Assembly (NCBI GenBank): GCA_965261475.1
Contig: OZ253454.1
Coordinates: 868,001 to 932,000, forward strand
DNA: 64,000 nt
Direction of reading: 5' to 3'
Source of the DNA: G965261475 sp965261475 [NCBI: bacterium]
Lineage (GTDB): Bacteria > SAR324 > XYD2-FULL-50-16
Position numbers and translations under genes: made by a program. This document shows, piece by piece, positions 1 to 64,000 of this stretch; position 1 is the first letter of the stretch, and each line of letters starts with the position of its first letter. Below the pieces are notes generated by a model that was given only the letters and a program-made list of their open reading frames with translations, did no database searches and had not been told where the DNA came from.

Positions 1-516
1 AATCCATTGTGATTTTGTATTTTTAAGAGCAATTTTTCCATCTAGACTCGCTGCTATTTTAAGTGCTACAAAGGATCTTTTTTGAGTGGTATGTGTAAGA
101 TACTTCTTATTTAAGAGCTCGCACTCTTTTTGACAAATACCAACTTCTACGGCAATCTTATGTTTTTCTAGCTCTAAAATGCCTTTACCAGCTACTTTGG
201 GGTTAGGGTCTAAAATACCAATAATTACTCTAGGTACTTTTTTTTGGATAATAATCTGCGTACAAGGCGGATTTTTACCTTGATGACAACAAGGCTCAAG
301 ATTGACAAACAAACAGCTTCCAGCTGGGGCTTGCTCAATGTTTTTTAGTACATTAAATTCGGCGTGTTTTTGACCAAACTTTTGGTGATAACCCTCTGCT
401 AAAATATGACCTTCTTGAGACAATAAAATCGCCCCTACCATAGGGTTAGACAACACAAAATTTTTGCCTTTTGCTGCTAACTCCAAGCAGCGTAGCATTA
501 TTTTTTCTTTCAGCAT
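1..516 (-). CDS. ribD: Riboflavin biosynthesis deaminase/reductase RibD, N-terminal part
   Basis: N-terminal 172 codons of RibD; the gene runs off the window start. The visible part is the cytidine-deaminase-like domain that deaminates the pyrimidine intermediate of riboflavin synthesis. It carries the zinc-site motifs HAEFN and EPCCHQGKNPPC, then the family segment VIIGILDPNPKVAGKGI, and ends at the start of the reductase domain (ASLDGKIAL). The ATG at 516 gives the usual RibD N-terminus directly before the conserved MLRCLELA helix. The reductase domain lies outside the window, so its integrity cannot be judged. The next gene on this strand is the MinD-like ATPase, ending 183 bases upstream. 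Confidence 0.93.
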   Translation of the reverse strand, partial: MLKEKIMLRCLELAAKGKNFVLSNPMVGAILLSQEGHILAEGYHQKFGQKHAEFNVLKNIEQAPAGSCLFVNLEPCCHQGKNPPCTQIIIQKKVPRVIIGILDPNPKVAGKGILELEKHKIAVEVGICQKECELLNKKYLTHTTQKRSFVALKIAASLDGKIALKNTKSQWI

Positions 517-699
517 CTGCGTATATTGCCTCTAAAAATAATCATTTTTTAAGATATATTAAACTTTTACCTGTTCTTTATAGCTTATAAAATATTAGCA
601 ACAATAGCAATTTACAAAATACGACTAACTTAGAGTTTTTAATTGAAATAGTTTAGGCAACAACAAAATTTTAAGTAAAAATTTTTTACTGCTAATAGT

Positions 700-1617
700 T
701 TAAATTGATAAAAATAATTGCTCTCCATTTAAAAGATTTTCTCCTAATTGGCGAATGCTACGAGAAGCAGCAGAAAATGGATTATAGATAGAAATAGGTT
801 TTCTCTCCCTAGCAGCTAGCAGTATGTTTTTATCGCTCTCAATAACCCCAGTATAGTTTAAGGTAATACCAAAATGTTTTTTACAAGAGTTTTTGATAAT
901 TGCACCTAAACGAATATCTCTATTGCTAATTACTTGGTTGAGTATTAAATTGACATCCATAGAGCTAATTGCATTATTCAACACAGAGCCTGCTTCAGGA
1001 TTGATAATAGCAATTTCTTGAATTAGATGATTGGGACTAAGTTGATGGTTATTTTCCTTACGATTTACAATTCTTTCTAAATAATCTCGTACTCCGGGGT
1101 AGTTATGAACCGTGCGGAATTTTCTATAAACAGAGTGTTTGATAAAACGATAGGTGTTTTCAATAGAGGTTGGCTCTGGCATAGTTATCAAAATGCCTTT
1201 ATGTGCTTGGTTAAAAATATCAATAATCTGATGGTTAGTGCCAGCTCCTAGATCTATAATAATATAATCTGCATCAATTTGTTTGATACTTGTTATAAAA
1301 TCTTTGATTTGACCAGCAGTAGGGTTAGCTATTTCTAAAGAATCTTGCGCTCCACTAATGATATAGAGTTTGGAATAAAATGTTGTAGAGATACAATTAT
1401 GTAAATTATTGACATTCCCAGAAAAAAAATCTATCAAACTACTCCTAGGTGCTGGTAGTCCTAAACAAGTATGCACATTAGCAGCTCCAAAATCAGCATC
1501 AATAATAACAACAGTATAATTTTTTTCCGCTAATAAAAGAGCGATATTACTACTGACAATACTTTTACCAACGCCTCCTTTGCCGCCTCCAAATGCCCAA
1601 ATCTGTTTTTTCATCAA
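700..1617 (-). CDS. MinD/ParA/FlhG-like P-loop ATPase
   Basis: A 305-residue cytosolic SIMIBI-class ATPase. The deviant Walker A motif GGGKGGVGKS (residues 10-19, with both lysines), the DADFGAANVH switch (40-49) and IIIDLGAG near 120 are all present. Proteins of this family position flagella, divisomes or other polar machines, or load metal clusters. The plain MinD-like core without an N-terminal DQA activation helix and the lack of flagellar or min neighbours leave the role open. Two ATGs lie next to each other at the start. It follows no obvious operon partner: ribD is downstream on the same strand and adenosine deaminase ends 104 bases upstream. Confidence 0.85.
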   Translation of the reverse strand: MMKKQIWAFGGGKGGVGKSIVSSNIALLLAEKNYTVVIIDADFGAANVHTCLGLPAPRSSLIDFFSGNVNNLHNCISTTFYSKLYIISGAQDSLEIANPTAGQIKDFITSIKQIDADYIIIDLGAGTNHQIIDIFNQAHKGILITMPEPTSIENTYRFIKHSVYRKFRTVHNYPGVRDYLERIVNRKENNHQLSPNHLIQEIAIINPEAGSVLNNAISSMDVNLILNQVISNRDIRLGAIIKNSCKKHFGITLNYTGVIESDKNILLAARERKPISIYNPFSAASRSIRQLGENLLNGEQLFLSI

Positions 1618-1721
1618 TCATTAACTACTTAATAAAAATAATCGTCATATCTTATAGTAAGCAGTTTCTATTCCAAAATAACAAGTCGAGTAAATGGAGT
1701 AGGTAATTTATATTATTTGAT

Positions 1722-2894
1722 TTAAACAGCAAGTTTAGTATTTTTGACAACAAAATCATAGTAATCGTTGCATAGCTGGCAATAATCTCGTTTTTTTGTA
1801 GCATCTGGAAAGAAGCTACTGCTAAATCCCTGTAGCACTAATCGTTTAAATTCTGTAGGTTGAAACACCATACCTGTTCTAGCTAGCAACAATTCTTTAG
1901 TGATAGAAGTTTTAGAAGCTGTTCTATTATCCGTACAAACAACAATATTTAAGTTATTTGCGAGCATTTTTTTATAACTGTGATTCTCAATTTTTTTGAT
2001 ATCTGGCATAGTTTGTAAATTACTTGTAAGGCAAACCTCAATAGTGATATTTTTATTTATTATATAATGCAATAAATCTCTAGTATAAGCTTTTTGTTTG
2101 GCAAATAGAGCAAAGCCATGCCCTATTCTTTCAGCTCCCAAAATACAAATAGCTTGCATAATAGAGTGCACTCCATCTCCTTCTCCTGCGTGTACGGTTT
2201 TGTGTAATAAATTTTGAGTAGCTAGAGTAAATGCTTCGTCAAAATCATCACAAGGATGCCCTTTCTCAGCACCTGCTAAATCAAAAGCAACTACAGGGAT
2301 ACCTTGTTCTTTCATTTGAATAGCAAAATTTACTTGCTCTAAAGCAATAAGTTTTGTAACTTTTTTATTACTCAGATGAGCAAAACTGTCAAAAATTTTT
2401 GTGTAAAGCTCCGACCAAGGACCCAAAGACCGCAAAGCACAAATAATAATTGCATAGTGAAAAGCTGGTTGATTGCTTGCTAAATTTTGATTATAAGCAG
2501 CTTGTGCTTTTTTTAAGCCCTTGTTTACTGCTTGTAAAACTTGCTTGCTAGATTGCTTGGAGTTAGTAAGCAACAACGGGTCAAAACGCACCTCAATATA
2601 GCAAACACCCTCATCTTGACAATCTACTGCTAGCTCATAGGCTATACGCTCTAAATTTTCTGGGGTTTGCATCACAGCGCAAGAATAAGCAAAGGTTTTT
2701 AAATACTCCTCTAAACTATTGTAATGATCTTTGAATAGATTGACTTCTAGTCCCTCTAGGGTGTAGCTAGGCAACTTTATTTTTTGGCTTTTTGCAAGAT
2801 CTATCATAGTATCTAAACGGATAGAGCCATCTAAATGAAGATGTAAATCTTGCTTTGGCAATTTTCTAATTAGTTTTTCTAGTGATTCTGGCAT
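1722..2894 (-). CDS. add: Adenosine deaminase family protein
   Basis: A 390-residue amidohydrolase-fold purine deaminase that would convert adenosine to inosine. The metal ligands are visible: HLHLDGS (H18, H20), VHAGEG (H235, E238), RIGHG (H259) and the metal-binding aspartate in CTDNR (D322). Many adenosine deaminases have a double-aspartate TDDP at the last site; here it reads TDNR, which also occurs in a bacterial subgroup, so specificity for adenosine rather than another aminopurine such as aminodeoxyfutalosine is inferred. No menaquinone (futalosine) genes are nearby. The ATG at 2894 gives a normal N-terminus. A 129-base gap separates it from hisD, so it is probably transcribed separately. 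Confidence 0.85.
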   Translation of the reverse strand: MPESLEKLIRKLPKQDLHLHLDGSIRLDTMIDLAKSQKIKLPSYTLEGLEVNLFKDHYNSLEEYLKTFAYSCAVMQTPENLERIAYELAVDCQDEGVCYIEVRFDPLLLTNSKQSSKQVLQAVNKGLKKAQAAYNQNLASNQPAFHYAIIICALRSLGPWSELYTKIFDSFAHLSNKKVTKLIALEQVNFAIQMKEQGIPVVAFDLAGAEKGHPCDDFDEAFTLATQNLLHKTVHAGEGDGVHSIMQAICILGAERIGHGFALFAKQKAYTRDLLHYIINKNITIEVCLTSNLQTMPDIKKIENHSYKKMLANNLNIVVCTDNRTASKTSITKELLLARTGMVFQPTEFKRLVLQGFSSSFFPDATKKRDYCQLCNDYYDFVVKNTKLAV

Positions 2895-3023
2895 AATTTT
2901 TAGTGGATTTTCTCAGGTTAAGCTAAAACAATAAACGAAAATTTTGACTAAAGTCAACCTAATTGTCTTACAAAATATTTCAATCAATGCTAATTTGCAT
3001 CAATTTTGTAAATTTAGCATAAG

Positions 3024-4289
3024 TTAATCGAGGCGACATTTTAGAGAATTACCGTGCTCTATATTACCCTCCATATCAGATAGAGTAATAGCAAAAATTG
3101 CGTTTTCTTTAAATCCTTTTTCCTTATATTCTAAGTAAGAAGAGCTTTTCATAAAACTACTAACGCTCAGAGAAGAAGAAAATTTAGCACTGCTTGCGGT
3201 AGGCAGCGTATGGTTTGGACCGGCAACATAATCTCCCATTGCTACTGGTGAGTAACTACCAAAAAAAATAGCTCCCGCATTCCTAATCTTAGGTAAAATT
3301 TCTTTGTTGTTAGCTAAAATTTGCAAATGCTCTGGCGCTAGGTTGTTGACCAGCTCTATAGCTTCTTGCATATTTTGAGTAATTACTACTAGAGCATAGT
3401 TAGCTATAGCTTTTGTGAGTATTTTATTTTTGATAGATTTTGCTACTAAACTTTTGATAATAGCTGCAATTTTTTTGCCTTTTTCTGCTGCTGATGTAAT
3501 CAAAATTACCTTAGAATCCTCTCCGTGCTCTGCTTGTGCAATTAAATCTTGCGCAATCCACTCACAAGGAGTTTGCTCATCACTATCTAGCAAAATAGCA
3601 ACTTCACTAGGTCCAGCAATAGCGTCTATCCCTACTTGTCCGAATAATTGTTTTTTTGCTTCTGCTACAAACTGATTGCCTGGACCTGTAATCAAATGTA
3701 CCTTGTCGATAGTTTCTGTGCCATAAGCTAGTGCTGCAATTGCCTGAGCTCCACCCGCAGAAAATACTTGCTTGATGCCTAAAAATTGTAAAACTGCTAA
3801 AATATAATTATGCGGATAGCCATTTTTAGTAGGCGGAGAGGTAACCTGTATAAAATTATCACCTGCCAGTTGTGCGGGAATAACATTCATTAAAACACTA
3901 GAAGGATAAGCTGTGAGACCGCACGGAATATAGATACCAACCTTTTTGATAGAAGTAAATTTTTGCCCCCAAACCTTAGTAGCGTCTTCTTCTAGCCAAC
4001 TATTAGGTTTTGTTTTTTGATGATAATCTGTGATATTCCTACAAGCTACTTCTAGCGCTTGGACTTGATTGGCACCAAGTGCGTCTAGCGCCCGCTCCAT
4101 TATACTAGGTGGTACTTGTAAGCTAACAATCTCAATAGCTGTTTGCTCTTTTGTCAGCTCAAAAATAGCCTGATCTTTTTGAGCTTGCACCCTAGCTAAA
4201 ATTTGTGAAACTTCTTTTGCTACGGATTGTTGTTTTTTATTTTTCCAAAGATTTAATGAAAATTCTCTACTGAGTAAAATTTTTATCAT
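3024..4289 (-). CDS. hisD: Histidinol dehydrogenase
   Basis: A 421-residue HisD, close to the family length of about 430. It catalyses the last two oxidations of histidine biosynthesis, L-histidinol to histidine with NAD and zinc. Zinc-site and catalytic segments are intact: GPSEVAIL, QAEHGEDS (Q and H ligands), NLAPEHLQI (general-base Glu-His), AGPNHTLPT and the C-terminal EHGNSLKCR. It starts 8 bases after ispH and probably shares its transcript. No other intact his gene is visible in the window; a possible HisH-like remnant lies at 7858. Confidence 0.95.
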   Translation of the reverse strand: MIKILLSREFSLNLWKNKKQQSVAKEVSQILARVQAQKDQAIFELTKEQTAIEIVSLQVPPSIMERALDALGANQVQALEVACRNITDYHQKTKPNSWLEEDATKVWGQKFTSIKKVGIYIPCGLTAYPSSVLMNVIPAQLAGDNFIQVTSPPTKNGYPHNYILAVLQFLGIKQVFSAGGAQAIAALAYGTETIDKVHLITGPGNQFVAEAKKQLFGQVGIDAIAGPSEVAILLDSDEQTPCEWIAQDLIAQAEHGEDSKVILITSAAEKGKKIAAIIKSLVAKSIKNKILTKAIANYALVVITQNMQEAIELVNNLAPEHLQILANNKEILPKIRNAGAIFFGSYSPVAMGDYVAGPNHTLPTASSAKFSSSLSVSSFMKSSSYLEYKEKGFKENAIFAITLSDMEGNIEHGNSLKCRLD

Positions 4290-4297
4290 TATTGCAA

Positions 4298-5266
4298 TTA
4301 TAAAAATGCAGCTTGTTTTTGGCGGTAAGCTTTTTCTAGTTTTTGAGGCAATACAAAAAAAGTATTTTCTTTGACAAGGTTTAATTCTGTAATTTCTGCA
4401 CTACGAAAATATGTTATTTTTTTTACTATATCTTGCACTATGACCTCTGGGGCGGAAGCACCAGCAGTAATACCTACTGCTTTGATTTTTTGAAACCAAT
4501 CAGATTGTAGTTCTTTTGCAGACTCAATGCGATAAACAGGAATATTTTTTTTTTGTGCTATTTCTACTAAGCGTATAGTATTAGAGCTAATACTAGAGCC
4601 TATGACAATTAGTATATTTATCTTAGCGCACATTTTGCTGACTGCATTTTGTCTATTCTGTGTAGCATAGCAAATATCGTCCTTAGTCGGCGCTTCTAGG
4701 TTAGGGTATCTCTTTTTGAGAGCTGCTACAATCTCTGCGGTATCGTCAACTGAGAGAGTAGTTTGTGTAATATAAGCTAACTTTCTATTTTGAGCAATTT
4801 GTAGCTTAGCTACATCATTTAAATCACTAATTATAATTGTTTGCTTAGGAGCGTAGCCAAAAGTTCCAATAACTTCTACATGTTCTGGGTGTCCTATAAG
4901 AAAAATAGTATAGTCATTTAACGAATATCTTTTTGCTTCTTTATGGACTTTAGAAACTAGGGGACAAGTAGCATCAATAACATGTAGGTTTCTAGCTTTA
5001 GCTTTTTCTTTGATTGCGGGCGAAACTCCATGCGCAGAAAAAATCAGCACAGATTTTTCTGGCACTCTATCTAAATCTTCAATAAAAATAATTCCTTTTT
5101 GCTCTAGTTTACGAATTACATACGAATTATGCACAATCTCGTGTTTGCTATAGATAGGGGCTCCGTAAACCTCTAGCGCTTTTTCAACTATATCTATCGC
5201 GCGTACTACGCCAGCACAAAAACTTCTGGGACTAGCTAGAATAACTTGTAATTTATCTTGCGTCAT
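4298..5266 (-). CDS. ispH: 4-hydroxy-3-methylbut-2-enyl diphosphate reductase
   Basis: A 322-residue IspH (LytB), the last enzyme of the non-mevalonate isoprenoid pathway, making IPP and DMAPP with a [4Fe-4S] cluster. The three cluster cysteines are present: SFCAGV (C17), DATCPLV (C101) and DDICYATQNRQ (C199), together with substrate-site histidines in KHEIVHN, SAHGV and IGHPEH. The start overlaps the stop of the upstream lipoprotein gene in an ATGA arrangement, indicating translational coupling. hisD follows 8 bases downstream. Confidence 0.97.
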   Translation of the reverse strand: MTQDKLQVILASPRSFCAGVVRAIDIVEKALEVYGAPIYSKHEIVHNSYVIRKLEQKGIIFIEDLDRVPEKSVLIFSAHGVSPAIKEKAKARNLHVIDATCPLVSKVHKEAKRYSLNDYTIFLIGHPEHVEVIGTFGYAPKQTIIISDLNDVAKLQIAQNRKLAYITQTTLSVDDTAEIVAALKKRYPNLEAPTKDDICYATQNRQNAVSKMCAKINILIVIGSSISSNTIRLVEIAQKKNIPVYRIESAKELQSDWFQKIKAVGITAGASAPEVIVQDIVKKITYFRSAEITELNLVKENTFFVLPQKLEKAYRQKQAAFL

Positions 5267-6291
5267 AAGCCCAACAATTCAAAAATATTGAGCCCTGACA
5301 ACTGCCTTGCTAAGCTAACCTGAGCTTTTCTACTTGCTTCTTGTTTGGTTTGTAGAGAGGTAGCTTGCAGAGCAAACTCCCTAGAAGCTAAAACAGTATT
5401 ATTCGGCTCTTTGAGCTCTATCAAAATCTGGAGCTTTGCTTGTTTTATTTTACCGTTAAAAAGCAAATGTTGTGCTTCTTTACCGCTAACCCTCACTATA
5501 CTATTATAATTATCTCCTACTTTATAACCTCGTGATTGCAAGTGATTAGCTAAGAGGTTTTTAGTAGTATCCCATTGTTTTACTCCTTCAATCTTAAAGA
5601 CAATTTGTGATTTAAGTTTATTTTCTGCTGTTTTATACTTTCTTAAAAAGCTCACATTATCTTGTAAATAGACGGGAGGAAGCAAGGCATTTTTATAAGC
5701 TATTTTTAAAACTTCTAAATTCTCTAGGTAATTTAAACTAGCTAAAAACGACTGCTCTGCACCTGAGAAAATAGTAATTTTTCGTAGCAGGGTTTTGTTT
5801 TCCAAGCTAGTCAAAGTATCTTTGAGGGCAACCGTATTTTTGTTTAGCTTGTTTTTATTATCTGTAATTAAATCTGCGTAGCTAGTAGTAAGCACTACAT
5901 AGTATTGACTTCCTATTTGGGTAATTTTGTAATCTGTAACCTTGGTAAAAGTTAGTTTTTTGGTATTTAAAACAATATTTTCTACCAAAGAAGAGTTAGA
6001 AGTTACTTGATTATTGCTATTGCGTTGACTAGAGGTTTGACTTACAGAAGATGCTTGTACCTGCAATTGTAAATTATAGCTCATATTTTGTAGCGCTCTT
6101 TTTCTGGCGCTCTCTAAAAGCTCAGCAGCACCTGCTCCGTAGAGTAGCTCGCTTGAAACATATTTAGCTGGTTGTAAATACCAATCAGGGATGCTCTCAG
6201 CAGGCAACGGCACTGTTTGTGCTCCGCACGAGATTAGCAATAAAGAAACAATCAAAAAAAATAAAACTTTCTGACAAAAATTATTTTTCAT
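5263..6291 (-). CDS. LPP20-family lipoprotein
   Basis: A 342-residue predicted outer-membrane lipoprotein. A type II signal peptide ends in LLLISC (lipid-accepting C22). Residues about 35-150 carry the LPP20 signature: PDWYLQPAK, then LYGAGAAELLESARKRALQNM and a segment with alternating polar residues. The molecular function of LPP20 proteins is poorly defined; they often occur with LpoB and COG3014 proteins, and this genome has such a pair at 20982-22690. First gene of a run with ispH (4-base overlap) and hisD. Confidence 0.8.
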   Translation of the reverse strand: MKNNFCQKVLFFLIVSLLLISCGAQTVPLPAESIPDWYLQPAKYVSSELLYGAGAAELLESARKRALQNMSYNLQLQVQASSVSQTSSQRNSNNQVTSNSSLVENIVLNTKKLTFTKVTDYKITQIGSQYYVVLTTSYADLITDNKNKLNKNTVALKDTLTSLENKTLLRKITIFSGAEQSFLASLNYLENLEVLKIAYKNALLPPVYLQDNVSFLRKYKTAENKLKSQIVFKIEGVKQWDTTKNLLANHLQSRGYKVGDNYNSIVRVSGKEAQHLLFNGKIKQAKLQILIELKEPNNTVLASREFALQATSLQTKQEASRKAQVSLARQLSGLNIFELLGL

Positions 6292-6481
6292 TTAGGTATC
6301 TTAAAATAGTCATCTTTTACAATCAATTTAGTTTCTTTTAAGAAAAATAAAAAGAAGTTTTTTGTTTACAAAATATTTTTTAAAAAAATTGTAAAACAAT
6401 ATAGAATTTTAGATGTTATAAATAACAACATAACCTGTGCAAAAAATCTCTAAAATACAAAGTTTATAAAAAAATAAGACA

Positions 6482-7861
6482 ATGCTTAAAATGGAAAAAA
6501 TTGTTTCTCTTTGTAAACAAAGAGGGTTTATTTTTGCTAGCTCAGAAATATACGGCGGACTTGCTAATAGCTGGGATTATGGACCCCTAGGAGTCGAGCT
6601 CAAAAATAACATTAAAAATTTATGGTGGAAAAATTTTGTCCATCAAAAAGACAATATAGTAGGACTAGATAGTGCTATTTTAATGAATGCTAATGTTTGG
6701 AAAGCCTCAGGACACCTAGCTAATTTTGTAGACCCGCTAGTAGATTGCAAAATATGCCATCGGCGCTTTCGTGCAGACCATCTTTTAGCACAACATTTTA
6801 AAAAACAGGGGCTCAAGGTAAATGTTAGTCAGTGGAATTTAGCAGAACTAACAAAACAACTAGCAATCAACAAAATTATTTGTCTGCACTGCGGTAACAA
6901 AGACTGGACTGATGTTAGGCAATTTAATTTAATGTTTGAAACACAACAAGGAGTAACTAAAGACAGCCTTGATACCATTTATTTGCGTCCAGAAACAGCA
7001 CAAGGAATTTTCGTACAATTCAAAAATATAGCTCAAGTTAGCAGAAAAAAACTTCCCTTTGGTATAGCGCAAATAGGAAAGGCGTTTCGCAATGAGATTA
7101 CGCCGGGCAACTTTATTTTTCGTACCAGAGAGTTTGAGCAAATGGAGATAGAATATTTTTGCTACAAACAAGAAGCACAAGATAAATTTCAGCAGTGGAA
7201 AAAACTTTGCGAGCAATGGCTACTTGCTATTGGAATAAAACAAATAAATTTTCGCTGGGTGGATCATAGCTCATCTGAGCTCTCCCATTACAGTCAAGCA
7301 ACTAGCGACCTAGAATTTCAATTTCCGTTTGGTTGGTCAGAGCTCTGGGGACTAGCACACAGAGGCAACTATGATTTAGTCCAGCATCAAACTCATTCCA
7401 AAAAAGATTTATCTTATCTAGATACAGAAAAAAATAAAAAAATTCTCCCCGACTGCATAGAGCCGTCTTTAGGAGTAGATAGGTTATTTTTAGCAATAGT
7501 ATGCGATGCCTACCAAGAGCAAAAACTAGTAAACGAAACTAGGAATTTACTCAAAATAGACCAAAGACTAGCGCCTTACAAGGCTGCTATTTTACCATTA
7601 AGTAAAAAACTTAGTGAGCAAAGTTACAAAATATATCAAACATTAAACCAGCATTTTTTGTGCGATTTTGACGATACGGGTAGTATTGGTAAAAGATACC
7701 GCAGACAAGACGAGATTGGTACTCCTTTTTGTATCACTTTTGATTTTGATTCTGTATCAGATGAGCAAGTAACTCTAAGATACAGAGATGATATGAAACA
7801 AACTAGAATAAAAATAACACAGCTAGCGCAGCATCTCAAAACAAAACTAGAAGCCTCATAG
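6482..7861 (+). CDS. glyS: Glycyl-tRNA synthetase, single-chain dimeric type
   Basis: A 459-residue class II glycyl-tRNA synthetase of the alpha-2 type, which charges tRNA-Gly; a tRNA-Gly lies at 14184. The N-terminal block RGFIFASSEIYGGL followed by DYGPLGVELK is diagnostic. A cysteine pair CKICHRRFRADH and a second CLHCGNKDW form the zinc-like insertion of the bacterial enzymes. Motif 2 reads FRNEITPGNFIFRTREF, and the C-terminal anticodon-binding domain is complete. The ATG at 6482 is followed by a second ATG at 6491, which matches the usual family start equally well. It is transcribed divergently from the LPP20 gene across 190 bases. Most proteobacteria outside the deltas use the two-subunit GlyQ/GlyS enzyme instead. 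Confidence 0.97.
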   Translation: MLKMEKIVSLCKQRGFIFASSEIYGGLANSWDYGPLGVELKNNIKNLWWKNFVHQKDNIVGLDSAILMNANVWKASGHLANFVDPLVDCKICHRRFRADHLLAQHFKKQGLKVNVSQWNLAELTKQLAINKIICLHCGNKDWTDVRQFNLMFETQQGVTKDSLDTIYLRPETAQGIFVQFKNIAQVSRKKLPFGIAQIGKAFRNEITPGNFIFRTREFEQMEIEYFCYKQEAQDKFQQWKKLCEQWLLAIGIKQINFRWVDHSSSELSHYSQATSDLEFQFPFGWSELWGLAHRGNYDLVQHQTHSKKDLSYLDTEKNKKILPDCIEPSLGVDRLFLAIVCDAYQEQKLVNETRNLLKIDQRLAPYKAAILPLSKKLSEQSYKIYQTLNQHFLCDFDDTGSIGKRYRRQDEIGTPFCITFDFDSVSDEQVTLRYRDDMKQTRIKITQLAQHLKTKLEAS

Positions 7862-8001
7862 CTATTGTTAGCATACAAGTAGGGCTACCTAGCTATAGCA
7901 TAAAAAATGCCCTCAACAATCAAAGAGTAGTTAATTTTGCTATTGTATCTAACGATTACGATAACAAAAGTCTCGTAGTAAGAAGATTAGCAAAAAAATA
8001 G
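7858..8001 (+). pseudogene. Possible HisH-like (glutamine amidotransferase) N-terminal remnant
   Basis: An open stretch without an ATG directly after glyS encodes IAIVSIQVGLPSYSIKNAL, then NNQRVVNFAIVSNDYDN, before a TAG at 7999. The order of residues resembles the N-terminus of HisH (IAIIDYGMGN, S-I-K-N-A-L, then a second beta strand), with the DYG and GNL positions changed and one extra residue. No LPGVG or Cys-nucleophile segment follows in any frame. Read as a decayed fragment this fits loss of histidine genes, but the match is short and could be chance. It overlaps the small membrane ORF on the other strand. Confidence 0.22.
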
Positions 8002-8176
8002 CTGTAAATAACAAAAAAAATAGTATAAATGTTTTCATCACAAATAACATTAGCACTAAGCCCGGTTTTAATTGATTAACATGCGCGTAACCAAAAACAA
8101 CAAAAGCAGTTATCAGCATTGTTACTAGGTAAGAAGGGGTTATAGCCTTTTTTAATAGTATAAAATAATTCTTCAT
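7949..8176 (-). CDS. Small hypothetical membrane protein
   Basis: A 75-codon ORF from the ATG at 8176, downstream of nuoI on the same strand with a 76-base gap. It encodes a short basic N-terminus (MKNYFILLKKAI) and two very hydrophobic helices, about residues 13-32 and 37-66, ending in a charged tail (RDFCYRNR). No family is recognised. Its size and hydrophobicity are compatible with a small inner-membrane protein, but in AT-rich DNA such ORFs also occur by chance. Apart from this ORF and the HisH-like stretch, nothing is seen between 7862 and 8252. Confidence 0.35.
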   Translation of the reverse strand: MKNYFILLKKAITPSYLVTMLITAFVVFGYAHVNQLKPGLVLMLFVMKTFILFFLLFTAIFLLIFLLRDFCYRNR

Positions 8177-8252
8177 AAAATATCTGGGTAAAAAATAAAT
8201 CAATACCTATACTCCTCTAGGTCTAAAATACAAAATACCCTTGCAATTTAGT

Positions 8253-8795
8253 TTACTTGCTTTGTGCTTGACTAGGAAGAGGGACTACATGGTATTTGAC
8301 ATACTTGCCATTTGCTTCTGGTGCTTCGTCTAGGAGCAAGTCTCTCACAAAATCAAATTTTTCTCTGTTATTGTAAGCCATAGAAATTACACCAGTATCC
8401 ATACGAATAGCATCTTTCGGACAAGCTTCTACGCAGAGCCCACAAAATACGCATCTTAACTCGTCTATGTTAAACACTGTAGGATATTTTTCGATAGATT
8501 TATCAAAAATCTCAGCAGATTCTATATGAATGCAATTAGCAGGACAAACAGTTTCGCACATATAACAAGCAACACACTTAATAAAACCATTTTCGTGTCT
8601 AGTCAACCTATGTCTGCCTCTCCACCTAGCAGCAATGTGTCTTTTTTCTTCAGGATAACTAATAGTAACTGTTTTTTTATTCCAAAAAAGATTGGCAAAA
8701 AAATGACTGAGCGTTAACTTTAGTCCTTGGATAATATCCAAGATATAAATTTCATTAGACCAGCTTTTTTTGATTCTAACATTCTTAATTCCCAT
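8253..8795 (-). CDS. nuoI: NADH-quinone oxidoreductase subunit I
   Basis: A 180-residue ferredoxin-like subunit that carries clusters N6a and N6b of respiratory complex I. Two complete 4Fe-4S motifs are visible: C74-x2-C77-x2-C80-x3-C84 and C115-x2-C118-x2-C121-x3-C125. The ATG at 8795 is chosen because it gives the family N-terminus and leaves 5 bases after the nuoH stop; a longer reading from 8867 would overlap nuoH. nuoH and nuoI are adjacent in normal nuo operons too, but the rest of the operon is not here. Confidence 0.96.
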   Translation of the reverse strand: MGIKNVRIKKSWSNEIYILDIIQGLKLTLSHFFANLFWNKKTVTISYPEEKRHIAARWRGRHRLTRHENGFIKCVACYMCETVCPANCIHIESAEIFDKSIEKYPTVFNIDELRCVFCGLCVEACPKDAIRMDTGVISMAYNNREKFDFVRDLLLDEAPEANGKYVKYHVVPLPSQAQSK

Positions 8796-8800
8796 TTTGA

Positions 8801-9880
8801 CTATATTAAAAGAATAAACGCAGTAATTATAATATTGAATAAAGACAAAGGAAGCATATTTTTCCAACCTAAAGACATAATTTGATCAAAACGAAACCTA
8901 GGCAAACTCCAGCGAATCATCAATTGTAACCAACAAAAAAAGAAAACTTTAACCAAAAATGTACCTATTTGTAGGATACAAACCGCCCACACAGGTAATG
9001 ACAAAAAATATAAATTACCAAAATGAAACCCATCTGCCATCAACCAAGGCAAGTGATAGGAGCCAAAAAATAAACTTGTCATCAAACAACCTACACCTAC
9101 TACAGAAACATACTCTGCTAGAAAGAAAGAAGCAAACCTCATCCCAGAATATTCAACAAAATAACCAATAATTTCAGACTCTCCCTCAGGCGCATCAAAA
9201 GGTGCTCTTTTTGTCTCAGCGATCATAGCAACAAAAAATAATAAAAAAGCTAGAGGTTGTGTAAAAAGACCCCATTTTGGAATCCATCCGTATAGCCAGT
9301 ATTCATTTTGCCCTGCAACTATATCGCTAATTCTTAAGCTATCGTGTACCAAAAATACTCCTATTAAAGAAAGCCCTAAAAAAACTTCATAAGAAATCAT
9401 TTGAGCAGAAGCACGCACTGAGCCTAAAAATCCAAACTTACTATCCGTAGACCATCCACCAAAAACCGTGCCGTAAACACCTAAAGAAGTAAAAGCAAAA
9501 ATAGCTAGCATACCTACATTGACATCAGTAATTTGAAACTTAAAATCACCAATATCTCCTGCAATAGGAATAAGAGCAAAAATAGAAAAAGCGGCAACAA
9601 AACTAAAAAAAGGAGCGATAGAAAATAAAAATTTATCTGTATTTTTTGTGATAACATCTTCTTTAAACATCAATTTGATGCTATCTGCTAGGACATGAAA
9701 AATTCCCTTAAATTTGATTGTGCCTATATTTGCTCTATTAGGTCCAATCCTATCTTGGATGAGTGCGCTCCATTTTCTCTCAAAATAAGTCAACATCGCA
9801 GCAAAAGGCATAGCAAATAAAAAAATTATCACAAAAATTTTGATGATTGTCTGTATCAAATTTATCTGTAAAAATTCCAT
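8801..9880 (-). CDS. nuoH: NADH-quinone oxidoreductase subunit H
   Basis: A 359-residue complex I membrane subunit forming part of the quinone site. It shows eight or nine membrane helices and the conserved loops: FERKWSALIQDRIGPNRA (about 30-47), the GGWSTDSKFGFLGSVRASAQMISYE segment with its charged residues (about 141-165), and ETKRAPFDAPEGESE. It begins at an ATG behind a 176-base gap shared with the divergent lpxD gene, which must hold both promoters. nuoI follows 5 bases downstream; nuoG and nuoJ are absent from this locus. Confidence 0.97.
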   Translation of the reverse strand: MEFLQINLIQTIIKIFVIIFLFAMPFAAMLTYFERKWSALIQDRIGPNRANIGTIKFKGIFHVLADSIKLMFKEDVITKNTDKFLFSIAPFFSFVAAFSIFALIPIAGDIGDFKFQITDVNVGMLAIFAFTSLGVYGTVFGGWSTDSKFGFLGSVRASAQMISYEVFLGLSLIGVFLVHDSLRISDIVAGQNEYWLYGWIPKWGLFTQPLAFLLFFVAMIAETKRAPFDAPEGESEIIGYFVEYSGMRFASFFLAEYVSVVGVGCLMTSLFFGSYHLPWLMADGFHFGNLYFLSLPVWAVCILQIGTFLVKVFFFCWLQLMIRWSLPRFRFDQIMSLGWKNMLPLSLFNIIITAFILLI

Positions 9881-10056
9881 AATTTTATTTGGTATTACAG
9901 CATAGCCTAGCTTGAAAATAAAAAATTTGCAAAAATTATTTTTAGCTAGAATTACTACAAAAACTCTAGCAAAAAAGAGAATTTTGCACTGCTTTTCTTG
10001 AAAAAATAATTCTAGTTAGTTATTATCAAATAGAATTTTAAACTTTTAAACTACCA

Positions 10057-11088
10057 ATGTTAATTGAACTACAAGAAATTATAACTTTTATAGACGCTCA
10101 GTGTTTCGGTGATGCTAAGCTTAAAATTATGGGGTTAAATAGCCTAAAAAATGCTACAGCAGATGAGTTAGCTTTCTTTGCTGCTCAAAGCTACTCAGAG
10201 CAGCTACGACAAACTAAAGCTAAAGCAATAATTATTAGTAAAGACATTCAAATCAAAGACATAGACATAGATAAAACTTGGATACTAGTCGCCGACCCCA
10301 AACTTGCTTTTTTTAAAATACAAGAAAAATTTTACCCTCAAAAACAATATTCTCGCAACATAGCTCCCCAAGCAACTATAGATACTACGGCAAAAATAGG
10401 AAAAGATACTAGTATCTATCCTTTTGTGTATATAGATAAAAATGCCCAAATAGGCGATCATAGTGTAATCTACTCTCATAGTTTTATTGGTGAGAATGTC
10501 AAAATTGGTAAAAATTGCCTCATCTATCCCAACTGCTCTATTCTAGATAAAGTCATCATAGGAGACAATGTTACTATACACTCAGGTAGTGTGCTAGGCT
10601 CTGATGGCTTTGGTTACATCACAAAAGAAAAAAAACACCACAAAATATTCCACAAAGGAAGTGTAACAATCGATAATTATGTAGAAATAGGAGCAAACTG
10701 CACGATTGATAGAGGGACTATAGAAAATACTGTGATAGGCAAAGGTACAAAAATAGACAATTTAGTACACATAGCTCATAATGTCAAAATCGGAGCACAG
10801 TGTCTGATAGCAGCACAAGTAGGTATTGCAGGAAGCACTCATCTAGGCGACAATGTTTACTGCGGTGGGCAAGTTGGAATTCTAGGGCACAATAAAATAG
10901 AAGATGGATCTATTTTTTATCCTAGAAGTTGTTTTATGCAAGAAAGAAAAACGCTGCCAGCTAACTCTCATATGTCTGGTGTTCCAGCTATTCCAATCCA
11001 AGAATGGAGAAAAAACATTGTCGTCCAGAAAAAATTAGCCCTTTTGGAAAAAAGATTGAGAACACTAGAAGCTAAAAACTCATCTTAA
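10057..11088 (+). CDS. lpxD: UDP-3-O-acylglucosamine N-acyltransferase
   Basis: A 343-residue LpxD that adds the N-linked 3-hydroxyacyl chain in lipid A synthesis. An N-terminal uridine-binding domain (about 1-100) precedes a left-handed parallel beta-helix made of hexapeptide repeats such as IGDHSV, IGENVK and IGKGTK. The catalytic histidine segment DNLVHIAHNVKIGAQ is intact, and GSDGFGY is the family signature. The C-terminal helix (KKLALLEKRLRTLEAK) is typical of the trimer. It begins an operon-like run with the coiled-coil membrane protein (10-base gap) and FBPase. In many bacteria lpxD lies with bamA, skp, fabZ and lpxA; here it does not. Confidence 0.96.
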   Translation: MLIELQEIITFIDAQCFGDAKLKIMGLNSLKNATADELAFFAAQSYSEQLRQTKAKAIIISKDIQIKDIDIDKTWILVADPKLAFFKIQEKFYPQKQYSRNIAPQATIDTTAKIGKDTSIYPFVYIDKNAQIGDHSVIYSHSFIGENVKIGKNCLIYPNCSILDKVIIGDNVTIHSGSVLGSDGFGYITKEKKHHKIFHKGSVTIDNYVEIGANCTIDRGTIENTVIGKGTKIDNLVHIAHNVKIGAQCLIAAQVGIAGSTHLGDNVYCGGQVGILGHNKIEDGSIFYPRSCFMQERKTLPANSHMSGVPAIPIQEWRKNIVVQKKLALLEKRLRTLEAKNSS

Positions 11089-11098
11089 ATAATTTTGA

Positions 11099-12214
11099 AT
11101 GCAGACACAAAAAATAAATATTACTTTTAGGCTGATATTTATTGCTATTTTGGCTATAGTCTGTCTTTGTGCGTCTAGTTTTATGGTATTAGAATCAAGC
11201 GAATTTTTTGAAAGATTCTACTTAGCAGAAGACTCTAAAAACTTTGGATTTGTATCTGCGCTACTCAACGAAGTATTTTTAGTTATTATGGCATCTGTGT
11301 GGGTGCCTGCTATTAGAAAAGGAGAATCAAAAAAATTCCATCCAGCTAATATCCTCATCAAAGGACTTGTGATTTTACTATTCGTCAACACTGTTGGAGG
11401 CGCGTCACTCAATACAGTGCAAAAAAAATTAACCGTGATCCAAGAGCAAAAAAATCGTATTGAAGTGCTAAGTATTTTACAATCTCAAATTGAGGACCAG
11501 CAAAGAAACATTAATACTTTTAGAGGACAGAATCAAAAAACAAATACAGTGCTAGCTACACGCAAACTTAATGAAGTCAAAGAAGAGCTCAAAAAACTAC
11601 AAACTTCTAGGCAATCTTCTGCTACACTATGGCTAGATATTTTATTGATTACATTGGTACGATTTACGATACAGTTGGCTAATATTACAGCAGTATGGTT
11701 GGCTAGCTGGCTCTATAGAACTATGCCACTAGCAAAGCAAATGCCTCTATTAACGCTGCCTTTAGTAGAAGTAGCAAAGAATTTACCACTTGAGCCTCAA
11801 AAAAGAGCAAAAAAAAATTTAAACTTGACCCCTATTAAAAATAATTATACTGCTAAAAATAATTCTATATCTCCAAAAAAACTCTACAAAAAAAAAATAC
11901 AAAATAGCAGCACAAATGACAAGTTTACAGTACAAAAAATAGTGCCTCAAGAACCAAAAAACTTACACACCAAACACCACAAAATAGAAGCTCCTGTTTA
12001 TTTAGAGGAGCATACAATAGATAAAGCACAGCTGACCAGCCAACTTCAAGACAGTCTTGCTGATTTAACTAATGCAGAGGGTGTCTCGCGTGCACTAGCT
12101 ATTCCTCTAGGCAAGCTCATAAAATTAAAACAAGGAGAAACAACAGAGTTTGAGATAACTGAAATGATAAAACTAAAAAAAAAAATTAATTTACTAAAAG
12201 AGCAAAGCCTATGA
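11099..12214 (+). CDS. Unknown membrane protein with coiled coil
   Basis: A 371-residue protein I do not recognise. Predicted membrane helices lie at about 10-30, 50-67, 85-103 and 177-205. Between the third and fourth helix (about 107-170) is a Gln/Glu/Lys-rich coiled coil (KLTVIQEQKNRIEVL onward). The last 160 residues are soluble, strongly basic in the first half (repeated KK and asparagine) and helical with KLKQGETTEFEI at the end. It sits between lpxD (10 bases upstream) and class III FBPase, whose start overlaps its stop by 4 bases (ATGA), so it is coupled to the FBPase. An envelope-anchored scaffold is conceivable but unsupported. Confidence 0.7.
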   Translation: MQTQKINITFRLIFIAILAIVCLCASSFMVLESSEFFERFYLAEDSKNFGFVSALLNEVFLVIMASVWVPAIRKGESKKFHPANILIKGLVILLFVNTVGGASLNTVQKKLTVIQEQKNRIEVLSILQSQIEDQQRNINTFRGQNQKTNTVLATRKLNEVKEELKKLQTSRQSSATLWLDILLITLVRFTIQLANITAVWLASWLYRTMPLAKQMPLLTLPLVEVAKNLPLEPQKRAKKNLNLTPIKNNYTAKNNSISPKKLYKKKIQNSSTNDKFTVQKIVPQEPKNLHTKHHKIEAPVYLEEHTIDKAQLTSQLQDSLADLTNAEGVSRALAIPLGKLIKLKQGETTEFEITEMIKLKKKINLLKEQSL

Positions 12215-13956
12215 AAAATAAAATACAAATTGCTAAAAAAATTTTAGCAGTAGAAGACAAACTAAATTCTGCTATTGCTACCACTCTATGGGTTTCTGAC
12301 CTACACGGAGAAGGTGATAAATTTGCGAAAGTGCTACGAGAAAGCTTTGGTACTCTTTTCCAAACTTGTAAAGAAGCCTTGCCTCATTACTTTAGCGAAG
12401 AAAAAATATTGTATATAGCGAAAACAATAAAAAAAAAAGAATTTATTCCCCAAACAAAGATTAGAATGGATAACCAAGATGTCATTCACTGTTTGGTTGA
12501 TGTACTAAAATATAAAATACAAAGCTTAAATCAAAATAATGGCAACAAACAAAATATTGCTATAGACGCTATCAATAGATTGCTAGTAGGCAACCCTATC
12601 TCTAATTTGTGGTATGAAAATAATTGGTTTCATAAAAAGTTAGTTTATCATTTATGCGAAATTATTTTAAAAAATTTTTTAAATCGTCTAATTATCCTAG
12701 GCGATATTTTTGATAGAGGTACAGATGCAGATAAAATTATTAAAATTATGAACATTCCAAATATTAAAAATAATATGGATTTAATTCTTGGAAACCACGA
12801 TATTTTATGGATGGGTGCTTGCGCGGGCAATTTATCTTTGATTATGGAAGCTATGAGAATTACTTGTCGTTATAACCATCAAAATTTTTTAAAAAGAATT
12901 GGAATAAATTACGAGCGCTTGCAAAAATTTGCTCTACAAACATACCCGCCAACAAAAATCACAGGTAACTATAAGGCAACAGAGCATAGCTGTCGTAGTA
13001 TGGAAAAAGCACTCTCTATTATTCAATTTAAACTAGAAGAAAAAACTATAGAAAAATATCCGCAATACGAGATGCAACCTAGGTTATGGCTCAATAAATT
13101 AGTACAAAAACTAGCAAACAAAAGCAATAATTTACTAGACACTGATTTTCCTACCCTTGACACGCAAAACCCTAGCAAACTCAGCCTAGAAGAGCATCAA
13201 ATTACCCAAGATTTACTAGAGCAGTTTCAACATAGTAAAAAATTAAAAAAACTGATGCGTATATTCTTTGAAAAAGGTAAGGTCTATCATAATTATAATA
13301 GCATCTTAAGTATTCATGCTCTCATACCTTCTAATAAAAAAGGAGAATTCGAAGAGTTTTTAGGCTATCGCGGCAAAGAGCTCCTAGATTATATTTACAA
13401 AGTAATTCAAAGAGTTGGAAAAAACTACTTGGCTGGTAGAGTTAGTAAAGAAGCAGATCTTGCCCTTTTTTTTTACCTATGGTGCGGTCCAAAATCCCCT
13501 TTTTTTGGTAAAAATGCGATGAAAACATTTGAAAGATATTTTATCAAAGACCAAGAATCACATAAAGAAACAACGCTTTATTGGGAAACAAACCTAAACA
13601 CACAGCAGTTTCAAAAAATTATTAAAAATACATTTTTTGTAGAGCATGTCGTTTTTGGACATACTCCTATAAATTATCAAAAAGTACAAAAAATTACTTC
13701 AAAAGACGGATTTGCAATCAATATAGATGGAGGTTTTGCTCAAGCCTACTTAAATAGGGGGCACGCCCTAGTACAAACTCCAAAAAAAATATACGGTATT
13801 ATTCTACACCAAGAAGCAGAAAAAGTGGACCACACTAGTCCAGAAAAAGTAGAGATTATTAGAAAATATAGCTATCCTTTGAAAGTAAAAAACACATCTA
13901 CTGCTAGTATTTTACAAAAAAAAATTAACATGTTGCTAAAAATGTTAGCCCAATAA
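12211..13956 (+). CDS. fbp: Fructose-1,6-bisphosphatase class III
   Basis: A 581-residue metallophosphoesterase of the class III (Bacillus-type) fructose-1,6-bisphosphatase family, a gluconeogenic enzyme; the B. subtilis protein is somewhat longer at about 670 residues. Metallophosphoesterase motifs are in order: SDLHGEGDKF (about 29-38), ILGDIFDRG (about 162-170), LGNHDILWMGA (about 193-203), a late VFGHTP (about 482-487) and an INIDGG segment. The lengthy insert between the first two motifs is family-typical. It overlaps the upstream membrane-protein gene by 4 bases. The family is common in Firmicutes and Bacteroidetes and less so in diderm proteobacteria. Confidence 0.9.
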   Translation: MKNKIQIAKKILAVEDKLNSAIATTLWVSDLHGEGDKFAKVLRESFGTLFQTCKEALPHYFSEEKILYIAKTIKKKEFIPQTKIRMDNQDVIHCLVDVLKYKIQSLNQNNGNKQNIAIDAINRLLVGNPISNLWYENNWFHKKLVYHLCEIILKNFLNRLIILGDIFDRGTDADKIIKIMNIPNIKNNMDLILGNHDILWMGACAGNLSLIMEAMRITCRYNHQNFLKRIGINYERLQKFALQTYPPTKITGNYKATEHSCRSMEKALSIIQFKLEEKTIEKYPQYEMQPRLWLNKLVQKLANKSNNLLDTDFPTLDTQNPSKLSLEEHQITQDLLEQFQHSKKLKKLMRIFFEKGKVYHNYNSILSIHALIPSNKKGEFEEFLGYRGKELLDYIYKVIQRVGKNYLAGRVSKEADLALFFYLWCGPKSPFFGKNAMKTFERYFIKDQESHKETTLYWETNLNTQQFQKIIKNTFFVEHVVFGHTPINYQKVQKITSKDGFAINIDGGFAQAYLNRGHALVQTPKKIYGIILHQEAEKVDHTSPEKVEIIRKYSYPLKVKNTSTASILQKKINMLLKMLAQ

Positions 13957-14082
13957 ATAACATGTAGGCATTTTTATGTAAATTTTACTAATATTTATTT
14001 TGCAAAATAAATAAATTGATTTAAGATTACATTAGTTAGACAATATAGCTATAGGGTATTTTAAATCTTTTTAGCGCCTAAG

Positions 14083-14155
14083 TGGGACGTGGCCAAGTCG
14101 GTAAGGCAACGGGTTTTGGATCCGTCATGCGTAGGTTCGAGTCCTACCGTCCCAA
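14083..14155 (+). tRNA. tRNA-Gln (anticodon TTG)
   Basis: A complete cloverleaf. The acceptor stem TGGGACG pairs with CGTCCCA, the anticodon loop is TTTTGGA (anticodon TTG, glutamine), and the T arm carries GGTTCGAGTCC. CCA is not encoded. It is first of three tRNA genes in a row upstream of kdsA. Confidence 0.95.
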
Positions 14156-14183
14156 ATGATAAAAAAGATTAGCTAGTTTGCAC

Positions 14184-14257
14184 GCGGGAATAGCTCAGTT
14201 GGCTAGAGCATCAGCCTTCCAAGCTGAGGGTCGCGAGTTCGAGTCTCGTTTCCCGCT
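14184..14257 (+). tRNA. tRNA-Gly (anticodon TCC)
   Basis: The acceptor stem GCGGGAA pairs with TTCCCGC, the D arm carries AGCTCAGTTGGCTAGAGC, and the anticodon loop CTTCCAA gives TCC (glycine). The T loop is GTTCGAGTC. The 3' CCA is not encoded. It lies 28 bases after tRNA-Gln and is a substrate for the glycyl-tRNA synthetase at 6482. Confidence 0.95.
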
Positions 14258-14275
14258 GCAAAACAACAATATTAG

Positions 14276-14349
<74 letters not shown>

Positions 14350-14375
14350 CCTATATTAAGATTTTTGATAATCTT

Positions 14376-15197
14376 ATGAAACCTTTAGCATTATTGCAAA
14401 AAAAAATTCAAGATAATTTTTTTTTTATAGTTGGTCCTTGCGTCATAGAAAACGAAGAATTGTTGTTTGTTTGTGCCAAAGAAATCAAAAGATTACAAGA
14501 AAAATTTAAAATTCCTTTTATTTTTAAATCATCTTTTGATAAAGCAAACCGCTCCTCACTACAATCATACCGTGGAGTAGGAATAAAAAAAGGCTTGTCA
14601 TTGCTACAAAAAATTAAAGAAGAATTTCAACTGCCTCTTACTACTGATATTCACGAATCACACCAAGCGGCTCAAGTAGCAGAAGTTGTAGATATTTTAC
14701 AAATTCCTGCTTTTTTGTGTCGTCAAACAGATCTACTAGTCGCAGCAGCTAAAACTCAAAAAATACTCAGTGTCAAAAAAGGACAATTTTTATCTGCTAA
14801 AGACCTCAAGCATGTTCTAAATAAAATTCTACCTTTTAATAACTACAAAGTTTTATTACTAGAAAGAGGGAATAGCTTTGGCTATCAAAATTTAGTAGTA
14901 GATTTTACTAATATTATAGCAATGAAAGAATACCAGCAGCTAGTAGTTATGGATATTACGCATGCTACTCAAAGTCCGGGAAGCTTAGTAAATACTACAG
15001 GCGGCACGCCAGAGTACTCCCCTTACTACGGTTATGCTGCTGCTGCTTGCGGAGTCAATGGAATTTTTCTAGAAGTACACCCTAACCCCCTAGAAGCCCT
15101 ATCCGATAGTAGCAATATGTTGCCACTAGCACAGTTAGAAAAGATTGTAAAAAATATTCTTGCCTTTCATCATACCTACAAACAAATTACTAGCTAA
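14376..15197 (+). CDS. kdsA: 3-deoxy-8-phosphooctulonate synthase
   Basis: A 273-residue KdsA that condenses phosphoenolpyruvate with arabinose-5-phosphate to KDO-8-phosphate for the LPS inner core. Motifs are in place: IVGPCVIENEE (about 20-30), FKSSFDKANRSS (about 52-63), TTDIHESHQA, and the late PGSLVNTTGGTPEY and GIFLEVHPNP segments. The ATG at 14376 is the true start; the frame is open back through the tRNA genes, but that extension is tRNA sequence. The yejB-like gene follows 4 bases after the stop. Confidence 0.97.
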   Translation: MKPLALLQKKIQDNFFFIVGPCVIENEELLFVCAKEIKRLQEKFKIPFIFKSSFDKANRSSLQSYRGVGIKKGLSLLQKIKEEFQLPLTTDIHESHQAAQVAEVVDILQIPAFLCRQTDLLVAAAKTQKILSVKKGQFLSAKDLKHVLNKILPFNNYKVLLLERGNSFGYQNLVVDFTNIIAMKEYQQLVVMDITHATQSPGSLVNTTGGTPEYSPYYGYAAAACGVNGIFLEVHPNPLEALSDSSNMLPLAQLEKIVKNILAFHHTYKQITS

Positions 15198-15201
15198 GTT
15201 T

Positions 15202-16203
15202 GTGAGAAATTATATTATACGTAGATTGCTTTTGAGTATTCCAACATTGTTTGGCATTACTATACTTACCTTTATTATAACCCGTTTTGTGCCCGGCGGT
15301 CCCCTAGATCAAATTTTATCAGAATTAAAATTTTCTGAGTCTAGTCAAATTACCTACGAGGGATTAACAAAAGATAATTTAGATTATCTTAAATCTCTTT
15401 ATGGGTTAGATAAAAATTGGTGGCTTGCTTTTTGGGATTGGTTTCAAAAGGTAATTTTTTTTGATTTTGGATTTTCCTACAGATACAATACACCAGTAAT
15501 TGTGCTGATTAAAGAAAGAATGCCAATCTCTATTTATTACGGTTTAGTAACTAGTATTTTACCCTATCTAGTTTGTATTCCTCTTGGTATCTTAAAAGCA
15601 CTCAAAAATGGAAAATTGATAGATAGTCTGAGCTCTATACTTATTTTTATTGGTTATACCACTCCTTCGTTTGTACTAGGGTTATTGTTGATTGTATTTT
15701 TTGCTAGTAATTTAGAATGGTTTCCAATTCAAGGTTTTGTTAGCGATGATTTTGCAAATAAAACATTGTTCCAGAAAATGTTGGATATTCTTTATCATTC
15801 TATACTACCTCTGATTTGTTATAGCATTGGCTCTTTTGCTAGTATGACTATACTGGTCAAAAATTCTCTTTTAGAAAATCTCAATCAAGACTATATTCGC
15901 ACTGCTTATGCTAAAGGACTAAGAAAAAATAGAGTAATTTTTGGACACGCTCTGAGAAACTCTCTAGTGCCCCTAGCAGCTAGTTTTGGCAATAATATTA
16001 GTTTGGTTTTTGCTGGCTCCTTTCTCATTGAAACTATCTTTAATATCAACGGTCTAGGATTATTAGGCTTTGAATCAATTCAGCAAAGAGATTATCCCGT
16101 AGCTCTAGCAATTGTTTTTTTAGGAGGAATTGTCTTTTTGATAGGCAACCTTTTATCTGATATTTGTTTAGTAATTACAGATCCCCGTATCCAATTTTCT
16201 TAA
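15202..16203 (+). CDS. yejB: YejB-like oligopeptide ABC transporter permease
   Basis: A 333-residue inner-membrane permease of the DppB/OppB family, closest in pattern to E. coli YejB (peptide and microcin C uptake). About six helices are visible. Identifying segments are YIIRRLLLSIPTLFGI, APGG-like VPGGPLDQIL, the EAA loop region YAKGLRKNRVIFGHALRNS, and the NGLGLLGFESIQQRDYPV end followed by DPRIQFS. The GTG at 15202 is preferred because it aligns with the E. coli N-terminus and leaves kdsA free; an ATG at 15160 would overlap kdsA. The partner genes yejA, yejE and yejF are not adjacent, so the transporter must be completed from elsewhere or is relic. Confidence 0.88.
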   Translation: MRNYIIRRLLLSIPTLFGITILTFIITRFVPGGPLDQILSELKFSESSQITYEGLTKDNLDYLKSLYGLDKNWWLAFWDWFQKVIFFDFGFSYRYNTPVIVLIKERMPISIYYGLVTSILPYLVCIPLGILKALKNGKLIDSLSSILIFIGYTTPSFVLGLLLIVFFASNLEWFPIQGFVSDDFANKTLFQKMLDILYHSILPLICYSIGSFASMTILVKNSLLENLNQDYIRTAYAKGLRKNRVIFGHALRNSLVPLAASFGNNISLVFAGSFLIETIFNINGLGLLGFESIQQRDYPVALAIVFLGGIVFLIGNLLSDICLVITDPRIQFS

Positions 16204-16207
16204 AAAA

Positions 16208-16534
16208 CTAGAGATTAGATAGTTTTTGATTTATTTCAAAGCAACGTGTAATTTTATCGTCGTGCTGAAAATAAAGCTCTGGTGTTTTGCGAATACTCAA
16301 GCTTTGTGCAAGTTTTTTACGAAAAAAATAGCTCAGATCATTCAGTTTTTTTGCTGTTTCCTGTTTATCATCACTTCCTAGTACAGAAAAGAAAATTCTT
16401 GCTCTTTCTAGTTTTTTAGTAACCTCAACCCTTGTGATATTAACGCCACTTACAAAGGCATCTTGTTTTTGTAAAATTTGAGTAAGGTGAATTTGAATTA
16501 TTCTGTTTTGTTTGTTTTGAGCAAGAGTTGTCAT
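16208..16534 (-). CDS. rbfA: Ribosome-binding factor A
   Basis: A 108-residue RbfA, a KH-fold protein that binds the 5' helix region of 16S rRNA during late 30S maturation. The family pattern is seen as VSGVNITRVEVTKKLERARIFFSVLG, then AKKLNDLSYFFRKKLAQSLSIRKTPELYF and a final DDKITR. The ATG at 16534 is chosen because it overlaps the infB stop as ATGA; a start at 16567 would extend further into infB. It is the last gene of nusA-infB-rbfA and converges on yejB. Confidence 0.93.
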   Translation of the reverse strand: MTTLAQNKQNRIIQIHLTQILQKQDAFVSGVNITRVEVTKKLERARIFFSVLGSDDKQETAKKLNDLSYFFRKKLAQSLSIRKTPELYFQHDDKITRCFEINQKLSNL

Positions 16535-18870
16535 AGTTGCGATTGTTCTTGGGTTTGTAGATAACACTCTATAGTATCATCTACTTGAAAATTCTTATAA
16601 TTTTGAACTATGATGCCACACTCTTCCCCTTGCTCTATCTTTTCTACATTGCTTTTTAAATGTTTTAAAGATTGCAATTTTCCTTCATAGACTAAATTAT
16701 CAGAGCGAATAACTTTGAGCACAGAATCTTTAATTATCTTGCCCTCTAATACTTTGCACCCGGCAACCTGTCCAATCTTAGGAATATTAAAAATATTCAA
16801 AACCTGTGCTTTGCCTTGTAATTCTTGTCGTAAAATAGGCTCAAGCATACTAGATACCATAAGTTTAACTTTATCAATAAACTCATAAATAACATCAAAA
16901 ATCGCAATTTCTATACCCTCTGTTTGCGCTAACTCTTTAGCAGCTTTTTCGGGGCGCACATAAAATCCCATTACCAAAGATCCTGTAGTCATTGCCAAAT
17001 GAATATCCGAGCGATTGATAGCACCTATAGACGAAAAAATAATTTTAGGTACAACCTGTTCATGTTTAATCTGACCCACCAATTTTTCTATAGCTTCAAG
17101 AGAGCCGTAGGTATCTGTTTTTAATAGAATATTTAATTCTTTGACTTGAGATGCAGCAAATCTCTCTTCTAAACTCTCGGTATATAACTCAGTAGTTGTA
17201 TTTTTCTCATCAGCAAAATTTTTTGCTGCCATCATTTTTGCAAGTTTTTCATTGGTTGCTTGAAACGGATTGCCAGCAGGTGGAGTGTCAGAAAAACCCA
17301 TAACTTCTACTGGTTGAGAAGGAGTGACCTCTTTTAAAATATTGCTATTCTCATCACTCATACTGCGTATTTTAGCATAAAATTTACCAGAAAAAATATG
17401 ATCTCCCGTTTTTAGAGTACCACTTTGTACCAGCAACGAAGTAATACTTCCTCTTTGCTTGTCTATACGAGATTCTATGACTACGCCTTGAGCAAATTCA
17501 TCATTTGTTGTTTGTAATTGCATACTTTCGGCTTGAATCAAGATGAGCTCTAAAATTTCATTGATGCCTTCTTTGGTTTTAGCAGATACCTGCACCATAG
17601 TGGTATCTCCATTATATTCCTCACTAACTAACTCATATTGCATCAGAGATTCTGTAATTTTTTTAGCATTGATGTTAGGTTTATCGCATTTAGTCAAAGC
17701 AACAATGATGGGAACTTTTGCTAGGCGTGCGTGTTTGATAGCTTCTATAGTTTGAGGTTTAATGCCATCGTCTAGTGCTATTACTAGAATCACAATATCT
17801 GTAATACTAGAGCCCCTAGCCCTCATAGAGCTAAAAGCCTCGTGCCCTGGAGTATCTAGGAAAGTTATCTTACCTTGAGGTGTCTGTACGAAATACGCGC
17901 CAATATGCTGCGTGATATTCCCTGCTTCCCTATCAGCAATACTAGAATTGCGTACACAATCTAAAAGCGATGTTTTACCGTGATCTACATGCCCCATAAT
18001 TGTAACAATAGGAGGTCTAGTTTTTAAAACTCCGCTTTTTTTAGTATCTAGTTTTGTTGCAAGGGAAGAATCTTTGACTACAATCTTGATTTTTAATTCC
18101 TCTGCTATTAGCTCTGCTATCTCTGATGTAATTAGCTCTGTTTCTATGTCTAGTATGCGTTTTGCAACAGTAACAATATCACTCCTTTTTTTTCCAATTA
18201 GTTTAGAAAAATCACTAATACTCATCGCAGAAGCAAAAACAATTTCTTTTTTTCGAGAAGTAAAAGTATGTTCTTTTTTTTTCTTTTTGTGGAGATTGTT
18301 TTTTACAGGTCTAAATCTTTTATATATTTTACGCTCTGTATCCTCTGATAATTTTCTAAAATTTACCTTTTTAGAAAATTTTTGATTTTGAAACTGTTTT
18401 TTTTTATTATCAGAGCTCTCTGGGCTAGTTTTAGAGTTAGCTGTGCGTTGCAAATTATCCTTATTTTTCGAGCTGCTATCTGCTACTGCAGTGTTTGGTT
18501 TATTTACCTCATTGACAACTTCGTTCTTTTGTACTTTTTCTGCTGTTATTTCACTAGTTTGCTGAGTATCTATAACTACAGAACTCTCGGAGTTTTCTGC
18601 TTTTTTTGCTACATTTGGCAAGCTATCTATTTCTTTAGGCTGGGTCTGTAAAGGCTCTGTGATTAGAGCTACTTTTTTTCTTTTAATTAGGCTACCCCCA
18701 CGAACTGCTTGTTTTTTCTTTTTATGATCTAGGAATTTTATAATCGCATGCTCGTCTTTTAAATCAATATCGGTATTTAAATTAAGCCTACGACCAAAAA
18801 CTTCATAGCTCAGCTCCATTAAATATTTAGGTTTTAGCTGCAGGGTCTTAGCTAATTCTTGGAGTTTCAT
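16531..18870 (-). CDS. infB: Translation initiation factor IF-2
   Basis: A 779-residue IF-2, the GTPase that brings initiator tRNA to the 30S subunit. An IF2 N-terminal domain (about 1-50) precedes a charged low-complexity linker (about 55-210) and a second N-terminal segment near 215-270. The G domain holds GHVDHGKTS (about 295-303), DTPGHEAF and LTKCDKPN. The domain-3 block DTYGSLEAIEKL and the C-terminal beta barrels are complete. It lies 31 bases after nusA and overlaps rbfA by 4 bases. The ylxR-type gene often found between nusA and infB is missing. Confidence 0.98.
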   Translation of the reverse strand: MKLQELAKTLQLKPKYLMELSYEVFGRRLNLNTDIDLKDEHAIIKFLDHKKKKQAVRGGSLIKRKKVALITEPLQTQPKEIDSLPNVAKKAENSESSVVIDTQQTSEITAEKVQKNEVVNEVNKPNTAVADSSSKNKDNLQRTANSKTSPESSDNKKKQFQNQKFSKKVNFRKLSEDTERKIYKRFRPVKNNLHKKKKKEHTFTSRKKEIVFASAMSISDFSKLIGKKRSDIVTVAKRILDIETELITSEIAELIAEELKIKIVVKDSSLATKLDTKKSGVLKTRPPIVTIMGHVDHGKTSLLDCVRNSSIADREAGNITQHIGAYFVQTPQGKITFLDTPGHEAFSSMRARGSSITDIVILVIALDDGIKPQTIEAIKHARLAKVPIIVALTKCDKPNINAKKITESLMQYELVSEEYNGDTTMVQVSAKTKEGINEILELILIQAESMQLQTTNDEFAQGVVIESRIDKQRGSITSLLVQSGTLKTGDHIFSGKFYAKIRSMSDENSNILKEVTPSQPVEVMGFSDTPPAGNPFQATNEKLAKMMAAKNFADEKNTTTELYTESLEERFAASQVKELNILLKTDTYGSLEAIEKLVGQIKHEQVVPKIIFSSIGAINRSDIHLAMTTGSLVMGFYVRPEKAAKELAQTEGIEIAIFDVIYEFIDKVKLMVSSMLEPILRQELQGKAQVLNIFNIPKIGQVAGCKVLEGKIIKDSVLKVIRSDNLVYEGKLQSLKHLKSNVEKIEQGEECGIIVQNYKNFQVDDTIECYLQTQEQSQL

Positions 18871-18901
18871 AAGGCAGGATTATTCGAAAATGCTTAAAAA
18901 A

Positions 18902-20038
18902 TTACTCAGAGGTATTTTCTACTTTCTCTGCTGTATCATCAGCAAAAAGTTGAATTTCTGGAGTTTCCTCTTCTTCTGTTTTGTCTGTCGTATCTACTTC
19001 TGTTTCTGCTGTTTCTGCTGTTCTAATGTTAATCTCAAATTTAGTTAACCTTGAAGCTAGTTTGACATTTTGCCCCTTTTTGCCAATTGCTAGCGCTAAA
19101 TTAGTTTCATCTACAAAAACATTAGCAACAGAATTTTCTTCGTTTATTTCTATCCTATTCAATTCTGCTGGTATCATAGCATCGGTGATTTGTTGTTCTA
19201 TATCGTTTGTCCAGCGAATAATATCAATTTTTTCTCCATTTAATTCGTTGACAATTGCTTTAATTCTTTCCCCACCTCTACCTACACAAGAGCCTACAGG
19301 ATCTACATCGGAGTTACTACTTCTAACTGTTACCTTTGCTCTTTTACCAGGATCTCTAGCTACAGATACAATCTCTATAGTTCTATCATCTACCTCAGGT
19401 ACCTCGAGTTTAAAAAGCTCTCTCAAAAAATTAGGATGAGTTCTAGAGAGTTTTAAAACTACTCTTTCTTCTTCTGTATCAATTTCATATAAAAGAGCTT
19501 TGATAGGGTCTCCTATATTCAACCTCTCAGCAGCAATTTGTTCTTTATGTTCTAAAATAGCTACAGCATTCTTTTGAAGACTAACAATACATTTTTGATA
19601 TGTTGTTTTTTCTATCTTTCCGTATAGTATTTGTCCTACTTTATCACGATATTTCTTTTCTAATAATTGATTTTCGTATTCTTTAATTTTTTGAAACAAG
19701 GTTTGTCTCATTGTTTGAGCAATAACATCACTATAATCATGCTTATCAATTTCATACTCCATTTCATCGTCTAGCTGAGACTCCGCATCTACTTCCTTAG
19801 CAATTTCTAGAGCAATTTCGTTGTCTTGATCCTCTACCTTTTGTACTACTTTTTTATATTGAAAAAGACGAATATCGCCATCTTCATAGCGCGCAGTTAG
19901 CTCCTTGTAATTCACATACTTCTTTTGAGCAGAAGCCACCATAGCCTCTTCTAGAGCTCGAACGATAGTTGCTTTGTCTATGTCTCTGTCATTGCTAATC
20001 TCTTGGATAGCACTAGCGAGATTTGTATTTTGTTCCAA
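18902..20038 (-). CDS. nusA: Transcription elongation/antitermination factor NusA
   Basis: A 378-residue NusA, which controls RNA polymerase pausing and termination. The N-terminal polymerase-binding domain covers about 1-130, the S1 domain about 132-200 (VGQILYGKIEKTTYQK), and two KH domains about 205-345 (SVARDPGKRAKVTVRS, VGSCVGRGGERIKAI, AIGKKGQNVKLASRLT). It ends in an acidic Glu/Thr tail rather than the E. coli type repeats. It starts its own run with infB and rbfA; rimP is not upstream, where lpxC ends 110 bases away. Confidence 0.97.
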   Translation of the reverse strand: MEQNTNLASAIQEISNDRDIDKATIVRALEEAMVASAQKKYVNYKELTARYEDGDIRLFQYKKVVQKVEDQDNEIALEIAKEVDAESQLDDEMEYEIDKHDYSDVIAQTMRQTLFQKIKEYENQLLEKKYRDKVGQILYGKIEKTTYQKCIVSLQKNAVAILEHKEQIAAERLNIGDPIKALLYEIDTEEERVVLKLSRTHPNFLRELFKLEVPEVDDRTIEIVSVARDPGKRAKVTVRSSNSDVDPVGSCVGRGGERIKAIVNELNGEKIDIIRWTNDIEQQITDAMIPAELNRIEINEENSVANVFVDETNLALAIGKKGQNVKLASRLTKFEINIRTAETAETEVDTTDKTEEEETPEIQLFADDTAEKVENTSE

Positions 20039-20148
20039 GTTAAATTTAAAATATTTTTCCCTATACTACTGAAAGTAACAGGTTAAAAAAAAAATACAAC
20101 TATTATATTCTACTGTTGTAATATTTTTAGCATACTAAATCTATAATT

Positions 20149-20994
20149 TTACAAAGACGCCAAAAGTTTGGCTAGTAATTGAGTATTTAATCTATGCGAA
20201 GATTTATGCCCATAATATTCGCCAATAATACTTCTTCCTCCTAAATAAATATCTCCAATAGCATCTAAAATTTTATGACGCACAAACTCATCGTCAAAAC
20301 AAAGTTTTTGTTTATTCAGCATTGTACCGTCCTTTAAGAGCACTATAGCATTAGCTAAACTACCGCCTTTGATTAAACCTTGTTTTTTCATACACTCTAG
20401 ATCCGTTTCAAAACCAAATGTTCTGCACGATGCAATTTCTTTTTTATAATTTGCTAAATTGAGTTGAAAAGAATAAGACTGTTGCTGGATTAGAGGGTGG
20501 TTAAAATCTATAAAAAACCTAAAAATAGGCTTATCAGCTGGTATAAAACTAGCATAATTCTGCTCTCCTCCAACTCTTACTTCTTTTTTTACCCTAAAAA
20601 ATTTTTTTTTTGTTGCTAGTTCCTGAATTTTACAATCTTCTAAAAATTTTATCCAAGTCACAGCACATCCATCTAAAATAGGTAATTCTGGAGAATTGAG
20701 CTCTATTTGTAAATTATCAATTTGCAGCGCGTGTAGAGCAGACAAAAAATGCTCTACCGTCTCTACGCTCACATTTTGTTTTGTTAAAACAGTATGATAA
20801 GAACTAGGTATTTGATAGATAAAAGAAGCCTCAATAGCAAAATTTGGTACTAAATCTACACGATAAAAAACAATTCCACCTTCAACAGCAGGCTTGACTT
20901 TCAACTTGCAAATTTTGCCGCTATGCAGACCTATGCCAGAAATACTGCTTTCTTTGCTTATAGTTCTTTGTAAATTTTTCACTACATACTCCAA
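20149..20994 (-). CDS. lpxC: UDP-3-O-acyl-N-acetylglucosamine deacetylase
   Basis: A 281-residue LpxC, the zinc enzyme for the committed step of lipid A synthesis. The zinc ligands are present: H82 in TVEHFLSAL, H240 and D244 in FVRHKILDAIGD, and the catalytic H263 in YYGHKSSH. The N-terminal SISGIGLHSGK is typical. It overlaps the COG3014 lipoprotein gene by 13 bases and so is the third gene of an lpoB-COG3014-lpxC unit, which joins lipid A synthesis to envelope lipoproteins. Confidence 0.97.
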   Translation of the reverse strand: MEYVVKNLQRTISKESSISGIGLHSGKICKLKVKPAVEGGIVFYRVDLVPNFAIEASFIYQIPSSYHTVLTKQNVSVETVEHFLSALHALQIDNLQIELNSPELPILDGCAVTWIKFLEDCKIQELATKKKFFRVKKEVRVGGEQNYASFIPADKPIFRFFIDFNHPLIQQQSYSFQLNLANYKKEIASCRTFGFETDLECMKKQGLIKGGSLANAIVLLKDGTMLNKQKLCFDDEFVRHKILDAIGDIYLGGRSIIGEYYGHKSSHRLNTQLLAKLLASL

Positions 20995-22052
20995 TAGAAA
21001 ATATTGGAACTTTGTTCGTTAATCTCAATTATTGATTCTATTGTTTTTTGCAATTTTCCATTTTTATCTAAAAACTCTATTTTTAAAGGATGGCTACCCC
21101 CTTTTAAATTAAAATTTTGCGCATATATATGGTTAGGTAAATTAGACCACTGCCTAGTATCTGCTTTAGTTTTTGTACTTGTAGATAAAATATTAGCTCC
21201 TATGCCTGCCACTATAAATGCTAAAGCCAAATTATCATCGTTTGAGCCAAAACGCGCAACATCTACACCTATACGCAAAGAAACATCAGAAACATTTTTG
21301 GTTAAATCTTTAAATCCAGCTTTCTTTTGAGCAATAGCATCAATGCCTCTACTGCCCCTGCTACTTGCTTGCTGATAAAGATCTCCTAAAGGAAAAATAG
21401 TAATATTTTCTTGCCCTAAATGAATATTGAGCGAATGTACTGCATCTGCTCCTCTTTGATAACCTAGATATTCGTCGTGTTTGCCAACATTAAGTTTACG
21501 AGGAGCCTCACCTGTTTCTATAAGTAAAATAGTATTACCAAAAACAAAAGCATCGTCTAAAAAATCTTCCTTTAATTCTTGGAATTTTGCTAAATTTTGG
21601 CTAGATAGATGTTGAGAGCCTAAATATTTTTGACTAAAACTTTGTAAAAAATAAGCAATCGCAAAATCTGAGCGATACTGCTCTTCTTCAGCAAAAGCAT
21701 CTTGTAAAATAGCTTGTCCAAAAGAAGCTTGGGCATTGCCATATTCTTTTTCTTGCAACAAAGTAACTCCCAAATAAAAAAAAAGCATTATTCGCTCATA
21801 AGGCTCTCCCTTAAAAGATTTAATACCTTCCTCGTACCAAAATTGTCTAGTTTTTTTGCTTTCTTCTGGTTTATTCCAAACCTTATTCAATTTGTTAGAA
21901 ACATCTAAAAAAATATCTTTTGCCAAAAGATACTCTTTATTATCAAAATAATTTTTGCCTGTTATCATTTGAGTTAAAATTTTATTACTGCCTTGTTTAG
22001 CAGCGCAAGAGGCAAAAAAAAGAAGTACAAAAACACTCCAAAACACTCTCAT
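20982..22052 (-). CDS. COG3014-like TPR lipoprotein
   Basis: A 356-residue predicted lipoprotein. The signal peptide ends in LFFASC (C16). The N-terminal half is helical with TPR-like pairs (NYFDNKEYLLAKDIF, YLGVTLLQEKEYGNAQASF). The C-terminal half has the beta-rich segment seen in COG3014 proteins, including RKLNVGKHDEYLGY and a late RQWSNLPNHIYAQNF. This family is of unknown function and is regularly encoded next to LpoB, as here (5-base gap upstream). The lpxC start overlaps its end. Confidence 0.75.
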   Translation of the reverse strand: MRVFWSVFVLLFFASCAAKQGSNKILTQMITGKNYFDNKEYLLAKDIFLDVSNKLNKVWNKPEESKKTRQFWYEEGIKSFKGEPYERIMLFFYLGVTLLQEKEYGNAQASFGQAILQDAFAEEEQYRSDFAIAYFLQSFSQKYLGSQHLSSQNLAKFQELKEDFLDDAFVFGNTILLIETGEAPRKLNVGKHDEYLGYQRGADAVHSLNIHLGQENITIFPLGDLYQQASSRGSRGIDAIAQKKAGFKDLTKNVSDVSLRIGVDVARFGSNDDNLALAFIVAGIGANILSTSTKTKADTRQWSNLPNHIYAQNFNLKGGSHPLKIEFLDKNGKLQKTIESIIEINEQSSNIFYWSM

Positions 22053-22057
22053 AATTA

Positions 22058-22690
22058 CTACCGATAAATTGTGTCATCTCCACCAATTTTTCTAACATCA
22101 TAAATATTAGCCCAAAGAATAGAACCAGTTTGCAAATCTAAAAGCTCAAAAGAAAATTGAAAGTAGTTAGATTTTACTCCTGTTTGGTTAGAGACACCAT
22201 GGATAGAAGTAATTCTAGCTGTCATCCGATATTGTGCTTGTATAAGATCAATATCACTGCCAGAAGTTTGTGCCTCGTTAATGAGAGCTTGTAAATTTTG
22301 ACGAGTTACAAACCGCAATTTTCTTTTTGTTTCTCGTATCAAACTTACCCTCATTCTATCAGCTAACAAGTTAGTATTGATAATATAACTAGATTCATTG
22401 ATAAAGTACTCTCCTTCTAAAACAATAATAGGAGTAGTTTTACTCTCGTGATAAAAATCTGATAACAATAAATCTGCTACAATAGTTTTTGAGATACTAT
22501 TGATATCTTTGGACTCTATACCTAAGCCAGCAAATTTTAAATCTTCATCTACCGCTACCTCTCTTACAGGTATGGCGTCGCTACTAGCAGCGCAAGCATA
22601 AAAAACAAATAGTACCAAAAATAAAAAAAAAATTCTATATACTAAACAAGATTTTGGTTTTCTTACAAGGTATAGTGTTTGCAATTTCAT
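22058..22690 (-). CDS. lpoB: LpoB-like penicillin-binding-protein activator lipoprotein
   Basis: A 210-residue lipoprotein of the LpoB/COG3417 family. In E. coli LpoB is an outer-membrane activator of PBP1b; the function here is by family. The signal peptide is long, with lipobox VFYACAAS (C33). The domain runs through RMRVSLIRETKRKLRFV (about 100-116), ARITSIHGVSNQTG and SFELLDLQTGSILWAN to the conserved end GGDDTIYR. It is the first gene of the unit with COG3014 and lpxC; the CHAT-like gene ends 66 bases upstream. Confidence 0.82.
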   Translation of the reverse strand: MKLQTLYLVRKPKSCLVYRIFFLFLVLFVFYACAASSDAIPVREVAVDEDLKFAGLGIESKDINSISKTIVADLLLSDFYHESKTTPIIVLEGEYFINESSYIINTNLLADRMRVSLIRETKRKLRFVTRQNLQALINEAQTSGSDIDLIQAQYRMTARITSIHGVSNQTGVKSNYFQFSFELLDLQTGSILWANIYDVRKIGGDDTIYR

Positions 22691-22755
22691 ATGAATAAAT
22701 AACTCCAGTAAGTAAGTTTATAAAAACAATAACAACAGCAGATAAATCTTGTTTA

Positions 22756-25700
22756 CTATTTCACGTCTCGGTGGTAGTACGCTCCATAATACATTTGTTC
22801 TCTTTGCTTATCTCCTATATCATGATAAAATTTACCTAGAATATCCGCATAATCATAAAACTTCTTATCATTATTGAGTTTAGCAAATTTATAAAAAATC
22901 TCTAGTAAAACAAAAAAATTTCTAAATAATTCGTCTGTGCTACCTTGTCGATTTGTCTTTATAGCATCAAACAAAGCACTAATAATGATTTGATAATGAT
23001 TATAGGGTGCAGATTTATCTAGTGCTTCTCTAAATTTTAAAACAAATATCTTTAGATTTTGAAATTTTTTTTGAACAGCGCAAAAATTAACATACAGTAG
23101 ATAAACTTTGCTATAGAGTGCAACATTTAATTTTTTCGAATTATTTATCTCACGGCAAAGCAAGTCAAAAAAAATTTGTTTTTCTCCTTGTAAAAAAAAC
23201 TGATAAGCTTTTAAAATAGTTTTATCAGCAACATTGTTTTCACGAGATAACTGTAAATCAATAGGAAAATAATCTAATAAAGCAAGATAAATATTATCAT
23301 CTCCTAGCTCTATCAATAAAAATGCAATTTGCATGATCTGTTCAGATGCAAATATACCATTTTTAGACAGTTCAATTACTGGCGCTAAAAGATTTCTAAC
23401 CCTCTGGTGATTATCTTGTTGTAAAAAAAATTTACAAAGTATCACATGGTTCTTGCAAAATAAATTCCAATCTTCTCTTTCTTCCAATAGATCATTGAGC
23501 TCTTGTATTTTCTTGACCCAATTCACATCTCCAGAAATGATTAAAATATCAGTATAAAAAACGCTAATCCAATATAACATTGTTTTTTCTGGCAGACGGT
23601 AGAGTTGTTCAAAAATTTTCGTGTAAACCAATTGTTTTTCTTGCCAACTACTAGCACAACGATAAATACCCTCTATATATTTTCCTTTTTCTAAAGCAAT
23701 ACAATCAGCAAAATGAAAATACACAAAAGCAGCAAATAGTTTTCTATAAGAAGTAGCTTGCGTTCGAGAAAAAAAATATAGCATAAAAAACTGATACCAC
23801 TGTAAGTCTTGCTTTGTAAAAAATTCTCTCGATGCTAGTAAATGCTGCATACCTGATTCTAAATAAATTACTGTATGTGTTGCATTTTTTTCTATTAAAT
23901 TATAGGAATAGAGTTGTTCTATGTCGCTTAGTATCTTTTTTGTTTGGAATAGATCTCGTAAAAACGCAATCGGTATAGAAACACACAAACAAAAACATAT
24001 TCCTAAAATTCTCTTTTGATTCAAACTTAACTGCTTCTTTAGATTTAAGAAAACAAGCTCCCAAATATTATCTTGAGAAAAGTTCTTTATTTTGAGTAAA
24101 AAAAGTATTTTAAAAAGTCTATAAGAAAAATCAACATTTTTTTTTTCAATTATTTTTGTAAAATTCTTTTGCATCGTTTCTTGACTAGCAGAGTCAAAAA
24201 ATTTAATACAATGAGCAAAAGTAATATTGTGTAGTACAAAAGCTTGTTCTTTGTTTTCGTTGTGGTGACAAACAAATACAAAAGCATAGTTAGTAAATTC
24301 TTCTTGTAAATTAGCAATAGCTGCTAAAAAACGAGATTTAAATTCTTTGATTTGGGTAGCAATATTTTGTTGACTAAAAGGCAAAAAAACTTGAATAATT
24401 TTTTTTTTAGAATTTTTTGGCAATGCTAGGTCGTATTGTTGTAAATATATTCCATCTTTTTTATTATTTTGCCTAAGATATGTTTGAATATCTGCACTAA
24501 AACTTGTCAAACTGTGTTGCTTGCTCAAAAAATTAGTTGTAGTCAAAACAATGTTAATTACACAAATATTTTTATAATGTTTGATTGCAATTTGATTGAG
24601 GTAGCTCCGTGCATTTTGAAAATACTCATCAAGAATCAACAAAGACTGCGTACGAGGTAAGCTGAGTATTTGTTGTGCTAAACTTTCTAATTGCAATACA
24701 TCTCCTCTAAATAATCTTAAATCCCAGGAAGCTTGAGCAGCAAAAAACAATTCGTTATCGTTGATATAGTGGCTATCATCTTTATTATATGCAGTTTGCA
24801 CAGCAGCAAGTTTTTTATCATTCTCCCAGTACCTAACCCAAATCCAATCCCAGCTGCCAGTTTTAGCAATGTTATTTATAGCTTGCATATGAGCTTGATA
24901 AATTTGCTTTTCTTGCGCTACAAGAAGCACTAACCGTGTCATGTATATTGCCATTATTCGTTTGTGCATAGAGCCTGCAAAATCAATCAATCGCGGCAAT
25001 CCTAACTCAAAAAGCCTATGGAACAAAAGATTATAATTAGTATGAGAGGCACTAATACGAATTTGCTTCAAATTACAAAGTACAAGCTCCAACCCTTGTG
25101 CTATAACCTGCTCAAAACCAACCTCTGTGAGAGATTTATTGACTAGCTCCTGATTTGCAGAGGAGACGCAAAGTTTCTCTAAATCATAAAATCCTTCTAG
25201 ATATAAATAACGAGGTGTTTTTGCTAAAGATTCTTTGAGGTCTTGCTCTTTGCTTTGTAAATCAATCTTCCAAGAGCATCTATGCAATAAATTTTTGTGC
25301 TCTTTTTGAAACCACTCTATTGGTGTTTGTAAAAATTCTAAAGTAGGTTGTGTTTGAGAGCCTTGATAAATAATAGGGTGACTTATAAAGTGCCAACACT
25401 TTTTAGAATCAGAGGCATAGTGCCGTATTCTTGCTTTACCTGTATAAATTCTTTTTACTCCTGCATCTAGACTATGCCAGTTTATGCCGTTATACAAAAG
25501 CTCCCACATTATTTTACTCCAAGGTAAAAAATCAATATAAATATCTATCTGTCTACCAGCATTAGCAGGGTTTTGAAGGTATGCTTGATAAGCTACGGGA
25601 ATAATAGCCTTAAAAAGAGCTTGACCGTACTTTTGAAGTATTTCAAAAATTTCTGACTTGTGATGCGAGCTAATTCGAATTTGTAAATAAGGGGAATTTT

Positions 25701-25824
25701 TTAAGTAGGCAAGCACTTGTAGGGCAGGTTTACTAATTTCCTCAGGAGGCAATACCAAAGTAAATTCCTCGTGTAATTTTGGTATGCGGACTTTATCTTT
25801 TTGTAGTATAACCTTCAATCCCAT
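22756..25824 (-). CDS. Large CHAT-STAND-like protein with degenerate catalytic motifs
   Basis: A 1022-residue cytosolic protein with no signal peptide. Residues 1-340 match the layout of a CHAT (caspase-like) domain: FTLVLPPEEIS start, FLPWSKIMWELLYNG (99-113) in the place of the PWELL strand, YLYLEGFYDLEKL (206-218) where the catalytic His block belongs, LELVLCNLKQIR (245-256) at the Cys block, then LFELGLPRLIDFAGS. The histidine is replaced; a cysteine (C250) remains. Residues 370-560 resemble a STAND NTPase (LFRGDVLQLESLAQQIL, then EYFQNARSYL at the Walker A position with G and K lost). A winged-helix-like block (590-670) and helical repeats (670-1022) follow. Assignment is from pattern only. 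Codon use looks like the neighbours. Confidence 0.6.
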   Translation of the reverse strand: MGLKVILQKDKVRIPKLHEEFTLVLPPEEISKPALQVLAYLKNSPYLQIRISSHHKSEIFEILQKYGQALFKAIIPVAYQAYLQNPANAGRQIDIYIDFLPWSKIMWELLYNGINWHSLDAGVKRIYTGKARIRHYASDSKKCWHFISHPIIYQGSQTQPTLEFLQTPIEWFQKEHKNLLHRCSWKIDLQSKEQDLKESLAKTPRYLYLEGFYDLEKLCVSSANQELVNKSLTEVGFEQVIAQGLELVLCNLKQIRISASHTNYNLLFHRLFELGLPRLIDFAGSMHKRIMAIYMTRLVLLVAQEKQIYQAHMQAINNIAKTGSWDWIWVRYWENDKKLAAVQTAYNKDDSHYINDNELFFAAQASWDLRLFRGDVLQLESLAQQILSLPRTQSLLILDEYFQNARSYLNQIAIKHYKNICVINIVLTTTNFLSKQHSLTSFSADIQTYLRQNNKKDGIYLQQYDLALPKNSKKKIIQVFLPFSQQNIATQIKEFKSRFLAAIANLQEEFTNYAFVFVCHHNENKEQAFVLHNITFAHCIKFFDSASQETMQKNFTKIIEKKNVDFSYRLFKILFLLKIKNFSQDNIWELVFLNLKKQLSLNQKRILGICFCLCVSIPIAFLRDLFQTKKILSDIEQLYSYNLIEKNATHTVIYLESGMQHLLASREFFTKQDLQWYQFFMLYFFSRTQATSYRKLFAAFVYFHFADCIALEKGKYIEGIYRCASSWQEKQLVYTKIFEQLYRLPEKTMLYWISVFYTDILIISGDVNWVKKIQELNDLLEEREDWNLFCKNHVILCKFFLQQDNHQRVRNLLAPVIELSKNGIFASEQIMQIAFLLIELGDDNIYLALLDYFPIDLQLSRENNVADKTILKAYQFFLQGEKQIFFDLLCREINNSKKLNVALYSKVYLLYVNFCAVQKKFQNLKIFVLKFREALDKSAPYNHYQIIISALFDAIKTNRQGSTDELFRNFFVLLEIFYKFAKLNNDKKFYDYADILGKFYHDIGDKQREQMYYGAYYHRDVK

Positions 25825-25990
25825 AATTCATTACCCTTTTTTATTATAGATAAAAATAAATTATTGTAGAGTTTAGTATTGGTGTATAAATACAAGTTTT
25901 TATAAATTACCTTTTTCAAGAGTGGAGAGTTTGACAACAGCAACAAAGATAAATACCAATCCTTTTACACTCTAAAGGTACTTTGTTTAT

Positions 25991-26016
25991 CAAGGATATA
26001 CAATGTATATCTCTTG
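25991..26016. promoter_or_regulatory. Inverted repeat upstream of the CHAT-like gene
   Basis: A 17-base perfect palindrome, GATATACAATGTATATC (25995-26011), is extended by CAAG and CTTG arms with one bulged base. It lies about 170 bases upstream of the CHAT-like gene start in the 278-base gap after prmC. There is no T-run on either side that would make it an intrinsic terminator on the minus strand, so an operator or RNA hairpin is more likely. The rest of that gap is AT-rich with nothing recognised. Confidence 0.35.
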
Positions 26017-26102
26017 AATAAATTTAATTTCTTATCAGGCAACAGTATATAAATATATTTTGATTGTAATTTTGTTTTAGGCACACATTACAACAACAAA
26101 CA

Positions 26103-27035
26103 TTATTTATTAGCAGAGTAAACACATAACGGCGCTTGAAAAACAAGCACTCTATCTTTTTGGCTAAAATCTTTCTTTGCTAAATACAACCTCCAACCTG
26201 TATCAGTAAAAATTTTTATAATCTTATCTTTTTGCTTATAGCCGTGTTCTAGCGCTACAAAACCTTGTGGGACAAGCACTTTAGTAGCTAAATTAGCAAA
26301 AAGATAATAGAAAAAAAGACCATTCTTTGTAGCGAATAGAGCATTTTTATCTTCAAATTTTAAAGCCTCCCAACTAACTTCATTTTTTTCTTGTTCTGCT
26401 ACATAAGGAGGATTGGAAAATAGCATATCAAATTTTTTTTTAGAATTATGAGTTAAATATTGATTAGCATCTTTTTGTAAAAATTTAACCTTTGAGCCTT
26501 GTTGTTTGAGCTGAGATAAGTATTTTTTTTTATTTTGCTTACTCACAAATATCGCTGAGGTTGTAAGGTCTAAGGCAGTAATACGCAAAGGTTTTGTGAG
26601 AGCTAAACACAAAGACAAGACGCCAGAGCCGCAACCTACCTCAAGTAATAGTTTCAAAGAATTCGCTTCAATAACCTCAAGTATAACTTCTAATAAAATT
26701 TCACTTTCTTTTCTAGGTATTAAAACAGGAGGAGTAATAAAAAAATCATACTGCCAAAAATGAATAGTTTTAAAAATATAAGCTAAAGGTTTGCCTGAGA
26801 TTCTTTGTGTAATTATTTGCTGTAGTGCAATTAGTTGAGACTTGCTTAGTCTTTGCGTACAATCTTTATACAGTTGGCTGCTAGTTTTTTGCAAAATATA
26901 CTCTAAAATCCAACAGACTTCTTGCTCGTAGTTATCAACATTGTATTTTTTTAATAAAATTTTGAGCTCTTGAAAGCAGGTAACAAAATTATGTTGGCTA
27001 CTTAATGTTATTTTTTTTTTACTATTTAATTCCAA
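26103..27035 (-). CDS. prmC: Peptide chain release factor N5-glutamine methyltransferase
   Basis: A 310-residue PrmC (HemK), which methylates the glutamine of the GGQ loop in RF1 and RF2 using SAM. SAM-binding motif I is EVGCGSG (132-138), and the catalytic motif is NPPY (208-211). The N-terminal substrate-binding helices contain RISGKPLAYI, and VLIPRKESEIL matches the family segment VLIPRPETE. prfA, its usual neighbour, is not adjacent. It is transcribed divergently from nadK across about 140 bases. Confidence 0.95.
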   Translation of the reverse strand: MELNSKKKITLSSQHNFVTCFQELKILLKKYNVDNYEQEVCWILEYILQKTSSQLYKDCTQRLSKSQLIALQQIITQRISGKPLAYIFKTIHFWQYDFFITPPVLIPRKESEILLEVILEVIEANSLKLLLEVGCGSGVLSLCLALTKPLRITALDLTTSAIFVSKQNKKKYLSQLKQQGSKVKFLQKDANQYLTHNSKKKFDMLFSNPPYVAEQEKNEVSWEALKFEDKNALFATKNGLFFYYLFANLATKVLVPQGFVALEHGYKQKDKIIKIFTDTGWRLYLAKKDFSQKDRVLVFQAPLCVYSANK

Positions 27036-27175
27036 AACATAATATACTGTAAATAAATATAAGGATTAAACATTATTCTTGTCATCATCAAACAAGGTCA
27101 AATCTCTTATTTTTAAAACTTAAAACTTATTTTATCTTATCATACATTTACTATTGGATGAGTATTTAAACTTTT

Positions 27176-28042
27176 ATGAATAATTTTCAAAATATTTATT
27201 GCGTCGAAAAAACCACTGCTTTTGAGAGGGTAAAAGAGCAAAAGATACAACCAACGAATTTATTAGCAGAAAGAAGAATCAATAATCATAAAAACCATAC
27301 TCAATTTATGAGCTTTTTTTTACAAAAACTGCAAAAAAATTTTAATAACTTTCAGCTAATTAAGGACAAGGAGATGAAAAATATTCAGCCTAATACCAAA
27401 GATTTAGTGATTAGCTGTGGCGGAGATGGAACCTTTTTAGCTTGTGCTCAAGATTATCTACATACTACTCTGCTAGGTATAAATACAAATTATTTACCAC
27501 AAGATATTATTTTTGGTAGCCTCGGTGCCCTCACAAGTATCAATAAAAATAATTTAGAAAAAAGATGGAAACAGCTGGTAGAGCAAAAATATACCCTTAA
27601 AAGATGGAAAAGACTTACAGTAAAAATTGACGAAAATTATAGCCATCATTACGCTGTAAATGATATTTTTATAGGTAAAAAAATTGCTTACAAGACCTGT
27701 TACTGCTCCTTACAAAGCAATAAACATTTTAGCGAATTTTTTTGCTCTGGTATTTTATCTTGTACGGGCGTAGGTAGCCACTCTTGGTATCGTAACGCAG
27801 GAGGCACTCCCTTTGGTAGATCATTAGATAGTTTTGCTTATCTAGTATTAAATCCTAATATCAAATCCCCTTTGCCTGAGACTTCGGAAATTATCTCTGG
27901 AAAAGAAAGTATTAAAATTAAAAGTCTGAAAGATGAGATAATTGTTGCTTTTGATTCTAGGGATTCTATAGCAGTGCCTGTAAACAAAGAGATTGAGATT
28001 TTATTAGACGACAAAAACCCTATAAAAGTAGTAAATTTTTAG
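27176..28042 (+). CDS. nadK: NAD kinase family protein
   Basis: A 288-residue ATP-NAD kinase-type protein, which would make NADP. The diagnostic GGDGTFLAC lies at 82-90 and YAVNDIFIG at about 161-169. The usual bacterial STPTGSTAY block is replaced by SCTGVGSHSWYRNAGGT, closer to the variant seen in NADK2-like proteins. The conserved NDI segment and a late IIVAFDS (Dg-like) strand remain. The divergence means substrate preference is inferred. Its stop overlaps that of the convergent cmk gene by 4 bases. Confidence 0.82.
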   Translation: MNNFQNIYCVEKTTAFERVKEQKIQPTNLLAERRINNHKNHTQFMSFFLQKLQKNFNNFQLIKDKEMKNIQPNTKDLVISCGGDGTFLACAQDYLHTTLLGINTNYLPQDIIFGSLGALTSINKNNLEKRWKQLVEQKYTLKRWKRLTVKIDENYSHHYAVNDIFIGKKIAYKTCYCSLQSNKHFSEFFCSGILSCTGVGSHSWYRNAGGTPFGRSLDSFAYLVLNPNIKSPLPETSEIISGKESIKIKSLKDEIIVAFDSRDSIAVPVNKEIEILLDDKNPIKVVNF

Positions 28043-28686
28043 CTTATAAATTGCAACATTTTAGCTACTACTTGAGCTCTGCTGATACTAGAGCTATCTA
28101 TATAAATAGCATCTTTTGCCTTGATGAGAGGTGCTATTTTTCTGAGCTGGTCTTGCTTGTCTCTAGCTATAATATTTGCTCTAAGTTTTTGATACGCCAA
28201 TTCTGTTGTATTGATATTTTTTTCTGCGGCTCTTCTAGCTGCCCTCACCTCGACGCAAGCGTCTAAATAAAATTTAAAATCTGCGTGAGGAAAAACAATA
28301 GTACCTATATCTCGACCATCTATAACCAAAGAAATTTTAGTTGCAATAGTTCTCATCAAATCATTGACCCATTGCCTACACTCAGGGCAATTAGCAAAAG
28401 ATGTAATCAAAGTAGTAATTTTTTGACTTCTAATTTGCTCCTGAATCAATTCCCCTGCTAAAAATATTTGTTGCTTGCAGTTTTGGTAACAAAAACGAAA
28501 TAAACTAGGATGTTTTTGCAGATAGATAGAAGTTTCGTAAGGTGATAGTTTTTTTTTACTAGCTAGCAAGGCTAAAGAACGATAAAGAGCTCCCGAATCT
28601 AAATGGACATAGCTTAATTTACTAGCCAATAAAGATGCTACCGTGCTCTTACCAGCACCAGCTGGACCATCTATAGCTATCAGCAT
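28039..28686 (-). CDS. cmk: Cytidylate kinase
   Basis: A 215-residue CMP/dCMP kinase. The P-loop is DGPAGAGKST (6-15), followed by LDSGALYRSLAL, the CMP-binding VIDGRDIGTIVFP (about 117-129) and the lid segment RRAAEKN. Its ATG overlaps the rplC stop in a TAATG arrangement, so it is translationally coupled to rplC. In many bacteria cmk is followed by rpsA; here it ends against nadK. Confidence 0.96.
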   Translation of the reverse strand: MLIAIDGPAGAGKSTVASLLASKLSYVHLDSGALYRSLALLASKKKLSPYETSIYLQKHPSLFRFCYQNCKQQIFLAGELIQEQIRSQKITTLITSFANCPECRQWVNDLMRTIATKISLVIDGRDIGTIVFPHADFKFYLDACVEVRAARRAAEKNINTTELAYQKLRANIIARDKQDQLRKIAPLIKAKDAIYIDSSSISRAQVVAKMLQFIS

Positions 28687-29552
28687 TACTTTTTGGAAGA
28701 CTTACGAATCTCTACTAAACGACCTTTGGCGCCGGGAATTGCTCCTTTGACTACCAATAAATTATCTTCTTTTTGAATAGCAACAATCATTAGTCCTTTA
28801 GTTGTAACCCTACTAGAGCCATGATGCCCTGGCATTTTTCTATTTTTAAATACTCTAGCAGGATCAGCAGAGGCGCCGATAGAGCCAGTAGAACGATGAA
28901 AGTGACTACCATGGGTTTTGGGTCCACCGCTAAAATTATGTCTTTTCATCACCCCTGTAAAACCCCTGCCCTTAGAGATGCCAATAACATCTACAAAATT
29001 GCCTACTTGAAAGGCAGCTACATTAAAAAGCTCTCCTACCTTTACTTTGTCTACAACACTTGCTCTCACTTCTCTAACATACCTATAGCCATAGTTTGGC
29101 ATTTGTTTTTGTTGTGCTTTATTTAATTTTTTCTTTTTACTCGCAGAAAGTTCATCAAAACCTACCTGTAAGGCTTCATATCCGTCTTTCTCTAGTATTT
29201 TCTTCTGCAGAATTTCTACAGGACCTAGTTTGACTAAAGTAACAGGGAGGCAATTTCCGTTATCGGTAAAAATTTGAGTCATGCCAATCTTTATTCCTAG
29301 TAAACTTTGAATATTTTGCATATCTTCTGACATTTTTCGCTCAGAAAATTCTTTTTTAACAAGCTGCGTCTTTTCTTGTTCTTTGCTAGCGTCTAATTTT
29401 GCGCTATCTGCACTTGCAGGTTTGTCTTGTTTTTTGCTAGCGTCTAATTTTGCACTATCTGCACTTGCAGGTTTGTCTTGTTTTTTGCTAGAGCCCAGCT
29501 TCACATCCGCTTTGGAAACCCCATCTTCTGTTGCTATTTCTTTGTTATTCAT
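28686..29552 (-). CDS. rplC: 50S ribosomal protein L3 with N-terminal repeat extension
   Basis: A 288-residue reading, against about 210 for normal L3. The canonical protein begins near residue 84 (SLLGIKIGMTQIF) and is complete, with GRGFTGVMKRHNFSGGP, GSIGASADPARVFK and GHHGSSRVT. The extra N-terminus is Lys/Ala/Asp-rich and contains an exact tandem repeat of KKQDKPASADSAKLDAS (23-39 and 40-56). Internal ATGs at 29333 and 29321 could start a near-normal L3, so the extension may not be translated, though it is open and in frame. L3 is expected in the S10 operon next to rpsJ and rplD; here it is alone upstream of cmk. Confidence 0.93.
   Translation of the reverse strand: MNNKEIATEDGVSKADVKLGSSKKQDKPASADSAKLDASKKQDKPASADSAKLDASKEQEKTQLVKKEFSERKMSEDMQNIQSLLGIKIGMTQIFTDNGNCLPVTLVKLGPVEILQKKILEKDGYEALQVGFDELSASKKKKLNKAQQKQMPNYGYRYVREVRASVVDKVKVGELFNVAAFQVGNFVDVIGISKGRGFTGVMKRHNFSGGPKTHGSHFHRSTGSIGASADPARVFKNRKMPGHHGSSRVTTKGLMIVAIQKEDNLLVVKGAIPGAKGRLVEIRKSSKK
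29385..29486 (-). repeat. 51-bp tandem repeat in the rplC 5' region
   Basis: Two copies of a 51-base in-frame unit encode the same 17 residues twice in the N-terminal extension of L3. They differ by a base or two. A partial third unit (AKLDASKEQEK) follows. Repeat-number change would leave the frame intact. Confidence 0.85.
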
Positions 29553-29649
29553 TTTTTTCTCTTAATTTAACTAGACACTGCATCAGCAGTAAAACATCTC
29601 TTGTGAGAGTACAGTTTTTACTTCAAAAAAACAAGTACTATTTTTGTGC

Positions 29650-32529
29650 TTATGCTTCGTAAGCCTCCATAGGTAAACAACTGCATAATAAATTTCTATC
29701 TCCCCAAGCAGAATCTATTCTGCTAACTGGCGGCCAATATTTATTCTTACGTACCCATTTGATAGGAAAAGCTGCTTGTTCTCTTGTATAAGAATGCTGC
29801 CATTTTGCTACAAGCAAATCTTCTGCTGTATGTGGAGCGTTAATTAGTGGATTGTCTTCTTTGGAAAATTTACCTTTTTCTATGCTCATAATCTCAGCAT
29901 GTATTGCTAAAAGCGTATCACAAAATTTATCCAATTCGGCTTTACTTTCGGACTCAGTAGGCTCTATCATCATAGTACCAGCAACTGGCCAAGAAATTGT
30001 CGGTGCATGATATCCAAAATCAACAAGACGTTTAGCAACATCTTCTACTGTAATACCAGTCAATTTTTTATAAATTCTTGTATCCAAAATACACTCATGT
30101 GCTACAAAACCATTTTCTTCTTTATAAAGAATAGAAAATTTTTTAGCCAATTTTTTTGCTACATAATTAGCCGACAGTAGAGCATTTAAAGTGGCTTGTC
30201 TCAATCCACTTCCTCCCATTAAACGAATATAAGTCCAAGAAATCAATAAGATTAAACCTGAGCCAAAGGGCGCAGCAGAGATTGTCCTATTTGAGCCTAA
30301 GTAGTCTTTTTGATAAGAAAATGGATGGTTTGGAATAAAAGGAGCTAGGTGTTTTTTAACTCCAATAGGACCCATACCAGGTCCTCCACCTCCGTGAGGG
30401 ATACAAAAGGTTTTATGCAAGTTGATATGCATTACATCTGGTCCAATCTGTCCGGGGTATACAATACCAACAAGCGCATTAAGATTGGCACCGTCCATAT
30501 AAACCTGACCTCCTGCTCTATGGATCACATCACACATTGCTTTTGTGCTCTCACAAAATACTCCACGAGTTGAAGGATAGGTCAGCATAAAAGCCGCTAA
30601 ATTATCTTGATACTTATCTGCTTTTGTTTGTAAATCATCCAATGAAACCCTTCCTTTTTTATCAACTGCTATAGATACAACTTTCATTCCAGCCATTATA
30701 GCACTAGCGGGGTTAGTGCCGTGCGCTGAGCTAGGAATGAGGCAAATATTACGTTTGCCCTGTCCTTTACTTTGAAAATAATTTCTAATTGCACACAAAC
30801 CTGCTAATTCTCCTTGTGCTCCAGCATTTGGTTGCAAAGAAACCGAATGAAAACCTGTAATTTTGATTAGTAAATTACACAACTCTTCTAAAACGCCTAA
30901 ATATCCTTTTACTTGCTCTTGAGGTGCAAATGGATGAATATTAGCAAATTCTGGCCAACTAATAGGAGTCATTTCTGTAGTAGCATTTAACTTCATAGTA
31001 CAAGATCCCAAAGGAATCATAGAGCGATTTAACGCAATATCTTTATCTGATAATTTGCGTAGATAACGCAACATCTCGTGCTCTGTATGGTAAGAGTTAA
31101 AAACTTCATGGGATAAAGGCTTATTTTTACGGAGCAATGACACCGCAATAGTGACTCTGTTATTTTGATGAATTTTATCAAAATTATTAACCTGCATATT
31201 TTTACTACTCGCGAATACTCTAAGTAATTTTTCTAAATCTGCTAACTTGGTTAGCTCATCGGTAGTAATACTCACCGTTTGGGAGTCTACGCCAAAAATA
31301 TTAATATTTTCTTTTTGTAAGAGGTTGATAATTTTTTTAGCAGACTCTACTCTGACTCGGAGAGTATCAAAAAAATTATTGCTCAAAACTACAAAACCTA
31401 GCTCCAACAATCCTGTTCTCAAAGCTACCGCTAATTTATGTACTCTATTAGCAATAATTGCTAGTCTCCTAGGACCGTGATAGATAGCGTAAGCAACAGC
31501 AATCATAGCTGGTAGGGCTTGGGCTGTACAAATATTGCTGGTAGCTTTTTCACGACGAATATGTTGCTCTCTGGTTTGTAGGGCTAGTCTATAACCTATT
31601 CTTTGCTTAGTATCTTTAGAAACCCCCACAATTCTTCCTGGTACTTGTCTTTGAAACTTTTCTAAAAAAGATATAAATCCTGCATGAGGACCGCCAAATC
31701 CCATAGGAACTCCAAATCTTTGCGAGGAGCCTACTGCAAGATCAAACCCCATTGCTCCAGGTGGTTTTAACAAAATCAAAGCTAGCAAATCTGTAATACA
31801 AGCACAAAAAATATTCTTTGCTTTTAATTTACTCACTAAATCAGTATAGTCATAAAGCTCTCCATCTCCTGCGGGATAAGCAATAATACAACCAAACGCA
31901 TCTCCTTGCGCAAGAAAATCTTTTGGTTTTGCTACTACTAAATCAATACCAAGTGGCAGAGCCCTAGACTGTAACAAGGCTAAAGTTTGAGGAAAAACAG
32001 TTTCATCTACAAAAAAAGTATTATTATTCTTGTGGGTGCGATGCAAAAGAGTCATAGCTTCTGCGGCTGCGGTTGCTTCGTCTAGCAAAGATGCCCCTGA
32101 CAAGGGCAAACCAGTTAAGTCACTCAGCATAGTTTGAAAATTCAATAGCATTTCTAGCCTACCTTGAGAAACTTCTGCTTGATAAGGAGTATAGGCAGTA
32201 TACCAAGCTGTGCTCTCTAGTAAATTTCTAACAATAACAGGAGGAATTTCTGTAGAGTAATAACCTAGACCTATCATACTAGTCGCAACAGTGTTTTGCT
32301 TAGCAAATTTTTTTAAATATTCTAATACCTCTCGTTCTGTAAAAATTTTGCCTAACTCTGGAGCTTGAGCAGAATAAATATCTGTAGGAATAACTGCTTT
32401 ACCAAACTCTTCTAAAGAAGAAAACCCTAACTCCTCTAAAACTTTTTCTCTGTCAGATTCTGAAAAACCACAATGTCTGCTAACAAAATCTGCTGGGTGA
32501 ATAAGTTCTTTTTGAATATAGTTACTCAT
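29650..32529 (-). CDS. gcvP: Glycine dehydrogenase (decarboxylating), P protein
   Basis: A 959-residue single-chain P protein of the glycine cleavage system. It decarboxylates glycine on PLP and passes the aminomethyl group to lipoyl-GcvH. Both halves are present: the N-terminal half starts RHCGFSESDREKVL, and the C-terminal half holds GSCTMKLNATTEMTPISWPEF and the PLP lysine in INLHKTFCIPHGGGGPG (about residue 704). It starts inside the end of gcvH (8-base overlap) and is last of gcvT-gcvH-gcvP. The E3 component (lpd) is not in the window. Confidence 0.98.
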   Translation of the reverse strand: MSNYIQKELIHPADFVSRHCGFSESDREKVLEELGFSSLEEFGKAVIPTDIYSAQAPELGKIFTEREVLEYLKKFAKQNTVATSMIGLGYYSTEIPPVIVRNLLESTAWYTAYTPYQAEVSQGRLEMLLNFQTMLSDLTGLPLSGASLLDEATAAAEAMTLLHRTHKNNNTFFVDETVFPQTLALLQSRALPLGIDLVVAKPKDFLAQGDAFGCIIAYPAGDGELYDYTDLVSKLKAKNIFCACITDLLALILLKPPGAMGFDLAVGSSQRFGVPMGFGGPHAGFISFLEKFQRQVPGRIVGVSKDTKQRIGYRLALQTREQHIRREKATSNICTAQALPAMIAVAYAIYHGPRRLAIIANRVHKLAVALRTGLLELGFVVLSNNFFDTLRVRVESAKKIINLLQKENINIFGVDSQTVSITTDELTKLADLEKLLRVFASSKNMQVNNFDKIHQNNRVTIAVSLLRKNKPLSHEVFNSYHTEHEMLRYLRKLSDKDIALNRSMIPLGSCTMKLNATTEMTPISWPEFANIHPFAPQEQVKGYLGVLEELCNLLIKITGFHSVSLQPNAGAQGELAGLCAIRNYFQSKGQGKRNICLIPSSAHGTNPASAIMAGMKVVSIAVDKKGRVSLDDLQTKADKYQDNLAAFMLTYPSTRGVFCESTKAMCDVIHRAGGQVYMDGANLNALVGIVYPGQIGPDVMHINLHKTFCIPHGGGGPGMGPIGVKKHLAPFIPNHPFSYQKDYLGSNRTISAAPFGSGLILLISWTYIRLMGGSGLRQATLNALLSANYVAKKLAKKFSILYKEENGFVAHECILDTRIYKKLTGITVEDVAKRLVDFGYHAPTISWPVAGTMMIEPTESESKAELDKFCDTLLAIHAEIMSIEKGKFSKEDNPLINAPHTAEDLLVAKWQHSYTREQAAFPIKWVRKNKYWPPVSRIDSAWGDRNLLCSCLPMEAYEA

Positions 32530-32896
32530 TTTCGTTTATAAATTTTTTATAAGATTCTCCATCCATCAAACCAGCTAAATCTGTCTCACTTTGTATATCT
32601 ATAGTTACCAACCAACCTTCGCTTTCTGCAGCTTCGTTCACAATAGTAGGATTGTTGGCTACTTGCTCGTTGACAGCAATAACTTCACCACTGACTGGTG
32701 CGTAAACATCACTAGCTGCTTTGACAGACTCAATAACAACTAGATCTTCGCCAGCAGCAACCTTCCTACCTACTTCTGGTAGTTCAACTAAAACAATATC
32801 ACCCAACTGCTCTTGGGCGTAGTTTGTAATTCCTACCTTATAACAAGTACCTGTGGATTGCTCTAACCACTCGTGAGCTTTAGTATATTTTTTCAT
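32522..32896 (-). CDS. gcvH: Glycine cleavage system H protein
   Basis: A 124-residue lipoyl carrier that shuttles the aminomethyl group between P and T proteins. The lipoylated lysine is K59 in VVIESVKAASD. The ATG at 32896 is chosen because MKKYTKAHEWLE is the family N-terminus and it begins 4 bases after gcvT; an earlier start would overlap gcvT. Confidence 0.97.
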   Translation of the reverse strand: MKKYTKAHEWLEQSTGTCYKVGITNYAQEQLGDIVLVELPEVGRKVAAGEDLVVIESVKAASDVYAPVSGEVIAVNEQVANNPTIVNEAAESEGWLVTIDIQSETDLAGLMDGESYKKFINENE

Positions 32897-32900
32897 AAAT

Positions 32901-34001
32901 TTATTTTTTGCGATTATGTTTAATAAAAGGTAATTTGATGACTTCACAACAAATATCCTTTCCCCTTACATTTGCTATGACTTTACTACCTACTTTTGTA
33001 TAGTCAATACTGACATACCCCATAGCAATAGGAGCGTGTAAAGATGGAGAAAAACCTCCGCTTGTTACTTCACCTAAAATCTGAGCATCTGTAGAGTACA
33101 AAGTAGTGCCTTGTCGCACTGGTACCTTTCCTACAGGTCTTAAGCCTACAAGTTTTTTATGTGGTTTTTCTCTAATTTGTTGTAAAATTTTTTCTGCTCC
33201 ATTAAAATTCCCAGTTTCTCTCAGACTTCTAGGAATCGTCCATAATAATCCTGCTTCAACGGGAGATATTTGCTCTGTTAGATCTTGCCCATAAAGAGCC
33301 AAACCAGCTTCTAATCTTAAAGAATCTCTAGCTCCCAATCCCGCTGGTTTAACCAACTCTCCGTTTTGCAAAGCAAGTAGCAATTTACAAAAAGTGATTG
33401 ATATTTCTGCGGGCATAGAAAGCTCAAACCCATCCTCACCAGTATAACCAGTGCGGCTAATTCTAAACTGATAATTTTTGTAACTAACCCAAATAGCACT
33501 CATAAACGCTAAGCTAGTTACTTGTGGAAAAAATTTTGATAAAGCTAACTCTGCTTTTGGTCCTTGTAAGGCAACTAAAACTAATTTAGAATGTTGTGTT
33601 AAAATACAAGAAGTAGGGAGTAAGCCTTGTAAAAGTTCTATAGCTATTTTTTTACGGGAGGCATTGAGTACTATATGAATTTCTTGCTCTTTATCTCTAG
33701 CTACAATGCAATCATCTACAATCCCGCCTTGTTCGTTGGTAATGACAGAATATTTACCTGAGCCAATTTGTAGTTTAGAAAAATCAGTAAGAATCACACG
33801 AGAAAGCACCCTATCTACATCTCCACTAATAGTAATTTGCCCCATGTGCGAAACATCAAACAAAGATGCAGATTTTCTAGTATGTAAATGCTCTGCTATT
33901 AGCCCTGTTTTATACTGTATAGGAAGCAAGTAGCTAGCAAAAGTAACTATTTTACCTGCTAATTCTTGATGCAATGTAAAAAGAGGTGTTTGTTTAAGCA
34001 C
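32901..34001 (-). CDS. gcvT: Aminomethyltransferase, glycine cleavage T protein
   Basis: A 366-residue T protein that transfers the one-carbon unit to tetrahydrofolate. Family segments include SLFDVSHMGQI, the RTGYTGEDGFEL folate-site block, the GARDSLRLEAGLALYGQDL stretch and TSGGFSPSLHAPIAMGYV. It is the first gene of the gcv run. I searched the 259 bases upstream for a glycine riboswitch and saw none. Confidence 0.97.
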   Translation of the reverse strand: MLKQTPLFTLHQELAGKIVTFASYLLPIQYKTGLIAEHLHTRKSASLFDVSHMGQITISGDVDRVLSRVILTDFSKLQIGSGKYSVITNEQGGIVDDCIVARDKEQEIHIVLNASRKKIAIELLQGLLPTSCILTQHSKLVLVALQGPKAELALSKFFPQVTSLAFMSAIWVSYKNYQFRISRTGYTGEDGFELSMPAEISITFCKLLLALQNGELVKPAGLGARDSLRLEAGLALYGQDLTEQISPVEAGLLWTIPRSLRETGNFNGAEKILQQIREKPHKKLVGLRPVGKVPVRQGTTLYSTDAQILGEVTSGGFSPSLHAPIAMGYVSIDYTKVGSKVIANVRGKDICCEVIKLPFIKHNRKK

Positions 34002-34260
34002 AAAAAATTTTTACTATAGTATTATAGGCTTGAAAAAATATCACCAACGCTCTAAAAAAGCTCTTGCTAACTAGCATCAAAAGTTTTCTTCTGAGCAATA
34101 TTTAAAATAACTAATTAGCTTACCAATAACAATGTAACTCAAATTATCTGCCCATCAAGGCTTCGTCCACAAACAAGTATAGACAGTATTATATTTTGAT
34201 TCAAGTTTTTTTGAAGATTTTTAAAACTATAATCCTTGAGTTGCATTATGAAGGTTTTGT

Positions 34261-35004
34261 TTATGAGAAACAAGCAGGACAATTTACTCTTTTTTGTAAT
34301 TTTATGCTATGATTGCGAAAATTTAATCCATCAAAAAAAAACATTTCTCCAAAATTACACTCATCTTTACCTAATAAAATTTTTATAGCCGTTAGTGCTT
34401 GCAAACAACCAATAATGCCTACCAATGGACCTACTATTCCTACTTCATCACAAGGCGTTGGTAGGTTATTTTTAGCATACAAACATTCGTAACAAGCTGT
34501 TTGATAAGGTTTAAGTGAAAAAAAGAATCCATTCCACCCCGCCGCTCCTGCAAAAATAGCCGTTATTTTGTGAGCTAAACTCCAGCGATTAACTGCTTTT
34601 TTTGTTTGAATATTATCACTACAATCAATAATTAAATTATAATCTACAAAATCCTCACTCTCGGTAGCAGAGCAAAAACTAAATCTTTTTGCAATAGTGG
34701 TGATTTTAGTATGTGGGTTATGTTTTTGTAGTGTCTTAGCGGCTATATTTATTTTTAGCTGCCCTATATCATCTGTACTGTATAAGATTTGTCTTTGTAG
34801 GTTGGCAAGCTCTACTTTATCATCATCTACAAGAGTAATGTTTCCTATGCCGGAGGCAACTAGATATAGCGAGCAAGCACTACCCAAACCGCCGCAGCCT
34901 ACAAGTAAAATTTTTGCATTTTTAAAGACATCTTGCCCTTGTGCTCCTACTTGCGGGAGAATGATTTGAGAAGCATAGCGAGCTATTTCTTCTGCTCTAA
35001 ACAT
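34261..35004 (-). CDS. ThiF/MoeB/HesA-family adenylyltransferase
   Basis: A 247-residue E1-like enzyme that would adenylate the C-terminus of a small sulfur-carrier protein such as ThiS or MoaD. The nucleotide-binding VGCGGLGSA lies at about 35-43, followed by DDDKVELANLQRQILY and DCSDN. Two Cys pairs, YECLYA with C at both ends of CYEC near 175 and CPAC at the C-terminus, form the structural zinc site. Thiazole or molybdopterin partners are absent nearby, so ThiF and MoeB cannot be told apart. It begins 1 base after ctaF and ends the oxidase run. Confidence 0.88.
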   Translation of the reverse strand: MFRAEEIARYASQIILPQVGAQGQDVFKNAKILLVGCGGLGSACSLYLVASGIGNITLVDDDKVELANLQRQILYSTDDIGQLKINIAAKTLQKHNPHTKITTIAKRFSFCSATESEDFVDYNLIIDCSDNIQTKKAVNRWSLAHKITAIFAGAAGWNGFFFSLKPYQTACYECLYAKNNLPTPCDEVGIVGPLVGIIGCLQALTAIKILLGKDECNFGEMFFFDGLNFRNHSIKLQKRVNCPACFS

Positions 35005-35005
35005 A

Positions 35006-35299
35006 CTAGTACCAGCTAATTACCCCATAAAGAAGCATAAATACTACGCTAATAATAAAAGCCAGTATTAAAGAAAAAACTAAAATTTGACTCAAAATCG
35101 CTTGATCATATTTTAAATGCATAAAATAGGCTACCACTAAGAAAAATTTTGCAACAGACATCACAGTCAAAATAGGCATATAGTAGTAGTCTAAAAACTC
35201 AAGCCCTTTTGTAACATAGGGATAAGCAACTTCCAGTGTTGTCAGAATTGCTAAAATAAGAGCAACTAGCCAGTAGGTTTTATTTGTTGCGTGTGCCAT
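35006..35299 (-). CDS. ctaF: Cytochrome c oxidase subunit IV
   Basis: A 97-residue membrane protein with three helices (about 8-25, 35-55 and 65-90). KFFLVVAYFMHLKYD is the signature of prokaryotic COX4. The ATG at 35299 is chosen over a longer in-frame start at 35383 because it leaves a 5-base gap to ctaE and gives a normal N-terminus (MAHATNKTYW). It is a structural subunit of the terminal oxidase. Confidence 0.9.
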   Translation of the reverse strand: MAHATNKTYWLVALILAILTTLEVAYPYVTKGLEFLDYYYMPILTVMSVAKFFLVVAYFMHLKYDQAILSQILVFSLILAFIISVVFMLLYGVISWY

Positions 35300-35304
35300 G
35301 CTTG

Positions 35305-35910
35305 CTAATAAGGATGAGGTGCTAAAATAAATAAATAAACTACCGTAAAAATAATAATCCAAATTACATCTACAAAGTGCCAATAAAGACCAATAGTTTC
35401 TAATACTACAGAATGTTTTTTGGAGTTAATTTTACCTGCACAAGACCATAGTCCAAAACCTAAGAGTAAAATAACGCCTACTAGCACATGAGCGCCATGG
35501 GTTCCAGTGAGAGTAAAAAAAGAGGAGCTATAAATGCTATGTTTAAACCCAAAGCCTGTCAAATAAAATTCTGTAAACTCATATGCCTGAAAACTTAAAA
35601 ATACGATACCCAAAAAAGCTGTAATAAAGCACCACTTTCTAAAACGAGGTAAATTATTATCTTGTAGAGCTGACAAGGCTAAGACCATAGACAAAGAGCT
35701 CATAAGCAAAACAAAGGTACTAGTAGAAGTCACTAAAATATTCAAAATTTCTATAGGTTTTAGTAAACCGGGCTGCGTGCTACGAATAATTCTGCTAGCA
35801 GATAAAATATAATTGATAATCAAAATCATAAATAGCATGCACTCTGAGCAAATCACAACCCACATACCCAATTTACGACTATCAATACCAGTGCTAGGAA
35901 TATAACTCAT
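35305..35910 (-). CDS. ctaE: Cytochrome c oxidase subunit III
   Basis: A 201-residue subunit III with five predicted helices. GMWVVICSECMLF, the TGTHGAHVLVGVILL block and the YWHFVDVIWIIIFTVVYL end are characteristic of the caa3/bo3 class. It lies between ctaD (3-base gap) and ctaF (5-base gap). Confidence 0.95.
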   Translation of the reverse strand: MSYIPSTGIDSRKLGMWVVICSECMLFMILIINYILSASRIIRSTQPGLLKPIEILNILVTSTSTFVLLMSSLSMVLALSALQDNNLPRFRKWCFITAFLGIVFLSFQAYEFTEFYLTGFGFKHSIYSSSFFTLTGTHGAHVLVGVILLLGFGLWSCAGKINSKKHSVVLETIGLYWHFVDVIWIIIFTVVYLFILAPHPY

Positions 35911-35913
35911 TTT

Positions 35914-37725
35914 TTATTCTGTAGGCTCTAACGCCCAAAGGAAACTCAAAAATATTAAAATAATAAAACCAGCTGCCATCAAGGATATTCCAAGAGGAGA
36001 AAATCCTTTAGCAGAATAAATCAAAACCCCAATAGGTACCAAAATTAAAGACAAAGCAGAAAATAATGGATACCAAGAAGAAGGTGGTAGATGTACTTTT
36101 TCGCTACCTACTAATTTTTCAATAGCCTTGACTCCTAGAGTTTCTTTTTTATGCCAAAAATCATCAATGGCTTTTACTTCTGGCAGTTTGTAAAAATTAA
36201 ACTCTGGTGGTGGCGAAGAGATAGACCATTCTAGAGTTCTAGCATTCCAAGGATCAGCTGGAGAATTTTTCTTGCCAAACAAAGTTTTGAGTAAATTATA
36301 GAAAAAAAGTACAAAAGCTACCGCTTGTATATAAGCGCCAATAGTGGCTACTTGATTCCAAAATGTCCACCCGTATTCTGCACCATAGGTAAAAATTCTT
36401 CTAGGCATACCTTCTACCCCTACAAAATGCATAGACATAAAAGTTAAATTTTGCCCTACCAAGAGAATAAAAAATTGAATTATCGCAATTTTTTCATTCA
36501 TAATCTTACCAAACATTTTTGGCAACCAATAGTGAATAGCAGCCATTAGACCCATAATAGAGCCACCTATTAGAACATAATGAAAATGACCTACTACAAA
36601 ATAGGTATCTTGGTGCTGTAAATCTATAGGAATAGAAGCGTGCTGCACCCCCGTAATACCTCCAATGGTAAACATCAAAATAAAACCAATAGCGTAAAGA
36701 AAGGAGGAGGTCACTCTAATAGACCCACCCCACATAGTAAATAGCCAATTAAAAATTTTTATACCTGTAGGAATAGCAATCAACATCGTAACAACAGCAA
36801 AAGCAGCATTTGCCCATTTGCCCATACCAACAGAAAACATATGATGCGCCCAAACTCCAAATCCTAAAAATCCAAGGATGCAAACAGAAAGCACCATGAT
36901 AGGATATCCAAAAATAGATTTTCGAGATTGAGTGGCTAAAACCTCAGAAACATATCCCATAGGTGGTAAAATTAAAATATAAACTTCTGGGTGTCCAAAA
37001 ACCCAAAAAAGATGCTCCCATAACACTACATCACCACCTCCTGTTGGACTATAAAACGAACTACCAAAAACACGATCAAACATCAATAACGCCAAGGCTA
37101 CGGTAATCACAGGAAAAGACATAATAATCAATACCTGAGTAACCAAGACAGTCCAAATAAACATTGGCATACGCATAAAGCCCATTCCTTTAGTACGCAT
37201 GTTAATAATAGTTACAAAAAAATTAAAAGAAGCAACTAATGTTGAGAGCCCTAGAATTTGTAAAGAAAGTAGCCAAATATCCATGCTTACACTAGGTAAA
37301 TAATCTTTAGTAGAGAGGTTAGCATAACCAAACCAACCTCCATCTGGTACACCGTTTGGAATAAAAAAAGACGAATGCAAAAACAATCCTCCTGCGAGAA
37401 AGACCCAGTAGGTAAAAGCATTTAATCTAGGAAAAGCTACATCCCTTGCCCCAATTTGTAGCGGCATAATAAAATTAAAAAAAGCAGCATTCAAAGGCAT
37501 AACGACTAAAAAAATCATCGTTGTACCGTGCATAGTAAAAGTTTTATTAAAGTTCATTCCTACTAAAAAATTATTATCAGGAACAAAAAGCTGCGTACGA
37601 ATAGCTAATGCTTCTACTCCGCCAATTACCAAAAATAACAAAGCCGAAAAAAAATAGAGCAGACCTATTTTTTTGTGATCTACTGTAGTTAACCACCCTG
37701 CTAAAAAACTACTTATTTTTTTCAT
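35914..37725 (-). CDS. ctaD: Cytochrome c oxidase subunit I
   Basis: A 603-residue catalytic subunit of the proton-pumping oxidase. Heme and copper ligands are present: FTMHGTTMIF, WEHLFWVFGHPEVYILILPP (with the Glu of the D channel and the Cu-B His-Tyr pair), and VVGHFHYVLIGG. At least twelve helices are predicted. The ctaC stop overlaps its start by 4 bases. Confidence 0.98.
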   Translation of the reverse strand: MKKISSFLAGWLTTVDHKKIGLLYFFSALLFLVIGGVEALAIRTQLFVPDNNFLVGMNFNKTFTMHGTTMIFLVVMPLNAAFFNFIMPLQIGARDVAFPRLNAFTYWVFLAGGLFLHSSFFIPNGVPDGGWFGYANLSTKDYLPSVSMDIWLLSLQILGLSTLVASFNFFVTIINMRTKGMGFMRMPMFIWTVLVTQVLIIMSFPVITVALALLMFDRVFGSSFYSPTGGGDVVLWEHLFWVFGHPEVYILILPPMGYVSEVLATQSRKSIFGYPIMVLSVCILGFLGFGVWAHHMFSVGMGKWANAAFAVVTMLIAIPTGIKIFNWLFTMWGGSIRVTSSFLYAIGFILMFTIGGITGVQHASIPIDLQHQDTYFVVGHFHYVLIGGSIMGLMAAIHYWLPKMFGKIMNEKIAIIQFFILLVGQNLTFMSMHFVGVEGMPRRIFTYGAEYGWTFWNQVATIGAYIQAVAFVLFFYNLLKTLFGKKNSPADPWNARTLEWSISSPPPEFNFYKLPEVKAIDDFWHKKETLGVKAIEKLVGSEKVHLPPSSWYPLFSALSLILVPIGVLIYSAKGFSPLGISLMAAGFIILIFLSFLWALEPTE

Positions 37726-39158
37726 TTGATTATTAATGTTTCTTTTTTAGGAGCATCAGAATACTCTACTGTAAGTAAAAATTCTACAATATCTTCTATT
37801 TGCTGCTTGGTATAAATATTTTCATAAACTGGCATTCTAGCTACTACCGTGCCTCTAATCTCTGGTTTGACACTAGGTGGATTTTGTATCCACTTTACTA
37901 AAGTTTCTCTATTGTTGAGTTTAATACCAGATAGAATTCTTTTCTTTAGAGCAATATTAGTCAAATCTGGAGCTATTGTCTTTAAATAGCCTTCATAATA
38001 TCTAGGCTTGAGAGGAGCTTTAGGTTTTGATTTATAAATATCAAAATGCCCATCTAATTCTTCTTTTGGTGTTTGTTTCCATTGTTTAATTGCACTATCA
38101 TAATCTTGTTGTTGTTTAAAATAATCCAACAAAGCTATCTCAAACTTCTGCCTACGAGGCACAAAATCCCTTATTCCTGACATAGTATGACAGGCAACGC
38201 AACTAGTCATTAAATCTTTTCCTCTTTGAGCAGCAGTAGAAACGGCTATAGGCTCTCCTTTGCCCCAAGCCAACCAATCTTGAAATTCCTGAGCACTCAC
38301 CCCTACTAAATTCAATCTCATTAGGGCATGAGAGGCTCCGCAGTATTCTACGCAATGTCCAAAAAAATAACCCTTTTCTTCAAAAACAAAAGTGATCTTG
38401 GTATCAACTCCCGGGTTTGCGTCTATCTTGCCGCCTAGTCGTGGCGCCCAAAAAGAATGAATAACATCCTCAGAGTTAACTTGAAAGAGAATAGGAGTAT
38501 TGATTGGAAACCTAGCCTCACCAGCTACTGCTTTGTGTATAGGGGTAAATTTTTCTTTTCCACCTACTAGTTCATACATACCTAGATATTCGAATTCCCA
38601 CCACCACTGATGACCTATGACATTAACTTTAAGATATTTATTGTAAATTTGATCAGCTTCCTTATCAAACTTATAAACAATTTGTTCTTTGTTTTGAAAG
38701 CTAGGAAAATCTTCTATTTTAAAAATTATACGAATAGTAGGAATAGCTATAACAATAATGATGATAGTAGGAATTAAAAACAAAAAAAATTCGAGAATCA
38801 AGTGTTTATTAGAATGACTTTCTTTAAGATTACCTTGTATTCTAGCTACTTCTAGCAAATTTGATTTTTCTTGCATTTTAGGCAAAGAATTTTTCTTTTC
38901 GCGAAAACTAATAATAATAACGAAGAAAATTCCTGCTACCACAACAAAAATCCCTATCCCTATCCAAGTAGTCAAAGCATAAAGCTCATTTATCTCTCTT
39001 CCTAGTGCATTAACTGGAGCAATGGTAGTCATTTCTGACTTTCCCATTTTAAAAAACTTGATGATAGGATCAGTATTTTTATAAGTTTCGCTATCTTGTG
39101 CTAAAACACTTAAAGTGCTAAGTAAACTAAAAAACAACAAGGCAAAAAAATTTTTCAT
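37722..39158 (-). CDS. ctaC: Cytochrome c oxidase subunit II with fused cytochrome c (caa3 type)
   Basis: A 478-residue subunit II. After a signal peptide (about 1-20) come two helices (about 62-85 and 120-148). The CuA domain has ligands H234, C269, C273, H277 and M280 (FGHCVEYCGASHALM). A C-terminal class I cytochrome c domain has CVACH (320-324) and a late methionine region (RMPVYENI). The fused heme makes this a caa3-type enzyme that can accept electrons without a separate carrier. Heme attachment would need the cytochrome c maturation system; ccmF is in the same run. Confidence 0.97.
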   Translation of the reverse strand: MKNFFALLFFSLLSTLSVLAQDSETYKNTDPIIKFFKMGKSEMTTIAPVNALGREINELYALTTWIGIGIFVVVAGIFFVIIISFREKKNSLPKMQEKSNLLEVARIQGNLKESHSNKHLILEFFLFLIPTIIIIVIAIPTIRIIFKIEDFPSFQNKEQIVYKFDKEADQIYNKYLKVNVIGHQWWWEFEYLGMYELVGGKEKFTPIHKAVAGEARFPINTPILFQVNSEDVIHSFWAPRLGGKIDANPGVDTKITFVFEEKGYFFGHCVEYCGASHALMRLNLVGVSAQEFQDWLAWGKGEPIAVSTAAQRGKDLMTSCVACHTMSGIRDFVPRRQKFEIALLDYFKQQQDYDSAIKQWKQTPKEELDGHFDIYKSKPKAPLKPRYYEGYLKTIAPDLTNIALKKRILSGIKLNNRETLVKWIQNPPSVKPEIRGTVVARMPVYENIYTKQQIEDIVEFLLTVEYSDAPKKETLIIK

Positions 39159-39175
39159 AAACCCTAGCTAAATCG

Positions 39176-40063
39176 TCAATAAACTATGTAGTATTTCGGT
39201 ATAATAAAGAATAACAGAATAAAAGGCAAATAAAATAACGAGAATAAAAATATTTTTTTTGCGTATTTATTCTTTTTTCCTACTATAAAACCTACCATTA
39301 AATATAGGAAATAGAGACTCAAAACAAGCGAGAGACAAAATACTAGTAAATTTTTGCTGTAGATATAAGTATACACCACTATCGCTAATAAGATTAAGCC
39401 ATGTAATAAAATAACCCAAGCAGTCCAGACTCCTCGTTTGTCAACAACCACTAGCATTTTTAAATCTGCCAATTTATAATCTTCCTTGTACTTCCAAGCT
39501 AGTGACAAAAAATGCGGGATTTGCCAAAAATACAAAATCCAAAAAGTTGCCCAAATAGTAAAATCAGGAGTTTGTTGGTTAGAATTCGTCGCATAAAATC
39601 CAATAAAGATAGGTAAAGCTCCCGGTAAAGCACCCACCCAAGTATTGATGAGAGAGATTTTTTTTAAAGGAGTATAGACTAAAACATAAAGAAATACAGT
39701 AGCACTAGATAACATGGCAGATATTTTATCTACAGCAAGTAAAAAAACTAATCCACACAATAGGCAAATAGTCGCGACCATAAGTGCAGTTTGAGGTTTG
39801 ATTCTTTGAGTAGGTAGAGGTCTATGCTTTGTACGCTCCATGATAGCGTCGCTTTTTCTTTCCAAAAATTGATTGAAAATATGAGCGGCTGAAGCACTCA
39901 AAAAAATACCACAAGCAAGAAAAAATACATCAAAAACAATAATCTCAGTTGCAGCAAGAGCGTAGCCTATCAATGAAGTAAAAACTACCATCAGTACGAG
40001 GTTCAGCTTACCTATCACAACCCAGGGATTGTTGTTGTTAAAAAAACTTAATCTCATTATCAA
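39176..40063 (-). CDS. ctaB: Protoheme IX farnesyltransferase (heme O synthase)
   Basis: A 295-residue UbiA-family membrane enzyme that farnesylates heme B for the oxidase. The prenyl-diphosphate site NQFLERKSDAIMERTKHRPLP (split here as NQFLERKSDAIM and ERTKHRP) and the second LSLAWKYKEDYKLADLKML loop are present, with seven to nine helices. It lies 17 bases upstream of ctaC. ctaA, which would make heme A, is not in the window. Confidence 0.96.
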   Translation of the reverse strand: MIMRLSFFNNNNPWVVIGKLNLVLMVVFTSLIGYALAATEIIVFDVFFLACGIFLSASAAHIFNQFLERKSDAIMERTKHRPLPTQRIKPQTALMVATICLLCGLVFLLAVDKISAMLSSATVFLYVLVYTPLKKISLINTWVGALPGALPIFIGFYATNSNQQTPDFTIWATFWILYFWQIPHFLSLAWKYKEDYKLADLKMLVVVDKRGVWTAWVILLHGLILLAIVVYTYIYSKNLLVFCLSLVLSLYFLYLMVGFIVGKKNKYAKKIFLFSLFYLPFILLFFIIPKYYIVY

Positions 40064-40076
40064 TTATTTTTAAAAA

Positions 40077-41417
40077 TTATTTTTTAGTAGGTAGGGAGCG
40101 GAATATTTTTTCGTTATTACGCAAAATAAGTAGCAATGCTTGAGTTTTTTTAGTATTCGTAATTGCACCAGAAAAATCTAAAATATTCCTCATTTTGATA
40201 GCATTAACCTCTAAAATTACATCTCCTACTCTGAGATCATTTTGCTCTGCTAAGCCACCTTTTTCTATTCTTTGAATAAATAAACCACCTTCTGTTTTTT
40301 TAATCCCTCTTCTATTCCTAATTTGTCTTGTTAGAGGAGTAAGTAATACTCCGTATGCCCCTGAGTCGGTATTAAACTTCACAGAATTTAAATCTTGAGG
40401 GGTAGAAACAATTTTTACTTTTTTGAGTATCAATTTACCAGACCTATAGACTTGCACAGCTACAGTAGTATTGACTTTGGTTTCAGCTACATTTTGCTGT
40501 AATTCTGAAGTTTTGGTAATAATATGACCGTTATATTTTACAATCACATCTCCTCTTTGCAAACCAGCATTTTCTGCGGGAGATTTAATTTGTACGCCAG
40601 TAATAGCAACGCCTTTTTTTCCTTTAGGAAGCTGAAAATTACTTGATAATTCTGCAGTTACATTTTGAATACCAACTCCTAGCCAACCTCTACTAATCTC
40701 ACCATGTTCTTTGAGCTCTTCCATTATTTTAACAGCAAGGTTAGAGGGAATGGCAAAGCCTAATCCTTGTCCTTGCGCAGAAATTGCGGTGTTAATACCA
40801 ATTACTTCTCCGTTGATATTAAATAAAGGTCCTCCTGAATTCCCTTGATTGATAGCAGCATCTGTTTGCAAGAAAGTTCCATAAGCCGTCCCTCTAAAAA
40901 TATCTCTATTTTTTGCACTTAAAATACCTGCTGTAACCGTAAAATCTAAACCTATTGGATTGCCAATTGCTACGACCCAGTCACCAATCTCTAATTTATC
41001 AGAATCACCAAACCTCACAAAAGGAGCATTCCGAATCTCGATTTTAATCAAAGCTAAGTCTGTCCTAGCATCTGAGCCAATCAGCTTCGCGGGGTAAGCT
41101 ACCTCATTAAATAAAATAACCTCTAGGCTGTCAGCTCCCTCAATCACATGGTTATTAGTTAAAATATAACCGTCTTTACTCACAAAAAAACCAGAGCCAG
41201 AAGCAACCTGTGTCCTTTTTTGAGGCAGTATAGGGGTTTGAAACAAATCATCAAAAATGCTTAAATTCCTATCTGCCCTAGTAAAAGTATTAAAAACATG
41301 GACTATTTTATTTTTTTCGTTTTTAACGATACCAGAAAAAGAACTAGGAAAAGTTGCAAAAGCACTAGTAGTAGTAACTACTAGCAGTAGTGTTAGTATA
41401 ATATATTTTTTTTTCAT
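40077..41417 (-). CDS. degP: Periplasmic serine protease DegP/HtrA
   Basis: A 446-residue trypsin-like protease and chaperone with a signal peptide (about 1-21, ending SAFA). The catalytic triad is H90 (TNNHVIEGAD), D120 (DARTDLALIKI) and S194 (GNSGGPLF). Two PDZ domains follow, at about 245-340 and 360-440. It is placed between lepB (7-base gap) and ctaB (13-base gap), which suggests that exported-protein quality control is co-expressed with oxidase assembly here. DegQ or DegS-like roles are possible, but two PDZ domains favour DegP/DegQ. Confidence 0.95.
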   Translation of the reverse strand: MKKKYIILTLLLVVTTTSAFATFPSSFSGIVKNEKNKIVHVFNTFTRADRNLSIFDDLFQTPILPQKRTQVASGSGFFVSKDGYILTNNHVIEGADSLEVILFNEVAYPAKLIGSDARTDLALIKIEIRNAPFVRFGDSDKLEIGDWVVAIGNPIGLDFTVTAGILSAKNRDIFRGTAYGTFLQTDAAINQGNSGGPLFNINGEVIGINTAISAQGQGLGFAIPSNLAVKIMEELKEHGEISRGWLGVGIQNVTAELSSNFQLPKGKKGVAITGVQIKSPAENAGLQRGDVIVKYNGHIITKTSELQQNVAETKVNTTVAVQVYRSGKLILKKVKIVSTPQDLNSVKFNTDSGAYGVLLTPLTRQIRNRRGIKKTEGGLFIQRIEKGGLAEQNDLRVGDVILEVNAIKMRNILDFSGAITNTKKTQALLLILRNNEKIFRSLPTKK

Positions 41418-41424
41418 AATTTGC

Positions 41425-42072
41425 TTAGCGAAGTATTTGACCTATACGATATAAATTGTAACCAGAAAAAAAACCTTTTTCTGAATTATGAGACCAAAAC
41501 ACAAACCAACCTTTGCCACGAATAGTGTTTTCGTCCACATATCCCCAGTAACGACTATCTTGAGAATTCCTTCTATTATCTCCCATCATAAAATACTTCC
41601 CTTGAGGTATAATCATAGACGGTAAATCCTGTCCTTTTGGTAAAAAGTTATCTAAGAATTTATAATCTTCTACTAACTCACTACCATTAATATATACAAT
41701 TTCATCTTTAATTTCCAATCTATCTCCTGGTAATCCAATAACTCTCTTAATAAATTTAACTGCAGGCTCTAAAGGATAAGGAAAAATTGCTATATCGTGC
41801 CGCTTAATAGGCGATGTGAAAAATTTTTTTTCGGTAAAAGGAATAACATAGCCGTAGGAGTGCATATTTGCAAATAAAAAATCTCCTTTCTCAATAGTAT
41901 GAATCATAGAGCCAGTAGGGACCCGGTAGGGAGAAAAAAACCAAGTACGAAAAATAGAAACAACAATTAACGCAAATAAAATAGCGTCTATCCACTCTAG
42001 GAGTCCTTGGTGTTTGATGAGTCTATCAATTCTTAAAAATCTAACTATATGTAACTTTTTGATTTTTTTCAT
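41425..42072 (-). CDS. lepB: Signal peptidase I
   Basis: A 215-residue inner-membrane signal peptidase. One N-terminal helix (about 28-46) precedes the catalytic serine S55 in VPTGSMIHT and the base lysine K109 in VKFIKRVIGLPGD, followed by MMGDNRRNSQDSRYWG. Its start lies 32 bases inside the ccmF end in another frame; the next in-frame ATG would remove the membrane anchor, so the overlap appears real. Confidence 0.96.
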   Translation of the reverse strand: MKKIKKLHIVRFLRIDRLIKHQGLLEWIDAILFALIVVSIFRTWFFSPYRVPTGSMIHTIEKGDFLFANMHSYGYVIPFTEKKFFTSPIKRHDIAIFPYPLEPAVKFIKRVIGLPGDRLEIKDEIVYINGSELVEDYKFLDNFLPKGQDLPSMIIPQGKYFMMGDNRRNSQDSRYWGYVDENTIRGKGWFVFWSHNSEKGFFSGYNLYRIGQILR

Positions 42073-44020
42073 GTGTAAATTTATAGCGAAAATAAGGTGA
42101 TTGATAGGAAAAACAAAGCAAGATGCCTATGATAAAAAAAACCAAACTCAAAGGGACAAAAATAACCAAGGGGTTGATGTATAGGGTAACGCTCGCAGAG
42201 TCATCAGAATTGATAGACGCTAAACTAATATAAAAATCTTCGCTCCAAAAACGCAAAATAGCCGCTTCTGTAGTTGGCTCATCAGAAGTAAGATAAAAAG
42301 CTTTAGCAGGCTTTAAAGCTTGGATAAATTTACCATTTTTAAAAATTTGAAAATAGGCTATATGTTGCCTAGCGTTACGAACCTTCTCAAAACTATTACC
42401 AGTATAGGTAACCTTGTAGTCTCCAAACTCCAAGCTTTGGTTAACTTGAAAAGTTAAACTCTGCTCCTTGCCGAAAAAATTACCTAAAATTCCAAATAAA
42501 CACACAACTATTCCTAAATGAATAAGCATAGCGCCAATTGATCTTCTGTTAATAAATTTTTTTTTACCCTGCTCTTTCCTAGTTTTCCATCTCACTCTTT
42601 CTGTAATATAGATTTTGTAAAGCTCTAATAAAATGCAATGAGCTGCAAAGTAGATAGAGCCCGCTAAAAGTATAAATTCTACTCTGTGGCTCAAAAATAA
42701 CCCGCAAAAAATCATCAGCACTACAGACATCAAAGCTGGCAGCCATAAATTATTCCTAATTTTTGTGATATTGGCTTTATTCCAAGCTAAAAACGGAGTA
42801 GCTCCCATCAAAATCATCAGTAAAATTACAATAGGTAGGCTAATTTGCTCAAAAAATGGAGCACCTACAGAAACTTTGCGACTAGCAATAGCTTCTGCAA
42901 CCAAAGGAAAAATAGTACCATAAAAAATTGCAAAAATTAAACCAACAAATAAAATATTGTTTACTAAAAAAGAATTTTCTTTACAAAAAAGGCTAATTAT
43001 TTTGTTGTTGTTCTCTATCAAAGGTAAGCGGTAAAATAATAGTCCAAAACAAATCAAAGCCGTCACGGTTGCAAAAACCAAAAAAGCAGGTCCTATGTTA
43101 GATTGAGCAAAAGCGTGCACTGAGTTTAATACTCCAGAGCGAGTAATAAAAGTGCCTATAATAGTCAATAAAAAAGTAGTAATTATTAAAACATAATTCC
43201 AAATTTTTAAACAATCACGCTTTTCTTGCACCATAGCAGAGTGCAAAAAAGCCGTCGCACCAAGCCAGGGCAGCAAAGAAGAATTTTCCACCGGGTCCCA
43301 CGCCCAGTAGCCTCCCCATCCTAGCTCGTAATAAGCCCACTGTCCGCCAATCATCATTCCTAGGCTCAAAAATAACCAAGCAATCAAAATCCATCTTCTA
43401 CTAATTTGGATCCAATCATTATCCATTTTTTTAGCAAGCAAAGAGCCCATAGCAAAAGCAAAGGGAATACTCAAACCAATAAAACCTAGATAGAGTAGAG
43501 GAGGATGAATAATCATAGCTACATCTTGCAAGACCGGATTGAGCCCTAAGCCTTCGCTAGGAATAGGATAAGCCCTAGCTAGGGGGTTACTCCAGCCAAT
43601 AAGTAAAAAAAGCAAAAACGCCAAAATAAAATTGAGAAAAACCATACTATAGGGTACCAGATAGCAATATTTTTGAGCGTAGGAAAACACAAGAAGTAGG
43701 CTATAAGAAGCTAGAAGTAAAACCCAAAGGAGCAAAGAGCCGTCCATTCCTCCCCAAACCGCAGTAATTTTATAAAAAAAAGGTAAATCGCTACTAGAGT
43801 TATTAGCTACGAATTTGACAGAAAAATCATTTGTAATGAAAGCATAGCTCAAAGATAAATAAGCGCCTGCTACCAAAATCCACAAACCTACTACAGCGCG
43901 CCTGACACTAACTATCAGATTTAAAGATGAGGTAGCTACTCCTAGCAACGAGCCAACAACAGCATAAATACTCAAACAAAATGCTAAAATCAAGCAATAA
44001 TAACCTAGATCTACAACCAT
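42041..44020 (-). CDS. ccmF: Cytochrome c-type biogenesis protein CcmF
   Basis: A 659-residue membrane protein of the heme-handling family, part of the CcmF/CcmH heme lyase that attaches heme to CXXCH proteins such as CtaC. The tryptophan-rich heme-binding segment WAYYELGWGGYWAWDPVEN (about 228-246) is complete, with about fifteen helices. It is the first gene of the run leading to the oxidase. The other ccm genes (ccmA, B, C, E, G, H) are absent here. Upstream lies the repeat-rich spacer of the barrel array. Confidence 0.96.
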   Translation of the reverse strand: MVVDLGYYCLILAFCLSIYAVVGSLLGVATSSLNLIVSVRRAVVGLWILVAGAYLSLSYAFITNDFSVKFVANNSSSDLPFFYKITAVWGGMDGSLLLWVLLLASYSLLLVFSYAQKYCYLVPYSMVFLNFILAFLLFLLIGWSNPLARAYPIPSEGLGLNPVLQDVAMIIHPPLLYLGFIGLSIPFAFAMGSLLAKKMDNDWIQISRRWILIAWLFLSLGMMIGGQWAYYELGWGGYWAWDPVENSSLLPWLGATAFLHSAMVQEKRDCLKIWNYVLIITTFLLTIIGTFITRSGVLNSVHAFAQSNIGPAFLVFATVTALICFGLLFYRLPLIENNNKIISLFCKENSFLVNNILFVGLIFAIFYGTIFPLVAEAIASRKVSVGAPFFEQISLPIVILLMILMGATPFLAWNKANITKIRNNLWLPALMSVVLMIFCGLFLSHRVEFILLAGSIYFAAHCILLELYKIYITERVRWKTRKEQGKKKFINRRSIGAMLIHLGIVVCLFGILGNFFGKEQSLTFQVNQSLEFGDYKVTYTGNSFEKVRNARQHIAYFQIFKNGKFIQALKPAKAFYLTSDEPTTEAAILRFWSEDFYISLASINSDDSASVTLYINPLVIFVPLSLVFFIIGILLCFSYQSPYFRYKFTHEKNQKVTYS

Positions 44021-44381
44021 TTACAGAAAACAAAAACGATAAGAAAAGCACAACCTATCATTGCTGATACTAGCACAAAATAACAAAAAAGCAACAACAA
44101 AACTTCTAGAGCTAGAGCCTGCAGACATTCAAATAAAAGATGAGACTGCTAGCTTACTGGTGATGATTTTATGCTAGCTAGGTTGAGATATTGCAGCAAA
44201 AGACAAGAGAGCTATGAAACTGCTAGCTTACTGGTGATGATTTTATGATAGCTAGGTAAAATATTGCAACAAAAGACAAAAGGGGCTAGAAGTAGCACAT
44301 CTTGCTAGATTGTGCCACCTCGCCAGCCTGAGCGGACAACTACCGGCTAGAGCCTAGCGTATATCGCAAGTTTAATTGCGA
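44021..44381. repeat. Repeat-rich spacer downstream of barrel copy 1
   Basis: No gene is seen. A unit of about 74 bases is tandemly repeated (about 44145-44218 and 44219-44292), both with TGCTAGCTTACTGGTGATGA. The stretch from about 44198 to 44360 recurs almost unchanged at about 45367-45530 and 46560-46722 behind barrel copies 2 and 3. At 44339-44360 there is a vestigial barrel-gene 3' end (ACTACC-GCTAGAGCCTAGCGT), followed 20 bases later by the real gene end. Confidence 0.8.
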
Positions 44382-45077
44382 CTACCAGTTATAGCCTAGC
44401 GTAAGGCTTGTTCTGGTAAGACCGAAATTACCTTTTGTATCAGATAAGGGTATATCAAATGCCCCTACTTTCAGTGTACCGCCTTTAATTTTAATCTCAG
44501 CATCAGAGTCGCGGTAATCAAAACCTAGGGCAAAGCCATTCTCAAAAACACGCCTAGCACCAAAACCGAAATAGGTGCCGCTATCAGATCCTGACAAATC
44601 TAATGTGCCAGAACCCAAAACACTGCCAACTTTGACTTCATAATTGGCACTCACTAGAGCCAAACCTGCACCTGCATAAAAATCTACAACCTGCGATAAA
44701 TCCTCCAAATAATAACGAGCACCTAAAGCCGTCTCGCTAACTCTTAGAATCTCTTCACCCTCTATGCCAGGAATAACTGTCGTAATTTTTACTCCTCCCG
44801 AGAAATAATCTAGCGCGAGCCTGAGTGGATGATCACTGAGCGCAATATCAAACATCAAACCGCGAGTATTTTGAGTATTAAAATCACCTCTACCTGAGAG
44901 CTTGCCCTCAGCACTGCCAGCAGCAAAAGAAAGCGTTTTATTCCTAGCAGAATACTCCTGTGCCAAACATAAGGAGAGCCCACTAGCAAGTAGCAACAAG
45001 CCTACAAAGAGAGCCTTGAGCCTATACGAGTAGTAGTGGAAAAAGGTAGGGGGGGGGTAATTGCAGCAAACAAACAA
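44382..45077 (-). CDS. Outer-membrane beta-barrel protein, array copy 1 (likely OFF)
   Basis: About 230 residues. After a signal-peptide core (RLKALFVGLLLLASGLSLCLAQ) comes a small beta-barrel of about eight strands with RYYLEDLSQVVDFYAGAG, FGFGARRVFENG and GFDYRDSD, ending in the Bam-type aromatic signal LTLGYNW. The continuous frame starts only at a TTG (45077). The conserved ATG seen in copies 4 and 5 is at 45097 (MKTTNIGCLFAAIT), but a run of nine C in the coding strand (45049-45057) puts it out of frame; ten would join it. It resembles OmpW or opacity-type barrels in size, but no family is firmly recognised. Confidence 0.75.
   Translation of the reverse strand: MFVCCNYPPPTFFHYYSYRLKALFVGLLLLASGLSLCLAQEYSARNKTLSFAAGSAEGKLSGRGDFNTQNTRGLMFDIALSDHPLRLALDYFSGGVKITTVIPGIEGEEILRVSETALGARYYLEDLSQVVDFYAGAGLALVSANYEVKVGSVLGSGTLDLSGSDSGTYFGFGARRVFENGFALGFDYRDSDAEIKIKGGTLKVGAFDIPLSDTKGNFGLTRTSLTLGYNW
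45049..45057 (-). repeat. Poly-C (9) tract at the 5' end of barrel copy 1
   Basis: Nine G on the given strand, nine C in the coding strand, between the ATG at 45097 and the signal-peptide core. The frame opens if the tract has 10 (or 7, 13) C. G or C runs of this length are exceptional in this AT-rich sequence. Confidence 0.9.
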
Positions 45078-45097
45078 CCAATATTTGTAGTTTTCAT

Positions 45098-45549
45098 ATA
45101 TTTTATAAAAATTAAATTAAAAAAAACACAAAGCACTAGTGCTTTGAGCCTGTTATGTCTTTGCCAGAAGCAAAAAAACACGACAAGTTCACTTTTTACA
45201 GACAAACAAAAAATAAAGCAAATAAAAGCAAAATTTTTTGCTTTTTTTGTATTTTTATAAAATTGCAGTTTTTAGCTATAAGAGTAAAAAATACAACCCT
45301 TGCTCCATATTCCTCTAGCCTGATGTTACTAGTGATTATTTGTGATGACTAGGTCAAATATTACAACAAAAGACAAGAGAGCTATGAAACTGCTAGCTTA
45401 CTGGTGATGATTTTATGATAGCTAGGTAAAATATTGCAACAAAAGACAAAAGGGGCTAGAAGTAGCACATCTTGCTAGATTGTGCTGCCTCGCCAGCCTG
45501 AGCGGACAACTACCAGCTAGCACCTAGTGTCTTGCCAGCTTGATTGCGA
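45098..45549. repeat. Spacer repeat between barrel copies 1 and 2
   Basis: No gene is supported. The 452 bases are nearly identical to 46292-46741, so copies 1 and 2 with their spacers form tandem units of about 1194 bases. It contains a leader palindrome (45129-45146), a block shared with 44198-44360, and a vestigial barrel 3' end at 45509-45530 just downstream of the gene-2 stop. Open frames on either strand here lack coding features. Confidence 0.85.
45129..45146 (-). promoter_or_regulatory. Leader palindrome of barrel copy 1
   Basis: A perfect 18-base palindrome, CAAAGCACTAGTGCTTTG, lies 32 bases upstream of the conserved ATG. On the gene strand it is followed by TG and eight T, so it could act as an attenuator or terminator hairpin, or as a protein-binding operator. 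Equivalent sites are at 46323-46340 (identical), 48499-48516 (one pair changed) and 47458-47475 (decayed). Confidence 0.5.
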
Positions 45550-46275
45550 CTACCAGCTAGAGCCTAGCGTGAGGCTTGTTCTGGTAAGACCGTAATTATC
45601 TTCACTATCAGGTAATGGTATATCAAATGCCCCTACTTTCACTGTACCGCCTTTAATTTTAATCTCAGCATCAGAGTCGCGGTAATCAAAACCTAGAGTA
45701 AAACCATTCTCAAAAACGCGTCTAGCACCAAAACCGAAATAGGTGCCATTACCAGATCCTGAAAAATTGACTGTGCCAGAACCCAAAACACTGTTAACTT
45801 TGACTTCATAATTGGTACTCACTAGAGCCAAACCTCCGCCTGCATAAAAATCTACAACCTGCGATAAATCCTCCAAATAATAACGAGCACCTAGAGCCGT
45901 CTCGCTAACTCTTAGAATCCCTTCAGCTAACCCACCCGAAACAAATGCCGTTTCTTTATACTCTACTGAGAACGAATCTAGCGCGAACCTGAGGGGCTCA
46001 CCGCTAGAGCCAATATCAAACATAAAACCGCTAGTATTTTGAGTATTAAAATCATCATTACCCAAAGCACTATAATCACCATCATCTGAGAGCTTGCTCT
46101 CAGCACTGCCAGCAGCAAAAGAAAGCGTTTTATTCCTAGCAGAATACTCCTGTGCCAAACATAAGGAGAGCCCACTAGCAAAGAGTAATAAGCCTACAAA
46201 GAGAGCCTTGAGCCTATACGAGTGGAAGTGTAAAAAGGTAGGGGGGGGGGGTAATTGCAGCAAACAAACAACCAA
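45550..46275 (-). CDS. Outer-membrane beta-barrel protein, array copy 2 (likely OFF)
   Basis: About 240 residues and the closest relative of copy 1; the signal core (RLKALFVGLLLFASGLSLCLAQ) and the barrel C-terminal half are near identical, while residues about 50-110 differ most (KLSDDGDYSALGND, YKETAFVSGGLAE). It ends LTLGSSW. The open frame begins at a TTG (46275). The conserved ATG at 46291 (MKTTNIGCLFAAIT) is thrown out of frame by eleven C (46241-46251); ten would join it. The variable middle between constant ends fits surface loops under diversifying change. Confidence 0.75.
   Translation of the reverse strand: MVVCLLQLPPPPTFLHFHSYRLKALFVGLLLFASGLSLCLAQEYSARNKTLSFAAGSAESKLSDDGDYSALGNDDFNTQNTSGFMFDIGSSGEPLRFALDSFSVEYKETAFVSGGLAEGILRVSETALGARYYLEDLSQVVDFYAGGGLALVSTNYEVKVNSVLGSGTVNFSGSGNGTYFGFGARRVFENGFTLGFDYRDSDAEIKIKGGTVKVGAFDIPLPDSEDNYGLTRTSLTLGSSW
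46241..46251 (-). repeat. Poly-C (11) tract at the 5' end of barrel copy 2
   Basis: Eleven G on the given strand. Its site is equivalent to the nine-base tract of copy 1, so two neighbouring paralogues already differ in tract length, each one base from the in-frame value of 10. Confidence 0.9.
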
Positions 46276-46291
46276 TATTTGTAGTTTTCAT

Positions 46292-46741
46292 ATATTTTAT
46301 TAAAATTAAATTAAAAAAAACACAAAGCACTAGTGCTTTGAGCCTGTTATGTCTTTGCCAGAAGCAAAAAAACACGACAAGTTCACTTTTTACAGACAAA
46401 CAAAAAATAAAGCAAATAAAAGCAAAATTTTTGCTTTTTTTGTATTTTTATAAAATTGCAGTTTTTAGCTATAAGAGTAAAAAATACAACCCTTGCTCCA
46501 TATTCTCTATCCTTACACTACTAGTGATTATTTGTGATGACTAGGTCAAATATTACAACAAAAGACAAGAGAGCTATGAAACTGCTAGCTTACTGGTGAT
46601 GATTTTATGATAGCTAGGTAAAATATTGCAACAAAAGACAAAAGGGGCTAGAAGTAGCACATCTTGCTAGATTGTGCTGCCTCGCCAGCCTGAGCGGACA
46701 ACTACCAGCTAGCACCTAGTGTCTTGCCAGCTTGATTGCGA
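46292..46741. repeat. Spacer repeat between barrel copies 2 and 3
   Basis: No gene is supported. Near-identical to 45098-45549. It carries the same palindrome at 46323-46340, the block shared with 44198-44360 (here about 46560-46722) and a vestigial barrel 3' end at 46701-46722 downstream of the copy-3 stop. Confidence 0.85.
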
Positions 46742-47416
46742 CTACCAGCTAGAGCCTAGCGTGAAACTTGTTCTGATAATACCGTCACTATTTTTAAAAA
46801 ACACAAATCTAGATCCTTGAATTTGAAACTCAGCATTAGAATTGCGGTAATCAAACCCTATACTCAAGCCATTCTTAAAAACTCGTCTAGCACCGAGACC
46901 GAAATAGGTGCCACTACCAAAACCTGAAAAATATTCTTTGCTAGAGCCCGCAACACTGTTAACTTTGACTTCAATATTGGCATTCACTCGAACCAAACCT
47001 CCGCCCAGATAAAAACTTAAACCTGACGATAAATCCTCAAAATAGTGACGAGCACCTAGATCTCGCTCAGTAACTGTTAGAATCACTTCAACTTCCCCAC
47101 CCGAAATCTCTACCGTCTCTTTAATTCCTCCCGAGAAATAATCTAGCGCGAACCTGAGTGGCTCACCACTAGAGCCAATATCAAACATCAGCCCGCGAGT
47201 ACTTTGAGTATTAGTAGTAGCTCCACTTGGGAACTTGTCTTGAGCACTACCAGTAGCAATAACAAAGGATGCTGTTTTATTCCCAGCGAAATACTCCTCT
47301 GCTAAACATAAGGGCACACTACTAGCAAATAGTAACAAGCCTACAAAGAGAGCCTTGAGCATATACGAGCGCAAGTAGGAAAAAAAGAGTAAGAAATAAT
47401 TGTAGCAAATAAACAA
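46742..47416 (-). CDS. Outer-membrane beta-barrel protein, array copy 3
   Basis: About 224 residues in the open frame. An in-frame ATG at 47362 gives a self-sufficient signal peptide (MLKALFVGLLLFASSVPLCLAEE), so this copy might be made without its leader. The conserved upstream ATG is at 47433 (MQDVKSCLFATIIS), which a run of seven T (47380-47386) leaves one base out of frame; eight would join it. The barrel has RHYFEDLSSGLSFYLGGG, GLGARRVFKNGLSIGFDYRNSN and ends LGSSW. The middle segment (SGGATTNTQSTRG onward) differs from the other copies. Confidence 0.75.
   Translation of the reverse strand: MFICYNYFLLFFSYLRSYMLKALFVGLLLFASSVPLCLAEEYFAGNKTASFVIATGSAQDKFPSGATTNTQSTRGLMFDIGSSGEPLRFALDYFSGGIKETVEISGGEVEVILTVTERDLGARHYFEDLSSGLSFYLGGGLVRVNANIEVKVNSVAGSSKEYFSGFGSGTYFGLGARRVFKNGLSIGFDYRNSNAEFQIQGSRFVFFKNSDGIIRTSFTLGSSW
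47380..47386 (-). repeat. Poly-T (7) tract at the 5' end of barrel copy 3
   Basis: Seven A on the given strand, at the same leader position as the poly-C tracts of copies 1 and 2. Short A/T runs are common in this sequence, so on its own it would be unremarkable; the conserved position and the one-base frame offset make it notable. Confidence 0.6.
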
Positions 47417-47433
47417 CTTTTTACATCTTGCAT

Positions 47434-47767
47434 ATGGTTTATATAAAATTAAAAAAACAAAGCACTAGGATTTTGAGCCTATCACGCTTTAGCAAAAACA
47501 AAAATACGATAGACTACAAGCTACAGATAAACGACAAATCAAGCAAACAAAATAAAAATTCTTTGTTTTTTTGTATTTTTATTAAAATAGCAGTTTTAGC
47601 TATAGCGAGTAAAAAATACAATCCTTACTCCATATGCTCTATCCTTACACTACTAGTGATGATTGATACTAACCTAGGGCAAATATTGTAACAAAAGACA
47701 AGAGGGCACGCTACAGGGTAGCACATCTTGCTAGAGTGTACCACCTATCATCAGCCTTAACGGACAA
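47434..47767. other. Diverged spacer between barrel copies 3 and 4
   Basis: 334 bases without a supported gene. The left part is a diverged relative of the 45098 and 46292 spacers, including a decayed palindrome (47458-47475, CAAAGCACTAGGATTTTG). The right part ends with GGACA directly before the real stop of copy 4 rather than before a vestigial end. Confidence 0.7.
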
Positions 47768-48475
47768 CTACCAGCTATAGCCTAGCGTTAAGCTTGTTCT
47801 GGTAAAATTTAAATAATCTTTTGATAAGAGTAAAGGTACTGAGCCTGTTTCTAAATTGCTTTTAAGTTCAAATCGAGTATTAGAATCACGGTAATCAAAC
47901 CCTATACTCAAGCCATTCTTAAAAACATGTATAGTACCAAATCCTTGATACACACCACTACCAGACCCTGAAAAATCTCCTTGAACAGGTCCCAAAGCAG
48001 TGATAAATTTATATTCATAATTAGCACTCGCTAGAGCTAAACCTCCTCCTACATAAAAATCTGCAACCGGCGATAGATCATCAAAATAGTAACGAGCGCC
48101 TAGGTCTATTTCTATAATTCGTTGAGTTGCTAAATATTCTGGGCTCTCGCTAAACATTATAACCCGACTGCTAGAAAACCAATCTGCCGCAAGCCTGAGA
48201 GGTCTAGCACCAGATCCAATATCAAACATAAACCCACGATTAGTTTGAGTACCAGAATGATCTTCACCTAGACTCAACTTACCACTAGCACTGCCCGCAA
48301 CTAAAGAAAATGTTGTCTTTCTAGCAAAATGCTCCTGCGCTAAACATAACGACGACCAGCTAACAAGTAGTAATAAGCCTACTAATATAACCTTTAACCT
48401 ACACGAGCGTAAATAGAAAAAAAAAAAATAGATGGGAGCTGTAGCAAATAAACAACCAATTTTTGTAGTTTTCAT
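47768..48475 (-). CDS. Outer-membrane beta-barrel protein, array copy 4 (in frame)
   Basis: 235 residues from a true ATG at 48475 (MKTTKIGCLFATAPIYFFFF), continuous into the signal core (RLKVILVGLLLLVSW, SLCLAQ). The T12 run (48417-48428, coding strand) is in frame, so the leader is translated. The barrel carries RYYFDDLSPVADFYVGGG, YQGFGTIHVFKNG, GFDYRDSN and ends LTLGYSW. Its 3' end is of the type found as the vestigial end behind copies 1-3. Paralogue of copy 5, with which it shares the segment EYLATQRIIEIDLG. Confidence 0.82.
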   Translation of the reverse strand: MKTTKIGCLFATAPIYFFFFYLRSCRLKVILVGLLLLVSWSSLCLAQEHFARKTTFSLVAGSASGKLSLGEDHSGTQTNRGFMFDIGSGARPLRLAADWFSSSRVIMFSESPEYLATQRIIEIDLGARYYFDDLSPVADFYVGGGLALASANYEYKFITALGPVQGDFSGSGSGVYQGFGTIHVFKNGLSIGFDYRDSNTRFELKSNLETGSVPLLLSKDYLNFTRTSLTLGYSW

Positions 48476-48794
48476 ATATTTAAATTAGTTAAAAAAAACA
48501 AAGTACTAGTGCTTTGAAACTTATTCGCAAGCTTTGGCAAAAAAATAAAACCTAACAAGCAGAGGTATAAGTTAAGTAAAAAATTATTTTCTTTTTTATT
48601 TATAATCTATGCAATTATGATAGTTTTCAAATAGTGAGTAAAACAATACAATCCCTACTTCAAATTTTCCCTAGCTTGGTATTACTAATTATTATTTATG
48701 GCAGCTAGGTAAAAAATTTTAATCAAAAAACAACCTGTGGGGTATCGGTTACATCTTGCCAGTACACTAACTTATAGCAAGCTTGATAGTGTAG
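48476..48794. other. Spacer between barrel copies 4 and 5
   Basis: 319 bases with no supported gene. A diverged member of the array spacer family. The leader palindrome of copy 4 is at 48499-48516 (CAAAGTACTAGTGCTTTG) and is followed on the gene strand immediately by eight T. Confidence 0.7.
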
Positions 48795-49475
48795 CTACCA
48801 GCTATAACCTAATGTAAGGCTTGTTCTTGTGAGACCAAAATTATCTTTTGGCAAGAGCAAGGGTACTGAGCCTGTTTCTGAGTTTCTTTTGAGCTCAAAC
48901 TGAGCGCTAGAGTCGCGGTAATCAAACCCTAGAGTCAAACCATTGTTAAAGACGCGTCTAGCACCAAACCCTTGATAAACACCTCTGCCAGATCCTGAAA
49001 AATCTCCTTTGCTAGCATCAAGAATATTCTTAAATTCATATTTATAATTGGCACTAACTAACGCCAAACCTCCTCCTATATAAAAATCTGCAGCTGAAGA
49101 TAAATAGTCAAAATAATAACGAACACCTAGGTCTAATTCTATAATTTGTAGAGTTGCTAAATATTCGTAGCTTGAAGTAAATGACATTATAGCATCCTTG
49201 CTAGAAAACCAATCTACCGCTAACCTGAGCGCCTCATCACTAGACGCAACATCAAACATAAATCCACGAGTGCTTTGAGCACCAACCCCATCTTCTATTC
49301 CAATGATAGAAAATGTTTTATTTCTCACAGAACGCTCTTGCGCTATACACACAAAAAATCCACTAGCAAGTAATAATAAGCCTACAGATAAAGTTTTAAG
49401 CCTACATAGGCGGAAGCAGAAAAAAAAAGAGTTAAAAGTAATTGCGAATAAACAGCCAAGTTTTATATCTTTCAT
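48795..49475 (-). CDS. Outer-membrane beta-barrel protein, array copy 5 (in frame)
   Basis: 226 residues from the ATG at 49475 (MKDIKLGCLFAITFNSFFF), reading through a T9 run (49430-49438) into a signal core (LKTLSVGLLLLASGFFVCIAQ). The barrel part has RYYFDYLSSAADFYIGGG, YQGFGARRVFNNG, GFDYRDSS and ends LTLGYSW. It lacks the leader palindrome. Its 3' end (stop context TAGCAAGCTTGATAGTG) is of the type joined to copies 1-3. It is the most diverged and outermost copy, followed upstream by dapF. Confidence 0.82.
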   Translation of the reverse strand: MKDIKLGCLFAITFNSFFFCFRLCRLKTLSVGLLLLASGFFVCIAQERSVRNKTFSIIGIEDGVGAQSTRGFMFDVASSDEALRLAVDWFSSKDAIMSFTSSYEYLATLQIIELDLGVRYYFDYLSSAADFYIGGGLALVSANYKYEFKNILDASKGDFSGSGRGVYQGFGARRVFNNGLTLGFDYRDSSAQFELKRNSETGSVPLLLPKDNFGLTRTSLTLGYSW

Positions 49476-49656
49476 ATATTAAATTCAATTAAGTTAAAAA
49501 AGCACTAAATACCTCAAACATACCAAGTCTTTTACTAAAAACAAAAACCTGTATTAACAACACATACTATAGGTAAACTCAAAAGAAAACAAGCAAAATT
49601 ATTTTGTTTGTTTTCTTTATACTACCTAGCTAAAACAGCAGTTTATTAAAAGCTGG

Positions 49657-50496
49657 TTAAAAATTACAATCTCCTACAAATACCTCTAGAGGTCGCCCCT
49701 TTAGAGTTAGTCTATCTTTGCTATAAGATACCAAAAGCTCTCCTCCGCGTAGCCTAACTAGCAAGTTACTATCTGTTTTTTTTGTCAAGTAGCCTGCAAC
49801 ACAAACAGCACAAGCTCCGCTGCCACAAGCCCAAGTTTCTCCACTACCTCGCTCCCAAGTCCTTTGCATAACCTCTTTGCGATTTATAATTTGTACAAAT
49901 TCAATATTGATACCCTGAGGAAAAAATTTGTGTTTTTCAATCATACTACCCCACTTCCTTACAGGAGTAGTTGTGAGATCTGCTACAAAAACTACAAAAT
50001 GAGGGTTCTGCAGAGCTACCAGGCTACCGCAAAGCTTCAAATCGCCAAAAGAAAATTGCTCTGCTAAAAACTGTTCTTTTTGAGCTCTTTTTGCTGCTTG
50101 TAAAAAATCACCCATTTGCAAACTAGGGTTTGTTACTTGCAAACCTACTTCGACTACTAGCCCTAGTTGATCTAAAAAAACTTGCACTAGATAGCACTTC
50201 TTTGCAAACTGAATCGTAAATTGTTTTTGTATCAAGGCTGTTTTTTCAAAAAGATATTTTGCTACACAAAAAATAGCATTACCACACATCGCAGATTCGC
50301 TACCGTCTGAGTTAAACATCCTCATACTTCTAGCCGTGCTATCTATGATAACTAGTCCATCACTACCTATTCCATATCTGCGATGACTAATTTTTTTTGC
50401 TAAAGCCCCAAGGCTTGCAGAGTGTCGCTGGGCTAATTGCTCGGCTTCAATATAAATATAATCATTGCCTGCACTTTGCATTTTGGTAAATTTCAT
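49657..50496 (-). CDS. dapF: Diaminopimelate epimerase
   Basis: A 279-residue DapF that interconverts LL- and meso-diaminopimelate for lysine and peptidoglycan. The catalytic pair is C71 (SAMCGNAIFC) and C224 (ETWACGSGAC), and the N-terminal QSAGNDYIYIE is typical. The spacer to barrel copy 5 (49476-49656) and the 236 bases downstream of its start toward the permease gene hold nothing recognised. Confidence 0.96.
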   Translation of the reverse strand: MKFTKMQSAGNDYIYIEAEQLAQRHSASLGALAKKISHRRYGIGSDGLVIIDSTARSMRMFNSDGSESAMCGNAIFCVAKYLFEKTALIQKQFTIQFAKKCYLVQVFLDQLGLVVEVGLQVTNPSLQMGDFLQAAKRAQKEQFLAEQFSFGDLKLCGSLVALQNPHFVVFVADLTTTPVRKWGSMIEKHKFFPQGINIEFVQIINRKEVMQRTWERGSGETWACGSGACAVCVAGYLTKKTDSNLLVRLRGGELLVSYSKDRLTLKGRPLEVFVGDCNF

Positions 50497-50732
50497 TATT
50501 ATTTTTATATAAAAGGTAAACTAACTACTCTGTAAAATTTTCTGCTAACTTGAATACTTGATAATTAGGTTCAAAGCTTCTTTAGCAAATGTAATAAAAT
50601 ACCTCATAACTGGTAAAACAAAGTCATTCTTGAAGCAAGCTCATCAGCAAATAAAACATCAATCATCATAAAATACCTCACTTAAACTAGATATTGAAAC
50701 TATTGACATAATAACTTGTAGCACTAGTAGAG

Positions 50733-52364
50733 CTATTTTTGTTGGTTGATATTGTAGCAAAACACAGCAGATGGTATCAAGCTAATCAATATAATAAACA
50801 ATGCACTAATAGCTGTTTGCTCTAGCATCTCATCTGATGCATATTGATAGGTATAGGTAGCTAAAGTCTCAAAATCTACAGGTCTGAGAATCAAGGTTAG
50901 TGGTAATTCGCGTAGAATATCTACAAACAAAATTATAGCTACCGTCAAAAAACCTTTTTTAGCTATCGGCAAGTAAACATTTTTTAAAATTCTAATATTA
51001 TAATATCCCAAACTCCTGCCAGAAGCATCTAGTGAAGGGGTAATCAGCAACATAGATTCTCCTAATATAGACTGTGCTACTGCAAAAAATTTAACACTAT
51101 AAGCAAAAATCAAAATCAATAAACTGCCTCCTAAAACCAAACCTAAATTCTCAGAAAATAGCTCAAACCACAGAAAATTAACTGTATTATCAAAGTATTT
51201 AGCACAAAGTACAATGCCTATAGATAAAATAGTGCTAGGCAAGGCATAGCCAAAAATAGTAGCAATAGCGGTATATCTCAAACTATTGTTCTGCAATCTT
51301 TGTAAAAAATAGGCAAATAATGAGCTAAAAAATAGCACTAAGACCACGGTTATCACACCTACTCTAATAGAATTCCAAACAGCTTGCCAAAACTCTCGCT
51401 CTAATAAACTCTGATAGTGATCCAAAGAATAATACACCAAAATACCTGTAGGCAATAAAAACCCTAAAAAAACAATCAAAAAACAAAATAGAAACAACAA
51501 AATAGAAACAAAAGTAGTAGGTGTTATTCTTTTTCTTTGATAAAAATTGTTGCTTGTTAACCCCTGCACACCAAGATTAAGGTAAACATCTAATAATACC
51601 AAAAAGAAAAGAACGCAAATCACCAAAGAAGAGAGATAACTAGCGGCTAAAAAATCACCGCGCTGAAACCATAAATCGTAAATTCCAAGACTCAAAGTGT
51701 ATACAGAAAAATATTCTACTACTCCAAAATCGTGTATAGCATGCACCAATACCACTACCAATCCTAGAAAAATACTTTTTTTTGCCAAAGGTAGAAGCAA
51801 ATAAAAGATATTTTGCAGAAAATTATAGCCTAAAAGCTGCCCCGATTGTAAAATAGTCTCTGATTGGTTTGCCAGAGCTCTTCTAACTACAAGGTAAAGA
51901 TAAGGGTATAGTGAAAAACTCAACACAAAAATAGCCCCGGACATGCTTCTAATTTGAAAAAACCAATAGTCATCTTGAGATTGCCACCCAAAGACTCCTC
52001 TCAGACTTGTTTGCAAAAACCCTGCATATTCTAAAAAATCCGTATAAATATAAGCTAAAATATAGGAAGGTAACACAAAAGGAAGTATCAAGCCCCACTC
52101 TAAAACTTTTCTAGCAGGAAACTCAAAAAAGGTTACAAAAATAGCACTAACTAACCCCAGAATCAAAGAGAGTACGCACACACCAATGCCTAATACAATA
52201 GTTTGCTGTAGGTACACTAAAAAAATTGATTGGAAAAATTTTCCTTGCTGTAGGTACCGCAGACCTGCTAAAAATATATTCCAACTAGGAAGAGATAAAA
52301 AAAATAAAAAGGTAAAAACTAAGAACTTGTAGTGTCTTTTTTTAGTGACTATCCAGGTAAACAT
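50733..52364 (-). CDS. FbpB-like iron(III) ABC transporter permease
   Basis: A 543-residue fused permease with two binding-protein-dependent transport domains and about twelve helices. The first half has LPFVLPSYILAYIYTDFLEY and the EAA-type loop near RRALANQSETILQSGQLLGYN; the second has YALPSTILSIGIVL and LDASGRSLGYYNIRILKNVYLP. This is the layout of FbpB/SfuB (ferric iron); ThiP (thiamine) is the main alternative. No substrate-binding protein or ATPase gene is adjacent. Confidence 0.85.
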   Translation of the reverse strand: MFTWIVTKKRHYKFLVFTFLFFLSLPSWNIFLAGLRYLQQGKFFQSIFLVYLQQTIVLGIGVCVLSLILGLVSAIFVTFFEFPARKVLEWGLILPFVLPSYILAYIYTDFLEYAGFLQTSLRGVFGWQSQDDYWFFQIRSMSGAIFVLSFSLYPYLYLVVRRALANQSETILQSGQLLGYNFLQNIFYLLLPLAKKSIFLGLVVVLVHAIHDFGVVEYFSVYTLSLGIYDLWFQRGDFLAASYLSSLVICVLFFLVLLDVYLNLGVQGLTSNNFYQRKRITPTTFVSILLFLFCFLIVFLGFLLPTGILVYYSLDHYQSLLEREFWQAVWNSIRVGVITVVLVLFFSSLFAYFLQRLQNNSLRYTAIATIFGYALPSTILSIGIVLCAKYFDNTVNFLWFELFSENLGLVLGGSLLILIFAYSVKFFAVAQSILGESMLLITPSLDASGRSLGYYNIRILKNVYLPIAKKGFLTVAIILFVDILRELPLTLILRPVDFETLATYTYQYASDEMLEQTAISALFIILISLIPSAVFCYNINQQK

Positions 52365-52427
52365 TGGCTACACAAATACTATTATAACAATGTGCTAGTG
52401 TAAATTTAACAAGCATATAAAAGTTGC

Positions 52428-53054
52428 TTATTGCAACAGCTTCAGCGGGTTAATATTAGCACCGTTAACAATAATTTCAAAATGTAAATGCACTCCTGTT
52501 GAACGCCCCGTTGCTCCCATTATTCCAATGACCTCTGATTTAGATACTCTTTGATTTTTCTTTACTAATATTTTGTCTAAATGGGCGTAGAGCGTACTCA
52601 CAAGTTTAGAATGTTGTATTTCTATTGTATTGCCGTAGCTAGATCTAGCACCTATGCTTTTAACAATACCTGCTTGTGAGGCAAATATTTCCTTCCCTTG
52701 ATTTGCACCAAAATCTACCCCATAATGAAACTTGCCATTTCTCAATTTGTATTTAGAGGTAATACTTCCTTTTGAAGGAAAAGCAAATTTTAAATTATGA
52801 GAGCGAGGAGTAATTTGCTTGAGACTTTTTTTTGGAATAATAACCAAAGGAAAACCTACAAAAAGATCTTCTGGCTCGTAAATATGATTTCTTCTGCGTA
52901 TCTCCAGTATATCATCGCTAAAACGAGTAGCAAGGCTCTGCAAGCTATCACCTTTTTGCCAGTAATAAATTTTTTTTTGTGCCCCTAGACTACAACCTGT
53001 AATAGCTAGAATTAGCAAAAAATACAAGCTGACCTTGCAAAGGTAATTTTTCAT
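52428..53054 (-). CDS. LysM-M23 lipoprotein, NlpD-like
   Basis: A 208-residue predicted lipoprotein (lipobox ILAITGC, C21). A LysM peptidoglycan-binding domain at about 28-75 (YYWQKGDSLQSLATRF) is followed by an M23 metallopeptidase domain (about 90-205). The zinc and catalytic residues are kept: H110 and D114 in KFHYGVDFGA, H158 in TLYAHLD, H189 and H191 in VHLHFE. It is therefore likely an active murein endopeptidase, unlike E. coli NlpD, whose site is degenerate. It diverges from tsaE across 55 bases. Confidence 0.88.
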   Translation of the reverse strand: MKNYLCKVSLYFLLILAITGCSLGAQKKIYYWQKGDSLQSLATRFSDDILEIRRRNHIYEPEDLFVGFPLVIIPKKSLKQITPRSHNLKFAFPSKGSITSKYKLRNGKFHYGVDFGANQGKEIFASQAGIVKSIGARSSYGNTIEIQHSKLVSTLYAHLDKILVKKNQRVSKSEVIGIMGATGRSTGVHLHFEIIVNGANINPLKLLQ

Positions 53055-53109
53055 TGAAAATTTTGCTATTTTATTAGAGATTGAAGTAGTAAGGTCTTTT
53101 TACTCTAGT

Positions 53110-53511
53110 ATGAAAGAAAATATTTATCAAAAAATTGTTCCTCAAGGCGTAGTCTCTAAAGTGGCATTGCTAGGAGAGCTAGGCTCAGGCAAAACTCATT
53201 TTGTCAAAGAATTTACTAGCAAAATAGCACCAGAAGTACAAAAACTAGTCTCTAGCCCTACTTTTTCTTACCTGCAAGTTTATGAGGGGCAAAAAATTAC
53301 TATACATCATTTTGATCTTTATCGTATTGAAGAATCACAAAAACTACTAGATATAGGAATCTGGGAAAGCTTGGAGCATAAAGCTGTAATTACTTTTATA
53401 GAATGGGCTAATCTTTTCCCTGAAACACTTGAGCTTTGTGAGTTACAACTTCAATTTTCTTTTGAGAATGGTCAAAACAAAATCAAAATATGCGATACCC
53501 CGATTTATTAA
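53110..53511 (+). CDS. tsaE: tRNA threonylcarbamoyladenosine biosynthesis protein TsaE
   Basis: A 133-residue P-loop ATPase needed for the t6A modification of ANN-decoding tRNAs. The P-loop is GELGSGKTHF (22-31), followed by the SSPTFSYLQVY switch and HHFDLYRIEE, then FIEWANLFPE. It is first of a tight run tsaE-nadD-der-aroE, overlapping nadD by 22 bases. Confidence 0.95.
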   Translation: MKENIYQKIVPQGVVSKVALLGELGSGKTHFVKEFTSKIAPEVQKLVSSPTFSYLQVYEGQKITIHHFDLYRIEESQKLLDIGIWESLEHKAVITFIEWANLFPETLELCELQLQFSFENGQNKIKICDTPIY

Positions 53512-54101
53512 CAACTAGCAAAAAAATAGGTATTTTAGGTGGAAGTTTTAATCCTTTGCACCTAGGTCATTTAGAAATGTTACAAATTGTCATAAAAAAA
53601 AAATTAGTCTCAGAAGTATTGCTGATACCAAACTACAAAAACCCGCTAGAGAAAAAAAATTATTACCTTCCTGTAGCAATTCGCTTAAACATACTAAAAA
53701 AAGTTTTTAAACAACATTCTGCTAGCCATATTTGGGATTATGAAACTTCGCAAAAAAGAGCTGTTCCTACCTTTGAAACATTGTGCTTGCTCCATGATAA
53801 ATTTCCTGAAAAAAAATTTTATTTGGTTATGGGAGGAGATACCTTTACACAATTACCAAAATGGTATAAATCACAAAAACTACTAGAAGTAGCAAATTTT
53901 ATTGTTTTTTCGAGAAAAAATTTTGCTACTTTTACCAAAATACAAAAAATGAAAAAAGAAGTGTTATTTCTCAAAGAAACTATTAGTGATATACAATCTT
54001 CTCACCTGAGGCAAAAAGAACAAAATTACGAATGCTACGCTCAGGAATTAGAGTCTTATTTTAACAAACTAATGCTTTCAACTCCTAATGAAACACGCTA
54101 A
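53490..54101 (+). CDS. nadD: Nicotinate-nucleotide adenylyltransferase
   Basis: A 203-residue NadD making NaAD from nicotinate mononucleotide and ATP. The nucleotidyltransferase motif GGSFNPLHLGHLEM (17-30) and the C-terminal ISDIQSSHLRQ (SSTxIR equivalent) are visible, and GGDTFTQLPKWYK is a family segment. Overlaps tsaE by 22 bases and der by 14 bases. Confidence 0.95.
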   Translation: MRYPDLLTTSKKIGILGGSFNPLHLGHLEMLQIVIKKKLVSEVLLIPNYKNPLEKKNYYLPVAIRLNILKKVFKQHSASHIWDYETSQKRAVPTFETLCLLHDKFPEKKFYLVMGGDTFTQLPKWYKSQKLLEVANFIVFSRKNFATFTKIQKMKKEVLFLKETISDIQSSHLRQKEQNYECYAQELESYFNKLMLSTPNETR

Positions 54102-55392
54102 TTTTTGTATCTTAGGTCGCTCTAATGTTGGAAAATCTACCCTTTTTAATTGTTTTACCAAACAAAAAACAGTGGTAAAAAACGAAAACGAGGTCACTAG
54201 AGATAACAATAAAATTTTGATAGACTATGACGATTTTTGTTTTTACCTCATAGATACTGGCGGCTTAACTATGATAAGCCCTAATAGTATGCAAAAAACA
54301 ATTTACCAAAAAATTTTACAAATTTTTTCGGAAGTAGATGCTTTCTTTTTTCTACTAGATGGTAAAGAAGGGTGGCAGTTTGAGGACATGCAAATTTTGC
54401 GGTGGCTTAGAAAACAACAAAAAAAATTTTATTTTATCGTCAATAAAATTGATGACGACAAACACCTCCAGAGAATATCAGAATTTTATGAATCTGGTGA
54501 AAGCGAGATCTATGCTATTTCTGCAGAACACCGTATAGGTATAGAGAATTTACTAACTAACGTAGCAACAGATTTTCCAAATATTGTAAGCGAGCTAAAA
54601 ACACAAAACAGACTGGTAGTGAGTTTGTTAGGAAAAACCAATGTTGGTAAATCTTCTATGATGAACGCTTGGTTAGAAGAAGAAAAAATGATAGTCAAAG
54701 ATGAAGCACTCACTACTAGGAATGCGGTATTTTTTGAAATAAAACACAACAAAGAAACAATTACTATTTTTGATACCGCAGGAATCGCAAAAAAAAATCA
54801 AATTGTTACGGAATTGGCAAAACTTACGCTAACATCTTCCCTACAAGCAATGAGCGAGGCAAAAATTATTTTACTCGTTATAGATATCACCCAAGGAATT
54901 AGTGAGCAAGACCTCAAAATTGCTAGTCTAGTAATTAGAAAAAATAAATCTTTAATTTTGGTATTTAATAAATTAGATCTAATCACAAAAAAAAATATCC
55001 AAAAACAAATTACAGATTATATCCAAGAAAATTATAGTTTTTTAAAGAATTACCCCGTTTGTTTTACTAGTGCAAAAAAAAATATAGGGCTCAAACAACT
55101 CCTAGACCAAATTTTGAATGTTGCTAAAGAAAGAAAGAAAAAAATAGCTACAGCCGACCTGAATAAAATTATCAAGCGCCTGCAAGAAACCTATAGCGCA
55201 CCAAACAGCAAGAAAAAAAAGTTAAAAATTTTTTACTGTACGCAGATACAAAGCAATCCCCCAGTGTTTCGTTTGTTTGTTAACACCAAAATATTACTAA
55301 CGCCAAGTTACGAAAAATTTGTAAAAAATCAATTTAGGTATTATTTTAGTTATACAGGAACTCCTATACGATTTTTTTGGAACAACAAATAA
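54088..55392 (+). CDS. der: Ribosome biogenesis GTPase Der (EngA)
   Basis: A 434-residue double-GTPase that acts in 50S assembly. The first G domain has GRSNVGKST (10-18), DTGGL and NKIDD; the second has GKTNVGKSS (about 187-195), DTAGI and NKLDL. A C-terminal KH-like domain with KLKIFYCTQIQSNPPVFRLF follows. It overlaps nadD and ends 6 bases before aroE. Confidence 0.97.
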   Translation: MKHANFCILGRSNVGKSTLFNCFTKQKTVVKNENEVTRDNNKILIDYDDFCFYLIDTGGLTMISPNSMQKTIYQKILQIFSEVDAFFFLLDGKEGWQFEDMQILRWLRKQQKKFYFIVNKIDDDKHLQRISEFYESGESEIYAISAEHRIGIENLLTNVATDFPNIVSELKTQNRLVVSLLGKTNVGKSSMMNAWLEEEKMIVKDEALTTRNAVFFEIKHNKETITIFDTAGIAKKNQIVTELAKLTLTSSLQAMSEAKIILLVIDITQGISEQDLKIASLVIRKNKSLILVFNKLDLITKKNIQKQITDYIQENYSFLKNYPVCFTSAKKNIGLKQLLDQILNVAKERKKKIATADLNKIIKRLQETYSAPNSKKKKLKIFYCTQIQSNPPVFRLFVNTKILLTPSYEKFVKNQFRYYFSYTGTPIRFFWNNK

Positions 55393-55398
55393 CTAGTT

Positions 55399-56232
55399 AT
55401 GTATCTTTCTGGCGAAACAAGTGTTTTTGGAATTATTGGCAACCCCGTTAGTCATTCTTTTTCACCTGCTATGCAAACCATTGCGTTTCAGCAATGTAAC
55501 TACAATGCAGTTTATGTCCCTTTTTTAGTAACTAAAGAAAATTTATCTAAAGTGTTAACTTCTTTAGAGATTTTAAATGTGAAGGGAATTAATGTGACCG
55601 CACCTTATAAAAGAGATATTATTCCCTACCTAGATGAAATTAGTGAAGAGGCTCAAATATTAGATACAGTCAATAGTATACATTTTGATAATGGAGTTTG
55701 GAAAGGCTATAATACAGATGGATTAGGCTTCATAGAGGGATTAAAAGAAATAAATTATGACCCTAAAAAAATCACCGTGCAGATGATAGGCGCCGGAGGA
55801 GCGGCTCAAGCTATTATTTATAGCCTAGCAAAATCTAGAGTAAATACTATCTATATTGAAAACAGAACATATGCTAAAGTGCATTACACTATAAAAAAAT
55901 ATACAAAACTTTTTCCTGATGTCAAATTTATAGGTGGTAATTGCCCAACAAAGTTTCATTTATTAGTCAATACTACTCCTGTTGGTAAAGATGCTTTCTC
56001 TTTGTCTGTTCCTTTAGAAATAATCAATAACTCAGAGATTGTGGTAGATATTATTTACCACGCAGAAACTGCTTTAATAAAAAAAGCACAAGAGCTTCAT
56101 AAAATAGTACTTGATGGAATACCTATGTTACTACATCAAGGAGCTTTAGCTTTTGAAATCTGGACAAATCAAACGGCTCCCATTGCAATAATGAAAAAAT
56201 GTCTAGAACAGCTTTTAGGACGTAAAAACTAG
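55399..56232 (+). CDS. aroE: Shikimate dehydrogenase
   Basis: A 277-residue NADP-dependent enzyme of the shikimate pathway. The N-terminal shikimate site has NPVSHSFSPAMQ and the catalytic lysine K71 in GINVTAPYKRDI; GYNTDGLGF and the nucleotide-binding GAGGAAQAIIYSL follow. The end LLHQGALAFEIWTNQ is typical. It is last of the tsaE run. Confidence 0.96.
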   Translation: MYLSGETSVFGIIGNPVSHSFSPAMQTIAFQQCNYNAVYVPFLVTKENLSKVLTSLEILNVKGINVTAPYKRDIIPYLDEISEEAQILDTVNSIHFDNGVWKGYNTDGLGFIEGLKEINYDPKKITVQMIGAGGAAQAIIYSLAKSRVNTIYIENRTYAKVHYTIKKYTKLFPDVKFIGGNCPTKFHLLVNTTPVGKDAFSLSVPLEIINNSEIVVDIIYHAETALIKKAQELHKIVLDGIPMLLHQGALAFEIWTNQTAPIAIMKKCLEQLLGRKN

Positions 56233-56290
56233 TAAATTAAATTATTAAATCAAAATAAAACTTTTGCATTATAATTTTTAAAATCACTGA

Positions 56291-56319
56291 TTGACTTAAT
56301 TTTTTTTAAGAATTAACAT
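56291..56319 (+). promoter_or_regulatory. Sigma-70-type promoter for the peroxiredoxin gene
   Basis: TTGACT at 56291-56296 and TAACAT at 56314-56319 are 17 bases apart, a near-consensus housekeeping promoter. The ATG of the peroxiredoxin gene is 65 bases further on. No OxyR or PerR site was looked for beyond inspection. Confidence 0.5.
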
Positions 56320-56384
56320 ACAGGCTTAGTTTTGTTCTTTATAGATTAGAGTGTTTTTTATAACTGATACTAAAAAAAAATAAA

Positions 56385-57053
56385 ATGTCTTTAAAAATTA
56401 ACGATACGGCGCCAAATTTTGATGCTGAAACAACTCAAGGGAAAATCAATTTATACGATTGGGCTAATGATAGTTGGGTAATCATCTTCTCTCATCCCAA
56501 AAACTTTACACCGGTTTGTACGACAGAATTAGGAGCTCTACAAGGCGTCCAAGAAGAATTCAGCAAGAGGAATGTAAAAATTCTAGGCCTGAGCGTTGAC
56601 CCAATAAGCGACCACGAACAATGGAGTCAAGATATTCTTGATGTTACTGGTTACAAGGTAGAATACCCTCTAATTGGTGACCATGATTTAAAAATTGCCA
56701 AAATTTATGGGATGCTTGCAACATCTTTAACTGGATCATCTAAAGGCAGAACAGCTGTTGATAACCAAACGGTTAGAAATGTTTTTGTAATTGGACCAGA
56801 TAAAAAAATTAAATTAATTTTAACTTATCCGATGGCTACAGGAAGAAATTTTGCAGAAATTTTAAGAGTAGTAGATTCGTTGCAACTAACCGCAAAATAT
56901 AAAGTTGCAACCCCTGCAGATTGGAAAAATGGCGAAGATGTAATTATAGTTCCTGCAGTAAAAAACGAGGAAGCAACACAATTGTTCCCTTCTGGATGGA
57001 AAACTCTTAAATCCTATCTTCGAGTAGTCAAACAACCAACTATCAATCATTAA
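56385..57053 (+). CDS. 1-Cys peroxiredoxin (Prx6-type)
   Basis: A 222-residue AhpC/TSA-family peroxidase that reduces hydrogen peroxide and organic peroxides. The peroxidatic cysteine is C45 in HPKNFTPVCTTELGAL. No resolving cysteine is seen, and the long C-terminal domain (VATPADWKNGEDVIIVPAV) marks the 1-Cys Prx6 class. Length is normal. It stands alone, with its own promoter upstream. Confidence 0.95.
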   Translation: MSLKINDTAPNFDAETTQGKINLYDWANDSWVIIFSHPKNFTPVCTTELGALQGVQEEFSKRNVKILGLSVDPISDHEQWSQDILDVTGYKVEYPLIGDHDLKIAKIYGMLATSLTGSSKGRTAVDNQTVRNVFVIGPDKKIKLILTYPMATGRNFAEILRVVDSLQLTAKYKVATPADWKNGEDVIIVPAVKNEEATQLFPSGWKTLKSYLRVVKQPTINH

Positions 57054-57260
57054 GAAATTGTGAAAAAACAAACAAAAAACTACAAAGATGTAGTTAAGGC
57101 AAGTAAAAGCTAGTTAAATCAACAATCAAATCTGATTTTTTGTGATAACTGCTTTACCAAAAGCAAGAACGCAAAGAAAATTTATGTTATTGTTTAAGCT
57201 AGTAGCCTAGCAGAGAGTTAATATGCTTGTTGCTTTGTTCTTTTTAGAGAAAATTGTTTT

Positions 57261-58802
57261 ATGCAAAAAAAAGAGTCGTCTTTTTTCTTAAAAAAAATTT
57301 TCTCTATTAGCTTTGTTAGCCTTATTAGTAGGATTTTTGGACTACTCAGGGAGATTGTTATCACTTTTTTACTAGGTGCCAGTATCTATAGTGATGCTTT
57401 TTACCTAGCCTACGCTATCCCCAATCTTTTCCGTAGATTTACCGCAGAAGGAGCGATGCTCACAACTTTTATTCCTGTTTTTACTAAACTACATCAAGAG
57501 CAAGGAGCAGCAAAAGCTAAAAAATTTGCTAAAAATATTTTTTGGAGCCTGTTCTTGCTTTTGAGTATTTTTTGCATACTATTTATTTTATTCTCTCCTT
57601 GGATTATTGCCAATATCTTTGCAAGAGGATTTCAAGGGCTAGCCCTAGAGCAAAGTATATTTTTAAATCGCTTGCTCTTTTCTTATATTTTACTAATTTC
57701 TTTATCCGCTATCTATCAAAGCATACTCAATTTTCACAATATTTTTTTTCCATCTGCTTTTAGTCCTATTTTACTCAATATTGCTATTATTTTTTGTGGG
57801 CTAGTCTTTGGAAAGAGCGTAGAAAAGGCAACATTAGGTTTAAGTGTTGGGGTAATCTTAGGAGGCTTAGCGCAATTTATTTACTCTCATTTTGCCGTAG
57901 TCAAACTTAAATATTCAATATGGGGACAAATTACTATATTTGATAAAGAAGTAAGGCAAACTTTCAAAAAAATGCTAGGCGGGCTTTTTAGTGCTGGTAT
58001 TTATCAAATAAATATCATTATTGGATATATCATAGCTTCGCAGTTATACGCAGGATCAATTACTTCTTTAACTCTCAGTAACCGCTTAATAGAGTTTACT
58101 CTAGGTATTTTAATTGTATCTATTACTACTATATTGCTACCACAGCTTACTAAATTTATTGTCAGTGGAAAAATAGATTTAGCTAAAGCAAAACTGAGAG
58201 AATCATTGCTTTTAGGTAGCTTTATCAGCTTTCCTGCTACTGTAGGCTTAATACTCACAGGAGAAAGCATTATTCGTATACTTTTCTTAAGAGGTGAGTT
58301 TGACGAAAATTCAGTTCATCTGACATCACAAGCACTTATGTTTCACTCAGTAGGTTTATTTTTTATTGCTTGGAATCGTATTTTTACCGCTAATTTACAC
58401 AGCTCGCAACATTTTAAAAAACCAGCCTATTTAGCATTTTTTGCTATGTTGGTAAATGCTGTTTTGTGCTGGCAAGGAGTAGAGTTTTTTGGGCATGCAG
58501 CAATAGCTTTAGCAAATAGCCTAAGTCAAGTTTTCTTGCTTTTATTGCATTTATTTACTATTCCTAAAAAAATGAAACCTCTTTGGAATAGTCAATTTTT
58601 TTCTCAGTTTATTAGACAAATCTTAGCAAATGTTATACTTTTGATAATGATTTGTTTTTGGATAGATAAGTTATCTCAAAATTTATATTTACAATTTTTA
58701 AGTTTATTTTTTATTGCATTATTGACATATTTTTGTGCTTGCTACTTGCTAAAAGTCAGAGAGCTAAAAAATATTTTATTATTATTTAAAAACAAGAAGT
58801 GA
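57261..58802 (+). CDS. murJ: Lipid II flippase MurJ
   Basis: A 513-residue MOP-superfamily membrane protein with about fourteen helices that moves lipid II across the inner membrane. The N-terminal SRIFGLLREIVITFLLGAS, the YAIPNLFRRFTAEGAM loop and AFFMHSVGLFF-like motif (FHSVGLFFIAWNRIFTAN) are characteristic. Its stop overlaps the GTG of the following lipoprotein gene. Confidence 0.96.
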   Translation: MQKKESSFFLKKIFSISFVSLISRIFGLLREIVITFLLGASIYSDAFYLAYAIPNLFRRFTAEGAMLTTFIPVFTKLHQEQGAAKAKKFAKNIFWSLFLLLSIFCILFILFSPWIIANIFARGFQGLALEQSIFLNRLLFSYILLISLSAIYQSILNFHNIFFPSAFSPILLNIAIIFCGLVFGKSVEKATLGLSVGVILGGLAQFIYSHFAVVKLKYSIWGQITIFDKEVRQTFKKMLGGLFSAGIYQINIIIGYIIASQLYAGSITSLTLSNRLIEFTLGILIVSITTILLPQLTKFIVSGKIDLAKAKLRESLLLGSFISFPATVGLILTGESIIRILFLRGEFDENSVHLTSQALMFHSVGLFFIAWNRIFTANLHSSQHFKKPAYLAFFAMLVNAVLCWQGVEFFGHAAIALANSLSQVFLLLLHLFTIPKKMKPLWNSQFFSQFIRQILANVILLIMICFWIDKLSQNLYLQFLSLFFIALLTYFCACYLLKVRELKNILLLFKNKK

Positions 58803-59407
58803 GACAAAGAATTATTTTTTTACTATTACTAGCTTTGCTTGGCGTGTCTTGCAGTAGCATCAATGCTACTTATCTGGACGAAAACTATATAAAACGTTAT
58901 TTTCTAGCACAAAAAAAGAATACAACACTATATAAGGACTATCATAGAGTACTAATTATGGAGGTCTTGTATTTTGATTGGACCTTAAGAAAAAATTTTC
59001 TAAAAAATTATAATGATAATTATTTTATCAAAAACAACAAACTACTCACGCAGCATCAAAAAGAATATCAAAAAGAATATCAATTTTTTGTGCTTATTGC
59101 TTTGCAAGATACTCCCTCTAAACTAGAGCAATCAGATGCTTATTGGAAATTCTTTTTGAAAGATTGGAACACAAAAAATTATGCTTCTGTAAAGGTCAAA
59201 AAAATTAAGAAAACAGATCTTTATTACCAATTTATAGCTAATAACTATAAAGGGTTAGATAACTGGACAGAACTCTATCTACTAAAAACCGAGCGAGATT
59301 TTACTATCTCAAAAGCTCAAAACTTAATATTACAAATTAGTAGCTTAGGCGGCACAGCAAGAGTGGAGTGGCACGACCCTAATATATTTTTTTCTATACC
59401 AAAATAA
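58799..59407 (+). CDS. Hypothetical lipoprotein
   Basis: A 202-residue predicted lipoprotein of unknown family. The GTG at 58799 is overlapped by the murJ stop (GTGA), and the signal peptide runs to LLGVSC (C18). The mature part is rich in Lys, Tyr and Asn, with no repeat or known motif. The coupling to murJ suggests an envelope role, but nothing in the sequence shows one. Confidence 0.65.
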   Translation: MRQRIIFLLLLALLGVSCSSINATYLDENYIKRYFLAQKKNTTLYKDYHRVLIMEVLYFDWTLRKNFLKNYNDNYFIKNNKLLTQHQKEYQKEYQFFVLIALQDTPSKLEQSDAYWKFFLKDWNTKNYASVKVKKIKKTDLYYQFIANNYKGLDNWTELYLLKTERDFTISKAQNLILQISSLGGTARVEWHDPNIFFSIPK

Positions 59408-59409
59408 TA

Positions 59410-59691
59410 ATGTATAGTATCTTTAATATCGGCAAGGCGGAGCCACATCAAATAAACCACGAAAAAAAAATAGCTCAAACTCTTAAAAAAAGTGCTTGGT
59501 GGAAAAACCAAATAGCAAAAAATAAATGTTACTACTGCAAACAAAATTACCATCCTAGTCAATTAACGATGGACCATAAAATTAGCCTGATACGCGGTGG
59601 TAAATCTACCAAAAAAAATATTGTTCCTTGTTGCGAATCTTGCAACAAGAAAAAAAAATATTTGTTTTATGGAGAAATAGAAAAATTATAA
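59410..59691 (+). CDS. HNH endonuclease domain protein
   Basis: A 93-residue protein with a compact HNH nuclease fold. Zinc cysteines are C40 and C43 (CYYC) and C75 and C78 (CESC). The active-site block reads LTMDHKISLIRGGKST (H56), and N70 in KKNIVPCC is the HNH asparagine. It is a bare HNH with no homing or restriction partner visible, and it lies 2 bases after the lipoprotein gene and directly before the DnaC-like gene. Confidence 0.78.
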   Translation: MYSIFNIGKAEPHQINHEKKIAQTLKKSAWWKNQIAKNKCYYCKQNYHPSQLTMDHKISLIRGGKSTKKNIVPCCESCNKKKKYLFYGEIEKL

Positions 59692-60540
59692 ATGACAAAG
59701 AAACAAGAATTTTGCAAAGAGTGTGACTACCTAGGCTATCGAATCAAAGATAATTCTCCACCATGCGCTGTAGCAATAATGTGCCCCAGTTGTGCGCATG
59801 TTTGCCCCTGGTGTCAAGGAGAAGGGTTTATAAAAAAAGTCAATTTAATTATGCCGTGCGAATGCCAAAAACTAACAAACAAAATTGCACTATTTAACAA
59901 AACAAAAACTCCGAGCAGATTTACTACTAGTTTAAAAACAGAAAATTTTAGCGAAAATTTTCTCAAAGAACCTTATAGACAAGCAATAGAGTTTGTTAAA
60001 AATTTTCATCCTTTAAGTAAAGGTTTGGTATTTTTTGGACCTGTGGGTTGTGGGAAAACTACACTCGTTAGCGCTATTATTCAAAAGATAACACTAGAAA
60101 AAGAATATTCTTGTTTATTTGTTGAGTTTTCTAGACTACTAGAAGAAATTAAAAATTGCTACAGCAACAACAACCAAGCAGAGATGGATTTACTAGATAA
60201 AATTTGCAGGCATCCCTTATTAGTAATTGACGAATTAGGGACAATCAAAGATACCGAATGGGAGCTTGGAATTATCGACAACCTAATCAATAGGAGATAT
60301 AACGCTAAGCAAACAACCTTATTTACTACAAATTTTACTCTAAAAAAATTCCAAGACAAACCTACATTGCGTAGTAGGCTTTCTGAAAAAACCTACTCCC
60401 GTATTCAAGAAATGTGCGAATTTATAACTATCAAAGGTATAGATTTAAGAGCGAAAGACTCAGAAACAATTCATCAAAATACGCCAAATACTAATAACCG
60501 CAGTAGCTCCAGTGCAGAAACAACAGAAATAGAAGTATAA
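59692..60540 (+). CDS. DnaC/DnaI-like AAA ATPase with N-terminal zinc fingers
   Basis: A 282-residue protein resembling helicase loaders. Residues 8-58 hold nine cysteines, including C31-x2-C34, C38-x2-C41 and C56-x-C58, in zinc-finger-like pairs. The AAA core has Walker A GPVGCGKTT (116-124), Walker B LLVIDELG (about 175-182), an FTTNF sensor and an arginine-finger-like RSRLSEKTYSR. The C-terminus is a Ser/Thr/Asn-rich tail. It starts in the base after the HNH stop, suggesting coupling. Whether it loads DnaB or serves a mobile element is not shown. Confidence 0.75.
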   Translation: MTKKQEFCKECDYLGYRIKDNSPPCAVAIMCPSCAHVCPWCQGEGFIKKVNLIMPCECQKLTNKIALFNKTKTPSRFTTSLKTENFSENFLKEPYRQAIEFVKNFHPLSKGLVFFGPVGCGKTTLVSAIIQKITLEKEYSCLFVEFSRLLEEIKNCYSNNNQAEMDLLDKICRHPLLVIDELGTIKDTEWELGIIDNLINRRYNAKQTTLFTTNFTLKKFQDKPTLRSRLSEKTYSRIQEMCEFITIKGIDLRAKDSETIHQNTPNTNNRSSSSAETTEIEV

Positions 60541-60564
60541 CTTAATTTTAGTAGATAAAAAAAA

Positions 60565-60591
60565 TTGTTATTTTCTATAAAAAGTTATAGT
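60565..60591 (+). promoter_or_regulatory. Possible promoter of the tmRNA gene
   Basis: TTGTTA (60565-60570) and TATAGT (60586-60591) are 15 bases apart, a short spacing. They lie 16 bases before the mature tmRNA 5' end, which would be made by RNase P processing. Confidence 0.28.
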
Positions 60592-60606
60592 GTCTTAAAA
60601 GACATT

Positions 60607-61008
60607 GGGGATGATAAGGATTCGATTGATTTTAATGAAATAGAAAAGCAAGTAGTGGTTCGTCGAGATGGTGCCACTTAAAAAAATCGGCAATAAATAA
60701 ACGCAAAAAATAGCGATTATCAATTAAACGGAGTAGCATTAGCCGCTTAGTTTAATTATTCTTTGTTTTTACTTCAGTGATTTAAAAATAAAGACATGGC
60801 AAAACGGGACGCTTGATAAGTTTTGCTATGTAAATTATCGAGCTATATTTTTTGTTGGTGTAACAGCGATAAAAAATGAATTCTTTCTGTAACATTTGGT
60901 TTGACAGCTCTGATGACCAGCAAGCAAGCCAAAAAATTAAGGTCGTCTAAACTTGTAGAAAGCTATGGACTTACAAGCAAGACCCGGGTTCGATTCCCGG
61001 CATCTCCA
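60607..61008 (+). ncRNA. ssrA: Transfer-messenger RNA (one-piece tmRNA)
   Basis: The ends form a tRNA-Ala-like domain: acceptor GGGGATG pairs with CATCTCC, with one G-U pair, and the T arm reads CGGGTTCGATTCCCG. The resume codon GCA is at 60703-60705 after AATAAATAAAC. The tag reads AKNSDYQLNGVALAA and stops at TAG (60748-60750). It ends in the ALAA type that ClpXP recognises. It rescues stalled ribosomes with SmpB, which is not in the window. Length about 400 nt is in the normal range. Confidence 0.96.
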
Positions 61009-61067
61009 ATAGAATCATAAAGATTGCGCTAGAAAGTAATCAAAAATTTCAAACTATAAAACACTAA

Positions 61068-62717
61068 ATGGAAGTCAAAGCATTAAATAGCAGAGAGCTC
61101 TGCGATTTAGAACTACTGCTAAATGGAGGTTTTAAACCCCTAACAGGATTCTTAAATGAGAAAGATTACATAAGTGTTTTGCTAAACTCGCGTTTATCAA
61201 ACCAAAAAATATGGACTATTCCTATTTGCCTTGCTATCACTGCAAAAGAGAAAAAACTGTTTGAGAAAGAAAAAAAAATTATACTCCAAGATCAAACAGG
61301 TTTAAATATTGCCTATCTTACAGTCGAGGATATTTACCCCTATTCTCTAACAAAAGAGTGTTTAGCAGTATTTGGAGCTTATGATTTGAATCACCCCTAC
61401 CAACAAATAATGAATGAAAGTTTTATTTTGGGAGCAAAATTTTATATAGGAGGTCGAGTAGAGCAAATACAACCCATTCCCTATTATGATTTCCAAGATT
61501 TAAGACATTCTCCAGCAGAATTAAAAGCTATTTTACAAAAGAAAAATCTAAAAAAAATTGTAGCATTCCAAACTAGAAACCCTCTACACAAATCGCATTT
61601 TCACCTCACACTTAACTCCTTATCCCAAGCAGGAAAAAACGCCTGCCTTTTACTACACCCTGTAGTAGGTATGACACAAAATGTAGATTTAAATTATTCT
61701 TTGAGAGTCAATTGTTACAAAAAATTATTAAAATACTATCAAGGTAAAGCTATCTTGTCTTTACTTCCTTTGTCTATGAGAATGGCAGGACCAAAAGAAG
61801 CAGTTTGGCATGCACTAATTCGCAAAAATTTTGGTGCTACCCATTTTATTATAGGCAGGGACCACGCAAGCCCCAGCTACAAAAAACAAAATCAAGAAAA
61901 TTTTTATACCCCTTATGAAGCACAAGAATTATTACTCAAACATCATCAAGAAATAGATATTATACCTATTACATCTCAAGCAATTGCTTATGTTAAAGAA
62001 ACAAATAGTTATTTACCAGTAGATCAAATAGCAAAAAATCATACCGCTTGGAATTTATCAGGCACCAAACAGCGAGAAATTTTAGAAAAAGGAGATATAT
62101 TGCCAGAGTGGTTTTCTTTTCCAGAAATTATTCGCTTACTTCAAAGTAGTTACAAAAAAAAGAGTGAAAGAGGGTTTTGTATTTATTTTGTCGGTATTCC
62201 AGCTAGCGGTAAATCTACTATTGCCAATATACTACAAACCAAACTTGCAGAAGTTATACTTGATAAAAAAATTACTTTATTAGACGCTGATATTATTCGT
62301 AAAAACCTATCTAGGGGGTTAGGATTTTCTATCAAAGATAGAAAAACTAATATACAAAGAATTGGATATGTAGCTAGCGAAATAGTAAAACATCACGGTA
62401 TTTGTTTAGTTGCCAATATAGCTCCCTTTGCTGAGTCAAGAGAAAACAATAAAAAGCTAATTAAAATACAAGGTGAGTATATAGAGGTTTATGTTGCTAC
62501 ACCGCTAAAAGAATGTATCAAAAGAGACCCTAAAGGGCTTTACAAAAAAGCAAAAAAAGGTATCATTGCTAACCTAACGGGCTATAACGATACTTTCGAA
62601 GAGCCTCAAAATGCTGATCTAGTGTTACATACTTTGACACATACCGCTGAAGAATGCGCACAAAAAGTGCTATTAGAGATTAAGAAAAGAGGTTTTATCG
62701 ATACTAATCAAACCTAA
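61068..62717 (+). CDS. Bifunctional sulfate adenylyltransferase / APS kinase
   Basis: A 549-residue fusion. Residues about 1-360 are ATP sulfurylase, with the AMP-binding QTRNPLHKSHFHL (168-180; H174 and H177) and the late GRDHASP segment. Residues about 370-549 are APS kinase, with P-loop VGIPASGKST (about 374-383) and an LLDADIIRKNLSRGLGFS substrate segment. Together they make PAPS from sulfate for assimilation or sulfation. PAPS reductase or sulfotransferase genes are not adjacent, so the end use is unknown. The kinase domain is C-terminal, as in fungal-type and some bacterial fusions. Confidence 0.92.
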   Translation: MEVKALNSRELCDLELLLNGGFKPLTGFLNEKDYISVLLNSRLSNQKIWTIPICLAITAKEKKLFEKEKKIILQDQTGLNIAYLTVEDIYPYSLTKECLAVFGAYDLNHPYQQIMNESFILGAKFYIGGRVEQIQPIPYYDFQDLRHSPAELKAILQKKNLKKIVAFQTRNPLHKSHFHLTLNSLSQAGKNACLLLHPVVGMTQNVDLNYSLRVNCYKKLLKYYQGKAILSLLPLSMRMAGPKEAVWHALIRKNFGATHFIIGRDHASPSYKKQNQENFYTPYEAQELLLKHHQEIDIIPITSQAIAYVKETNSYLPVDQIAKNHTAWNLSGTKQREILEKGDILPEWFSFPEIIRLLQSSYKKKSERGFCIYFVGIPASGKSTIANILQTKLAEVILDKKITLLDADIIRKNLSRGLGFSIKDRKTNIQRIGYVASEIVKHHGICLVANIAPFAESRENNKKLIKIQGEYIEVYVATPLKECIKRDPKGLYKKAKKGIIANLTGYNDTFEEPQNADLVLHTLTHTAEECAQKVLLEIKKRGFIDTNQT

Positions 62718-62719
62718 AT

Positions 62720-64000
62720 ATGAGTGTATTATCGCAAGAATTAAATAAAAATCTAAAAAATATAGCTCCACAAGTTTATAACTTGCTATCTGAGCTAGGA
62801 AAAAATATATTTTTACCAGAAGGCATAGTCGTCCAATCTGAAAAAGCAAAATCTGCGGCAAAAAGAATCAACGCTAGCATCGGCATTGCTACAGAAGCAG
62901 GAGATGTAATGCACTTAAATACTTTGCAACAATATTTTTCTAGTATGAAACCAAATGAGGTTTTTCCTTACGCTCCTACAGCAGGAAAAATAAGTTTGAG
63001 AACTGCTTGGAAGCAAAAAATACGGCAAGATAACCCAAGTTTAGCCAACAAAAATTTTTATACTCCTGTGGTAACACAAGGGCTCACTCACGCTATCAAC
63101 TTACTATCGCAACTTTTTATAGAAAAAGGCTCTAAAGTTATTCTGCCTGATTTTTACTGGGAAAATTATAATTTAATTTTTCAAACAATGTACCGAGCAG
63201 AACTTCAGACCTATCAACTTTTTTTTAACAATAGATTTAATTACGAAGCTCTGCAAAAGACTCTTATAGCACAAAAAGAAACTAGCCTAGTAGTAGTATT
63301 TAACTTCCCTCACAATCCTACGGGCTATACTCCTAGCGCCGAAGAAGTACAAAAAATTATAGAAATTTTACTCAAGGTTGCTAATTGCGGTAAAACATTA
63401 CTAATCATTTGCGATGATGCTTACTTTGGACTAACTTATGAAAAAAATATCTATCAAGAATCTTTATTTAGCAATCTAGTAGGTTTACACCGCAATATTA
63501 TTGCAGCAAAAATAGATGGAGCAAGTAAAGAACTATATGCTTGGGGGTTGCGTGTAGGTTTTTTGAGCCTTGCTTTTACTAGTAGCAATCAAGAAGTAGC
63601 GTTTCAAATTATGGAGAAAAAAATTCAAGGATTGCTCAGAGCGGGGTTATCTAATACTGCCAACCCTATTCAAAGTATTATAGAAAAATCTTTATTAGAT
63701 AGCTCGTTAATTCAAGAAAAAAAAGAAAAAAAACAGATACTACAAAACCGCTATCAAAAACTCAAAACACTGCTAGCTAACCCAAAATACCAAAAAGCTT
63801 GGGAAGTTTATCCTTTTAATTCTGGGTATTTTTTCTGTATTAAAATAAAAAATGTGCTCGCCGTTCAGCTTTGGGAATACTTATTACAAAAATATCAAAT
63901 AGGATTGATTTATTTGGACAAACAAACTCTACGGCTTGCCTACTCTTCAGTATCAGAGCAAGAATTAGAGGAGCTATTGGAGAGTATTTATACCGCTCAA
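62720..64000 (+). CDS. PLP-dependent class I/II aminotransferase, C-terminal end cut by window
   Basis: At least 427 codons, open to the window end, starting at the ATG 2 bases after the sat/cysC stop. Fold-type I motifs are clear: VTQGLTHAINLL, FNFPHNPTGYTPS, ICDDAYFGL, and the Schiff-base lysine in DGASKELYAWGLRVGF (about residue 268). The long N-terminal part (about 80 residues before YAPTAGKISLR) is typical of a subgroup with unclear substrate. The tight spacing suggests it is co-transcribed with sat/cysC. The true C-terminus may be just past the window. Confidence 0.85.
   Translation, partial: MSVLSQELNKNLKNIAPQVYNLLSELGKNIFLPEGIVVQSEKAKSAAKRINASIGIATEAGDVMHLNTLQQYFSSMKPNEVFPYAPTAGKISLRTAWKQKIRQDNPSLANKNFYTPVVTQGLTHAINLLSQLFIEKGSKVILPDFYWENYNLIFQTMYRAELQTYQLFFNNRFNYEALQKTLIAQKETSLVVVFNFPHNPTGYTPSAEEVQKIIEILLKVANCGKTLLIICDDAYFGLTYEKNIYQESLFSNLVGLHRNIIAAKIDGASKELYAWGLRVGFLSLAFTSSNQEVAFQIMEKKIQGLLRAGLSNTANPIQSIIEKSLLDSSLIQEKKEKKQILQNRYQKLKTLLANPKYQKAWEVYPFNSGYFFCIKIKNVLAVQLWEYLLQKYQIGLIYLDKQTLRLAYSSVSEQELEELLESIYTAQ

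What the first reader, a model, noticed from the sequence alone, without database searches (positions are those of the whole stretch)
44382..46291. Poly-C tracts put two outer-membrane barrel genes one base out of frame: likely phase variation
Copies 1 and 2 share a leader whose ATG (45097 and 46291) is followed by MKTTNIGCLFAAIT and then a run of C. The signal-peptide core lies in a different frame. The in-frame length is 10 (or 7, 13); copy 1 has 9 and copy 2 has 11. So both are one base from ON, on opposite sides, and differ from each other. Long C runs are otherwise absent from this AT-rich sequence. Slipped-strand mispairing of such tracts in surface genes is the established mechanism of phase variation.
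Basis: partly seen in the sequence, partly recalled or inferred. Interest (0 to 1): 0.82.

Follow-up and report, generated by a model that had tools for sequence, protein, structure and literature searches.

The report
Slippery-tract switches before five surface barrels
A bacterium that could not be placed carries five neighbouring outer-membrane barrel genes with long single-letter DNA runs near their starts, two of them poly-C runs that leave the gene one letter out of frame; this looks like a surface on/off switch of a kind known from Neisseria and Helicobacter, but switching itself has not been shown here.

Summary
Copies 1 and 2 have C9 and C11 runs 40 nt into the reading frame of homologous ATGs. 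Each is one base from an in-frame length (7, 10, 13), on opposite sides; no other G/C run in the window exceeds 5. They belong to a tandem family of five. Copies 4 and 5 have T12 and T9 runs at the same place and are in frame from the homologous ATG, their only in-frame start, which supports the leader start. Copy 3 (T7) is one base out but has a downstream in-frame ATG. All five mature parts are open, their indels are multiples of three, and differences concentrate in predicted surface loops of an OmpA/OmpW-like barrel. c1 and c2 are nearly identical for about 230 nt before the tract (79% identical in the mature protein), yet the tracts differ by two. Best explanation: a simple-sequence contingency array, Opa-like in anatomy, switching barrels by tract slippage. 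This is inferred: no reads, strains or relatives were available. Rivals: decaying duplicates, assembly error, TTG or downstream starts, slippage during expression. New member of a known kind, in a divergent unplaced organism.

The parts
44382..45097 (-). c1: leader ATG to barrel stop; leader one base out of frame with the barrel (716 nt)
   Evidence: Pfam PF13505 E 5e-7
45049..45057 (-). C9 tract of c1 (in-frame lengths 7, 10, 13)
45550..46291 (-). c2: leader ATG to barrel stop; leader out of frame in the other direction (742 nt)
   Evidence: PF13505 E 3e-4 (below cut-off)
46241..46251 (-). C11 tract of c2 (in-frame lengths 7, 10, 13)
46742..47433 (-). c3: leader ATG (MQDVKSCLFA) one base out of frame; in-frame ATG at 47362, 8 codons before the hydrophobic core
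   Evidence: PF13505 E 0.004 (below cut-off)
47380..47386 (-). T7 run of c3 at the homologous place
47768..48475 (-). c4: in frame from the homologous ATG (235 codons)
48417..48428 (-). T12 run of c4, the longest homopolymer of the window
48795..49475 (-). c5: in frame from the homologous ATG (226 codons)
49420..49428 (-). T9 run of c5
45129..45146 (.). palindrome CAAAGCACTAGTGCTTTG followed by T-rich DNA, 32 nt before the c1 ATG; role unknown
46323..46340 (.). the same palindrome before c2

Best explanation
Five tandem genes encode paralogous outer-membrane barrels with variable surface loops. Each starts at a homologous ATG, and the first ~25 codons, before the hydrophobic signal core, hold a homopolymer (C9, C11, T7, T12, T9). 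Slipped-strand mispairing during replication would change the run by a base and so connect or disconnect the ATG from the signal peptide and barrel, switching copies independently. As assembled, c4 and c5 are ON, c1 and c2 are OFF in opposite directions, and c3 is off from its leader but may start at an internal ATG. Shown from sequence: tracts, frames, homologous starts, open downstream ORFs, loop-concentrated differences, a tract difference between copies with near-identical upstream DNA. Inferred: that tract length varies in the population, that expression follows, and the surface role.
For: Frame scan: full ORF at 7, 10, 13 C in c1 and c2. c4 and c5 have the leader ATG as their only ATG/GTG/TTG in the barrel frame before the signal core, with an in-frame stop 4 and 2 codons upstream. 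C runs of 9 and 11 where no other G/C run passes 5 and 0.02 are expected. Run of 9 or more in nt 31-70: 4 of 5 barrels, 2 of 50 other listed ORFs, p 0.0002, or 0.013 with c1=c2 and c4=c5 merged. c1/c2: one substitution and one base in an A run over 231 nt before the tract, against a two-base tract difference. No stop in 5 of 5 mature ORFs; mature-part gaps multiples of three in 10 of 10 pairs. Differences concentrate in predicted surface hairpins, 0 of 183 circular shifts reach the contrast. Published meningococcal data: G/C tracts are half of the strong candidates and runs of 8 or more were mostly variable (PMC5084427, passages).
Against: No length variation within a population seen; c1 and c2 are two loci of one assembly. 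Directly after the tract c1 and c2 differ at 6 of 60 positions and the mature proteins are 79% identical, so their history is more than a tract change. dN/dS of 0.6-0.8 for several pairs also fits relaxed constraint. A/T runs are common (35 of 9 or more in the window), so T9 and T12 alone are weak evidence. c3 has only T7. In-frame TTG codons upstream of the core exist in c1, c2 and c3.
Confidence: 0.68

Rival explanations
1. c1, c2 and c3 are redundant duplicates at the start of pseudogene decay; the leader indels are inactivating accidents at a mutation-prone run, and c4 and c5 do the work.
For: Three of five copies are out of frame from the leader; dN/dS of c1-c3 pairs is 0.63-0.81 against 0.36 for c4/c5.
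Against: No stop in the mature ORFs of c1-c3, and all mature-part indels are multiples of three in 10 of 10 pairs; a C9-C11 run is itself unexpected.
Confidence: 0.12
2. Assembly or sequencing error: the true tracts are in frame, and lengths 9 and 11 are miscalls or a consensus over mixed reads.
For: Homopolymers are the usual place of such errors; the source platform and coverage are unknown. A mixed population would itself be phase variation.
Against: Eight A/T runs of 9-10 lie inside family-matched stretches of Der (3), IspH, LpxC, Cmk, the ThiF-family gene and CcmF, and the frames are intact. No C run offers the same control.
Confidence: 0.08
3. Start-site or promoter reading: translation of the OFF copies begins at an in-frame TTG (c1 45077; c2 46263 or 46275) or, in c3, at ATG 47362, so the tract sets level or N-terminus, or lies in untranslated DNA, as the poly-G of Treponema TprL does.
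For: The TTG and ATG codons exist; some family-matched ORFs start at TTG in the mechanical list, e.g. NusA and LpxC; Shine-Dalgarno-like motifs are rare in this window (3 of 56 rows); precedent PMC7864442 (passages).
Against: c4 and c5 offer only the leader ATG. In c1 and c2 the single start codon after the tract is, in c1, a TTG inside the hydrophobic core, and none in c2. The TTGs before the tract would give different N-termini in c1 and c2.
Confidence: 0.09
4. The frame is restored during expression, by RNA polymerase slippage or ribosomal frameshifting on the run, so all copies are always made.
For: Slippage on long A/T runs occurs in bacteria (PMC5574713, passages).
Against: In that study every insertion within a homopolymer run in E. 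coli and Buchnera lay in an A or T run, and no transcription error restoring a frame was found. c1 and c2 need shifts in opposite directions.
Confidence: 0.03

Closest known systems
Neisseria Opa family
   Same: Several paralogous outer-membrane barrels with variable loops; repeat in the signal-sequence region sets the reading frame of each gene (PMC13183285, PMC3960869, passages). Opa being an 8-stranded barrel is recalled.
   Different: Pentamer CTCTT repeats, dispersed loci; here homopolymers, one tandem array, no Opa family match. The published excess of out-of-frame copies concerns copies over 95% identical; c1 and c2 are 79% identical.
Helicobacter pylori outer-membrane proteins (SabA, HopZ, OipA, BabA)
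   Different: CT dinucleotide repeats; different barrel proteins
Neisseria pilC (poly-C/G tract in the reading frame)
   Same: C/G homopolymer (listed as G 9-20) inside the coding region gives on/off switching (PMC5953494, passages); position in the signal-peptide region is recalled
   Different: Pilus-associated protein, two genes, not a barrel array
Neisseria Opc and Treponema pallidum TP0126/Tpr promoter tracts
   Same: C/G homopolymer controls a surface barrel; TP0126 is called an OmpW homolog (PMC3960869, PMC7864442, passages)
   Different: The tract lies in the promoter, not in the coding leader

Membership tests
Simple-sequence contingency locus switched by translational frameshift | Repeat tract of about 8 or more units inside the 5' coding region | tested here: met
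   C9, C11, T12, T9 in 4 of 5 copies; c3 has T7
Simple-sequence contingency locus switched by translational frameshift | Change of tract length by one unit alternates a full and a truncated ORF | tested here: met
   Frame scan of all five copies
Simple-sequence contingency locus switched by translational frameshift | Tract length varies between cells or strains | not testable with these tools
   No reads or strains; the only hint is C9 against C11 in two loci
Simple-sequence contingency locus switched by translational frameshift | Expression follows tract length reversibly | not testable with these tools
   Needs culture or fusions
Neisseria Opa family | Pentamer CTCTT repeats in the leader | tested here: not met
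   Homopolymers instead
Neisseria Opa family | Sequence match to the Opa family | tested here: not met
   Pfam at E up to 0.01: 5 of 5 copies match OMP_b-brl only
Neisseria Opa family | Eight-stranded barrel fold | tested here: inconclusive
   Model pLDDT 73, near OmpA, OmpW, NspA; Opa itself not among the 50 rows shown
Pfam OMP_b-brl (PF13505) | Score above the curated cut-off of 28.7 bits | tested here: inconclusive
   1 of 5 above it (c1, 30.4); the other 4 at 17.8-26.4 bits, E 9e-6 to 4e-3

The most novel reading that the evidence does not exclude
An Opa-like phase-variable surface repertoire arose independently in a deep, undescribed bacterial lineage, with a whole tandem barrel array under leader-tract control, and with the slippery element itself turning over at one site from poly-T (leaky, if RNA polymerase slips on T there as in E. 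coli and Buchnera) to poly-C (a tight switch) in c1 and c2.
Probability: 0.3. Interest if true: 0.65.

Novelty: new member of a known kind. Interest (0 to 1): 0.48.

Why it matters
If true, independent switching of a small barrel repertoire by leader tracts extends to a divergent, unplaced bacterium and hints at pressure from a host, phage or predator. T and C tracts at one homologous site would make it a natural test of how the tract's base sets switching rate and leakiness.

Tried and rejected
Relatives of the barrels: genome contigs with the profile (81 pattern matches, none confirmed), viral contigs (65, none confirmed), plasmids with c4 (no match), PDB sequences (4 hits at E up to 1, best 0.026, a fimbrial subunit; not credible), 41 genomes of the order of the best IF-2 genome (0 of 41; the tool warns that an empty answer shows nothing). 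NCBIfam gave nothing for c1, c4 and c5 (0 of 3).

Placement of the organism: GcvP found 116 confirmed stretches of 129, best 80 kept, 50-55% identity over mixed phyla. IF-2 reached at most 43% among the listed rows in 299 Pseudomonadota and 61 Bacteroidota genomes (lists cut off), best score in Pseudomonadota. Best Der matches were 29-31% in 10 genomes. It stays unplaced.

Structure: the model with the leader was useless (pLDDT 34.5); the mature part gave 73, with residues 1-29 below 50. In one search the signal core of c5 was mislocated, so its leader length and start list there are wrong; one search replaces them. The palindrome as main regulator was set aside: hairpins of -8.8 kcal/mol fold in c1 and c2 only, 16 and 15 of 200 shuffles do as well, and terminator-like sites in the region are fewer than in shuffles (2 against 5.1). 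Sigma-70-like sites were also no more than chance (9 against 14.0).

Synonymous against nonsynonymous changes in the 13 leader codons were too few to test coding constraint.

Papers: PMC2846917, PMC13183285, PMC3960876, PMC5084427, PMC3960869, PMC5574713, PMC5953494 and PMC7864442 were seen as passages, none read whole; other papers only as search listings. Searches near the theme of a homopolymer leader switch in a barrel family and in uncultured symbionts (no paper) showed no such array in their listings; this proves no absence in print.

Full report
What is there. On the minus strand between ccmF (42041-44020) and dapF (49657-50496) lie five tandem paralogs, c1 to c5. The finding covers c1 and c2. 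Both begin MKTTNIGCLFAAIT, run 40 nt into the frame into C9 (45049-45057) and C11 (46241-46251), and continue into a hydrophobic signal core and a barrel that lie in another frame. Full ORFs arise at 7, 10 or 13 C in both; the observed lengths stop after 31 and 25 codons. No other G/C run in the window exceeds 5, and a first-order estimate expects 0.02 runs of 9 or more.

Is the leader ATG the real start? The in-frame copies answer this. c4 and c5 carry homologous leaders (MKTTKIGCLFA, MKDIKLGCLFA). Their ATGs are the only ATG/GTG/TTG in the barrel frame before the signal core, with an in-frame stop 4 and 2 codons upstream. They too have a run at the same place, T12 and T9; c3 has T7. ATG-to-stop length modulo 3 is 0 for c4 and c5, 2 for c1 and c3, 1 for c2. 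As assembled, two copies are ON, c1 and c2 are OFF in opposite directions, and c3 is off from its leader but has an in-frame ATG at 47362, 8 codons before its core.

Is the position special? A run of 9 or more within nt 31-70 occurs in 4 of 5 barrels and 2 of 50 other listed ORFs (p 0.0002; 0.013 when c1=c2 and c4=c5 are merged, which left out one row whose start was not a start codon; the ORF list is mechanical and mostly not curated). A/T runs alone are weak evidence: 35 of 9 or more exist in the window, 31 of them inside listed ORFs, c4 and c5 included.

Do the tracts change? Over 231 nt before the tract c1 and c2 differ by one substitution and one base in an A run, yet the tract differs by two. 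So length changed since these flanks were last shared, by duplication or gene conversion. This is indirect, from one assembly. After the tract they differ at 6 of the next 60 positions, and the mature proteins are 79% identical. General homopolymer error is unlikely: eight A/T runs of 9-10 lie within family-matched stretches of Der, IspH, LpxC, Cmk, the ThiF-family gene and CcmF with frames intact. No C run gives the same control.

Are the OFF copies alive? None of the five mature ORFs has a stop, and dN/dS is 0.36-0.81 over 10 pairs, 0.63 for c1/c2 and 0.36 for c4/c5; the higher values also fit relaxed constraint. Mature-part gaps are multiples of three in 10 of 10 pairs. The mature protein is modelled as a barrel (pLDDT 73, pTM 0.66, five sequences), which I read as eight barrel strands with short strands in the last loop. 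Nearest folds are OmpA (9fzd, Z 17.1, 167 aligned, rmsd 2.5), OmpW (2f1v, 16.2, 175, 3.1) and NspA (1p4t, 15.8, 150, 2.6) among 997 chains aligned; Foldseek's best is OmpW at E 5e-6. With the N-terminus taken as periplasmic (usual for such barrels, recalled) and zones set by me from the model's strands, differences concentrate in the surface hairpins: 30 of 106 against 10 of 78 for c1/c2, higher in 10 of 10 pairs, and 0 of 183 circular shifts reach the contrast.

Mechanism. The most likely reading is a contingency array: replication slippage changes tract length, which connects or disconnects the ATG from signal peptide and barrel, so cells differ in which barrels they show. Shown from sequence: tract, frame, start homology, open downstream ORFs. 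Inferred: variation in the population, effect on expression, surface role. In E. coli and Buchnera, transcriptional insertions within runs lay only in A/T runs (PMC5574713, passages), so a poly-C tract might give a tight OFF state while T tracts leak; this is inference.

Rivals. Decay of duplicates, assembly error, use of TTG or downstream starts, and slippage in expression are not excluded. The start-site rival has support: in-frame TTGs occur in c1, c2 and c3, some family-matched ORFs start at TTG in the mechanical list, such as NusA and LpxC, and Shine-Dalgarno-like motifs precede only 3 of 56 listed ORF rows. Against it, c4 and c5 leave no choice but the leader ATG.

Comparison. It works like Neisseria Opa, where repeats in the signal-sequence region set the frame of several paralogous genes (PMC13183285, PMC3960869, passages). 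It is not an Opa member: homopolymers instead of CTCTT and no Opa match. Helicobacter outer-membrane proteins with CT repeats (PMC3960876) and pilC with a poly-C/G tract in frame (PMC5953494) are further precedents. In meningococci G/C tracts are half of the strong phase-variation candidates and runs of 8 or more were mostly variable (PMC5084427). Hence a new member of a known kind.

Limits. The organism is unplaced and divergent: IF-2 at most 43% identical in the listed rows, Der 29-31% in 10 genomes. No relative of the barrels was found, no own genome is held, and reads are not available. The claim of phase variation rests on anatomy.

Noticed in passing
45129-45146, 46323-46340, 48499-48516: An 18-bp perfect palindrome CAAAGCACTAGTGCTTTG followed by a T run, 32 nt before the ATG of c1 and c2; one mismatch before c4, decayed before c3, not found before c5. 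Operator, attenuator or terminator.
   Followed up: partly
whole window: Shine-Dalgarno-like motifs precede only 3 of 56 listed ORF rows (one row's start was not a start codon): the organism may initiate largely without them.
   Followed up: no
whole window: Rich in A/T homopolymers: 35 runs of 9 or more, 31 inside listed ORFs, mostly A on the coding strand.
   Followed up: partly
22058-22690: LpoB-like gene (Pfam PF13036) with a T10 run 58 nt after its start, in frame.
   Followed up: no
44143-46794: Intergenic DNA after c2 and c3 is 96% identical over 290 nt (45313-45602 and 46505-46794), and c1/c2 upstream DNA is nearly identical while the coding parts differ more: recent duplication or gene conversion within the array.
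   Followed up: partly
60607-61008: One-piece tmRNA with tag AKNSDYQLNGVALAA in an organism whose IF-2 and Der are far from the genomes searched.
   Followed up: partly
28686-29552: 288-aa ORF whose residues 179-263 match the ribosomal L3 profile (PF00297, E 3e-17), next to cmk.
   Followed up: no
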